64,000 nt of DNA from Telopea speciosissima (lineage: Eukaryota > Streptophyta > Magnoliopsida > Proteales > Proteaceae), in the NCBI RefSeq assembly GCF_018873765.1, contig NC_057925.1, positions 44,919,010-44,983,009 on the forward strand, in the 5' to 3' direction. Shown one piece after another: positions 1-64,000 of the stretch; position 1 is the first letter of the stretch; each line of letters starts with the position of its first letter. Position numbers and translations under genes: made by a program. The notes below the pieces were generated by a model. The model had not been told where the DNA came from. It made no database searches and saw only the letters and a list, made by a program, of their open reading frames with translations.

Positions 1-281
1 TTTTGAAAAACACATGAGATGGTTTTTTGAATCACCTTGAACCTCAAACCAAACCCACCCGACCGGTTCGGCTCATCAACCCAAACCCAAAATCATGGAA
101 GAACTGTTATCCTGTCAATCTCCAGTCGTCGGACCTCAAAATCTCCGACAGAAAATCAGCCGAGACCCTTGCAGCCGAGGAATTTTCTAGTAGATCCACT
201 CTATGAAGTTGAAGACGAATTCCAAGCCTAAATGGATAGAGATCTCGCTGGCAGGCGATTCGGATAAGGAGAATCATCTGA

Positions 282-557
282 TCACTTGATGCATCTATTG
301 CAGAGGAACTGAGTTCGATCCGACAGAAGCTGGAACGGTTGAGATTAGAGAAGGAAAAGACAGAAGAAATTGAGAGAGAAGGAATCACTCTTTCCCTCAA
401 ATGCGCTGCTTGTGGTTGCCATCGCAACTTCCACTGTCGTGAACCTGAAGAAATCACTCTTTCCTTCGATTTCCACCACCACCCTCCATGGATTCTGCTT
501 CGATTTACACGGACTACTTCCAAAACCCTAAAAAAAAAAACAAAAAGGGAAAACTGA
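282..557 (+). pseudogene. Chimeric open frame: coiled-coil segment fused to a ZF-HD zinc-finger fragment
   Basis: One open frame of about 92 codons. It opens after a stop near 279 with a heptad-like charged helix (EELSSIRQKLERLRLEKEK) of unknown origin. It then runs into SLKCAACGCHRNFHCRE followed by DFHHHPP. The CAACGCHRNFH block is the signature C-terminal half of the ZF-HD / mini-zinc-finger dimerisation domain; the N-terminal half and the homeodomain are absent. There is no convincing ATG. It lies inside the 1-1200 TIR element, so the likely history is that two captured fragments became joined in frame. Whether it is transcribed cannot be judged. The ZF-HD match is strong; the coil's source is unknown. 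Confidence 0.6.
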
Positions 558-1030
558 AAGAGCACAAGTTCCTGCCTTGATATTCGAGAAACCCACACCT
601 AACTCCAAATCCAACTGTATCTTACCAAGATTTCTTCTTTCATTACTCACAGTAGCAGTAGCAATGGCAGTGGAACTGAAGAGATGAGCGACAAAAGTGA
701 CCACGGCACATGCTCTATTACTCTTACACCGGCTAGCCTTTCCCTTACTACCTGAACCTGACTTGCTCTTACCCAAAGGTGACGAAGAAGCGGAGGATGA
801 AGACGACGATGATGGAGAAAAGATCGGTAACAGAGAAGGGATCTCAAAATTAGTCCGAGCCTTAGACCCCCTGAGTCTCCTCTCCGCCGCATCGTAAGCC
901 CTCGCCGCCTCTTCAGCCGTATTGAACGTGCCAAGCCAGTGCCGACACCGCCCTACACGAACACAAATCTCAGCCGACCACCGACCCCACGGCCTCTTCC
1001 TCACCCCTTCGTAACCTTCTTCACTGAATC
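528..1030 (-). pseudogene. ERF/AP2-domain transcription factor fragment with EAR-like motif
   Basis: The frame reads [18 protein letters not shown], then [20 protein letters not shown] and [13 protein letters not shown]. This is an almost complete AP2/ERF DNA-binding domain with the usual WLG and the Ala/Asp pair typical of ERF-type proteins. A serine-rich stretch follows, and near the C-terminus LDLELG resembles a DLNxxP/LxLxL (EAR) repression motif. The frame is closed upstream at 1029-1031 with no ATG between that stop and the domain. The next block upstream, the His/Pro-coding GGT/GGC repeat, reads in other frames. Part of the domain ([10 protein letters not shown]) departs from the usual strand-turn sequence. 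Because it sits inside a TIR element, I read it as a captured, 5'-incomplete copy, not a working gene. Confidence 0.65.
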
Positions 1031-1063
1031 AACCCCGACAATGCTTCCTGCACTTTGGCTGCA

Positions 1064-1104
1064 GCGGTGGCGGTGGCGGTGGCGGTGGTGGTGGTGGTGG
1101 TGGG
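1064..1104. repeat. (GGT/GGC)n trinucleotide repeat
   Basis: GGCGGT units pass into GGT units for about 40 bp. On the minus strand it would code for Pro, Thr or His runs. It lies just upstream of the ERF fragment, where such repeats are common in ERF N-termini. Confidence 0.85.
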
Positions 1105-1313
1105 TTGGTTTGAGTGAGTTTGAACTGGTCGGGTAGGTTTGTTTTTAAGCCTAAGGTGGTTCAAACACGATATGATGAAGTTTTCAAAATATTTTGAATT
1201 TTTTTAATCTCACCCATTGGATGGTTGTCAGGCCAGGTAGTGCAGTGAGAGGTCATGGAAATAAGATGGAAGTACAAAATTTGGAAGTAGAGGAGTCGGA
1301 TCAGAGGTATTTT

Positions 1314-1495
1314 AGGTTGAAGATGAAGGAAGGGTAATATTATAATGTTTTAGTATAAGAGTAAAATAGTCTTTTCACATCAATAACTAACAGCAGACTA
1401 ACACTTTTACTGTAGAGGAGGACATTTGAGTATTTTTAAAAATCAAGGGATGATTTGAATTTCATTTGAAAATCAGGGGTGACATATAATTTACC
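1314..1495 (-). mobile_element. Truncated MITE, same family as the intact one at 56862-57104
   Basis: Read on +, this matches the reverse complement of the 56862-57104 element. Shared blocks are GAAGATGAAGG, a GTAAAATAGTC(C/T)TTTCACA stretch, AACAGCAGACTAACAC, and the terminal GGGGTGACATATAATTTACC. The end corresponding to the other TIR is missing or unrecognisable upstream of ~1314. Confidence 0.6.
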
Positions 1496-3270
1496 TAAAA
1501 TAAAGATGAGAACAAAGGAATACCTAGTTTTGAGAACTCGAGCCTAGCCTAACGCAGTAACGCTCATGACGCTGAGATAACAATCTCCACGTAGGTTTGG
1601 TAGAAGAGCCTTATTGTGGCGACCCAAATATTCCCAAGAAATCAAGGACCAGCCACGTCTATCATCTTGAATTCCCTTCTAAAATCGAGCACTGATGGAA
1701 TCTAGCTAACTGGAGACAAACAGTTTTTGACAACAAAAAATAGGACATCTAGAACATAGGAATAGAACTAAGTATAGATTTGATGACAACCGACTTACCA
1801 ACCTGTGAAAGTAAGGGCACCTGCCAAAGACCTAATTTAAAACGAACTCGGTCAATAACCTTGTTCCAAATTGCTATTTTTTAACACGTAGGAACTACAT
1901 GATGTCCAGCACCCTCTTCCTATGCTCTTCTGATGTCCCCTTGCTAAAACAGACCCCACTCTTGGAGAAGTTAATTTGCTGGCCGGTTAAATCCTAAATC
2001 AGGTTTAAAATTGATTGTAAGATCAATGCATCATTTTCAGAAGCATGACAACACACTAGAGTATCATCAGCAAAAAATAAGTGTGAGATTACAGGTGCAT
2101 TAGCCACAATTTTAATACTCTTAAAGAAATGTAGTTCCCTATGAATCCTAAAAACTTTGGACAAACCTTCCATGACTAAAATGAAAATATACTTGATTAA
2201 TGGGCATCCTTGTCGAACACCACAAAAAAGCTAAAAAAACTAAAACCATCACAATGTAATTTAATTGAATAAGCGCAAGTAGAAATAAAATAACTAATCA
2301 AGTCATGTTGGAAAAAAAAGTTTAGAATAATAAGACTTATCTATTAATAACCTTGAGATGTTACTGCCTAGTTATAAAACCGAATGATAAAATCAAAGTG
2401 TTGATGAAGATGACGCTGCCAAGTTGTAGAAGCACACGAACAAAAATCTGGTTGAGTTGCACCCAAATATACACTCTTCTTAAGGTTTGAAATACCCATG
2501 CCCCCTATATAAGTGCAACAAGGGTTTCTTGCGCTCTAGCTCCAAGATAACTCAACCACTAATTGAATGTCTTATGCACAAAGATTTCAACTGATATGGG
2601 AGAGCAAAGCTAGGCTCATTAAACACTGTTTTGAAGAATGTTTTAATGCAATTAGAAAACTAGAAATAATAGACATCCAAGAGCAAAATAAAGTGAGATT
2701 ATTTCCAAAAAAATGTTAGAGAAATAAGCAAAAATCCCTTCTCTATTTATAAGAGAAGAAGATATATCTCCAAGGGTGTCTCCAAAAGACATGCCCATAA
2801 ACCATATCTTTTTCCAAAAGACTTGATTGTTGACCATTTAAATAAGTTTCCGTTGTACTCACCCCTCTCATCAATAAATTTCCCGTTTACCAAAAAAAAA
2901 AAAAGAATCACACCTATTGGCCATTTAGGTACCTATTAATAAATTACATAACCCTCAAAAAATATTTTGAATCTTTAATTTTAAAAACAAATATACATTC
3001 CAACAAGTCACACCAATGTTGGTTGAAACCCAGATACTCAAAAACGGCCAAAGGGTATCCTAAGTCAAGTATATCATAGACATTGGACATGTCAAGCTTA
3101 ATACCCATCCTTGGTCTTATCACATCTAAGAAAATAAAAAAATCCCATGCACAATAATAATATTATCAGTAATTTGATGCCCCTTGACAAAAGTTGCTAA
3201 TCTTGGTGAATCCTTTTGATATGAGATAGATGCATAATGAGTGGTTAAGAAGAGATTGTAAACTGCTTAA
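1496..3270 (-). mobile_element. Degenerate L1-type LINE reverse transcriptase, interrupted at about 2340-2990
   Basis: The minus strand shows L1-type RT segments in the correct order. Around 3180-3000 it encodes LDMSNVYDILD and LGFNQHWCDLL (LDMSKAYDR-like and LGF-like motifs). Around 2330-2100 it encodes ISTCAYSIKLHCDGF and an RQGCPL-like region. Around 2080-1960 it encodes HLFFADDTLV and GQQINFSKS. The frame is broken many times. The WCDL segment and the CAYSIKL segment, adjacent in intact elements, lie about 650 bp apart here, so something inserted between them. A plus-strand LINE 3' tail at ~2900 is the likely culprit. Old and inactive. Confidence 0.65.
2640..2905 (+). mobile_element. LINE 3' end with poly(A), inserted in the older L1
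   Basis: The sequence TACTCACCCCT-CATCAATAAA, TTTCCCGTTTACC and an A-run at 2892-2905 is the same 3' tail that ends the minus-strand LINE at 18418 (there read as GGTAACGGGGAATTTATTGATGAGG). It marks the 3' end of a + strand LINE. How far it extends upstream is unclear, since 2350-2840 is too eroded to assign; the start given is a guess. Confidence 0.45.
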
Positions 3271-3751
3271 GATATAGGAAATCTCAAAATGGAGTATGTA
3301 ATGAATTATGGTAGTAACAAATGAAGAAAATTGAGAAGAAACTACAGATAAGTATAAAAAAATAACTAGTAATCATAATTATACAGTAAAGAAAATATAA
3401 GGAAAAGAAAGGGAGGGGAAGGAGGAAAAATGTGGAGAAAAAGACATAAGGAGAGAGGGAAAGACTCTACTGTTTCCTGCTACCTAGCCAATAGTTGCAC
3501 ATGTGGTAGGGTTGACACTTGAGAAGAGGATAAAGAATAAGGCATTATCTGAGACTGGCTTTGTTTAATTAGTATTAAGTATTAACATTAATTGGATCAC
3601 CAATGGGGTTAGTAGTGGAAATAGATTCCAATCGAACGGTTCTCTAACATTCATTTTAATCATAGAGGACACTCCAATTATAAGGGCGTTTCAACGGTTC
3701 TCTGTGCTCTTGTACTCTCTAGCTACTTCATTCGTAAAGATCAAAGCGTAA
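3271..3751. other. Intergenic; probable promoter/5'UTR of the 3752 gene
   Basis: AT-rich, with a purine-rich A/G block at 3350-3470. The last ~60 bp, up to the ATG at 3752, are CT-rich (CTCTTGTACTCTCTAGC), as plant 5'UTRs often are. I see no decisive TATA box. Confidence 0.3.
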
Positions 3752-3861
3752 ATGGCTGGCTTGGCCGGTCGCACCGAAACGGACCGGAACCATCTTACAC
3801 ACGCTTTTGATGCCGGATTATTGTCCGGTTCGCTGCCGGCCGACACACCCCGTACCGTCGA

Positions 3862-3903
<42 letters not shown>

Positions 3904-4228
3904 GGAATCCTTCCTTGAACCGTCTCCACTAGACTCTGCGACGGACGATTCAATCGGCGACTCCAAACGGTGGGGTCATCTGGCTGCCAGCGTCCATATC
4001 TTAGCCGGAACTCTGTTACGGATGGAGGTGGAGGAGATGGAGATGGTCAAGGCTTGGGAAGCTTCGCGGATGGAAGCCGAGAGGCGTAGAGTGGAATTAG
4101 AGTCAGAGATGACCCAGATGCTGTTGAAGGTACAGATCCAGATCGCTTCGTTTATTTCTCAAAAGAATCGGAAACGGAAGAGGAAGCGTGTCGAGGAGGA
4201 AGACGATAATTCGACCAGGGAACGGTAA
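3752..4228 (+). CDS. Small acidic coiled-coil protein of unknown function (158 aa)
   Basis: A 158-codon single open frame starting at ATG (context AAATGG). Residues ~37-50 are an Asp run encoded by alternating GAT/GAC. Next comes an acidic Ser/Asp stretch. From ~72 to 135 there is a helical, heptad-like region (RWGHLAASVHILAGTLLRME, then EMEMVKAWEASRMEAERRR and MLLKVQIQIASFIS). The C-terminus is KRKRKR, a likely nuclear localisation signal, followed by acidic residues. The helix resembles the C-terminal coils of trihelix-type factors and of small uncharacterised plant nuclear proteins, but no DNA-binding domain is present. A nuclear role is inference. Codon use and the clean frame argue for a real gene. 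The stop codon overlaps a potential splice donor (GGTAAAT), so a further exon cannot be excluded. Confidence 0.6.
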
Positions 4229-4241
4229 ATCTATAAAGCTT

Positions 4242-5134
4242 AATCTTTTAATATTGTTTTAGATTTATAGTTAGCAATTGCATAGCCAAAGTTACCTGTG
4301 TTCCGTCATCAATCTTTATTCTTGAAAAAGGAAAAGGCAAAAGAAAGAGAGTCTCCCGTGTCACGAATCGGCCGAGTTTAAAGAGTTTTGCTGGAATCGA
4401 TTATTATTTCAGAGCTTTACTTTAAGACAACTATATGACACAGTTTGAGGTTTCTAACTAAACAATCATTTCATCTGTCTTTCCTTCTCAGAAATAGAAA
4501 CGAGTTGCTTGGTATGAACTTAGTTTTCAGTCTACTTAGACTAATGGCCACAAGTTAAATTGACTGACAAAGGAACTGTTTGGTAGGGTATATATGCCTG
4601 GGGAATCAAAAGATTGAAGGACACCAACCATCTATCAACACTAGTCCATGATCTTATTGACCAAACAAGGCGATTGAATTGATGGGATCAATAAGAATTT
4701 ACTGTTCTACATCTGTACTTTTTACATGAAAAATAATAGAGTAGTTGGCTACTTGTTACAGTTGTTAGTTATGACTTGTGACCATCGGATTTACTGATAT
4801 CACTTCTTAAGCATCGGTTAATTTGTAGGTGATTCAAGCCCAATCATCTGGTTGCTGAATAATCCAAGAATATGCACCAGAGTTGTTGGTTGGTGTAGTT
4901 TAGTTCCTAAAATGGGTCAAATTTCTCTTTATATGAAATGAATTTGTGTTCATCCTCTTCTTTTTTTTTTTTTTTTAAATAGATGAATGGTATGCATTTT
5001 TATGATGAATATCCTAATTATTTATTTGGATGTTTTTGAGATTAACTTCGTTTTATTTGGATTCTTCTGATTTTGACTTCTAGTGGGATGCGGTTTTGTG
5101 TTAAAATGATTATTAACTTGCTGATCTGGGTTGC
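4242..5134. repeat. Tandem duplication, copy 1
   Basis: It begins with ATTGTTTTAGATTTATAG and ends with GCTGATCTGGGTT. It matches 5204-6312 block by block: GAGTCTCCCGTGTCA, GAGTTTTGCTGGAATCG, CTTGGTATGAACTTAG, GTAGTTGGCTACTTGTTACAG and TAGTGGGATGCGGTTTTGTG. It starts just past the stop codon of the 3752 gene. No ORF is supported in it. Confidence 0.85.
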
Positions 5135-5203
5135 CCCTGACTTGATTGAATTAGTTCAGAATATTGTCTATGCAACACTTGGATTAAGATTTCTGTTGAT
5201 ATT

Positions 5204-6312
5204 GTTTTTGATTTATAGTTAGCACTGGAATAGCAGAAGCTTACCAGTGTATTTCCGTTGGGCCGATCAACTTTATCAGCTCCCTGTGTCCCATAATCCC
5301 ATCAATTAATTAATTCTTGAAAAGTAAAAAAGAAAGAGTCTCCCATGTCATGAATCAGCCGAATTTAAAGAGTTTTGCAGGAATCGGTTATTCTTTCAGA
5401 GCTTTATTTTAAGTCAACGATGACCCAGTTTGGGCCCGTGGCTCTGTCACAAATCGAATTAGGTGATTAGGACCCACTTCCATTTAGGGATGGTCTTGCC
5501 GTGATGCTGCGTTGGGGTTCTGGTGGGATTAGCATCTCCGTTCAAACTTCATCAAGTACTCGTTCACGAGTTGTCTGACTCACCAAGCTGCCAAGGCATG
5601 TTGAGTTGTCTAACGATTCACACATTCCATCGTCTTTCGTCTTCAGATATTGAAACAAGATGCTTGGTATGAACTTAGTTTTCAGTCTAGCTAGACTAAT
5701 GGTCACAAGTTAACCGACTAACAAGGGAACTGTTTGGTGGGCCGGCTATGCCTGGGGAAGCAAAACAATTGAATGACCCCAACCATCTAATCAAAACTGG
5801 GCCATGATCTTACTAATCATATGAGGTGGTTAAATTGATTGGATCAATAGGAATTTACTGTTCTACATTTGTACATTTTACATGAAAAAGAATATAGAGT
5901 AGTTGGTTACTTGTTACAGTTGTTAGTTATGACTTACGACCATCGGAGTTACTGATATCACTTCTTAAGCATCGGTTAATTTGTAGGTGATTCAAGCCCA
6001 ATGATCTGGTTGCTGAATGATGCAAGAAGATAGCCCAACTCTAGTGATCTAGCTAGACTAATGGTCACTAGAGTTGTTGGTTGGTTTAAGTTAGTTCCTA
6101 AAATGGTTCAAATTTATCTTTCTATCGAATGAATTTGTTGTGATCATCTTCTTCTTTCTTCTTTTTTTTTTTTTGGTTTTTATGATCAATATCCTATTGA
6201 TTTATTTGGATGTTTTTGAGATTAACTTCGTTGTATTTGGATTCTTCTGATTTTGACTTCTAGTGGGATGCAGTTTTGTATTAAAATGATTATCAACTTG
6301 TTGATCTGGGTT
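5204..6312. repeat. Tandem duplication, copy 2 (with extra ~230 bp)
   Basis: Second copy of the unit at 4242-5134, in direct orientation, by eye roughly 85-90% alike. About 230 bp around 5425-5645 (starting GGGCCCGTGGC) is absent from copy 1. It is either an insertion here or a deletion there. Confidence 0.85.
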
Positions 6313-7694
6313 CAGAGATTTCTATCTCCTTTTACCATGCTTTCTGATTTTCTCGTGACTCCCAAGCTTGTTACCTCACTTGATCTATCTCCCCCACCCA
6401 CAAAACAGCTTTCTCTCTAATTGGTGCCAATGCGATCCTTTTTTGCTAATCCACATTGTAATATTTGAACTGCTAACACCAATTAGGTCCATTTTCACTT
6501 AGAGCCATGTTTTATTGTTAAAAACACAAGATATTAGGTGTTAGACACTGATTAAGACAAACTTGTTGCCCTTACATTGATCCATATTTTATGAGATTTA
6601 ATTATATATGTAATTTAAGTTAAAATGCATTATCAGTATCAAGAACATACTTACTACTTAGACGAATACTCCATGTTAATATAAGAAGAATATGTTTATC
6701 AAATTAATATTTCTATTGATGTTATAGTAATGGTGCTGGCTTTCATTAGTCCTACATCTTCTAATGAGAGGATTCCTAACATGGCAATTTAGAGGAAATG
6801 GATTGTCTTCCTTACATATTTGGAGCACAGAGATTTAGATTATCACAACTAGAGGCTTATCTCTTTTTTTCCTTTTTTTTTGTTGGGGGGGGGGGGGCGT
6901 TGGGGAGGAATTTGGAACTGAACTGATGGTGACCTCATATCTTGCATGTTAAAGCCAGCTACTGTTACTTTCTTACTGTTTATGGCATTGCAGTGAATAT
7001 ATCTTAGATTTCCTTCATTGATGATTCAGGTTAGAATGGACCTATTGCTTATTTACTGTTTAGCTGCAATAACACTAGAGGGATGACAAGAATAAACCAT
7101 TGGGGAAGGGAATAGTCTTACAATGTCTGATGGCTCATATGGTTTCAGACTTCCAATCAGAGTGCTGGGTTGAAAGTCTTGAGGTTGACAAATGAATATT
7201 TAGAGCATATTATCAACATCAGCTGCTGCTTGGACTGTTGCTTAAAGATTTCTGGATGGGGGACATGATCATTAGGTAGTGCATCCTTGACATTATGGCA
7301 TGGACAAGGGAGACGTAGAAGCTATTGGAGCCAAAACTTGTTAGATTGAAGACGTTGAACAATTCTTTGTTCCCCCCCCCCCTCCTCTTCCGATAGATGT
7401 TCAACTATTCCATTGTTTTGTATTTAGTTTATTTTAATGATGGCTTAGTAATCTATATGAGGTTTCTAGGGATTGGTACTTTCAGGGTTGGCGAGGGGTT
7501 TATTAATCTGAGTTAGATCCCATTCAGACCTTCCTGAGCCCCCCTTCCTTTGATGCTATGAAACTCTGCCCGCTAAGGTGAGGGATCTCTTTGAAACATA
7601 AGATAAACTCCTGTGGATATCCTACATACGAAAAACTTATCAAAAAGTCGATGATCATAAACATTACCTATCATCATCCTTATGGGCTTGCTAC
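6313..7694. other. Intergenic, no gene seen
   Basis: AT-rich sequence without a supported ORF or recognisable domain. It contains poly-T followed by a 14-base G run at about 6880-6897, and a C10 run near 7373-7382. Confidence 0.5.
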
Positions 7695-7912
7695 TTGTTG
7701 AAAATATTGGTGCATAGCATCACAGTTTATGTACTGGATGTCAATCCCTCCTCGATGGAGGCAATTTTCCTGCTTAGGAAACTCATGGAAAGATATAAGG
7801 AGGGCAAGAAGAACCTCCATATGGTCTTTAAAGACCTAGAAAAAGCCTACGACAGAGTCCCTAGAGAGCTAATCTGGAATATTCTAGAGAGGTATTTAAG
7901 TGGTAGGTGGGT
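7695..7912 (+). mobile_element. RTE-like LINE reverse transcriptase fragment
   Basis: It encodes SSMEAIFLLRKLMERYKEGK followed by NLHMVFKDLEKAYDRVPREL. This is the stretch of plant RTE-clade RT around the first catalytic Asp (FxDxEKAYDxVPR). Only about 70 residues remain; the rest of the RT is absent. The fragment ends where the GAGAT/CTCGG repeat begins at ~7918. Confidence 0.7.
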
Positions 7913-7917
7913 TAAAA

Positions 7918-8062
7918 TAATGGGTCGAATCCGAGATCCAACCGAGATCCGAGATCTCACCGAGATATTGCACTTTTCAGTTTCGGATGCCATCTCGACT
8001 CGGTATTACAAAAAACCGAGAATCTCGGTGAGATCTCGCGAGATTTCGGACTATGCTTCAAA
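7918..8062. repeat. GAGATYTCGG-rich degenerate repeat
   Basis: Recurring, partly self-complementary words (CCGAGATC, CGAGATATT, CTCGGTGAGATCTCG, CGAGATTTCGG) fill ~145 bp. The same word family occurs at 28915-29250. It is probably the interior of a non-autonomous element. Confidence 0.5.
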
Positions 8063-9761
8063 AGGGAAAGGAGAGGGAAACCTGTTTAGAAAACTGATGA
8101 AATTATGGCTCTGTTCTGTTTCTATCTGAATCAGTGAAAAATTCTCTCTAAAACATTGCACCTTTTGAACCTTGTCATTGTTATTGATGGCATATTGCTC
8201 ATATAAAAATAGGAGACACTTCGACCCAAAAGGAGAGAAAAAAAAAAGAGTTGACTATGTGTTAGTCCTATGACATAGATGGGTTGGTGACATTGGTCCA
8301 TTTCATGGGGGAACCCACGCTCATCTTACTGGCCAGGTTTCAGCACAAACAAGCTGGGGAAGTACCTCAAATGTGATGCCGTGATGCTGCATTGCAGAAT
8401 GCCCCTAAGATTCCATTACTATCAAGCACAACCGTGTAATTTTATGAAACTTCATAATTGTTTTTAACCACTTCCCTTTCTTGTCTCGGGCAGAAATTTG
8501 ACCAATAAGATGATTGAAGTTTCTATCACATGGACCACCCATGTCTGCCATGGCAAGGAAGCTAGGTTTTGTGATGATACAAATGTTACTTAGTTGTGGC
8601 ATGTAGTTTTGTCCAATTAAAAAAAGTTACTGCACTTATTACAGAAAATGCCATATATTAAAACTTTCCCATGCTTATTTGTCATAGAAAAAGGTTTGTT
8701 TAAAGTTTAATTATCTACTAAATGGTTAATTCTGGATAAATGATAGGGCAGGCACTGACTAACAACTACTTGATCATAATATTTTTGGTATTCTGCATTA
8801 AAAAGAAGTTATAGCCTATTGATATTATAGGTTTCAGGTCTAAGTCTAGCTGACTGGTGCTGCCTAGCATAATGTGAAATGGTATATGGGTCAGCCTGGT
8901 GCATCCTGGCCTAATGCTACTGCTAGCAGGATTGGATAAGGTAAGCTTATCCAATTTACTAGACCAGTCTCAATTCCTGGATATTTCAAATGCACTAAGA
9001 AGTATTATCTCCTTGATCTGGTTGCTTAAGTTGTCTAATTGAATGAACTGCTATATCAGAGGAGTTACAAGATTTCTTCGGGTTAGATGGTGTAGTGTGA
9101 AATTTTGATTATGATAGATGCCACTAATATCTGTGGGTCGTAATATGTGTGTTCTTACATCCTTGCTTTTGATTACCTATAAAAAGCTTTGATTCTTATT
9201 GCTGTGTCATATGTGGATGCTCATTAAATCTGGTAGAAGTTCCCATAGATACACTTTGCTTGAGTTCAATATGAGTCATGTATTCTTCAATGAATGGAAT
9301 TATTTGGTCATGGCTATGTGTAGTTTACCTTTATCTGTGTCATCTATTAGTCTGATATGTATCGCTATGTAATATCTGTTGCATAGGCATGCAGATAAAA
9401 AGTGACAGTATATCTGCAATGGATCCTAGAGCCCATTGAGTCTTTGTCTTATCTATTTCTTTGAAACTAAATGTGATTTCAATCACTGCCCCTTACCAAT
9501 GTAGGTAATTTTTATTGGAATGTTTTGGAATTCAACTATCTTCTTGATTTTGGAGTTTTCTTAATAGTTTGAAACAACTGCTGGTTTGATAGCCCTCATC
9601 TAGCTTGGCTCTGATGTGTAGATTCCTCTTGATTCAGGGAGGCAGTTCTGCTGCTTGGGTTGCTTCAATGTGATCGGAGCTTTTGAAGGGAAATGATCAC
9701 AGGATAAGGCATCATGCATCTGTATAAATTGGATTTGTTGTTTATTATGATGTTATATGGA
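8063..9761. other. Intergenic, no gene seen
   Basis: AT-rich; no convincing ORF, RNA gene or repeat with clear ends recognised. Confidence 0.5.
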
Positions 9762-9918
9762 TAAGGGAAAAGTTTTCCTTCACCCACCACTGTGATCTCA
9801 TAGTTACTCTCTCCCTTATCGACAGAGGTGGGAAATACCATTTCCACTGATTTCCACTATTCCTGGTGTCCCACTGTTAAAACCCATGAATGCAAAGGTG
9901 AAGGAAAACTCTCTCTGA
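9762..9918. mobile_element. Short TIR element (AGTTTTCCTTCACC ends)
   Basis: Left end AAAGTTTTCCTTCACCC and right end GGTGAAGGAAAACT are inverted repeats about 130 bp apart. A related pair bounds 11293-11467. Non-autonomous; superfamily undetermined. Confidence 0.45.
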
Positions 9919-10935
9919 TGTTTAAACACTGTGTGGGGGGGGGGGAGGGGGCAAAGATTTTTCTTTTTTATTTAATGAGGAATGTGGGCTCAGATTTGAT
10001 GAAATCAGAATTTGTAGAAGTTCAAATATAATCTGGAAACTTGAGAAGGCAAGGAAGGCAAGGAATCTGAAAATCTAATCCTTATAGCTTCAATTGCGTG
10101 ACCATTCTAGGACAAGCATGATGCGACAGTCTTATCTCAGCTTACCCTCAGAAAATAGTTGTGAAGGGAAGGATTCCAAATAGATTACACAAAGAATTGA
10201 ATTTTGATTTGAGTAATATTTTAGAAAGTAAACTTAGGTTTGAGTGTATCAAATCTCATAGTAAAATATGAGTGTTCTATAATATTCATAAGGGGAGGGG
10301 TTCAGTTTCCTCGATGCCAGAGTACTACTTTGGACGTATGGAACCCCACCATTATGAATCATCAAATAAAGGGTTTATGGAGGGGAGAGAGTTCGGGATA
10401 AAAATATTTGTAAGAATTAATACTTCAGACAATAAGGTCAGATTGGGTATGATTTTTTTTTTTCAATTTTGGATTGATTTCATGAAATAGCCAACAAATA
10501 AATTTTTGGTAGTTCAATTTCTGAGGATAGATTCTCTATAGTTCTATGTGAGAGGGAGATGGTGGCAGGGGTGGGGTCGAGAAGAGGTTGGTGGTGGTTG
10601 TGGCAGCAGCGGTGTTGGTAGTGGAGGTGGAGGTGGTGGCGGCATGGTGGTGGAGGACCATTAGGAGAAGGGTGATGTTTTATTTTTAATGTGAAGTTAT
10701 TGCTTTGTCCATCAAATTAACCATGCGTTCATTAAAGATTTTTTAGGTTTTATCTAAAAATCTTGAACTGAACCAAAATGAGCTGTTTACATTGAAACCA
10801 ATCCGTTTAACACCCTTAGTTGTAGGGGTCTTAGTAGGTTAAGTGATTGACTCTCCAGTCTTCATTGAGCCCATTAAGCGGCTCCCCTCCTCCTCCCTTG
10901 ACATACTCTCTTCTCTGAATACTGGTATCCACATG
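9919..10935. other. Intergenic with G-rich GGTGGT tract
   Basis: No gene seen. 10556-10668 is a purine-rich, G-rich stretch made of GGTGG/GGAGG words. A G-run lies at about 9937-9951. Confidence 0.45.
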
Positions 10936-11290
10936 GCAGTAAGGGTGTCAAACGGTCAGTTCAGTCCAGTTTCAGTCGGGCCGATAATGGGTGAAACCGA
11001 AGCCAGACCAATATTTCGGTTTTCTTTTATTAGGCTATGAACCGATGTGGTTTTGATTTCCTTTTGTTGGTCTATCATCGATTTGATATCGGGCTTGATA
11101 CGGTTTGATTTCGGTTTACCATTTGTATAATTAAACAATTATGAAAAAAAATAAATGGTTTTCAGTTTCCTTTTTTTATTGATTTTGGTCTGGTTTTGTA
11201 TTGGTTACAATCTGATTTTCAGTTTCTAATCGGATTCGATCGTTTGAGCGGTATCGATTCGGTCATGGATTACACTGCAAAGGTATAAAA
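10936..11290. repeat. Degenerate GGTTTCGGTTT-type repeat, probably a decayed hAT-type MITE
   Basis: It starts TAAGGGTGTCAAACGG, the same end as the elements at 35921 and 59810. The interior is rich in TCGGTTT and CGGTTTGATT words. The right end is eroded (TGGATTACACTG) and I cannot define a target duplication. Confidence 0.45.
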
Positions 11291-11292
11291 AA

Positions 11293-11467
11293 AAGGATCG
11301 AGTTTCCCTCCACCCATGGTGAATGGAATCACCAAGGAGCGAGAGAGGGCGGGAATTGGCATCGGGAGGGTATTTTAGTACATACTAAAACCCTAGGAGA
11401 GATTTGTGAACCCTTGGATGGTGTGTAAACCGTCCTCTTTGGGTGGAGGAAAACTTTATCCTAAAAA
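11293..11467. mobile_element. Short TIR element, relative of 9762-9918
   Basis: Left GTTTCCCTCCACCC and right GGGTGGAGGAAAACTTTATCC are near-inverted repeats enclosing ~150 bp without coding capacity. Confidence 0.45.
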
Positions 11468-11923
11468 TATCCCCTATGTGTATCAGGGTTTATGACTACA
11501 GTGGTATCTAGATACCAACCTCACACCAATCCATCACAATTACCATTCCTTGTGGTAGGAAAGGAACAGATGAAGACAATTCCCCATCAATCGAAGGTCA
11601 TAATCTCTACCCAAATTGTGCCAATTCTCAAAACTGTCCTTGATTGTCCAAAGAGTTTCTCTCCCCAAATTGCACAAAGTCCTGAAACTGTCCTTGAATG
11701 TCCTAAGAGTTTCATCCAAAACCACAATAAATGTGGTGGCCCGTGGGGGCAACAAAAACTCGGTAGAGAAGAGGAGGTGGTAAGAGACAACCCAATCCCT
11801 CTGCTTTGTGGGTAACCATGTTTTTTCATTCTATAGTGGTCCCAAAATCCTCCCTCTGCAGCTTCTCTTCACAAAATTTTCTGAGTGACTTTTATTTTAA
11901 GCTTCTCCATTATTGTGGATGAT
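11468..11923. other. Intergenic, no gene seen
   Basis: It contains a short direct repeat: CCTTGATTGTCCAAAGAGTTT and CCTTGAATGTCCTAAGAGTTT, about 57 bp apart. No domain is recognised in the frames that cross it. Confidence 0.4.
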
Positions 11924-12217
11924 GATCACTCACTAGTGATGTGGGTGATATTTCGAGTTAATTTAAAAAATTGTGAGATCGTCAATTGTGTACTGAGGAT
12001 GTCTTTACTCTTTAGGGGTGTAAATGAATAGTCGAAATTCATTTTTGTATCCGTGTTCGAATCCGTTTAGGATCACTCACTAGTGATGTGGGTGATATCT
12101 CCAATTAATTTAAAAAATTGTGAGATCGTCAATAGTGTACCGAGGATGTCTTTACTCTTTAGAGGTGTAAATGAATAGCCGAAATTCGTTTTTGTATCCG
12201 TGTTCGAATCCGTTCGA
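11924..12217. repeat. 147-bp tandem duplication
   Basis: The unit beginning GATCACTCACTAGTGATGTG at 11924 recurs at 12071. Both copies run through TTAATTTAAAAAATTGTGAG and into the left end of the neighbouring hAT-type element (GTGTAAATGAATAG). The element end was therefore already present when the duplication occurred. Confidence 0.85.
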
Positions 12218-12391
12218 AAGCTAAACGGATGCGGATACGGATAGGCTATAGCTATCCGAAAAGCTATATTTACATGTAAACGGATAAAATATCTGATCCG
12301 TATCCGTTTAGCACTATCCGAATCCGTCCGAAAGCTAATCGGATGCGGATATAGCACTATCCGAGCCGAATCCGATCTGTTTACATCCCTA
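12160..12391. mobile_element. hAT-type MITE, CGGATACGGATA family
   Basis: Ends TAGAGGTGTAAATG and TTTACATCCCTA are inverted. The interior is CGGATGCGGATACGG / CTATCCGAA words, matching 60814-61083, including the CGAAAAGCTATATTTACATG core. The target duplication is not clean, perhaps because of the 147-bp duplication on its left. Confidence 0.7.
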
Positions 12392-12947
12392 GGTGTCTTT
12401 AGAGTATGTCAAATCGGTATATATAGCTATCCTTCTTCTAACATAGCAACACAATTTCAATTAGTATCAAAAAGTACATAATTCTTTTCTTGCTTTCTTA
12501 TTGCTTATCGATGCATAACCATGTCCCATTCAATATTCAATAGAAAATTCCTAAAATTTGTTTCGAATAGTGTAGGAATTTTTTTATATTACTGTCTTCG
12601 TATTAGAAACTAAAGATCTGGTAAAGTATGAGTTCGACGAGCTGGGTTCTAATAATTCATAAAAGATATTATCATATTCTCACAATACATTTTAATTAGA
12701 CGCAAAATATAGAAATCCCTTCTCGTGATTATACAAAAGAAAAGGTTTTTTGTTTGAATCCTTCATTGCAAGGAATTGGTTGGTCGTACAGTAAGAAATA
12801 AAAAGACAGTATTTAATGAAAGTAAAAGACCAATCAATAATTGGAATAATCAATATTCGTGATGCAACCATTGTTGCATTATATCCAAAGGTTCCTTTTT
12901 AACCTAACTACAAGGATGGATCAAATTCCATAATATGGAAAAGGAAA

Positions 12948-13036
12948 GGCATACCTAGTGCAAGAGGCTCCCATCATTGCGGGGTTTAGGGAGTGGCATA
13001 ATGTACACAACCTTATCCTTACTTTCGCAGAGAAGC
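12948..13036 (+). mobile_element. Au-type SINE, 3'-truncated
   Basis: CCTAGTGCAAGAGGCTCCCA, a GGGGTTTAGGGAGTGGC-like segment, CCTTATCCTTACTTTCGC and AGAGAAGCTTT follow the order of the Au SINE (CCAGTGCACRAGGCTCCC...TCTGGGGAGG...CTTACCCCTGC...GAGAGGCTG). The A-box-bearing left half is kept; the B-box part is not recognised. Confidence 0.65.
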
Positions 13037-15229
13037 TTTATTTGAATATTAACCAAATATACATGAAAACAAGTAGGGATAGGGTGTTGCTTACAAGAAA
13101 GAAGAGTTTAATTGCTTGCTTCAATTAAGTAATTCAAGTGATTTGTGATCCGAGTTTTCTAAATTTTCCATTGAAATATCTCAATTCCTATAAGAAATCG
13201 AATTTTTTTTAGTGATTTTCAGTAGGCCCGGTCCAATGTGAGCCGAATTGGCTATCTGCACTGTGGGGTGTCCTCCTAGGGATGACGATGAAGAAGAGCA
13301 AGAACAAGGATGAGTGAAAGTGACACGAACCCAAGTCTAGAGACAAAGTAGAACCCTGGCTCAGCACTTACACTGATACACCTACACCTAGAGGACACTA
13401 TAGCAAAGGAGGAAAAAGGGCCACCTGGAGAAAATGGTTTTGGAACAATAAGAGAAGAGGAGCCAGCAAATGGAGAGGGGTAGGGGACAGTTTGTCAATA
13501 GTGTAGGAACTAATTTATAATTATTGTGTGTCCTACATGACCATAATTTGGTGTTTTAAAAATATCTCAATATAGAGTTGGATTTAATTAAGAAAACCTA
13601 ATTATCATGCTAATTAAAAAAATAAAGTCCTACTCTATTTAGTATACCTTGATGGGAGGGTACATTGCGTTTTATAAATAAGACCCCAAGTCCTTCCTCT
13701 ATTTCAACGGTTTTATATCGACATTATCACTAAGAAACATTGACCTAAAATAAGAGGGAGAAATCTAGAAACTTCTTTCATCGTTGCAGTGACTCAGAGG
13801 CAATGATGAGTTTATGAATTCTTCCTATATGATGGTGAACTATATGCATCGTTTCTCTTATGTTTGTGATCCTTGGATTCAAAGGCAAGATCCTAATAAA
13901 TGTTTATATGTATTAGGATTTAGAATTCTACAAATAGAGCCCGATTAGGGATTTAGTTCATGGTATACTAGTATCCATATCCGAATCAAAACCGGCATTC
14001 ACATATTGGTATTGATCACCAGCAAAACCAATATTAATATGGATCAACCATATGGATTCATAATGGTTCCATACCAAATCAAAACACATGCCCATACTAA
14101 TATCGATACCAATACCAATTCTTCATACCTTGACCCGGATGAGAGAGAGAGAGTGAGTAGTAGCCTACATTGTTGGTGAAGAGACTTTTTCCCTAATAAG
14201 AGAGGAAAGAAGAAGAGACATGTGGGAGGAGGGCCCAAAGTCGAAAAGAGCTATCAAGATTGAAGCGTCACTATTATCATATGCAAATGCAAGTGCTTCT
14301 TCTCTAATTCCTCATCATTCTTAATGGGATAAGGGAATGTGACATATGGTGGAATATTCCCACTAACCAAACATAATTCCTCAATCACAGAGTCACAGTT
14401 GCAGCAATTGAGAGATTGAGATCTTAAATAAGGGTAAAAGAGACCCCTTACCTCACCTCTCTCCATAATAATAGTCACCGTTGGCAATTATGTCCTCCCA
14501 CTTGTGACTTGTGACTTGACTGCTACTACTATTACCCCTCTTGGCTCTCTTGCTTTGCTTCAACGATGGTGATGTTGTTGTTGTTAATTACTACTTTTAT
14601 ATACATTTAGATCGTCAACGATTGTATGATCCTATCCTATCCTATCCTATCCTATGAATCCTCTATCCAATCTCCATCGCTTCTCTTCTCTTCTCTTCTC
14701 TTCTCTTGCTTGCGCTGTTGCGCAGAGTTGTTAAATAGTAGTGTTGACGTATACATGTACCACCACCGCCCATTGTTTTGGTTTCCATCCTCCAACATTC
14801 CTTTAAATGGTAACTTTGTATCAACACAACCAGTTTCCTTTTCTGTTAATAATAACTGTATATCAAACATCAAGGAATTCTGAAAATAAGTCTTTATTAG
14901 AATGGGAATGAATGACCACACACTCTGGTCTTAAAATAAATTTTTTTTTTTAAATTTTATGGTTCCTTCTGAGATGAAGAGATTAAACAAAGTAACTAAC
15001 TTTACAACAACCTTCTTAATGTTAGTTAATAATAATAATAATAATACTTAATTACATGACACCAAACAAAGAACCTTCCTTACTTCCTTTCCATCTAAGC
15101 AAGCATCACCCATTCAGAGATTTTAATTTAATTCTTTTTTTTTTTTTTTAATTTTAATTTAATTACACACGTTATAACATAAGTAGTGAAAGCTTCAAAT
15201 TACAATTAAAATAAACCCCAAATACCTGT
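13037..15229. other. Intergenic; microsatellites and GTATCGGT-type repeat
   Basis: No gene seen. 13950-14135 has degenerate CCATATCCGAATC / CCGATACCAATACC words, one of several such patches in the window. (CCTAT)5 lies at 14630-14655 and (TTCTC)4-5 at 14683-14707. (AAT)n lies near 15027-15045. Two long poly-T tracts lie at 14939-14952 and 15136-15149. Confidence 0.45.
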
Positions 15230-16318
15230 TCAGTACACTTTCTTCGAGAATATTGTTCGCAGGTTCAATAGGCTACCTCCACTACCACTATTACCAGCGG
15301 CGCCGCCGCTACTTCCACCACCACCACCGGTGCTCTGACCGCTACTACTAATACTACTACTACTACTACCAGCAGCAGCGGTGCTGTTCACGTCGCTTCT
15401 ACAGCTTAAATGGTGGCGATACCCAATGCACATCGGAACATTTAAATTTAAAACCCTGGCCCTAGTTCCGCCTGCACCGCCATTGTTTTTGTTCCGACGA
15501 GGATCTATGGCTTCTTTCTTTCCACTCTTATCGGCATTTCGGACCATCGGCGTTCCTGTCCGGTCGGAGTTTTTTAGGCCGGAGCCACCGCGGCGAACTT
15601 GCCAAACGGGACTACTCCTTCCCAAATGGACCCCACCACCTCTGCCAGGACTACTCGGCCATTTCCTGGACTTGGACTCGCCCGCCGAGTTGCTGCGTGA
15701 ACAGGGAGCGCTACTTACCTTCCTGGTTGCGGCAGCCGCAGCGGCCAACTTAGGCTTATTGCCACTGTTCCCAGCGGAGTGACTCCGCGAGAATGGCCAT
15801 ATATTGATGTTGAGCTCTGTCCCGGTAACACTCCCACCGCCACTCTTTCTCTCTTTCTTCTTCTCCTTTTCCTTATCTTTCTCTTTGTCTTCGGCGCCTG
15901 TAGAGGATGTTGTGGCAGTTGTTTTCTTCTCCCCTAACCTGAAAATGTCCCTCCATCGCTTAGAAGTAGACAACACCGTCGATGATTCATGCAACGCGGC
16001 TGATGACTCGGGTCCAGGTTCAGTTTCGGGATTAGGGGTTTCTGAATCGGCTTTGTGTTCTTCTGGGTCTGGTGGTTCGGAATGGAGCGGGAGGAGGTGA
16101 AGAGGTAGAAGGACACCGTCGACGAACAATTCGTCAGCCGAGAGGAGTTGGGGTTGTGGGTATGATGGGTTCCTGACCATCCAGAACTCGAATTCCGGTG
16201 AGTTGGAAGCGCTACTCCTCCTTCCGCTGTTGCTTGCAGAGAGGACTTGAACAGTTGAGGAGGAGAGGGTTTCTGGTTTGAATCTGGGTTTCTCCATTGA
16301 ATGGGAAGGAAATAACAA
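15230..16318 (-). CDS. Plant-specific Ser-rich protein of unknown function, DUF1645-like
   Basis: A single exon of 362 codons; a second in-frame Met (MEKPRFKP) at codon 8 is an equally good start, giving 355 aa. Near the N-terminus is SPEFEFWMVRNPSYPQ followed by LLSADELFVDGVLLPL. This pattern (EFEF... then SADELF.DG...LPL) is like that of DUF1645-type plant proteins. Other conserved-looking blocks are KRWRDIFRLGEKK (~120), NINIWPFSRSHSAG (~170), CSRSNSAGESKSRKW (~205), GRSSPVWQVRR (~232) and RVLNLNVPMCIGYRHH (~288). A Ser/Gly-rich low-complexity tail ends in RTIFSKKVY. RSxSAG repeats suggest phosphorylation. No membrane segment, no signal peptide. Function unknown; a nuclear or membrane-associated regulatory role is speculation. 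The frame is clean with high local GC, so the gene is probably intact. Confidence 0.8.
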   Translation of the reverse strand: MLFPSHSMEKPRFKPETLSSSTVQVLSASNSGRRSSASNSPEFEFWMVRNPSYPQPQLLSADELFVDGVLLPLHLLPLHSEPPDPEEHKADSETPNPETEPGPESSAALHESSTVLSTSKRWRDIFRLGEKKTTATTSSTGAEDKEKDKEKEKKKERKSGGGSVTGTELNINIWPFSRSHSAGNSGNKPKLAAAAAATRKVSSAPCSRSNSAGESKSRKWPSSPGRGGGVHLGRSSPVWQVRRGGSGLKNSDRTGTPMVRNADKSGKKEAIDPRRNKNNGGAGGTRARVLNLNVPMCIGYRHHLSCRSDVNSTAAAGSSSSSISSSGQSTGGGGGSSGGAAGNSGSGGSLLNLRTIFSKKVY

Positions 16319-16560
16319 CGTTCAGAGAGAGAGAGAGAAAGAGAGATTTGAATGGAAAGGGGGAGGAGGGTTGGAGTGAAATATTTCTTTGTTTTCTCGG
16401 GAGTCAGCACATGGTTCCGTGCAGGTCACCCTACAGGCATTAAAGAAAGGAGAATAAGTAGTTAAAAGCGAGAGAGAAAGAGAGGTGAAAGGTCCAAGGA
16501 GAAGACAGAGAAAGAGAGATCAGAGATGGAGAGAGAGAGAGAGAAAGAGAGTTTTGGTGG
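16319..16560 (-). promoter_or_regulatory. GA/CT-rich 5' leader and proximal promoter of the 15230 gene
   Basis: On the gene's strand the leader is CT-rich: (TC)n at about 16321-16345, then mixed TC runs at 16470-16552. Pyrimidine-rich leaders and Y-patches are usual at plant core promoters. No TATA box is placed with confidence. Confidence 0.45.
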
Positions 16561-17964
16561 GCATTATGAAGGAGTGGATCTCTGGAAGTCAGGAACTTCC
16601 ATTTGATTCTTATTCCATCTAATCACACATTCCAGATTGTAATTGGGTTGACACAGAATAGATAAGGAACGAAGACAATAACAGGTTTTATTGGGTTTGC
16701 ATTTAGGTAAACTCCTTTTCCTCTTTAACACTTGCAGAGAGAAGAGGGGAAATAGAAATCCCATTTTTCGTGTTACTGGTCCCACATTGTACACATATAT
16801 ATGCCCGATCCCATCCGTTTCTTTGTGGACCCTACTTTAAATGAGCTATTTGGACGGCTAAATTGATTTATCAGAAAAAAAATACTTCTCCACTACAGAG
16901 CTGATTGGACTTCCAAAACCGTTGGAAGATATGCTTGTGAGTTACAATCACTCATTAATCAATTTCCCTTATCACCAATATATTTCAATGGTCATGATCT
17001 TACGCACTTTCAAGATTATTGACTTTTCAGATTTTCCCAAACATTATCTTTCCATGTGAAACTGTTTAGGGGGAGAATTTTCCGTCCGGAAGTGTGGCCT
17101 TTGGACTAATGCAAGAACCAATAGGAGCATGCAAAAGCATCAATAGTAATCGAATTTTCCGTCTTTCATTGGGGGTGATCAAGTCATTTTGTAAGGGTCT
17201 GTGTCTAGGCAAAGTAGTCACACTCTCAAATAGACTCCTTATCCCCAACTGTGTATTACGGGGAAGTTTTCCTTCATAATGTGCATCCTCAACTCTAGGG
17301 ACATAACTTTTTTTTTTTTTAATGAAAAAGAGAGAAATATATTAAGAAAGAGAAATATTTACAATGTTGTCCTTTGGATGGATATTACATGTACCTGATA
17401 CTGCTTCATAAGCTAATTCTCTAAATAGAATCAAAAGGTTATCTGTCTTCAGTACACCATTTAAAAGTACTCTTGGTAAAGTTAGACTAAGTTCCAAGGA
17501 AGTTGGACATTTTCAGAAGGGTGAAGGTAGTTGTTCAGATCCTGTTGTTGCTCTTAACTTCTTTTAATTTGATCTTTGTTTTTCTGGCAAATTCCATTCT
17601 TTCACTATTCTAATTAGATCTGCTTCCATCTTGTATGATGTTGTGTGGTAACCTGTAGAAGTTATAACATTCTAACCAGCTATCAAAATGCAAAAGGCCC
17701 AACTGGTTAATCTTAGTTGCTGGTCAAGTATATATGCCTGCGTAGATTAAAAATGGCAATAGATATCATGGTTAAATACATATTGGGTCAGACTGTAATG
17801 AATTGTAATCAAAGAGGAATCAAATGATGTAGTAGATAGTAGGGATGGGAGATGAATTGTCAAATCACATAGCCACTTATTTACAGACTACATAATAAAC
17901 TAAGGATCAGTTGTAGCAAATCCATGGACCACTTTGTTCCTTACAAACCAAATATAATAATATG
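16561..17964. other. Intergenic, no gene seen
   Basis: 17060-17280 has loosely inverted GGAGAATTTTCCGTCC / GGAAGTTTTCC ends and may be another small TIR element. A T-run lies at 17309-17320. No coding domain is recognised. Confidence 0.35.
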
Positions 17965-19480
17965 TAATTATAAAAATTGAAAAAAACCAATAAGAAGATT
18001 ATTTATCCAAGGCGCTGGAGTGAAAAAGAAGACACGCAGACGCAGTTGTGCCAGTGAAGAGTTGGAGAGAAGCTTTGTTCTCAATCCAAGAGGGCTAGAT
18101 GCCCATATACGTTTAGTCCAATCACATGATAGAAAAATGTGCCACATGGACTCATCAGAAGAACCGCATAAAACACATGTAGGATCGATTGCCACCCATT
18201 TCGAGAGAAGCGTTTTGACAGACAATCCTGCATTTAAGACATGCCAAAAGAACATTTTAAATTTCGGATGGATATTACTTTTCTAGAAAAATCACCACCA
18301 TATTGATTGAATGGGGCTAGATTGAGTATTCAAAATGAACTTTGCAGCTTGTTGAGAGGAAAACATCCCAATTTTAGAAAGGTTGCATCTCCATTTGATC
18401 ATCAATATATGAAATATATATATATTTTTTGGTAACGGGGAATTTATTGATGAGGGGTGAGTACAAGCAATGGCATCAGTCACACAAAGTTCCTGAAGCC
18501 ACCGAATGGAATTTGGCCAATCTGTCAAGTACCCAATAGACAGCGCCTTCTTGGCTAGAGCATCCGAAACACCATTCATAGCCCTAGGAACAAAAGAAAA
18601 GTTGATAGAGGAAAAGGAAGAACTTAGTCTAGTCACATCCGCTACTAAGTCCTCCACCTCCCACCCTGGGGATTTCGAACCCTCAATGAACATGATAGCA
18701 TCCTTACTATCAGACTCCACCACAAGATTATCGAAACCCAGCTCTAAAGCATAGACAAGAGCAGCACGAATCGCCTACAATTCTCCTTGAATAATCAAAC
18801 CAAACAACTGTGGGATGGAGCGAGCCCTTAACAAAGCACCAGTACGTGTGGTCTCTGTAACTAACTCCCAACCCTCCTTTGATCGAATCAGCAATGAGAG
18901 CCGCATCACAGTTAGCTTTAGCAAAGCCCACTGGGGGAGGAGACCAATGAGAGCACCGATGTAAACTATCACTCCCCAAATCAGGCGAAGAAAAGTTTGA
19001 GGCACGTCCTGAATTCTCACCTGGCTTTTGAACAGTTTTGTGAAACTCCATGAAGGCTTTATCAGCCATTTGTAGCACATCAGACGGGGTCCAAACCTTG
19101 CCATTGAGAACCTGCTCATTACGGGCACGCCAAAGGTACCAACAAATAAAAGAAGCTCTTGAGATAGACTCTCAAGCTAGCTTTTTATTTTGTCTGAACC
19201 AAACATTCCAGCCAACAATCCAATATATGAAATATGGATCCTTAAAATTTCATCAATGAACACAAAAAGAAATAATTGGAGGAATAAATCTGAATTCCAA
19301 GAATAACCAGAAATTAGATCCTTAATAAAATATATAGATTGATTTGAGTGAAAAGTACGGGGTATTGAGCCTCCTGGAATTGATGGAATCCAGGGGTCAA
19401 ACCAGCAATTGGTGTTATTCCCTGATCCAATTTTCCTCCAAACAATAGTTTTAAGGACATAATTACTCCCTTACTCCTTG
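17965..19480 (-). mobile_element. L1-type LINE fragment (RT C-terminal linker and zf-RVT), split by a younger LINE
   Basis: Reading the minus strand from 19480, it encodes IGSGNNTNCWFDPWIPSIPG (the segment after the RT core). The younger LINE 18418-19220 then interrupts it. The frame resumes with SQQAAKFILN, FKMFFWHVLNAGLS and CVLCGSSDESMWHIFLSCDW, the zf-RVT domain with CxxC...H...C ligands, followed by TKRIWASSPLGL. At least one frameshift or stop lies between these pieces. This order (RT tail, then zf-RVT) is right for plant L1 ORF2; the RNase H in between belongs to the inserted element. Confidence 0.8.
18418..19220 (-). mobile_element. Younger 5'-truncated L1 LINE (RNase H end) with 15-bp TSD
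   Basis: CAATATATGAAATAT at 18403-18417 is repeated exactly at 19221-19235, a 15-bp target-site duplication of the LINE type. The insert reads on the minus strand: a spacer, then an RVT_3-type RNase H domain (FAKANCDAALI, MVESDSKDAIMFIEG, FSFVPRAMNGVSDALAKKA). The 3' tail CTCATCAATAAATTCCCCG is followed by an A-rich end adjoining the TSD. The RNase H lies in two frames, broken near 18725. The only retained domain is the 3' end, typical of 5' truncation. Confidence 0.88.
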
Positions 19481-20122
19481 CCCTATATGGCATGGTTTAA
19501 CGTATGTGAATATAGATATCATATTAGTCATATTGGTTGATATTTATCAATATCGTTGGCATGATACATATATGATGCCGATACTATAACAATGGTATCA
19601 GTACAAAGCAGGATAAATCAACTCCAAAAACCGATATGGTCCAAATCCAGCCTGATACAACTGATCCTTATCGATATCAACCAAGATCAATATAGGTACC
19701 AATATTGATACCTAAGACCTTATTATATATTGATGGTCCAAAATGCCCTTCATTGTTCCCTAACAACCATCTAACCACAATGATGGCCATCGGTGAAAGA
19801 TGTGGCTTCAAGAAAACTTGGTGCCTGTTTATTTGGTAGGAATTAATTTCCTCACCAAGGGTCAAGATTTTAGTTCATGGAATCGGATCATCTGCTAGTT
19901 CTATGATACTGTTACATATCGGCAGGTATTCATCCGATAACATTCAAATAAGAACACATTTTTACCAATACCAACAGTACATATCGATATCAATCAGGGT
20001 CGATATTGATTTGGTTTGACTGATACGGTTGAATCAATACCAATACCTAAAATCCTGCCTAGGCTGAAATGAGAATCTCTATGTCATTGGTGATGTGATA
20101 CTAGATTTTAAATTTATAATTT
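19481..20122. repeat. Degenerate TATCGATATC / GGTATCGAT repeats
   Basis: 19500-19690 and 19865-20055 are filled with words such as ATATCGTTGG, CCGATATGG, GATATCAACC and CGATATTGATT. The second patch is flanked by AAGATTTTAG and CCTAAAATCCTGC, inverted ends suggesting a non-autonomous element of about 190 bp. No coding. Confidence 0.45.
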
Positions 20123-20270
20123 AGGGAAGACGTTCTTTGTCTGGGAGCCTGGCTCTTGCGCTAACGGAAGCATCAATAGGGACAACATTTCCGTTTTTCG
20201 TGGAGTTGGTTTTGCCCTTATGTGTCTGACACAGGCTGCACTGCACGCTCTCAAACAAAATTCTTTTTCT
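20123..20270. mobile_element. Small repeat, GACGTTCT...TTTTGCCC...GTGTCTG family
   Basis: GACGTTCTTTGTCTGGGAG, then TTTTGCCCTTATGTGTCTG and ACACAGGCTGC. The same blocks, in the same order, occur at 21032-21158, 25440-25600, 40040-40140 and 59148-59418. A dispersed non-autonomous family. Confidence 0.45.
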
Positions 20271-20529
20271 CTATCATTTATTATCACCCAAGGAGATTGG
20301 ATGGATAAAGAGATTCTCTTTTCACCATAGGAGGGACAAGTTTAGCTCCCTTCCTTTATTTACATGTGGCATTATTGTGATATGCGTTTGGACTAAAGGT
20401 TTTCAGATTAGATAGACACTGACCTGGACAAATAATAGGTCAACAATTATTTGCTTTTAAAAGACCCTACTAATCTGCCATTTGATTGGTACAAGGCCCA
20501 TAGATAGACATCTTAAGGACTATAGTATT

Positions 20530-21000
20530 TTTTCCCTTTTTTTTTTTGGTTTTTAAATCCGAATTATCTAGGACCTGGCCAGCCTCTACGATTTTATTAA
20601 AGATAAATCAAAGAATAAGAAAGAATACAAGGGGGGGGGGGACCTACCCGCCTTACCCCAACCTAAAACATATTGAACCCTCAACTCTCCAGAAAGAAAA
20701 CCAAGAAAGCTCACAACCCTTACAAGCAACCCCAAGCAATGGAAAGTCTAATTCCTTAACACAGGAAAGTCAAAAGCATCTTCTCTAATAATCCACCGAA
20801 GATCCAGAGGGAGATTCATCTTCCCACTAAAATAAATATCAGAAGTCGATTCACAAGCTAAATTGGCTAGCCAATCTACTGCTTTGTTCCCCTCTCTAAA
20901 GGTGAAGGAGAGCAAAGACCTAGTAGACTCGATGAGGTCCATGATTTTCTGGAACCAATACCAACCCTTCCAGAGGTTATACCTTCGTTGTGACACAATT
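20530..21000 (-). mobile_element. 5'-truncated LINE, RNase H C-terminal end plus tail
   Basis: The minus strand encodes FTFREGNKAVDWLANLACES and LPLDLRWIIREDAFDFPVLR, the end of an RVT_3-type RNase H. A ~200 bp non-coding tail follows, ending in an A-run (T10-12 on + at ~20537). A second LINE end lies in the same orientation at 18418, but the tails differ, so these are different subfamilies. No TSD identified. Confidence 0.65.
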
Positions 21001-21031
21001 TTCCTTCTTTTAATTTATAATCAATAATAGG

Positions 21032-21158
21032 ACAGATGTTCTCTGTGTCACAGCACAGCCTACGCCAAACATATGGACCTACCATTCAAGGGGACAGAAT
21101 GATCATTTTGCCCACCCCCATGTGTCTTGGTGCAGCCCTCAGCAAGGAGAACATTTGG
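21032..21158. mobile_element. Small TIR element, ATGTTCTC ends
   Basis: AGATGTTCTCTGTGTCACAG and GGAGAACATTT are inverted ends enclosing GATCATTTTGCCC and ATGTGTCTTGG. Same family as 20123 and 59148. Confidence 0.5.
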
Positions 21159-22141
21159 CCTCAATAATAATATTGAACTCAAAATGTTGCCTGTTGGCCG
21201 GACATAAATTCTTCAATGATGAGATTTACATGTGATGTGGAAGTCCACATGCTTCTTCCGCATATATAATTAGTCAACTTTCGGCTTTCTGTTGTTTATT
21301 TATATAGAAACCGGTACCGGTTATAACTTTGATACAAAGCTTTCCTTCCATTGCAAATGTGTGAATTAAGTAAAATCTGACGGTTGTAATTAACCAATGG
21401 GTGGCGGGGAGTGAGTGGGTCCAGTGGAAGATGAGCAGAAGGTACTGATGCGTGGGCTTCAGATGATATGAAAATAAAGTGGTATAATAGTAGGATTTTT
21501 ATCTGTTGCTGTACTGACACGCTCCATTTTGAGGTGTTAATATCGGTGGTTGAATGAATCTACATGGAATACAAGTGACGTCATATCATGAGTTCATGAC
21601 ATGTCATGTGAATGGTGGAGGCCATGGGGTTCATGGGTCGGGAGGTTTGCTAAGTTCTCACTTCTTACATTGTAATAGGGAAATGGTTCTACACACTACA
21701 CAACACCACCTCTTGTGTGTATAGGCTCTCGCACATATGGGTTTTGGTATAGGGGATTCATGGTTTTGACTTTTGAGGTGTTAATATCGGATCGGCGGTA
21801 TGGGGTGATCTGTATCGGTATTGGCACAGGGCACAGGCTGATCTCGATACCTGAATGATCCCATGTCAATGGAATGGTATGAACAAATTATGGCAAAATT
21901 GTCTGATCAGTGCCAAAACCAAACTGTATTGGTATCATATCAATTTTCACGATGATTAAATCCGATCTGATACTTTGCACTAGTCGGATCAACCATACGG
22001 TTCATGTTACTTGCATATTAAAGGCTGAGCTTTTTTATTTACAAACACCAAAGAAGTTGTTTTGTTCAATATTTAGAAAAACCTCAGTCATGCGATAAGA
22101 TGACAATTTGACTCTTCTATTTTTGCCTGTCTCTATTGCCA
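21159..22141. other. Intergenic; GTATCGGT-type repeat at 21780-22000
   Basis: No gene seen. 21780-22000 carries ATATCGGATCGG / GATCTGTATCGGTATTGG words related to the patches at 19500 and 37630. Confidence 0.4.
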
Positions 22142-22255
22142 TGTGTGTTCCACACACAAGCAAGGTGGAATGTACCGCCTTACCCTTGCCCGAGCGCCTT
22201 GCCCGAGTGGGGATAGGGCAGTACTTTCCATCATGTTTGTGTGTGGAGGCACACG
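22142..22255. repeat. Fold-back repeat, ~45-bp arms
   Basis: GTGTGTTCCACACACAAGC...GGTGGAATGTACCGCC is repeated in inverse as GGGCAGTACTTTCC...GTTTGTGTGTGGAGGCACAC, with a short loop of GCCCGAGCGCCTTGCCCGAG. It could fold into a stem. No coding. Confidence 0.6.
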
Positions 22256-23659
22256 ATAGTACCGGGCAGGCGGAAGTAGAGGAGTCGGATCCATAAAATG
22301 CTGCTTAAAATTTTAAAGATAGGTAAGCATTATACCCATTTATCTTCATCGTCACTCTTTTAAACAAAGGAGGGCAAGGATCCATGTTATCCACACCATG
22401 TAATTGAGATTTTCTTAACCTATTTCTTCATTTTTACTCTTCATCCCTCTTACTTTCCTTTGCTTTTGGGAAGAACTTTCTATTTTTTTTAATGTGTGTG
22501 TGTGTGTGAAAGGATCCGTATAGCCAACCCCATTTGTTGTTGTTGTCGTTGCCGTCGTTGTCGTCACTCCTTTATGCACCCCCCTTCAAACAAGGCCCCA
22601 ACCCTATCGCCAAGGTGAGGTGCAATTTGATCCCTAAACCTGGCTGTAACTAGTCAAGGTCCTTTCATGTATCAAGTTTGAGCTTAATTTGATTTTATCA
22701 AGTGTAAAAGCGAATTTCATAAAGAAAAAAAATGTAAAAATAAGGCAATGAGAAATTTTAAATTTTGAACAATTAAGAATCATGAAAAATATAATTGTGA
22801 AATATAAAAGTAAAACACAATTGAATTAGGATCCCAATTTTGACACCAAATTAAAGTCATCTAACATCCTAATCAAAACAATAAGGGTTTTCTTCTCCCT
22901 CATTATGCCTTGTGAAATATAACGTTTCACTATTTTCCACGTGACCGTTCATGAGTTAGTTCATGAGATAGGGAACCAATCAAAATGAGTAGAGGAAGTA
23001 GCTAAAATTACAAAAGATGTCATCTAATTTGTATTTTATAATCATTTCCACTTGATGCCATTTTAGTAATTATACAAAATTATAGAAGAGGTTTAAGAAT
23101 TGCACTATGGACCAAGATCCTCTCTAGTGAGCACTGGACAATTGGCACACATCCTAAGGTTAGCGTCCAGCGGTCTGATGCATACAGGCTGCCCTGGCAT
23201 GTTGGAGAGGATTTTCATGCATTGCACTACCCATCTACCACCAAACCAACATCCTTTTGTTTTGTTTTGTGTTTTTTATTTTTATTTTTTAAGAATTCAA
23301 AAATTAATTTTTTTCTTTAATTTCTAGATTTTTCTTTTGAAGGATTTTGGATTTATTTTTCTAACCAATCAAATACATACCGTTGAACGTCCGAACTGTT
23401 TCATTGCACATATTAGGGAATTGGAGAGAATTAAAATCCATAGCTTGCAGCTCTCTCTCCCTTGCTCTTCTGAATCGCAAATCGAAAATAAATGTGGAGG
23501 AGGGCAAATAGTACCATTAATGCAAAAGTAAGAGGTAACTCAGACATTTGTGTTGATTACGTTCTCCTTTTATGCATGAATAGTAAAACTTCATAGATTT
23601 GAAATACACAAGCATTGAAGACACGAACTACCATTGTGTCCTAATCTCATTGTAGCATG
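22256..23659. other. Intergenic; RTE LINE 3' tail remnant near 22508
   Basis: 22508-22560 reads AAGGATCCGTATAGCCAACC then CCCATTTGTTGTTGTTG, the typical 3' end of plant RTE LINEs (as at 29370 and 29490). The rest holds no recognised gene. A (TG)n run is at 22494-22508. Confidence 0.45.
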
Positions 23660-24820
23660 TTTTTAAAAACTTGTAATTCGGATAATCTTGCCCGATTCTG
23701 ATTTGGATCAGATTGGAATCAGTTTGGTATACATACAAGGATTGGTCCGTTCAGGCCAGAACCGGGATTGGCCTTTGCCAATTCTGATTTGAATTGGCCG
23801 TACTCGGTCATCTGATCCGATTTTTAGACAAGGTTCTAAAACTCGGGTTTCTACTAGGTTTTGACCATATCTCGGTCAAAACCTGGGGCTTTCTCCAGGC
23901 AAACTCGAACCTTGGTTTCGAAGCCCGGAAGTTGATTTTTTATCCTGATTCTTGTGTGCTGTCTATTTTTGACATTTTAAACCCAATCCATGCATTAGTT
24001 TCACATAGAGAACACTAAAAATATTACTTGTAGTTTTGATCCAAGTTTGATATTGTATATTGTTCTTGGACATTGTATCAAATAAGGTTTGGCCGGAACA
24101 TAACTCCTTCAATATAAATGAGATTTAAACAATCTTGGATTTATTAGAAAGCTTTGTTTTGATAGCTTTCCAACAAGTCCAAGATTGTTTAAATCTGATT
24201 TATATTGAAGGAGTTATGTACCGGTCAAACTTAATTTGGTGTGTGCGAATACTGTCAAAATCGCTTTGAATGAAAATATTTTTCTGGACATCAAAACAAA
24301 TGAATATTTTACTGCACTTTTGGTTTATAGCAATGTTTTACCATATTAAGATTTATAGAATTTTTAGATTTGAGAAAAACCCCAGTATTAGAAAGTTGAG
24401 AATTGTACCTATCATCGAAAATCTAATTTTTGTTCTTAAACTGGGGGGTTGATTTTTTTTTCTTTTGGAATTTGAGCTTTTTATTATTTTTATTATATTC
24501 AAATAAGGGGTATTTGCTTATTTATGAATAATATCTTAAGTAAATGAAATAAAAATTAAAAATATTTGTTTAAATGATTAGACATAATAACTAAGTGTCT
24601 GTCCTGGTTTCTGATAGTTTCTTGCATAAATACCTGTATATCCTAGTTTCGAGCCAAGTTTCCCCTAGTTTCGATGGGCATATGTGTCAAAATCCGATCA
24701 AATCCAAGGATTTTATAAAATCCCCTTCAACTTGTCTCAGAAACCTACGAAACCGATTTAACTCGGTGGTTTTGACAGATTTCGATCGAGTTTTTCTTCC
24801 ATGCTTTTAAACACTAGATC
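23660..24820. repeat. Degenerate repeat patches (GATTCGGAT- and TCGGTTTC-types) around a fold-back element
   Basis: 23675-23825 is GATTCTGATTTGGATCAG-type sequence. From 23826 (GGTTCTAAAACTCGGGTTTC) to 24815 (CGATTTAACTCGG...TTTCGATCGAG) it has TCGGTTT/AAACC words of the family seen at 28915-29250. The middle is occupied by the fold-back at 24087-24230. No gene. Confidence 0.45.
24087..24230. mobile_element. Fold-back element, ~67-bp near-perfect arms
   Basis: The left arm, GTTTGGCCGGAACATAACTC through TTAGAAAGCT, is inverted in the right arm, AGCTTTCCAACAAG through ACCGGTCAAAC. Only about seven mismatches in 67 bp by eye, with a loop of under 12 bp. A transcript would form a hairpin of small-RNA-precursor size. 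Confidence 0.85.
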
Positions 24821-26430
24821 GTAGTTCTATAATATGAGACATGAGAATACAAGACAAAGAAGTAAGAGATGTTCTAGTCTCAAAATGTACTTGACCATGT
24901 CCAGCAGGTCACCCACAGTGTAGCAATGATTCTTGTGTCCTTGATCTCACATTGGGATCTACTTAACCCAATCACCCCAAATCTTATATTGGGAAAGAGG
25001 CATCTGAATGACCTTCTACCCATGCCAACCACCCGCCGGTGGGGCTGGGAACGGGCAAAACGAGGTGATAATTTTCAGAAGAGTAATGACTGGTCTTATC
25101 AATAAATTTTCTTTCTACCAAAAGTCATTTGAGGCAAGGGTAAGGTTTAAATTCACCTAAGGACCAAGGTGGTTATGATTAAAATTTATTTATGTTGTGA
25201 TGTGTCCTGTATTTTGTAGGACCCATATAGTACGTTATTATTGAGCTTATATATGTTTAATTGGATTGGTTAACTTGGTTTTAGATCCATTATAGGTGCA
25301 TGAGTAAAATTATAATTGTGTAGAAAATACAGGTTTAAAGTGTCTATTTATTGTTTTTATTGGGAAAATTTGTAGTCTCTATAGGGAAAATCATGATAGA
25401 CAACAGAGTGGGTTGGAGAGGTGCAGTATTTTTTGGTTAACATAAAATTGGGAGGGGGATTGTTGTCTGATGGCATGGTCCCTACATCAGTGTGGGGGCC
25501 AATGAAAGGCGCACAATAGCATCCATTAGGGGTGGGATTTTCATTTCACGAGGTTGGGGTGATTATTTTGCCCTTCTTGTGTCTGGGCATCTACTTCTTT
25601 TTCCTTATAAAATTATTTGATTCTTTTGGGTTAACTTGAACCACAGTAAATTCCTCTGTTTTTAGGTTGTGTATTTTCTTTGATGCGTTTGATCATTTGT
25701 CCCAACACTTCTCCCACACTCAACATAACTGTTTTTAGGTTATGTATTTTCTTTATTCCAACCCTTATTTGTATTTTTCTTATCAGCTAAGTCTTGAATT
25801 TCTTGGATTAGCATTGAAGACAAATAAAAGGTCAATTCTTTTTATCAAAAAAAAAAAAAGAAAAGTCAATTCTAGTGTTTTTTTTTTCCTTGTAAACAAT
25901 TGCTTAAACCTTAAACCAACTAAATAAAGGAAGAAAGGTTTAAGATGAATTTAGGGTAGCCATATACATAAGATTAGCAAAATTATTAGAGCTATACATC
26001 CTTCCTTAAAAGAAACCCAAAACTTGGTCTTGGATTTGGTCCAACATTGTTTTCGAGTATATTAATTATGAGAAAGGGCACGTTAAGTGGTTGCGTGTGG
26101 CATATGGATCCAGTGCTCAAACACAGAGCCATACGAAATGATCACTATGCCCTAAGAAATTTTTACCTCTTCATAAGGATGCAATTGTCATTCCGTGTTA
26201 CCTGTGTTTAAATGCAAGGTCACATACCACACACGATCAGATACCATTCTTTCTCCCATTAATTATATATAGTAAAGTCAATAGCATAAGTTTCAAATTT
26301 TTTTTTTTTTGATGAAGCATAAGTTTCATTAATGTCCTCCTTTATTCCCTCCCCCACCAGTCCACCTGAACAGCTTTGTTCAATTCTTTTATGATACCAA
26401 TGTGATGCTACAGTAGTATTACACCAACCA
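24821..26430. other. Intergenic; one GTTCTC-family repeat
   Basis: No gene seen. 25440-25600 contains GGTGGGATTTTCATTTCACG, GATTATTTTGCCCTTCTTG and TGTCTGGGCATC, a member of the 20123/59148 family. A short A-run lies at 25848-25859. Confidence 0.4.
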
Positions 26431-27560
26431 ACTATTTGAGAGAATTTGAATTCACAGAAGAGTAATAAAAAAAGAATAATCCGTTAAAAGGGAAAACAAA
26501 AAAGGAGTTCGAAGCAATGGCTGCGTGGCAGTGGTGAACAGAGATGAATTGCATATAAAATTCCTTTTTATTAATTAGGGGAAGTAAGTGAATGTGATAT
26601 CTCTCTCTCTCTCTCGGCTGTCTTTGACAACAATACTTGTTAATGGCGTTTGTTTGGGGGCGAAATGATGAGAGGCATGTGCCAAACCAAAACAGCGCTA
26701 CCACCCAATTAATGGCAGCGGGTCCTACACCCCCACCCAGCAACACAACCTCTCCGAACCTTCTTCTTCTTCCTCTTCTTTATGTGATGATAGCAATTGC
26801 TAAACTGTCGCTTCTCTCGACTCTCAAATAGTTTTTTTCATGAATCCAGAAAAGAAAACCTCTCAAATAGTAGTGAAGTGCGTCTTACATACGACTATGG
26901 TCTTCAAAATATCTATTTATTTATATATTTCATGAGGGTGTGATGGTCATTTTATCTGTATCTGTATGGGTGTAAGTATGGGTGTAAGATGTATATTTTT
27001 GGATATATTTTTTTTAAAAAATAAAAAATAAAAAAGAAAAAGAAAAAAAGAACATTATCCGATTATACCAAATATATTGCCTTTGTGCTCTAACATAAGG
27101 TTGCGCAAAATGATTGTCATACCCCCTGATCATTTATAGGATCTCAGGAGATATGATGGTCATTTCATGCTGGGGGTGCAGGGATGGCATGCACTGTGCG
27201 ACCGGCGTTCTCTTTCTCAAAAGATTAATATAAACCAGTCAATCTGGCCGGTTTGCTTTGGCACTAATTCTTCCTTTTGAATTTTCAGGTTTATGGTCAT
27301 GGTTCAAGGTATCATTATATATATATTGGCTAATATTGCATCTTGGGCTTCTTGCTCAGCTGATGAATATGCTAGTGAGAGAGAGAGAGAGAGAGAGAGA
27401 TGTATGGAGTGGGGTCTCTGGACTCACCAAATATACAATCACAGTTGCTAGAAATAGGTTGATGCCAAAGATCATATGGTATCTAAGAATCTAACCTCAC
27501 GACAAATGTCAATCTATCGGGCACGGAGCCAAAGAAGGTTTTCGAAGCGAAGCCATTAAA
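26431..27560. other. Intergenic; microsatellites, no gene seen
   Basis: (CT)n lies at 26601-26616 and (GA)n at 27380-27401. A further copy of the GTTCTC-type repeat is at about 27080-27215 (GATGGTCATTTCATGC and CGGCGTTCTCTTTCTC). Frames crossing here show no recognised domain. Confidence 0.4.
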
Positions 27561-27577
27561 AAACTCCAGAGAGAGAC

Positions 27578-27625
27578 AAGTATAAAAGTGAAGAACCTCT
27601 CTCTCTCTCTCTCTCTCTCTCCTCG
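27578..27625 (+). promoter_or_regulatory. Possible orphan core promoter: TATAAAAG plus CT tract
   Basis: GTATAAAAGTG at 27579-27589 is followed ~20-40 bp later by a 24-base CT run and a GATCGAGACTC block, the layout of a plant TATA promoter with a Y-patch leader. Downstream, ACCACCATGG at ~27782 has a good start context, but its frame (MDGGENTKERLYSRDD...) soon enters a poly-G run and matches nothing I know. Either a gene remnant or chance. Confidence 0.25.
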
Positions 27626-27839
27626 ATCGAGACTCTGATGAGTGAAAGTGTTGAAACAAACAAACAGTAGTGAGTCACCCGTCCCTCACATTAATTTGTT
27701 TTTGTCGATTCCCGTTTGTTATTTTCATGTTATTAACACATTAGTAGTTACTATTCACTCCGGCGGTGGCGGTCGGGGGCACCACCACCATGGATGGCGG
27801 CGAAAACACAAAAGAAAGACTCTACTCTAGAGATGATTG

Positions 27840-28590
27840 TTTTTTTTTGGGGGGGGGGGGGGGTTGGACACTCTAGACGTGGCTTGACTTGTTCTACTAC
27901 GCCTCAAAAGTCTTGAGGGCTCATTTCTCAATAATCCAGATTATTATTATTATTATTATTAAATTATGGGGGGCTTTATTATAAGTAGCTTGACACCGCG
28001 ACACTTGGAATTGGTTTTGGTTCATTTCATTCTTCCAAGTTGGAAACACCCTGGGCCCCCACTAATCCACCATCTTTCTTTACTTATTTAATTGTCCTTT
28101 ACGTCCGTACTCTCCCCTTGATCTGGCCAATCTAGATTAGGTTAGGTTAGGTTAGGTCAGGTTTTTTGTACAATAATTTACAACTTTTTCATGACTCGGC
28201 ACAGCTGATAATAGTACAAACGAAACTTATAAAGATGTGCGGATTCTCTCGGACTGCTTGCTTATAGTCTGCTTGGAAGTTGCAGGTTTTCCCAATTTCA
28301 AGTGTCTCGGTGTCAAGCACTCAAGCTACAACAATTGGAGTTAATTAAACTATAAAACATATTGGAATTTGGAATACAATAAAATTGGAGAGGAAAATTG
28401 AATTTATTTCAACAAAATATTATAAATTGAGTCCATTATTTGAAATTTTTCATCTTTCATAATGATATTCTAGCTTAATACAAGAAATAAATTTAAAGCA
28501 ATCTAAAAAAAAAAAAAAAAAAAATTAATTTGTTACTCGTAATATAAAAGACGATGTTTCACAAAGGACTAAAAATGATTATTAAAGTGG
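27840..28590. other. Intergenic; poly-T/poly-G and (TTA)n tracts
   Basis: T9 followed by G14 lies at 27841-27863, (TTA)n at 27942-27962, TTAGG repeats at 28137-28160 and an A-run at 28506-28523. No gene. Confidence 0.45.
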
Positions 28591-29520
28591 AGAGGTGTAT
28601 CTGGAGTGCTATGTGATTGACGAATACCTTTAAAACTTGAAGGAAAATTTTGCAGGACAATCATAAGACCGACTATGATGTATGACACAGAATGTTAGAC
28701 AATTAAGAAATGTTACATAGATAAACTAAGTGTAATAGATATGAGGATTTTAGAAATGGATGAGTGGCAAAACCAAAAGGATAAAATAAGGAATAACCAT
28801 ATTATAACTAGTTTGGAAGCAGTTTTGATTCAAGATAAGCTACGAGGAAGTCACTTGAGGTGGTATGACCATGTTCAGCGGAGGCCATCGAATGCCTTAA
28901 TTCAGATCATGGAAAGAAAACTCGGTCGAAACCTGTCGAAACTACCGAGATATCTCAGTTTCGCAGATTTCTGAGACGAGATGGAGGGGTATTTTAAAAA
29001 CTACATGGTTTCGAATCGGTATCTACAGTTTCGACAATGTTTCGATCGAAACATGGTTGAACCACCTTGAACCAGGCCTATATAATACCTCATCTCGACC
29101 GAGAAAAGAATATCTCGACTTAGTTTCGACAGAAACCCCTCCAACCAAGGTTTCCCCATGAGTGGGAAAAAATACCAGGTTTCGATCAAATCTCGGTTTT
29201 AGCCAGGTTGAAACCTGATCGAAACCTGAGTTCTTGATCCTTGACTCAGATTAAAGGTACTAAAAGAATTAGGGCTAAGTCTAAAATGAACCTATGAGAA
29301 GTGGTGAGGAAAGATATGCATAATTTAAATCTTGTTTTTAATATGATGTCGAATAGAACTGATTGCAGGGCAAGGATCCGTGTAGCCAACCCCAATTAGT
29401 TTGTTTTAAACAAATTCATAGTTATGATTGTTGTGTTCCCTTTCTTTTATTCTTATTATTAATCGTTTTTTTAATGTCCTCGTAGAGTTCTGTGTAGTCA
29501 ACCCCATTTAATTAGAATAA
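28591..29520 (+). mobile_element. RTE-like LINE 3' end, interrupted by a repeat
   Basis: It encodes MRILEMDEWQNQKDKIRNNH then LRGSHLRWYDHVQRRPSNA, the conserved C-terminus of plant RTE-clade polyproteins (RMLRWM...KDKIRN...LRWFGHVQRRP). Sequence 28915-29250 interrupts it. Coding-like remnants resume (VLKELGLSLK, RKDMHNLNL), then GGATCCGTGTAGCCAACCCC at ~29370 and a second such tail at ~29485-29525 (GTGTAGTCAACCCCATTTA...GAGTTGTTGTTG). The two tails suggest two overlapping copies or a duplicated 3' end. Confidence 0.7.
28915..29250. repeat. TCGAAACC/GAGATATCTC repeat inserted in the RTE LINE
   Basis: About 335 bp of CTCGGTCGAAACCTG, CCGAGATATCTCAG, GTTTCGATCGAAAC and GGTTTCGATCAAATCTCGG words, largely self-complementary. 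It splits the RTE coding end. Same word family as 7918-8062 and parts of 23826-24820. Terminal repeats and target duplication are not clear. Confidence 0.55.
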
Positions 29521-31648
29521 GCCTGAGTTGTTGTTGCTTGGTTTTTTTTTTAAGTTTCAAGAGTAAATTTTCTCTATAGTTTTTCAAGAAATATTTTAAC
29601 ATAATATTTTTCAGAAAATTATCTTTCCCATTACTTCATTTTCAAGAAAAATTTAAAATATTATAATTTTATTTGTAACACAGATCCAAAAGTAATAAAA
29701 ATTTTCTATTATTTTCCTGCAAAACAATTCAGCATACTATCTTGTAGAAATACATTTTACCCGTTTGCCGTTAAAATTTAAGAAAACCTCAAAAGATTTT
29801 TATTTTGTACTGTGATAATCCAAAATGATCAAAATTTTGGCCATTAGAAAGTAGAAACTCTGCGGCTGTCAAAAATCAAGTTCAGATACATTTAGAGCCA
29901 GCATTTCCAAACACAGAATTGAAGCAAATCGATCGAAGTCAGTCCTAAGAACCCTAGAATCGGACCTCAAATCTGAAAATTTTAGCCTTGTCACATTGGC
30001 AGAATTGGGGTTGATCACAGCCAATTCCAATCCGAATCTGATTCAATTCCTATTTTTAAAACCATGTTTAGAACACTGGCAATAAGTGTCATGATCATCT
30101 CAAGTCTCAGGTGGTTGGGGGGATATCAAAAAGGTAGCTGATTCTTTCTTATGGTCTCATATTAAAGAAACCTCAAATGGTCAGAGTGAGTCCAATAATG
30201 AAACTGCATATATTTTTGTACTTAAAATTTAAGGTAGCTTAGGTACTCCAAAGGTATCTGCACCATCTCTCATTATTCTAAGAGTAAATAGAAGGTGGGT
30301 ATCTCATCCATTCATTCCATTATATGTGTTGCACCAGAGCATTCACAGCTTCACGTGGGATTGGAAATAGAGAATGCTTTAGACTTTAGTTGGTGGGTGA
30401 AGAAAGGAAGATTTGCCAAATCAAATGCACGGGTGAGTGAAGAGTGAATGGTCCAAAGGAATCTAAATTTCGGCTGCAACAGTAATATCAAATCTATATC
30501 TAAATCCACAACTAAACAATCCCGCTATAGAACAAAGAACACAAGCTGTGCACAGCCAAAGGTGGGGCTAGGGGTCAATTTATTACATTAAACACAACAA
30601 TGGCCACCACATAAAGCACATAATAATGTACCTAACCCCTTAAAAGTTCCTATCCTTCAGATGAATGCCACTTAATCAGATCGTGTGTGTGTGTGTCCTT
30701 GAACATAAAAGCTAGAAAACACTAATGTCCAAAGCCAGGAGAATCCACCAAGAAATGCAGTCAGACCCAGTAGAATTCAACACCAAAACAAAGAATATTT
30801 AAAATATGCATGCATGCATGTGTGTGTGTGCAAGTAAATCGATTTCTAGAGAAGAAACCTCAATCCATTGCTGGTTTTAAATTCAGTTTGCTTTATTTAC
30901 CTTCAATTCAGCTCCGTTTGTATTAGCATTTCAAGCACTTCTGCATTTGACCATACATGAACCAGTACTGACCCATTGATGACCCAATATTATAAACATA
31001 TAATCCACAAGGGCATCCAGAATCTGTATTTTTCCAGTTCAGTCTGAAAGTTTTCTAGGTTAGTGATATACTGATCGACAGTTACAATATGAAGACTTCT
31101 GCCTGTTCACTACCCTTAATTTTCCAGACCAACCCACCCCCACCCCAAACCACCCCCCCCCCCCAATTCAGTAGTATTCATCAAAATGGGAGAGGGTTCT
31201 CTGAGCAAGAGGCATAAGAGAGCATACAAATGAGAGCGATGAAACTGTTTCGTACACGGGAGGCAAAGAGAGATCAATTCATGTGAGAGAGAGAGAGAGA
31301 GTGTGTGGTAACGTACAATCTGTGGTCAGCTCAGACAACTTTTTCACTATCTTTTCTTCTCAGTCCTCACACAACAGAGACACAAATAACTAACTGGGAT
31401 CAACTACAAGGTTGTTTTTCCAAACCCTCCACACACACCACAATTCATGTATATATTCTTTTTTTTCTTGTTAGTACGGCGGCAGGAATTAGGGTCATTC
31501 CTTTCTACATGGGCAGTGGAGTCACAAAAAAGTAACCTCTTATTTTTCTAGTTACTATTACATAAATGAGTAGTTCAGAACTCTTCACCATGAGATATAG
31601 ATAAGAAACACAAAAAACAAAAAATAAAGAAACAGATCTGTATATCAA
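29521..31648. other. Intergenic, downstream of the RRM gene
   Basis: No gene seen. 29925-30065 has GAATCGG/CCAATTCCAATCCGAATC words. (TG)n lies at 30685-30697 and ATGCATGCATG(TG)n at 30806-30830; a C13 run is at 31149-31163. The last few hundred bases should include the RRM gene's 3'UTR. Confidence 0.4.
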
Positions 31649-34600
31649 TCAATTATTTTGACCAGTGGCATCACGAACATTTGACATGCGAGGGACTACA
31701 ACAGGTCCACCGCGAACCTTTTCAAGAGCATAGCTTATCCTCAATGGCCGACCTAACAATGCCTGCAATAGTGATCATCTCAGTGGATTATATGACTAGA
31801 TAATTTATTGTTTTTGTTTGGCACCATATCATTGGAATAATATTTCTGCATTGAAACAAATGGCTATGATAAGCATATGCTTACCTTTCCATCCATAGCA
31901 TCTTTGGCACACTTTGCATCATTATCCTTTAAGAAATACACAAAACCAAATCCTCTTGATCTCCCAGTGTCTTTGTCATACATGATCCTCACTGGAGCAC
32001 AGAAAGCAATAATTTTACATCAACAAATAAGTAAATAAAAGCTAAGCATCATTTAGATCTCCATGAAATCATAATAGAGATGGTATAGGGGTGAGGCACC
32101 TTGAAAGCATTGATCACAGGAAAGGAAATCCTTTTTGTTTCCTACCCAACAAATGTTGTGACAAGACCAAACGATTAAGATCATTAAGTCAACATTTTGG
32201 CTTTAGATATCATTAAGTCAATCATTAAAATCTCTAAGTGTATTGTACAAATATATCCATAGCATGGCGACACTTGCCTCCATACATAGGTGAGATAGTG
32301 ATGTCAAGTAGATTATTTATCTACAGACTAAAGTCTTCCAATATACAACTGTCTATGCTTAACACAAATGCTCAGCTCAGAACCAATCTGATGCTTTACA
32401 CATCCCAACCAAGTACCAGTTTGACAAATGAAAACTGCAAACTGACCAACAAATAGAATTGCTTAGTTATAACTGTTAGGTTATGTTCTCTCATGGCATG
32501 CCGTAAACACATGACTCATGAATGAAGTATTCCTTTTGATCCCAAGTGCAAAGCAGAAGCAGTCAATCAAATCTGATTGGCTAGATACATATTACCCAAC
32601 CATCTTTAGTTACACCAATCTAGAAGTGAATTAATTCTATCAATGGCTTATTAGCTTTAAAGTCCTTCAAAAGAAAAATAATTTAAACTACTCCTCCATA
32701 AACTGAAGCAAACAACCATATCTGCTTCTACGGAAAATGACTCTAAAATACTTATTGTTAGCAATCTACGGGTATCTAATTTAACTAGATTTGAACTACA
32801 AAAGTACAGATTCAATACATAGATATAAAAGGGTAGGTATCCCTTAGTTTGCAGTGAGGGAGTTAGAGAACTGTTGATTCTACTGCCTAAACCAAGAAAA
32901 TAATAATGAAGATGAAAGATTGGTAGTCCAATATTTTCAACTTAAGGTTGCAGAGATTGCTGGGCTAGAAATAGTGACACATGGTAACTGTAGAATGCTT
33001 ACAGTAGAAAGGTTGTGCTGAATCTGTTGCAGATGAGGTGACATTGAATGTTTTCTTGTGTTTTATCTTTTTATTTACACACACAGGGTGGCATAAAAGG
33101 ATTGTCTTTCTGAAGATCTCCTAGTAGCCTTTCCTCACTCAAAATCTCAAATTAGGGTTTGCGCTCATCGAATATCAAATCAATCTCTCCATAGCTCCTC
33201 CACAGTGCTGTCAGCTGATGTTTCATTATTGATCTTTTGTTATCTTTTCTCTTCTCTGAAAATGTTTGAACTTCGAAACAGTAATAACAGAAAATTGTGT
33301 CTGGTTGTCAATCTCCTCTGTTCTTTGGATGTATTTATGTGTTTACCGCTACCAGTTTGTTGCCTTCTGACTTGTAACCCTTATCTGACCTTTGCATTCT
33401 TTGTCAATAAGGGGCCCTTCATTCCAAGATGGTCAGCCCATTGTATTTGTAGCCAATTCCATTTGTCTTTTTATCTCTTTCTTTTCTTTCTCCCAGTGTG
33501 GACAGCCTACAAGTACAATCCTCATAGTAGACCATCTTATCTTGAGGAGACCTCACATTCCCAAATTTAAGTGCTCTCAACAGATAAAGATGGCAGATTG
33601 TGAATTATCTGTCATTCACTGCCCCACCTCTTGCGTTGTCTCATTTCTTTGGAAATATTTCAAATCTCATGGCCTCATGGACCATAGATTTCAATCTTGA
33701 AAACTCATTAAGCTGGAAAGAAGTAAATAGAATCTGTAATGCCAAAGGCTCCTTTTGTTTCTATGTAAAAAGGCAGAAAAGGGAAATTTATCTGTAAAAA
33801 AGGCTATCCCACTGTTTGATTTAATGTATAATGCATAAAAAGGTATTGAAAAAGTAGGAAAATATAACAAGGAAAAAATTCCTTTTCCCGCCTTTTTACA
33901 TTGAACAGAGCCAAAATGTAAAAACTGATACTGAAAAAAAAGAGACATGTACAATATAATTTGTTGGGAAAATGTTACAAAGAAACATACACTGGCAAAG
34001 TAATATTTGGACCAAGGTGGGAGAGCAAGAGTATACCTAACTTTTGTTTTGGTGCTCAATCTTTGAGGATTATAGGGGGTTCAGGTTTCTCATTTTTCAA
34101 ATTGCAATGAAAATTTTCTTCCTAAAGCTCTTCTTTTGATCATCTATTCTTGAGATTTAAAAATAAATAAATAAAATTCAGTAAGCAATTTTTCTCCCTG
34201 GGTGTTCTCTTACCTCTGCCTGTTCTTGTTAATAAGATTTCTTACTTCCATCACAAGCTAAAAGATAAGGAAGAAATAGAACAGAAAGAGGAAAAGTTTG
34301 TTGAATTACACACCTCCTTTGCCAAACTTGTCATAAAATTACTAGTTTGATGCCAATGCATCAGAGAACAACCTAAGCTCAAGTTCCAACATCTTACTGT
34401 AATAATAGAAATATGATGAGTCAAAAATGGAAATATACTGTAATCAAAGGAATTTAGTGCATCCTTGTATGATTAACCTTGACAAATTTACTTTATGAAG
34501 GTAACAATAAAAGGGCAATTAATTGAGACCCATATTCTGAAGATGTACCGAAGACCTCCTTCTCCCTACACCCCCAACATAAAGACAAAAATGCTACAAA

Positions 34601-35741
34601 AAGGGTGCCCAGTGCACGAGGCTTCCACTACTGCAGGTTCTGGGGAGGGGCAGATGTTTGCAGCCTTACCCCTGCTTCGCGGAGAGGCTGTTTCGTTGAT
34701 TCGAACCCCACCACCAGGTTGCACTAGAGCCATCGCACCAAGGTTTGCTTATGTCTCAATTGGGCATATGGATCTTCTAATTTCAACTAATACAATCTAT
34801 AAGTCTCTCTTTGCAAGGGAAATAAAGGAAAGGGAAGTGAAATCAAATCAATATTAAAATGGAAACTTCTGTAATTATTACCGAACATTATTGTGTTATT
34901 AACTCCAAAAGCATTCAAAATCTGGTTATTAAATTTAACCTTGCAATCAAATAGCTTTGATTTGAATAAAATAAAGTTAACATGAAAAGTAAAATTTCCA
35001 AACATGAGAAGAGTTTTAAGTAGGTTACCTAATCATGATTTCAAAACTTCCTTTTTCTTTTTAAAAACTATTTCACTTCCCTTCCCTTCCTTTACTTTGC
35101 AACCAGACGGAGCCTAGAATGATAAATTTCCTATCAGTTATGAGAGTCCATAAAATCTACTGAGATTCTACCAAGGTTTATACATAAAGTGGAAAGTCAA
35201 GGATCATCGATAAGACAATGCCTGAAAAAGAAGAAAGATACTACATTTCTTGTCGGATATCATATGTCAACTGTAAAAGGGTAGGGAGTGGTAGTAAAGA
35301 AAAGGTAGCTTTACAATAGAAGATGTGAAGGAATTGTGATTAATCAGACCTTTCATCGAACATGTGAAGGATGAAAACAAAATTGACATGTATGAGGTAT
35401 TCAGAGAACCAGTGAAGAAACCCAGAAAAGGCTTGCATTTTACCTTCCGTTACCTCTCCAAAGAAAGAGAAAGCGTCCTTCAAAGATTTCTCGTCCGCTG
35501 CCCATGAGAGACCTTTAACACCAGAACAAAGTTTGAAATTAATACATAACCAGAGAGAAAGAGAGGAGGGTTTTTTTTTTTTTTTGGGGGGGGGGGGGGG
35601 GTGGGAAGAGGAGGAAGAAGCGAGACCTCCAACGAATAGCTTGCTAGTGGCGGGAGAAGGGGAGGACGGCGAAGAACAGTAGGACCGGAGTGGTGTGGGG
35701 TTTTGGGGCAAAAACCTTCGGACAAGTGTTACCATTTTCAT
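31649..35741 (-). CDS. Small single-RRM RNA-binding protein, probably organelle-targeted (4 exons, 134 aa)
   Basis: Exons (minus): 35741-35627, 35512-35444, 31991-31885 and 31762-31649. All introns are GT-AG, total 405 nt. It has an N-terminal Arg/Ser-rich leader (MKMVTLVRRFLPQ...SYCSSPSS) resembling a mitochondrial or plastid presequence. A single RRM follows: RNP2 KLFVGGLSW at ~33-42, RNP1 RSRGFGFVYF at ~72-81, ending GRPLRISYALEKVRGGP. A short tail ends in ATGQNN with no glycine-rich domain. It resembles the RRM half of plant mitochondrial glycine-rich RNA-binding and ORRM-type proteins, which bind organelle transcripts; that role is inferred. The second in-frame Met (codon 3) is an alternative start. 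Intron 2 is 3.45 kb and hosts a SINE; intron 1 is 114 nt and mostly homopolymer. The frame is intact across all junctions. Confidence 0.88.
34603..34747 (+). mobile_element. Au-type SINE, nearly full-length, in intron 2 of the RRM gene
   Basis: It runs GTGCCCAGTGCACGAGGCTT, GGTTCTGGGGAGGGGCAGA, GCAGCCTTACCCCTGC, GGAGAGGCTGTTTC, GATTCGAACCC (B-box region), CACCACCAGGTTGCACTAG and ends CATCGCACCAAGG. This is the full Au SINE order with tRNA-derived A/B boxes. It is antisense to the host gene. Confidence 0.85.
35571..35605. repeat. T15-G16 homopolymer junction inside intron 1 of the RRM gene
   Basis: Fifteen T are followed directly by sixteen G and then TGGG. On the gene's strand this is a C-run then an A-run occupying over a quarter of the 114-nt intron. 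The G-run could form a G-quadruplex on the template side. Confidence 0.9.
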
Positions 35742-35920
35742 AACTGCCGCAACAAAACAGCAGAGCCCAGAATTCCACAGTCAGACTCGGTGCCTGCCAA
35801 TCCGCTTCTTCGACTTTGGGTCTTTGGTTTAATATTACGTTAATTGATCAAAAACACATTTTCATTATAGAAAATCACTATTAGTTGGAATAAAAAAGCC
35901 ACGGTTCCCACCATTTTAAC

Positions 35921-37231
35921 TAAGGGTGTCAGTACCCAACCCGAACAGATGAAACCAGCCCGAACGAGCCCGGACCACACCGGACCGAACTCTTAATGGT
36001 TTAGTTCGGTTTATGGATCCAGAAAGGCAAACGGTTTGGTTTGGTTTGGACTAGCAAGACGGTGCACCGATAGCCCGAACCGTTAGGCCCGAACCCAAAC
36101 CGAACCGACCTAACCCGATAAATGAGTAAATCAGTAAATGTCTAATGCTTCATTGTCCCCTAAATGTGTTGTGATAGTTTCTCATTTTATCTCATATCCT
36201 TTATTAGTGATTACCCAACCAATTGTATCCATAGGCCATAGGACATAGGATACAAAGATGCATTGTATTTGAAATATTTTATGTACTTAAAAAAGAAAGA
36301 GAAGAAAAATTAGCACTAACTGAATCTTACTAGTTATATAAAACCGATACCAAACCGAATCCAAACAGATATCAACCTGTTGCGTGTGAAAACCTCCGGT
36401 GCTTGGTTCGCTCGTGAATGAACCTGCAAAAACCAAGCAATGAGCGCAAGAGGGCCGGTGTGGCTCCGGCCTAGGACTCTCCGATGCTCAAGTCAGGTCT
36501 CCAACGTGACAGCGTAACTGCGTAGTAAAAAGCAAGATGATGAATGGTGCTCCGTACCTGGGTATTTATAGAGTGAGGAGGAGACGAGACGGTTGGCAGA
36601 GTCCTAGTATGGTAGGAGTCCTTCTTTCGGAAGGTTCTCTCGCGTAGAGCGGAGTGGAGAGTTATTTTCGGGGTCGGGCTCTTATTAAGGTAAGAGTCCA
36701 TGTAGAGTGCAATTCCGTGATGCGCAGGGATCGTGGCTCGATCCCTATCCCATGATTCTCGGGATGTGTTGACGTGGCCCGGAGATCCCCGGTGGAGTGC
36801 TATGGGAGCCTCAGTGGAGGAGGACTCGGCTTCGGAGGTCGGCAGAGGAGGTCGGCAAGGGAGGTCGGCCCGAGAGGTCAATCTCGGCCAGGAGTCTATG
36901 GTTGACCTGTATGAGCTCGGCCTCGGCCACCGGCTAGCTTGTTCGAGTCTGGTTCTGTCAGGTGACTTATCGGAGACGAGGTCGGCCCGGTCTCCTGCTC
37001 GGCCCAACTCGGTTCTCGGACTAAGGTCGGGTCGGCCATGTGGCAGCCTCTGATAGGAGGGGTGTTTTATGCCTCATCACAACCCGTTATCATAAACCAA
37101 AACCGACACGAAACCAAACCGCACCGAAACCAAATATTTCTTAATGGTTTGGTTTCGGTTTCTATAAAAGTCACACCGAAATCGAAAAACCCGAACCGAA
37201 ACCGACCCGAATCGGCCCATTGACACCCCTA
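35921..37231. mobile_element. hAT-type MITE (CCGAACC-rich) with 8-bp TSD, split by a solo LTR
   Basis: Ends TAAGGGTGTCA and TGACACCCCTA are inverted. ATTTTAAC at 35913-35920 recurs at 37232-37239, the 8-bp duplication expected of hAT elements. The interior, minus the LTR, is ~600 bp of CCCGAACC, CCGAACCG and GGTTTCGGTTT words without coding. A typical non-autonomous deletion derivative. Confidence 0.85.
36378..37079 (-). mobile_element. Solo LTR (702 bp) inside the hAT-type element
   Basis: TGTTGCGTG...CCTCATCA with TG/CA ends, flanked by CAACC on both sides (36373-36377 and 37080-37084), the 5-bp duplication of an LTR retrotransposon. A TATAAATA box on the minus strand (near 36570) gives its direction. 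GC-rich with AGGTCGGC words. No internal region or second LTR: a fossil left by LTR-LTR recombination. It is younger than the element it interrupts. Family (gypsy or copia) not determined. Confidence 0.88.
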
Positions 37232-37264
37232 ATTTTAACTGAAGGGATGTTTTATTTTCATCAA

Positions 37265-38595
37265 GGGACAATTACTATCACTATCCTACACTTAATCTAT
37301 ATTTATTAAAACTACCCTACCTTAAACTTCTTTTCTAAATCTACTCTGTTTTTTAATTTTTACGTCTCCTTCTACCTTCATGTTTTTAAATACCCAGATT
37401 GCCCTTCCTTTTCACATGGTAACTTGTTAATCTATTTAACCTATCATTCATCTTTCTTACTTCTACTTTTTACTATTTTTATCCTTAAAATAGTAAAAAA
37501 TAAAGCACCCACCCACTTCTTCTCTCCCGTTTTTTACTCCATTCAGTTTTTGTTGTTGTTTTTTCTTCAATCTTTCTATTTAATTAATTTTTTATTGAAC
37601 ATTTAATCCTCATTGTTCTTCAAACAGATCATGGTTCTAAGTATCGGTATCGTGTCGCCCATATCGGACGATGTACCGGTTTTGTTAGTCACCGATATCG
37701 ATACCATGTTGATACTGTATTAGTAGCACGGTACTGACAAGGGGTAAAATGGTCAAAGAACTCATTTTTTAAGGAAATTCAAGGGTAATTTTGCCCGATA
37801 CAGCAGATCTAGGCCGATACCGTACTGGTATCGTATCGATTTTGTAGGTTACCGATACCCATTCTGATACCGTGCACTAAAACCCTGGAACAGATCGACT
37901 CTCATAAAAAATAGTAAAAAGTAAATTGAATAAAAACAGGAAGAGAGAGAAGAAGTGGGGTGTTTTGCAGAGAGTCCATTTGTTCCATGGTTTTAGTTTT
38001 AGTGCACGGTATTGGAACGGGTATCGGTAACCTGCAAAATCGATATAGTATCGGCCTGGATCAGCTGTATCAAGCAAAATTACCCCTGAATCTCCTTTAA
38101 AATGAGTTTTTTTTTTTAAAACCATTTTACCCCCTTTTCATACCGTGCTATCGATACGGTATTGACACATAATCGGTGACTAGCAAAACCGGTACGTATT
38201 GCCCGATACAGGTGATACGATACCAATACTTAGAACCATGGTCTGTTCGAAGAAGAATGATGAGAATGAAATGTTGAATAAAAAATTAATTAAATAGAAA
38301 AATTGAAGAAAAAAAAAACTGAATGGAGTAAAAAACGGGAGAGAGAAGAAACGGGTGGGTGCTTTCATTTTTTACTATTTTAATGACAAAAATAGTAAAA
38401 AGTAGAAGATGAATAGTACGTTAAATAGATTAGCAGGCTACTAGGTGAAAAGGAAGGGTAATCTGGGTATTTAAAAACATGTGGGTAGAAAGAGATGTAA
38501 AAGTTTAAAAGCAGGATAGTTTTAAAAAAGAAGTTTAAGGTAGGGTAGTTTTAGTAAATATAGGCTAAGTGTAGGGTAGTGATAGTAGTTGCCCC
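37265..38595. mobile_element. 1.33 kb near-complete inverted repeat (MULE-like, 9-bp TSD)
   Basis: The outer ends GGGACAATTACTATCACTA and TAGTGATAGTAGTTGCCCC are inverted. TTTCATCAA at 37256-37264 recurs exactly at 38596-38604, a 9-bp TSD. The inversion continues inward for about 620 bp per arm, including GTTTTTTACTCCATTCAG / CTGAATGGAGTAAAAAAC and a TATCGGTATCG patch present in both arms (37628-37880 and 37990-38235). Only ~90 bp near 37890-37975 is left as loop. No coding capacity. Long TIRs with a 9-bp TSD point to the MULE superfamily. Confidence 0.9.
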
Positions 38596-38716
38596 TTTCA
38601 TCAATAAACTGAAGGGGAGAAAGGGCCGCAGGTTTATCGTGGGTTGGGGTTTTGAGGACTATTTGTGCATGTTGGGTAAGCTCAAGGGGCGGTCTCTTCA
38701 GCTCCTGTTATTCAAT

Positions 38717-38921
38717 GGAAAATTATCCTCTCCAATTCCTTAAAGTGTGGCAGTGCGACAGTGTTAGGTGGAGATGTTGACACCTAGCAATTGCCACATC
38801 CAACGGTCCAAGCTCATTGATATGGATTCGGTTGGATGCTGTAGTTGCCAGGTGTCGACATCTCCACCTAACACTGCCGTCTGCCGCACCGCCACACTTT
38901 AGGAATTGAAGAGCAAATTAG
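38717..38921. mobile_element. Fold-back MITE, copy 1
   Basis: AATTCCTTAAAGTGTGGCAG...AGGTGGAGATGTTGACACCT pairs with AGGTGTCGACATCTCCACCT...CCACACTTTAGGAATTG, with the loop around CAACGGTCCAAGC. A second copy lies at 49961-50158. Confidence 0.85.
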
Positions 38922-40150
38922 TGTCGTTTTATGCTGTATTTTGTTTGCATTCTCAAAATAGATTCTAGGTTTAGAATGCATTTTGAAATAAGAAAAATAG
39001 AGAAGAATCAGATTTTAGAATACGTTCTAAATCCAAAATTTATTTTGAGAATGCACATTAAACTCAGCCTTGGAATCTTTTTCTCGCCTAGATTTCAGAA
39101 TATGTTTTAAATCTAAAATCTATTATGAGAATGCATACCAAACACACCTTTTAATCTTTCTCACCTTTCATCCCATAAGCGAGAAAGGTGAGAGATTTAA
39201 AACTTATTGACAGAGCCAACAATCCTATTGGCTCTGTTTTTTGGCTTACCAAACACTTGAAACTTTGGACTGCCGAAATCTGCTCTATATAGGATAGGTT
39301 TTGAAACAATATCTTTGCAAAAACAGGGGTAAGGCTCCATACATTGATCCTCCCCAGACCCTGCAATGGCAGGAGCTCATACACTAGGTACGCCATTTTT
39401 TTATTATAGGATAGGTCTTCCCTCTCTCTTTTTGCCAAATACCAAGGTTAGGTGGTTTGATTACACATCTTTTACCCTGCAAGGCTACAACAACTAATAA
39501 GTGTACAGTAATTGTCTTAGTGATTGTCTTAGTGGGTTTATTTGAAGGAATTCATCCTCATTTCTCATGGCAATATTAAAGCATGAGAGAAAGTTCTGCA
39601 TACCGCCAGTTTGGAAGGAATCTCCCATGCCACACCAATGGAAATAAAGGAGAACCCGTTCTTCAATAATAGGCAAGGTAGAGAAAATGTCTAAGAGAAA
39701 GAGAGAATCCCATGATGACACTTACATGTAATGGAATTTCCATGCCTGACCAATGAGGGCCTGGGAGGAGGTGCTGCATGGTTCGTCACTTCGTCTTCGT
39801 CAATAAGAGCCCATATATAACACAGAGAGAGAGAGAGGATTGTACATATGCATTTTTAGGTCTATTTAACATTCTCGGATGACAAAAATAATTGTTTTTA
39901 TCCTTTGAGAATATGCAATCGACCAAGAATACATACCAAACACAACCTACATTTCATGTTGTCGTTCACTTAAACTTGAGATATTCAAAAGGTACAGCCT
40001 CAACCAAGAAGGGCTGAACTCACCCCTAAATATAAGGGAGAAGATCATTGTGGGCTGTGTGGCCCCTGTACAAGCATGGGGCTAATGAGAGTGCACACTC
40101 ATTTCATGTGATTTTGTCACCTGTCTGGGTCATGCTGCTCCATAATTACA
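38922..40150. other. Intergenic; truncated SINE and small repeats
   Basis: 38930-39140 carries two approximate repeats of AGAATGCATTTTGAAAT/AAATCTATTTTGAGAATGCA words. A repeat of the 20123 family occurs at about 40040-40140. No gene. Confidence 0.4.
39296..39396 (-). mobile_element. Au-type SINE, 3'-truncated
   Basis: Reverse complement reads GCGTACCTAGTGTATGAGCT, CTGCCATTGCAGGGTCTGGG and GGAGCCTTACCCCTG, the left half of the Au SINE. Confidence 0.65.
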
Positions 40151-40156
40151 AAATAA

Positions 40157-41475
40157 TTAAGGAAAATTTCACGGATACCCCCTAAAAGTATTTAATATCT
40201 CAAAAACTTATCATATTTGGTCAAAATGTCACAGACACCCCCCTATTTTTATGAATTTATTTCAATTTAGTCTACTCCAGTCTTTGCAGTTAAGTGTCTT
40301 TTAACTTTTTTTAAATGGCGAAATTACCCTTACCATACTTCTTCTCCATTTTCCACTTAAATGACGAAATTACCCTTATTTGTGAAACCTTCTTCCCTTC
40401 TTCTCCTTCTTCTGTTTCTTCCGCCGCCGCCACCACACCACCACCGCCACCCCTCCAGCCCTCCTTCTCTTGCTCCCCTGCAACCCCGCCACTGTCCGTG
40501 AAATTTTCCCTAAATGTAATAAACTTCGTAAATCAATCCAAAAACAGACCCTCTCAACCCTATGCCTATGAGTGGCAATCCACTAATGGCCTTCGAGTTC
40601 CGACACAGAGAAGCCACTGACATAAAACCTGATTCGGTTGAGATGATCAAAAAGAGCAAAAGCCCAAGCAAAGTTCTCCCACGGCGGCGGAAGCTGGGAG
40701 CCTAGAGTTCCGGCAACCCACCACCACCGCCAATAATCGAACTGAGAAGGAATCGGAGGAGAAACTGTACGAGTACGGGAATCGAAGCTGGGCGATCGGA
40801 TTGGGAAGAAGACACAAGGAAGAGAGAAGAGGAGAAGAGGAGGACAGAGAAATGGAAGTTAAGGAAGGAAAGGAAGCTAAGGAGAGAAGGAGAGATAGGA
40901 TTATTGGTAAAAGGGGAGAGAAGGAAGATCTTACAAAATAGGAAGATGATAGTTGAGATGATGGATTGCCATATCAGAAACCCTAGAAATCGATTCTTAA
41001 CAATTTCTGTCGACATAATCAGATAGCTGGTTCACAGTTCAGACATCAGGGAGAGAGAGAGAGAGATTTAAAAGGAGATTTAAGCGAGGCAGGAAAGATC
41101 GTGATCCAAAGGATCGACAATTCGACGAGCAGGCAGGTGACTTTCTCTAAGCGAAGGAACGGATTACTGAAGAAGGCTAAGGAGTTAGCAATCCTACCTC
41201 AGGGAAATCCATCCCTGTTTCAGATTTTTTCCTCCTTGCCTTACCGTTGGTAATAATAGCCGGAACCGGACCTGAAGCCATAGAGGGTAGAAGATGAAAT
41301 GACAGTTTTGTCTTTTTATTTAAATAATTTAGGGGTAAAATGAATATTTCACCTTTGGGTACTGACGGTGCTTAACGTTTGGGGTGTCTCTGACATTTTG
41401 ATCAAGTATGGTAAGACGTATGGTAAGTTTCTGAGATATTGGATACGTTTGGGGTGTCTGTGACATTAACAAGGT
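40157..41475. mobile_element. Pack-MULE-like TIR element carrying a MADS-box exon fragment
   Basis: The left ~95 bp (TTTCACGGATACCCCCTAAA, AATATCTCAAAAACTTA, GGTCAAAATGTCACAGACA) matches the reverse complement of the right ~110 bp (ATGTCACAGACACCCC, AATATCTCAGAAACTTACC, GATCAAAATGTCAGAGACACC). The ~1.1 kb interior has no transposase. It holds Pro-rich and GA-rich patches and, near its right end, the MADS-box fragment at 41089-41196. Target duplication not evident. It sits ~330 bp beyond the stop codon of the PFP gene. Confidence 0.75.
41089..41196 (+). pseudogene. MADS-box domain exon-1 fragment (AGL17/type II-like)
   Basis: An open frame encodes [20 protein letters not shown] and then [15 protein letters not shown], the first ~40 residues of a plant MIKC-type MADS domain; the wording is closest to the AGL17/ANR1-like group. 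The start is eroded (the usual ATGGGNAGAGG is lost), and after AIL the sequence leaves the family (PQGN...). A GA-rich block just upstream looks like the captured 5'UTR. It lies inside the TIR element, with no K-box or later exons nearby, so it is a captured fragment, not a gene. Confidence 0.85.
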
Positions 41476-41808
41476 AAAGAAGCACAAGATTCCGACGAAG
41501 AATGGTGATCTTCACTCCTTAAATACAAGGGGAAAACCAACAGCCAGTGCCTCTAAATTACTTCAGCAAAGAGAAGCAGAGTATCCTACTTTCACAGATA
41601 ATCTTCTTAACAAAATTTAATCTACTTGACAAAGTCTGAACTAAAAGGAAAAAAGACAGGTCGCGAGTCGAAATACAACTAATTCACCCCAACCCTCAAA
41701 CTCTTGAGGAGCAATTTTGCATAGCCTTGCAATATGGAAACTTATTTATGTTACCACACGACACCAGCAAAAGGGTGTTTGTGTTGGGTGAGTTTTCACA
41801 GAGAATTC

Positions 41809-48751
<6,943 letters not shown>

Positions 48752-48900
48752 TGTTATTGTTACTACAAAGGTGAAGCGACGGAGATTATAAAGGGGAAGA
48801 GAGACCGGAGAACCCTGAATCCAAATATCGAACGCTTCTCTCTGCGATTCAATAACTCTCTTTTAAGTTGGGTGAGAGAGACAGTGAGAGTGGTTGGCTC
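48752..48900 (-). promoter_or_regulatory. 5' leader / proximal promoter of PFP-BETA
   Basis: Directly upstream of the ATG, on the gene's strand, the leader is rich in TCTC/CTTC (CACTCTCACTGTCTCTCTCA). TATAATC lies about 40 bp before the start codon, too close to be a normal TATA box. No operator-like element identified. Confidence 0.35.
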
Positions 48901-49948
48901 CGCAGGTGCCGAGAGGGGTAAAAACGTCATTGGGGTTTTGTCTGATCAGATAGACAGAAACTCATTTCCCTGGTTTCCGTGATATCATGACAAATGGTGT
49001 ATCGATTCTTAGTCAATCTCAACCGTATAGCTAATGGACCCAAGTTGAAGACCGATTTGATGGAAAAATAAGTTCCGTTGGATTATTGGCTAATTCTGGG
49101 GCCCATGGAATCAAATTAAGCGCCCACGATTCACGATTGCAAGTGTTTCGCTCTCGGGTCCCAATTCCTAAGCACTTGCCTACCCAACAATCGTCGGAGC
49201 TGGTTGGTGAGTTTTTACCCTAAGAAATAGTTGGTGAGCGCGTGAGAGAATGTTGAAAGTTTCTCTCTTGGCGAGTGAGTCCGTGAGTGAGGATCGTAAG
49301 CTCCTCTATCTTTCTCTGGGACTTTACCAGTTCATGGCAAAAGTCCATCCGACGGTGACCAAAGGTGAATAGAACTGCCCCACCGTCGGATGCATTTTAA
49401 GGTACATTGGACAGTACATCGCACTCAAGAAGATAATGATCCCCTTCTCCCTTTGTGAATGAAATAAGGGTTTTTTTTTTATTTTTGGGGGTTAGGTCCC
49501 AAACTGATGGATCTTTATCTTCTCAGGTTCCCTGTCGGGTATAGTTCGTACGGTTCCTCTTATATGGGGTAGAAATGACCACCTTATCCCGGATTAACAC
49601 ACTACTTGGGTGTGGTCCACCCCCCTTATTAGAGGCACTAGGGAACTGTACCGGGCGAGGAATCTGAGAGGATAATTTTTTCCACACTGACAGCTAGACA
49701 AGAACGCATTGAACACCAAATAAGGATCCACAAGACGCGAGCAAGGGCCTAATGAGCCATAGTTTTACTATTTACTACACTACTATACTACTACTAATTC
49801 TTCAAGAAAGGTGGGGGGTTGGAGCATTGAACTCTCGACCTTTCCTGGAGTTATGGTAGACCCAAATATATAGCTGTCCACCAAACTAGAAGCTCATCCA
49901 CAGGGAGGAAATAAGTTTTCTTGCACTGGTGATCATGTACGATGACCA
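48901..49948. other. Intergenic, no gene seen
   Basis: 49330-49420 contains a small inverted repeat pair (CCATCCGACGGTG / CACCGTCGGATG). 49490-49690 has GTCGGGTATAGTTCG / GTACCGGGCGAGG ends and may be another non-autonomous repeat. No coding domain. Confidence 0.35.
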
Positions 49949-49960
49949 CTCCACAGGTGG

Positions 49961-50158
49961 AAAATTATCCGCTCCAATTTCTTAAAGTGTGGCAGTGCAG
50001 CAGTGCTAGGTGGAGATGTTGACACCTGGCAGTAGCTGCATCCAACGGTCCATATCAATGAGATCGGACCGTTGGATGGAGCTGCTGCCAAGTGTCGACA
50101 TCTCCACCTAGCATTGCCGCACTGCCACTCTTAAAGGAATTGTAGAGGATAAAAATCC
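49961..50158. mobile_element. Fold-back MITE, copy 2
   Basis: Same arms as 38717-38921: AAAGTGTGGCAGTGCAGCAG...AGGTGGAGATGTTGACACCT pairs with AAGTGTCGACATCTCCACCT...GCACTGCCACTCTTAAAGG. The flanks CTCCACAGGTGG (49949-49960) and CTCCACAAGTGG (50159-50170) form a direct repeat, 11 of 12 identical, that should include the target duplication. Confidence 0.85.
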
Positions 50159-50279
50159 CTCCACAAGTGGCAAAAAGACATCTTGGCTTACTTTTGTAAA
50201 AGCGCATAATGTAATTAACGCATTAAAGCATGCCAATATCTAAAGCTTTAAGTAGGGTTGGTTTTTCAGGGCTTTATAT

Positions 50280-50870
50280 TACAAGGTATGGGACATTGTC
50301 AGCCCTAACACCATTTCAATTATTCAGGGCTATTTTTGCTATAGTTGTATTTCAACCAATCTTAATGAGACTCGCATTACTTTGATCCCCCAAGGTAAAA
50401 GTCCCCTCATCAAGTGATGATTTTCATTCCATCAATCTGAGCAAGTTTGCATATAAACTTATTTCCCGCATTCTAGTCTACCAGGTTCCCTCCATTTTGC
50501 ATAAACTGATTTCATTCAATTAAAATGGTTTTATCAAGAGCCTCCACACTTAAAGATAATGTTTTGATTTTTCATAAATTATTACATTGCATCAAGGGCA
50601 ATGAGAGAAGCAAATATGGTTTCATGTCTTAAAAAGTGGACATGAATAAAACCTATGATCAAATGGAATGAACGTTTTTGCATAAAATTCTCCTTCATTT
50701 TGGTTTCCACCTTGATCGAATCAATAAGGTTATATTCTGTGCAGAACCTACTCAAATATATTTTTTGCTCCCCTCTTGTCCTTCTTTAGCCCATCCAAGT
50801 GTCTCTAGTTGGGGGATTACTCTCCTATCTCTTCGTCCTCCGCTGAAATCCCCCCCCCCCTAATCTTGCA
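50280..50870 (+). mobile_element. L1-type LINE RT fragment
   Basis: It encodes INLSKFAYKLISRILVYQV (DDFRPISLCN...YKIISKIL region of plant L1 RT) and DMNKTYDQMEW then FLHKILLHFGFH (first catalytic Asp motif). In-frame stops separate the pieces. Neither end is defined. Confidence 0.65.
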
Positions 50871-51084
50871 AAAAAAAGAGGCACATCCATGGAAATCTGG
50901 TTGCTCAATCTAGTGAAGCCATTTCCCACACAGATTTATTTCTATCAACTCAACCATAAGATATTTTTTGGCTTCAAAAATCTTGAGTTCTTTATGTACT
51001 GAGGGATGAAAGGAGCTCTAGTTTTTTTCATGTCTGCTAACCATCATCTTAGCTATTAATTGCATGCATTTAGGATAATGAAGG

Positions 51085-51365
51085 TAAAATGATAATTGAT
51101 ATTCCTTCTATTGCTCTTTTATTTGTCTCTCATTTAAGCTCTAATTATACCACTTCTAATCCCTTAGATCTTTTGTTTATTGAAAGTCGTTTTGAACCAA
51201 TAATATCTGATGAAGAAAATTTTTTCTTGACTTCCCTTCCATCTGAAGAAGTTAAAATGGCTATTTTTTTAGCATTCGGGGCATGATGATATATCGACCA
51301 TTTTTTGCCATAAGTGTGTGTATTTGGTTAAGGTGGATGTCATTTACTTTGCCTTTTGGGACTAA
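51085..51365 (+). mobile_element. L1-type LINE fragment, region N-terminal to RT
   Basis: It encodes EENFFLTSLPSEEVKMAIFL followed, after a frame change, by HDDISTIFCHKCVYLVKVDV, the segment just before the L1 RT core (PSxEEVKxAxFxxGxDKAPGPDGF...FxxxxW). In an intact element this would lie upstream of the 50280-50870 piece. Here it lies downstream, so it is a different copy or a rearrangement. Confidence 0.55.
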
Positions 51366-51570
51366 CCACACTCTATTGGCTCTAATACCAAAAAAATGTT
51401 ATGAGTTAGGAATGTGAGAAAGAGGTAAGAATGTTTAAATACAAAAGAGTTCTTTGATTTTTAGATTTCCCAACCTAAACAGTAAACACACCCATTGAAT
51501 CATTGCATCAGATATATCTAAGAAAGAAAAGAATTGATCCAAAAATTGAGAAAATATATTATTAAAAGAA

Positions 51571-54500
51571 GAGAAAATTACTTGGACACCCTCCTATACT
51601 TTGGCCTAATTACTTAGTCTCCCCAACATTTGAAACAATTACTTGAACACCTCCTATAGTTTACCATTTCTTTCAAGTAAGTCCTGTCCGTTAGTTTAGT
51701 GATGATGTCATCGGTTAAATTTTTTATAATGCCTAAACTACCCTTAAAGGGTAGTGAAGTGACCCTTTTACCCTCTTCCTCCTTCTTCTTCCTACAATCC
51801 AATTTCAGATTCAAACCCTAATCGATTTTAGAAAAAATACTCTTTTCTTAAACAAATTTCAAATCAAAATAACCCAAAACCCTTAATCGATTTCAGATTT
51901 AAACCCTATTAAATCTCTTTCATGGCCGATTCAATTACAAAATAGGATTTCAGATTTAAACCCTAATTAGGGCGATTCCATTGGGGAAGACAAACTTCTG
52001 GTTTTCGTATTCCTCTTCTTCTTCTTCTTTCTGCACTTTGAATTCCTTTTTTTTTTTAAGAGAATCCACCCTATTGTTTCAATTTGGTGATTCTGTTCTT
52101 CATTGATTTTTCTACAAATCAAAGAAATGGACTTGGGAATTGGGATTAACCAAGTTGTATCCATCATCTTTCCTTTTTTTTTTTGGATTGAAAAGTTGTA
52201 TCTATCATCACGGAAAGCATATTTATAAAGTAATTGGGTCTGAGATTGGTGGGTTTTATGATTGTGATTATGTTGAGTTGTTTTTTTATGAAAAAGAAAA
52301 TTTATTAATAGAAGGTAGAGATGTCTTCAGTTACATTCCCTTGCAGAAATTGAGTCCTTGCTCTATGTGCTATCTGATGTGCAATAGTGATCACAAGCCT
52401 AAGTTTTTTAAGGATACAAACTTCATCAAATTTCAAAAGCAAAGTTTTAATATTAAATAAAGTAGTAAAGAGCTGCCACGGCCACGGGTGCTTTTCCATG
52501 TCTGATAACCATTGCACCATGTTGAGTGAATCCGTCCAGACTTCTATTCTCCTACTTCCCAGTGAAATTGCACCTTGGATCCCTTGTTCGATTCCTCTCG
52601 CTTCTGCTTCCTGTGTTGATCCTGTGCATCCAAAGTTAACGGTTGCAGAGATAAGTTTATGATTAGAAAAAATTGCTGATGCCTAACCCCCGATTACCAC
52701 AGTGTTACCATGGCTTCCATCTGTGATAACAATACAATCCGACTCCATTGTTATGTTGAAGTAAAAATCCAGGGGTGGTTTTGTGCAAATATCAGTATTA
52801 TTATCTTCACTATCCTAGTGTCTTCCAAAAACCTAGAGTTCCCTTTCCCATTTCTTTATGTTATTGATGATGGTGAGGGGCTGTACTTTTATTCCATGGA
52901 AGATTTTTTGATTCCTTGCTTGCCATAGGAAGTACCCTGTGATGCAAACCACTTTAAGGACACACTGTTTCTGATTCTTGGAGTATTCCTTGCTGACAAT
53001 AAAGGAATGGAGAAGGGATTTAAGGTTTGTAGCTTGGAGACGGTCGGTTTGTAGGCCTAAGGATCCTGCAGCCCAAATTCTTTTTGAGAAGTCACAAGAA
53101 CAGAGCCAGTGCCAATCTGTCTCATTGCCTCGATTACACAGAGGACAAGTTGAGTCAGTATTACAAAACTTCATGAGTCTTTTATTTGTGGGTATTCCAT
53201 TTCTAAGAACTCTCCAACCGAACAACTGGAATTTTGGGTGTACTTTCAGATTCCAGATGCTTCTCCAAATTACAGAGTCCTCAGGGCCCTGTTGATTGAG
53301 GAAATGTGCTGCTGATTTGGTTGAGAACTTTCCTGATTTATTGTGAGTCATAGGATGGGTGGGGGGGGGGTAATGGAATCAGGCATATAGTGGTACGGTA
53401 GGGTAGATATCCATGGGGAATCCCAGATCGGGGTTTTCTTCCCATCACCGATTTTCTAGCAACAATATCGGTGTAGGTCCTTTGTGATGGAGCAGATTCC
53501 CTTCCGGATTCAAGAAGCATTTTTCTTTTTGAGGGATGTGCAAGTAAGTAGTGAAGTATTGGGAAGGTATTTTGCTTTCAGGGCTTGTATTCACAACGGA
53601 TCAGATTCGGTCAGAATCCTCCACCCCAACTTCATTAGTAGGGCTTTGTTATGGGTTTGTGAGGATCAAAGGCCCAATCCACCAGATTGTTTGGGAGAGC
53701 AAATTGATTTCCAGGAGATTAGAGAGATTCCCTTTTGCCCATTGCTCTTACCCTTCCGAAATTTAGCATTAATGGAGTCAAGTTGGCTGCAGATGGATTG
53801 TGGGAACGGGAGACAGGACATCAAATATGATGGGACTGAGTTCAGGACAGACTTGATGAGTATGGTTCTTCCAGCTTGTGAGAGTAAATGGCTACGCCAG
53901 CAACTTACCTTGGAGTGTACCCTTGCTACAATGCCTTTGACGCCTTGGTTCTTGGATCTGGGTTGGATGAGGGGTGTTCCTAAATATTTTGCATGCACGT
54001 CCATGTCCATCATACCCAATTGATTTTTAATGGTAGTCCTTAGGGTTGTCGGCACATTACTACTAAAGAACACACTGCTCTTGCTAAAGTTGATTTGTTG
54101 ACCAGAAAGGTCTTCAAACAGAGCAACAATGGATTGGAGGGTGGAAATGTCCTCAATAGTGGCTCGGCAGAACAGAAGAGTATCATCAGCAAAAAATAGG
54201 TGTGTAATTTCTGGGGCTCTTCTTGCAATCTTGACTCTTTTAAACATGTTCAGATCCCTCTAGATCTGGATCAGTCTAGAGAAGCATTCCATGGCAGTGA
54301 TGAAGAGATATGAGCTGAGTGAACTTCCTTGTCGGAGTCCTTTGGAAGGTTCAAAATTATTGAAGCAACTCCCTTGGATTTTCATGGAGAAAGTGCAGGC
54401 CATAAGTTTGCAAGTCAAGTCATACCAGAGATCCGGGAAACCAAGGCATTCAAAGATAGCCCTGATGAGACCCCATTCAATTCTATCATATGCCTTAGAC

Positions 54501-56210
54501 ATATCAAGCTTTAGGGCTACGTATCTTGTCGCACTTCTCTTCTTTTTTTTTCAGGAAATGAAAAATTTCTTGGGCAATGATGATATTGTCACTGATTTGC
54601 CTTTCTTTAACGAAGGCAGATTGTAGAGGTGAAATGAAGGAGCCAAGGAAGGGTTTGAGTCGTTGGGCCATTATTTTTGCAATGATCTTATAGGAGATGT
54701 TGCAAAGGCTAATGGGCCTATAGTCATCAACGGAGCATGCATTATCCCTTTTTGGGATGAGAGTGATAAGGGTGTGATTGACTCCAGGGGGGAGATATTG
54801 AGTTTCAAAAAAATCTTTGTCCAATTTGAAAATGTCCATTTTGATTGTTTCCCAGTGAAATTGGTAAAAGAAGGCGGGAAAGCCATCAATACCCGAAGCT
54901 TTGTAAGCTCCAATGTTAAACACGGCATTCCTGATCTCATCCTCCGAGGGTGTGGATATAAGGTGCTGAGATTGAGTATGGGAGATACAAGGGTTGAAGA
55001 GGGAAGATATGAAATCAGGGTCAAGGGTGTCCACAGTTGAGTAGATACGGGAGAAGTGTTCAGAGAATTTTTGTGCCAGTAATGGTGGGTCCGTTATTTT
55101 TTCACCAGAGTTCGTCACAATGAACATAGTGTTGTTGGATCTAATGTTTGCCTTGGTAATGGAATGGTAAAACTTTGTATTCCAATCTCCATCGGCAACA
55201 TACAAAAGATGGGATTTCTGCATCCAAAAGATTTCTTCAGCCTCCAGATAGTTACTGAGTTCGGTTTCTTTTTCTGCTAGTAGAGCAACGGAGTCACTGG
55301 TCAGTGGCTGGGACTCAAGATCTTGAATGGTCTGGAACAAGTGATTTTTATGGTTCTCAATCATTTTGAAAGTATGGGTGTTCCATTGTTTAAGGCGGAT
55401 TGAAATTCCAGCAAGTTTGGTAGACAGATGGTCATAAGGGGAAGAATCCCAACATGAATTGAAGAAATTGGTAAATTCGGGGTGTTTGGTCCAGGCTGCT
55501 TGGTAATGGAATAATTTTTTTGTAGGTTCTCTTGGTAGTGGAATTATGTTGAGTTGTTAATATAGATTTATGAATGTATGATGTTGATGATGACCTTCGT
55601 ACTCTATATATATATTTTTAATGGGTACTGAAGGAAGAGAATAAATTGTTGTTTTGTATCAATTTCAATTGTTATCCAAGCTTCTCTGCTTCCCAGTTAT
55701 TTATTTAGTTCTTTGCCTTTTGAAAGTATTCCGTGAAGATCAAAGTACGAAAAACTTTTCATTTCTTTTCAGTTCTGTTTTTCTTCTGGGCTCTTAGTAC
55801 AGAGCAAGAAGGAGAACAGTAGCTTAGCTTCAGAGTAAACAACAAGACTCCTACAATGGCGGTAACCCGTCACATTCATGCAAAGAGTCAAAAAGTTAAA
55901 AAAACCTAAATCTCTCCACTTAAAAGCCATTAATTAGATGCTTTGCTTGCTATAAGAAGACAAAGGAGGAGGAGGAGGAGGAGAAGAGGTGTTGCAAGAA
56001 GAAGAAGAATTAAAGAAGAACAAGGGGGTAAATCTGTCAATTTCACTATTTTCTATTGAATATGTGATAAGGGTAAAATGGACTTTTCCATTCAACCAGT
56101 AATAACAAACTAACACCGTCAGATTTCACGGGGTGTTAAGTAATTGTTTGAGACGCTGGTGATCGTAAGCAAAATGGCCATAGTACAGGGGGTGTCCAAG
56201 TAATTTTCTC
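51571..56210. mobile_element. MULE-type TIR element (non-autonomous) with nested L1
   Basis: Ends GAGAAAATTACTTGGACACC and its inverse GGTGTCCAAGTAATTTTCTC begin TIRs recognisable over ~90 bp (next shared block AAACAATTACTT...ACACC). TTAAAAGAA at 51562-51570 and TTAAAAGAT at 56211-56219 form a 9-bp TSD (8/9). The unoccupied site is preserved in copy B at ~57857-57866. Removing the L1 leaves ~1.38 kb without transposase; 51790-51970 and 55800-55900 look like captured leader-type sequence (CAATGGCGGTAACCCG). So a non-autonomous MULE, perhaps Pack-MULE-like. Confidence 0.9.
52281..55542 (-). mobile_element. Relatively young 5'-truncated L1 LINE with 16-bp TSD
   Basis: ATTATGTTGAGTTGTT at 52267-52282 recurs at 55543-55558, a LINE-type TSD. 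The minus strand reads ORF2 from the linker before RT (WTKHPEFTNFFNSCWD) through ASGIDGFPAFFYQFHW and DDYRPISLCNISYKIIAKIM. It continues through LDMSKAYDRIEW, GLRQGSSLSSYLF and HLFFADDTLLFC, then zf-RVT (CPLCNRGNETDWHWLCSC) and RNase H remnants. It ends AATAAATTTTC plus an A-rich tail next to the TSD. The endonuclease domain is missing by 5' truncation. Breaks in the RT are few: a frame change at the poly-T near 54545 and an in-frame stop just before RDLNMFK (near 54260). The RNase H part is more eroded. Confidence 0.93.
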
Positions 56211-56473
56211 TTAAAAGATTTACCTTGTAATCTTAGAGGATCAAACGGGAAAGGAGATGCAACCTAATAGTGAGAAGCAAAATTACATTGAAATAGAGCA
56301 TGTAAAACAAATTCCTTTGCAGTAGTGCACAGTGGACAAGATGCATCGATAGCCATTCATCCCTTAACAAAATGATCTAACAGCTAAACAATTAGAATAG
56401 CACTGTCACACAAAAAAAAATTTACGTTTGGGAGAACTGGTCCTCGACAACCTAAAACTACTGGGATTAGAGT

Positions 56474-56808
56474 TAGGGATGTAATGGATAATTGAAAATC
56501 CGAATTTGATCCGCGCATCTGTATCCATTTAGGGACATCAATATTCGCTTAGAGATATTCGGAAGAAAAAAAATATGAATACTCCGATAAAAATCCGTCT
56601 TGAAAAAAATCCAAATAATAATAAAAAAAATAAATAAATAATGATTTTGAGGGTTTTTTAAGATTCAACACGTTCTAGAATATGAGGAAAAAAGAGTCAT
56701 GATCTAAGAGATATGGATTGATAGTGAATTGTATCTGCTAGGGGGAAGAAGGTCCGAATTCAATCCATCCGTTTAGAGGTATCCATATTCGGGTCGTGTA
56801 CATCCCTA
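56474..56808. mobile_element. hAT-type MITE, 335 bp, 8-bp TSD
   Basis: Ends TAGGGATGTAA and GTACATCCCTA. ATTAGAGT at 56466-56473 and ATTAGAAT at 56809-56816 form an 8-bp TSD (7/8). The interior has ATTCGCTTAGAGATATTCGG and GTATCCATATTCGGG words of the CGGATA family. No coding. Confidence 0.82.
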
Positions 56809-56861
56809 ATTAGAATCATTCCTCTATTTTCGTAGCACAACAATGATGGTAAAATTAATTT

Positions 56862-57104
56862 GGGAAAATTACACATCACTCCCTGGTTTTTGAAAAAATT
56901 CAAATCACTAGTAACGGTGTTAGTCTGCTATTAATTATTGGTGTGAAAGGACTATTTTACCCTTGTACTAACATTAGAACTAAATTTACAATACTGCTAC
57001 CCTTCATCTTCAACATTGGTCAAGGACAATTTAAGGATTTAAATTTATTTAACTGGCTGACATCATCACTTAACTACATAAAAGGGGTGATATGTAATTT
57101 ACCC
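56862..57104. mobile_element. MULE-like MITE, 243 bp, 9-bp TSD
   Basis: Ends GGGAAAATTACACATCACTCC and GGGGTGATATGTAATTTACCC are inverted. AATTAATTT (56853-56861) and AATTAACTT (57105-57113) are the 9-bp TSD (8/9). Copy B keeps the unoccupied AATTAACTT at 57939-57947. A truncated relative lies at 1314-1495. Confidence 0.92.
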
Positions 57105-57128
57105 AATTAACTTTGAAAGAATAAAAAA

Positions 57129-57153
57129 TGCGGTGAGCATGGATCGAACACGC

Positions 57154-57196
<43 letters not shown>

Positions 57197-57201
57197 CCCG
57201 C
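57129..57201 (-). tRNA. tRNA-Phe (GAA), copy A
   Basis: A 73-nt cloverleaf: acceptor GCGGGGA/TCACCGCA with discriminator A, D-arm GCTCAGTTGGGAGAGC, and anticodon stem TCAGA-CTGAAGA-TCTGA with anticodon GAA. The T-arm is GCGTG-TTCGATC-CATGC, with one G-T pair where copy B has G-C. No intron; CCA not encoded. T6 follows directly downstream, a Pol III terminator. tRNA-Val lies 12 bp upstream. Confidence 0.97.
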
Positions 57202-57213
57202 AACACATTCAAC

Positions 57214-57287
57214 TGGCTTCGCCCGGACTCGAACCGGAGACCTTCAGTGTGTTAGACTGACGTGATAACCAACTACACCACGAAACC
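57214..57287 (-). tRNA. tRNA-Val (AAC), copy A
   Basis: A 74-nt cloverleaf: acceptor GGTTTCG/CGAAGCC plus A, D-arm GTGTAGTTGGTTATCAC, anticodon stem TCAGT-CTAACAC-ACTGA with anticodon AAC, and T-arm CCGG-GTTCGAGTCCGG type. A CAA motif sits immediately upstream, as in plant tRNA promoters. No T-run separates it from tRNA-Phe 12 bp downstream. Confidence 0.97.
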
Positions 57288-57582
57288 TTGACGGATGAAT
57301 TGGGGTTCGATTTTAAAGTGATTCTCACAATGCTGGGGTGCAAGATAAGCTTCAATGGTGCTTCTGCTCATTTGATTCTTCGCAACCTCTCTGATATATA
57401 ATTCGAAGTTGCTTTAAAGAAGGCAATAGGGAAAGTATTGTCTTAAGCAGTTTGATATTTTGCAGTAAATTAACTCCTCTTAGTTGTTTAAATCTTGAAT
57501 CCTAGGCATTGTAATATAGTTTGGGTAAGATGACTAAGTTTTGCTGAAAACCTGGATGTATATTTTAGGGAACAGTTTTCAT

Positions 57583-57613
57583 ACACGGCTGTGTAAGCTG
57601 CACACAGCCGTGT
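57583..57613. repeat. Perfect 12-bp hairpin at the duplication junction
   Basis: ACACGGCTGTGT, a 7-base loop AAGCTGC, then ACACAGCCGTGT. It is part of a ~175-bp segment (57568-57743) that lies between copies A and B and belongs to neither. Confidence 0.85.
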
Positions 57614-57961
57614 ATGTGAGAGGGTGAGAGTTTCCAAGCATTAAATAGAAGTGGGGTTTTATGACTTTTCTAATTCCTTGTGAGAGGGGGCACGATCGTG
57701 CATGCTTGGCCGTATATGAAATCTTTGACCTATCTTTGACCTATAAAAAGAGTTCCTTGATGTTTAGATTTCCCAACCTAAAGAGCCCCATTGAATAATT
57801 GCATCAGATTTATCTGAGAAAGAAGAGAATTGATCCAAAAACTGAGAAAATATATCTTTAAAAGAATTACCTTGTAGTCTTAGAGTATCAACCGGAAAGG
57901 AAATACAACCTAATAGTGAGGCACAATAATGATGGTAAAATTAACTTTGACAATTACAAAA

Positions 57962-57986
57962 TGCGGTGAGCGTGGATCGAACACGC

Positions 57987-58029
<43 letters not shown>

Positions 58030-58034
58030 CCCGC
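57962..58034 (-). tRNA. tRNA-Phe (GAA), copy B
   Basis: Same as copy A except the T-stem is fully paired (GCGTG/CACGC). It ends ACCGCA and runs straight into TTTT, a Pol III terminator. tRNA-Val lies 12 bp upstream. Confidence 0.97.
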
Positions 58035-58046
58035 AATATTTACATC

Positions 58047-58120
58047 TGGCTTCGCCCGGACTCGAACCGGAGACCTTCAGTGTGTTAGACTGACGTGATA
58101 ACCAACTACACCACGAAACC
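58047..58120 (-). tRNA. tRNA-Val (AAC), copy B
   Basis: Identical in sequence to copy A over the mature tRNA. CAA immediately upstream. The 12-bp spacer to tRNA-Phe (GATGTAAATATT) has no terminator run. Confidence 0.97.
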
Positions 58121-58435
58121 TTGATGAATAACCTGGGGTTCGGTTTTAAACTGATTCCCACAATGCTGGGTGCAAGATAAGCTTCAATGGTGCTTCTGCT
58201 AATTTGATTCTTCGCAGCCTCTCTGATATATAATTCGAAGTTGCTTTAAAGAAGGCAATAGAGAAAGTATATATTGTCTTAAGCAGTTTGATATTTTGCA
58301 GTAAATTAACTCTTCTTAGTTGTTTAAATCTTGAATCCTAGGCATTTTAATATAGCTTGAGTAAGATGACTAATTTCTTTAGTTTATCCGTAAGAAAAAG
58401 TTTATGTTTTGCTGAAAACCTGGATGTATATTTTA

Positions 58436-59147
58436 TTTGAAAAAGGTTGACAAGGTCTTCTGAATAGTTGCAAACCCTATTAGGTTGCTATTGAAGACAT
58501 TGTCTGTAAAACTTTTGTTTATATGTCAATTTGATAGTTTCAGAGTTCTCCTGGTTGAATGGCTTGATTTCTGTTCAATTTTGGGAGAGACCATTAGATA
58601 ATGGAGTGGTGGGGTTAAGCAACAGTGGAGATGCTTCTGGTTTGGCTGGGTTTCCCACTTTCTGTCCCATTGGTTAGGCCTGTAATGAGAAAGTGGGTGT
58701 GTAAATTCAAAAAAGCAACAAGAGGCTCCACATCAAACAATTAGATCACATGACCAAAAATATAAAATGATCAGTTTGGCCACTATCCTGGTAGTAAATC
58801 TTCCAGTTCTAGCAAAAATCCTGATGCACACTATTACTTAAAAGAAGTTTAACAATGACCTCAACAACAGGGATCTCCCCCCCTCATCTCAGCACCTGTA
58901 TTTGCACTGTCATGTTGTTTCTTTTTGAACTCTTATCAATTCAAGGATAGTTTGAGAGAAGAGGGTTTTCACCATACCAATACTTGATCCTTGGTTTCCA
59001 AGGTACATACAAAGGTTTTGACCATTGGAGCCATCAAGGGTTATTGGTAATTCAAGGATAGTTGATTATCCTTTTAAGACTCACTTTCATTTAAAAAAAG
59101 GAAAGGGTTTTGTGCATGCAAAGTCATTGGATAGGGATGAGGTCTAC
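58436..59147. other. Intergenic, no gene seen
   Basis: No domain, RNA gene or repeat with clear ends recognised. A C7 run is at 58876-58884. Confidence 0.4.
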
Positions 59148-59418
59148 AGTGCGCCCCCCCTCAATTCCATCCGACGGCTAAGTGCATGGTCGTGAACCAT
59201 GCATGCACAACCTGTTACCCAAAAAATAAAAAATAAAAGATAAGGGGGACCATTCATTATTGCGAGGGAAGCGGGGCCCTGCGTGAGCGTGAGGGCCAAT
59301 GAGAGCAAGTGTAAAAGCTTTTTTTTTGGGGGGGGGGGCAGGACTTCTACCTTTCATAGGGGTGGGACGGTCATTTTGCCCCCACTATGTCTGGGTGTGG
59401 GCGGTACACTCCCCCACA
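59148..59418. mobile_element. Non-autonomous repeat, CATTTTGCCC...GTGTCTGGG family
   Basis: It contains GGGACGGTCATTTTGCCCC, TATGTCTGGGTGTGGG and CACAGAGAAC, the blocks of the 20123/21032/25440 copies. A T9-G10 tract lies at 59321-59339. Confidence 0.4.
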
Positions 59419-59809
59419 GAGAACTTTTCTTCAAACTATAAATAATGGGAAAAAAGAAAAACTGAATTTGCATGCCAATACAGAGAGGGTTCTATTTGAT
59501 TTAATTGGGTTTTGAAATTTGACACAAACAAAACTATTTCTTATCTATTTTTTTTAAGGGTCAAGAACAAGGCCTTTCAGTCCAAATTTATTGAAAGAAA
59601 GAAAAAAAACTTCATGCTCCTATGAACAACAAGATTTACAATAAATTTGGTGGGTTGAGCCACCACACAGAAGGCAACTGTAACAAGGATGCCCCTTTAG
59701 CCAAAATATGGGGATCCTTGTTCAACAGCCTGAGGAGAAACAAGAATACAACAACAGAAAAAAACCGACTATCTCAAAAAAAGGCACCACAGATGCAGCC
59801 TAGTCTAAG

Positions 59810-60573
59810 TATGGGTGTCAGTTTTGGACCAGAACAGACCCACCCAGTAGTTTATTGGTCCGGTTCCAGATCTAGTGTTAAGTTATTGGTCCAATTCCAG
59901 ATCTACCGATTAGGAGCCGTTGGAATTGGTAGAACCAAAACAAATTCACAGCCTAACCCTATATATTATATAATTTTTAAGATTCAAGGTCATGAGAGCT
60001 AAGGTCAAACCCTTTATTTTTTTTAGTCTTTCAATTTTGGCTGATACCACTTGCCTCATATACTATTTTACCAAGGATTTGGCTGTAAATGTATGGTCCA
60101 TTTGGTATTGTTAACTTAAAACACATACCTTAAAATAATCCTAACTTATGAGGGTGGCGGTGTCCTGTTTATGTTTTAGTTGAAAATGAATTTATTCAGA
60201 AAGACGTGAAAGCCTCATGGATAAAGGATTACAATATTCCTACTTATTAATTAATACAAAACAAGAGGTAATATAGACTAGTTTTGTGATTTGAAAAAAA
60301 AAATGAAGCATATCTCATGTGATTGAAATTAATGTCTTATTATAATATTATTAAATATATGCAACATGTGTTAGGGATTTTATTTTTTTTTTAAATTTTG
60401 AATTGCTTGGAACCGTTTAGGAACTGGAACCGGCCCACCCATTAGTTAATGGCCCTAGATCTGATATTTAGAACCGATTAACTTATTGGTCTGGTTCTAA
60501 TCTTGACCCATTAGGGTTGGAACCATTAAGAAATTGGACGGATAGCCCAAAATCAGACCAATTGACACCCGTA
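59810..60573. mobile_element. hAT-type MITE, 764 bp, perfect 8-bp TSD
   Basis: Ends TATGGGTGTCA and TGACACCCGTA are inverted. AGTCTAAG at 59802-59809 recurs at 60574-60581. The interior has GGTCCGGTTCCAGATC / GAACCGATTAACTTATTGG words; no coding. Confidence 0.9.
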
Positions 60574-60813
60574 AGTCTAAGCAACTAGAGAACCATTCAA
60601 AACGCCACTAATGGTTTACAATCAGAAAACATAGTGACAATCTATATTGATGCGATAAGCAAGCAAAAGCCAATCTTTGACCGCTTCAGCTTCCATTGCT
60701 GTGGCCGAGTGACTGCTCCCATGTTTACACTTTATAGCAACAAAGGAACCTTTATGATTTTGAATGATTACTACTCTACCTCCAAGACATGATATAGCCT
60801 TCCAAGCCTCGTC

Positions 60814-61083
60814 TAGGGCTGTAAACGGATCGGATTCGGCTTGGATAGTGCTATATCCGCATCCGCATCCGATTAGCTATCGGACGGATTCGAATAGTGC
60901 TAAACGGATACGGACACGGATACGGATCGGATATTTTATCCGTTTACATGTAAATATAGCTTTTCGGATACCTATAGCCTATTCATATCCGCATTCGTTT
61001 AGCTTTCAGACGGATTCGGATAGTGCTAAACGGATACGGACACGGATACGGAAACGGATTTCGGCTATTCATTTACACTCCTA
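60814..61083. mobile_element. hAT-type MITE, CGGATACGGATA family, 270 bp
   Basis: Ends TAGGGCTGTAAACG and CATTTACACTCCTA. The flanks GCCTCGTC (60806-60813) and GCCCCATC (61084-61091) are an eroded 8-bp TSD (6/8). The interior matches 12160-12391. It interrupts the RNase H frame of the surrounding LINE. Confidence 0.82.
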
Positions 61084-61144
61084 GCCCCATCTTTATAGAA
61101 ATGAAAATGGAAAGTATCATTATGAGGAAAACTAGTATTTAAAG

Positions 61145-62565
61145 CAACAAGGTTTAAGGATTTGCATGACAACGTTTCTGTGTTTTTTGAGTGTTTCTGG
61201 GTCAGACACACTTTTAAGTGTTTCGGTGTTTTTTGAACGTTTCTGGGTCTTGAAACGTTGTATGGTAACACTGAAAGAAAAACATTCATGTAACTAAGAA
61301 GAAACAAACCTGTATGGGTGGTACTTAACATATCCATGCATAAATTCGTAATCCAAATGAAGGTTGTCTTCAACTTTTTGACAACAGGAATTTGCGGAGG
61401 ACCAAAGCAGATTTTAATTGATCGAACTCCTTCTCAAGAGCACCAATCAAGCTGAAATTTCAGGGACTCATTCCTCACTTCTAACCCTTCTAAGAAAAAT
61501 AATCACATTGAAAGCGACAACAATAAGAGAACTGAGTGGGCCTGAAATCTGACTTGGCGATAGGCTTCAAACGAGATCTATTTTTTATTTGGAATCTCAC
61601 AACAGAGGAGGTTTTGTGGGAGGAGAATCAGGAGATTCTAGGGTTGGTTGCCCAGGGGAGGGCTTCCTTAACCCAATCTCAAGTTCAATGGACTATGTGA
61701 TAGAGAGTTCTCTCAAAGTTCAATTGGTTTGATAGTCACAGAACAAAGGAAACAACTTGAGTACAATAAGTAAAGGAAGAATTGGGGGGGGGGGCGGGAA
61801 GGGGTTAAGAAGATTAGAAGAAACAAAAAGAGAGATGGAAGAAGGAATGAGTAAGAGAGTACCTGGGAGAACAAGAAAAATAAAAAAAACGATGAAAAGG
61901 GAAGAAAGCACGCAACCAGCAGCCACATCAGGGTAACAGATCAACTCAGTATTCCATTCATTCAAATCCAACCTCACGATATGGTACAACAAAATAATGC
62001 TTTTGTTCTGTAGAAAGAAAGCTCATGATTTGGTTTATGTATAATAGAGAAAGAAGAACAACGGAAGCCTCCTCACCTGAATTTGCAAAGGCCAACAATT
62101 TTAGCATTTGGGAAACCCTAGGGTTTCGAAAAGGGGAAATGCAGGAGAAATCATTGGAAGTTGCAGCAATCATTGAGATTTTCAGCGGTCCTCCTCCTCT
62201 TCGTATAGATTGCAGAGGATAGCGGCTCTTCTCCCTTCTCACCTTCGCTTACCGGAGAATGGAGAATGGAGCCTTCTCTTCGTCGTTTTGTTATGTTTTA
62301 TTGCCAAAAGACAAATATACCCTTACTCACTTAAGACGTTGTGGTGTTTCTCCGACATTTTGTTAGAAACGTTTCTTACATGCAGAAACACCAAATTAGT
62401 GTTTCTCAAATGTGTGCTAAAAATGTGCCAGGCGCTCGGTTCATTTCAAAAAAACAAAAAATCAAATCGGACTTACCATACAGTTTTCAACGTGTTTCTG
62501 TTCCAAAAAACAGGAAAAAACACCAGAACCATTTTTTAAGAACGTTGCCATACAGAGCCTAATTG
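61145..62565. mobile_element. TIR element (GTATGGCAACGTTT ends) with possible captured exon
   Basis: Left TTGCATGACAACGTTTCTGTG and right (inverted) CTGTATGGCAACGTTCTT, each followed by GTGTTTTTT/GTGTTTCTG words, bound about 1.4 kb. The minus strand at ~62240-62070 has a leader-like stretch with an open frame and CAAATTCAGGTGAGG, a good splice donor, as in a captured first exon. No protein family recognised and no clear target duplication. Confidence 0.45.
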
Positions 62566-62616
62566 GCTTTTAGCCTTGCCCCTGCAAAAGCCCAACATGC
62601 TCTTTTTAACACAATG

Positions 62617-63287
62617 TGTTAGAAATCTGAATAAAAAAAGGAGAGGACAGAAAGATGGCCTGAGTCGAACGAAATCGTTCTGTCCTTAAGACAGTATTTG
62701 CACCCTCCTAATCCTGCAAAGGGTTGCAGCAAACCTACCTCCCAAGATAAATCAGATGGACTGTTACTGGTTGCAGAGACAGTAACACTGTGAAGCTATC
62801 AGAGATTTTTTGATATCTGGACTGAGAGAATTTGTGGCCCATTTATAGGCCCACAAGGCCTGTTCGGATGAGTCACACCCAGTGGCTCATATGGCTTGAC
62901 CTGACAGGTCATGACTATTGGGCTTAGCTCCCTTGGCTGTTCGTGTGGGCTGCAACTCTTGGGGTCAATGTTAAACCAAGGGTTGCACTCCCTCTTTGAT
63001 CAGCCACCGATCTAACGGTCGGATCGATCCTAAGCACCCTTTGATCACGATGCGCACGTGCGAAGTGCAAAGTGCGCCATCAAAGCGCCACATTGCGCCT
63101 CACGCACGTGCACGCACACGCGTACGCGCTCGGACGGTTACCGTCCTCGCTCGCAAGTGCACCGTACAATCTCTTCTAGCATAACATGTGATAATAATAA
63201 CTACTAACACATATAAACCCAATGTGCTTTCCTTTCATAGCCGATGTGGGACTAAAAATCCACATCAATATTTTAAAAATTCCAACA
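62617..63287 (-). mobile_element. 3' LTR of a Ty1/copia element
   Basis: TGTTAGAAATC...AATTCCAACA with TG/CA ends, 671 bp. The adjoining minus-strand AATTGGAGGAAAT is the polypurine tract expected just before a 3' LTR. A TATAAAT box on the minus strand lies near 62840. The LTR includes a GC-rich stretch at ~63045-63150 with two CGCACGTGC (G-box) palindromes. Confidence 0.85.
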
Positions 63288-64000
63288 ATTTCCTCCAATT
63301 TTTAAAATAATTGAGCCTCAGTCAATAAACTCTCTGTACTTCTAAATCATACTTACATAAAGGTGTCTTTTGACTTCAACCTCTATGTTGTCAAAATACA
63401 TTAGTACTTGTCAAAAACGAAGTAGCCGTAGCCTTGAACTTAGAATTTTATAGCGACAAATCTAATATACTAAACATATGACTTACTTGAACATAGTTTC
63501 AATAACACCCGCACATTTATGGCCTTGTGCTTTTATCTTAGGTTTTCATAAGTGCCTTAGAGACAAGCTTTGTATCTCGCAGAAGCGGCCCCACTTCCTG
63601 CACTTATATAGGTGAATCTAATAAAATGCAATTGTATGACTTACATTTCCTATAAGGCATAGACTCATTGAAGGATTGATCCTACCCTCTGTCGATTTCT
63701 CCATACAAACATGCACTACCTTGAGATGTCAAGAGATCTTATCTCTACTAGTTGAGTGCATAATCGGTTATTACTACAAGTGTTTTTCCATTGAACTAGT
63801 TGACTAGATGTTGGTCTAGTGTCTAGTTGGTTTTCACTTGCAGGTTACCTCTCATTTAAAAGCTTTAAACCCATCTCCCTGGAAGCCTTCCATACCACAT
63901 CCCTACCCAGGTCTTTTGTAAAGGGATCAGCCAAATTTTTCTTTGACTTTACATAACTAATAGTCACAACTCCTTTGATGAGTTGTTCTCTTACATAGCT
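63288..64000 (-). mobile_element. Ty1/copia internal region, end of pol (runs off window)
   Basis: The minus strand at 64000-63845 encodes YVREQLIKGVVTISYVKSKK then NLADPFTKDLGRDVVWKASR, the C-terminus of copia RNase H with the LADxxTK signature. A non-coding stretch to the LTR follows. The rest of the element lies beyond the window, so whether it is whole cannot be said; what is visible looks little damaged, so it may be fairly recent. Confidence 0.88.

Follow-up and report, generated by a model that had tools for sequence, protein, structure and literature searches.

The first 1303 positions of the window (the whole 64,000-nucleotide stretch of Telopea speciosissima DNA that was analysed, C10:44919010-44983009 of genome G000, which comprises 823 Mb; position 1 is the first base of the window) contain most of a 1406-bp transposon whose left end lies 103 bases beyond the window edge and whose last base is position 1303. 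This transposon is very probably (about 0.94) a non-autonomous Mutator-like element (MULE) of the Pack-MULE kind, carrying pieces of host genes as passengers. Its interior is a mosaic of segments in mixed orientation from three unlinked host loci: a coiled-coil-like locus (on C1 or C8), a ZF-HD gene (on C3), and an ERF gene (on C2). The captured pieces are most likely passengers without protein function, since the open frame that fuses two of them has no ATG, and the sister copies do not preserve it.

A first-pass annotation, made from the window alone, had already read this region as a transposon, and the TIRs, target site, empty sites, and donor genes described below show this reading to be right. 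The inverted ends of about 88 bp that it reported are real and represent the inner part of terminal inverted repeats (TIRs) of about 200 bp each. The inverted match pairs -101..87 with 1102..1302 over 202 columns at 78% identity (E ~4e-41). Positions 1 to 87 of the window are thus the inner part of the left TIR; extension to the left, as had been proposed, recovers the remaining, outer 103 bases beyond the window edge (L009 4898-5000), with the outer terminus GGATCTGACTCCTCT. The right TIR occupies 1102 to 1303. The outer ends read GGATCT...GGATCA in the window copy (copy A) and GGATCC...GGATCC in copy B. Where a 9-bp target-site duplication (TSD) had been anticipated, the window copy has one of 10 bp, of which 9 of 10 bases are identical and 8 bp match perfectly; its right copy, GAGGTATTTT, lies at 1304 to 1313, and its left copy, GGGGTATTTT, lies outside the window. 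In addition, two paralogous empty sites (L042 and L043) contain the target GGGTATTTT once and match the joined flanks end to end, at C7:9951048-9951359 (88%) and C7:7580742-7581037 (81%). The right flank is part of a high-copy repeat (1964 first-look candidates, of which the best 40 were scored), indicating that the element inserted into repetitive DNA. Farther along the window, an open frame on the minus strand (1994 to 2230) contains the motifs GVRQGCPL and FADD and resembles a degenerate non-LTR (LINE) reverse transcriptase.

In the excerpted text of PMC4858842, Pack-MULEs are recognised by two TIRs of one family that face opposite ways within 20 kb of each other and by a TSD of 7-11 bp adjoining both ends. 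The window copy has such a TIR pair, and a duplication within this size range is present at both of its ends. The element also carries parts of host genes that are not of transposon origin, two of which Pfam recognises as AP2 and ZF-HD_dimer. For the part in the window (1-1303), no transposase is present: none of the 12 frames of at least 60 codons that overlap this part gives a transposase match in Pfam, the only matches being AP2 and ZF-HD_dimer.

Besides copy A, three further copies are present in the genome, all at different sites. Copy B, on C4, is 92% identical over 1430 columns and is flanked by a perfect 9-bp TSD, CACTTATTT. Copy C, at C9:41.68 Mb, is 86% identical to the window copy and has no clear TSD at its ends. 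Copy D, at C9:47.51 Mb, is 1795 bp long and rearranged, matching the window copy at 80-87% in three pieces; its TSD (8 of 9 bp) lies a few bases off the right end. By inverted match, the TIRs of copy B are 85% identical, those of copy C 84%, and those of copy D 80%. The 21-letter terminus is found 381 times (196 + 185) at a threshold of at most 1 mismatch, compared with 0 times for a reversed-pattern control. In a survey of 14 elements, a TSD of 8-10 bp with at most 1 mismatch was present in 7 (the left end of L024 is poorly placed), and a TSD with fewer than 2 mismatches was absent in 7.

Related TIRs also bound a sibling family of elements of about 2 kb (L023:1433-3442, L025:2153-4164, L026:2073-4084, L027:1866-3877, L024, and L040:186-2076), which are 83-97% identical among themselves and whose ends are mostly GGATCCACATCCT. 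Two of these, L025 and L026, are flanked by 9-bp duplications without mismatch. A Pfam scan of three L025 frames gave no match over the cut-off, and across the TIR family 10 open frames from 6 elements likewise gave none. Single ends of this TIR family, at L033:950-1132 and L034:673-855, adjoin two similar open frames, presumably sugar-transporter-like, which are separated by 24 kb on C10. Among the best 40 of 448 TIR candidates and the best 150 of 826 PF10551 candidates, no element combining these TIRs with a transposase was detected, and inspection by eye of the matches listed (about 100 of 381 termini, 40 of 448 TIR, 150 of 826 PF10551) gave no enclosing pair. Two pairs lying within 10 kb, one on C7 and one on C3, are among the matches listed; the TIRs face away in both. 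An autonomous partner was found neither in a comparison by eye of the TIR, terminus, and PF10551 matches listed nor in L033-L035 and L041.

The order of the captured pieces can be read from left to right on the window coordinates. Positions 92 to 383 (plus strand) are a fragment of a coiled-coil-like host gene, 85% identical to C1:28.85 Mb (L014 4745-4423); this locus or a related one at C8:64.47 Mb (L017) is the candidate donor, and L014 and its protein have no Pfam match. The fragment carries the donor ATG (window position 95), and the donor frame is broken, leaving 31 codons from there. A 12-base filler, ATCACTCTTTCC, follows at 384 to 395 (plus strand). It is identical to the element's own bases 69 bp downstream and creates a 21-nt direct repeat (378-398/447-467). 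Positions 392 to 481 (plus strand) contain the second half of a ZF-HD dimerisation finger, 92% identical to C3:11.83 Mb (L020 4348-4259), and positions 482-502 lie outside the donor-matched segments. The ERF (AP2/ERF) fragment, on the minus strand from 503 to 1045, runs from the AP2 domain to near the C-terminus with a little 3' sequence. It matches the ERF gene at C2:63.52 Mb at 91% (558-1045, L013 4001-4500) and 89% (503-559, L013 4535-4590). Finally, positions 1042 to 1103 (minus strand) are a second bit of the same C3 ZF-HD gene, from its N-terminal region and partly simple repeat (89% to L020 4609-4670), which is inverted relative to the finger bit.

The protein domains agree with these assignments. 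The first-pass annotation placed an ERF/AP2 domain on one strand and a ZF-HD finger on the other, and Pfam bears this out: AP2 (PF00847, E 1.1e-13) matches residues 5-54 of the minus-strand frame at 531-1028, that is, window positions 867 to 1016, and ZF-HD_dimer (PF04770, E 5.6e-9) matches on the plus strand, covering only profile positions 31-54 of 55. The same two domains are found in the donors L013 and L020. The former is open from ATG to stop (241 codons), and the latter has a long open frame. The search for parent genes in the same genome that had been suggested thus succeeds for both ERF and ZF-HD; the second ZF-HD bit and the host-locus origin of the coil piece go beyond the earlier description. 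Divergence between the captured pieces and their donors is about 6-18%, and the longest exact matches of copy A to the donor loci are 43 nt (ERF), 32 nt (ZF-HD), and 53 nt (the C8 coil locus). Elsewhere in the genome, a truncated ZF-HD copy at C9:15.10 Mb (L021:4189-4458, minus strand) contains the finger's second half with 91% identity to the captured piece, and degenerate ERF-like fragments related to the captured ERF piece are present at L016, L018, L019, and L022.

The four copies differ by internal deletions and by joins with microhomology or self-identical filler. In copy D the coil-derived sequence extends to L014 4101 and is supplemented by a piece lying 3.7 kb beyond this in the locus, and the finger is also longer (L020 4391-4260), suggesting that this copy is closer to the older state. 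Copies A and B share the coil-finger join made through the 12-base filler. Copy C lacks the finger, and its join falls at CTGAAGAAA, which is common to both partners; the ZF-HD/ERF join is a short overlap, AGCA. From these microhomology and filler marks, we infer copying of a repair type. Gap filling or template switching may have brought the fragments into an element resembling copy D; rearrangement would have followed, with mobility supplied in trans by a MULE transposase whose gene lies elsewhere.

The open frame of about 92 codons joining the coil to the half-finger, described in the first-pass annotation, does exist: it spans 282 to 557 on the plus strand, with 91 codons and a stop. A ZF-HD-derived microProtein needs a complete zinc-finger dimerisation domain in a translatable frame. 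Here only profile positions 31-54 of 55 are present, and the frame as read in genomic, unspliced DNA contains zero ATG codons. In copy B, two extra bases put coil and finger in different frames; in copy D they are also in different frames; and in copy C the finger is absent. The fusion is therefore in frame in copy A alone (1 of 4 copies), and hangs on a 2-base difference from copy B. The longest ATG-started frame wholly inside the element has 81 codons, is antisense, and differs in frame from the AP2 frame. The idea that 282-557 would yield a chimeric mini-protein disturbing ZF-HD dimers can point to the 91 open codons, to a ZF-HD_dimer score above the curated cut-off, and to a precedent, the mini zinc finger proteins, which according to PMC13087070 are ZF-HD proteins without a homeodomain. 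Nevertheless, given the missing start codon, the half domain, and the sister copies, such a product is improbable in the extreme, and the element's sequence and copies do not support it.

The AP2 frame is a different case, as it is open in all four copies, with 166 (A), 171 (B), 170 (C), and 157 (D) codons. Furthermore, the four-copy alignment contains 26 gap events, yet 561-1011 is free of them, where a uniform spread would place about 8; several of the 26, however, coincide with simple repeats, the ends, or the rearranged junction. Together, these observations are a weak hint of constraint and are what would favour retention of the ERF part as a truncated, dominant-negative AP2 protein. However, the frame lacks an ATG in A, B, and C, and the only ATG in D lies behind the AP2 domain. 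When only substitutions are simulated under neutrality, the four frames all stay open with P 0.21. Within the family, the frame has accumulated 10 synonymous and 36 nonsynonymous changes against a neutral expectation of 13.5 synonymous (P(10 or fewer) = 0.17), and pairwise dN/dS values run from 0.031/0.053 (A-B) to 0.081/0.054 (B-D), compared with 0.237/0.759 for the ERF donor versus its paralogue L015. The changes in the AP2 fragment thus fit neutral evolution, with no synonymous excess. Relative to the donor, two 6-base deletions are common to all four copies. A single base is missing just before the AP2 domain in A, B, and C; A and B also have a one-base insertion 20 bases before the domain; and D lacks two bases at the start of the domain. 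Substitution counts, simulation, and donor comparison leave a selected AP2 frame unsupported, and a retained dominant-negative protein is very unlikely. An equally slight chance attaches to the broader proposal that the family spreads an always-open, truncated ERF/AP2 fragment that would repress the intact donor through an upstream exon or antisense RNA. The possibility that an expressed ERF gene extends across the locus was also rejected: in the window copy the AP2 frame starts right after a stop, behind the single-base deletion seen against the donor, and inspection by eye of the frames listed between 1303 and 2500 (Pfam was applied at 1164-1349) revealed none that looked like ERF.

Somewhat better placed, but still unlikely, is the possibility that the captured fragments would give rise to siRNA or antisense RNA tuning the ERF, ZF-HD, or coil donor genes. 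Copy A shares exact blocks of at least 21 nt with the donor loci (9 with ERF, 3 with ZF-HD, 6 with the coil locus L014, and 2 with the coil locus L017), and in maize, the excerpt of PMC13317346 describes donor genes affected by siRNA from captured sequences. Against this, the pieces have diverged from their donors to the extent given above, and copy C has no 21-mer in common with the ZF-HD donor. The ERF piece is on the opposite strand from coil and finger, which means that any transcript reading through the element would run antisense to one donor. With this arrangement, if the element were transcribed, antisense or small-RNA (siRNA) effects on donors would be likelier than a peptide.

Taken as a Pack-MULE with host-gene passengers, the element has close counterparts. 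The Pack-MULEs of rice (Jiang 2004, cited in PMC13317346) and of other plants are, in the excerpt of PMC13317346, likewise non-autonomous MULEs with TIRs and a TSD, fragments of host genes, and several copies; by that description, the Telopea element differs from those of rice only in detail, namely in the captured genes (coil, ZF-HD, and ERF) and in the plant. The chimeric putative genes of rice Genic-MULEs, as presented in the excerpt of PMC4858842, are open frames from several parents and mostly neutral. The fused frame resembles them in combining several parental sequences, but they overlap annotated intact transcripts whereas the frame here is a prediction that lacks a start codon. The excerpt of PMC8277862 treats the multicopy share of Pack-MULEs in rice, gap filling, and the rarity of coding Pack-MULEs. 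It also describes the Drosophila Ssk-FB4 Pack-MULE, in which, as in the present element, one chimeric structure recurs at several positions, each time with its own TSD of 9-10 bp; unlike the Telopea element, read here as a carrier of passengers, Ssk-FB4 is described as coding and potentially functional. A full-text literature search of limited coverage returned no report joining a Pack-MULE with ZF-HD, nor any on Pack-MULEs in magnoliids.

A multi-donor, multicopy Pack-MULE is a well-described kind of element, and this one lends no support to a new regulatory peptide. Its main relevance is as a caution for annotation, in which gene prediction may mistake the AP2 and ZF-HD pieces for genes. What the locus offers is a well-resolved case of multi-donor capture in a plant, with four copies that record the rearrangements, candidate donors for each piece, and empty sites.
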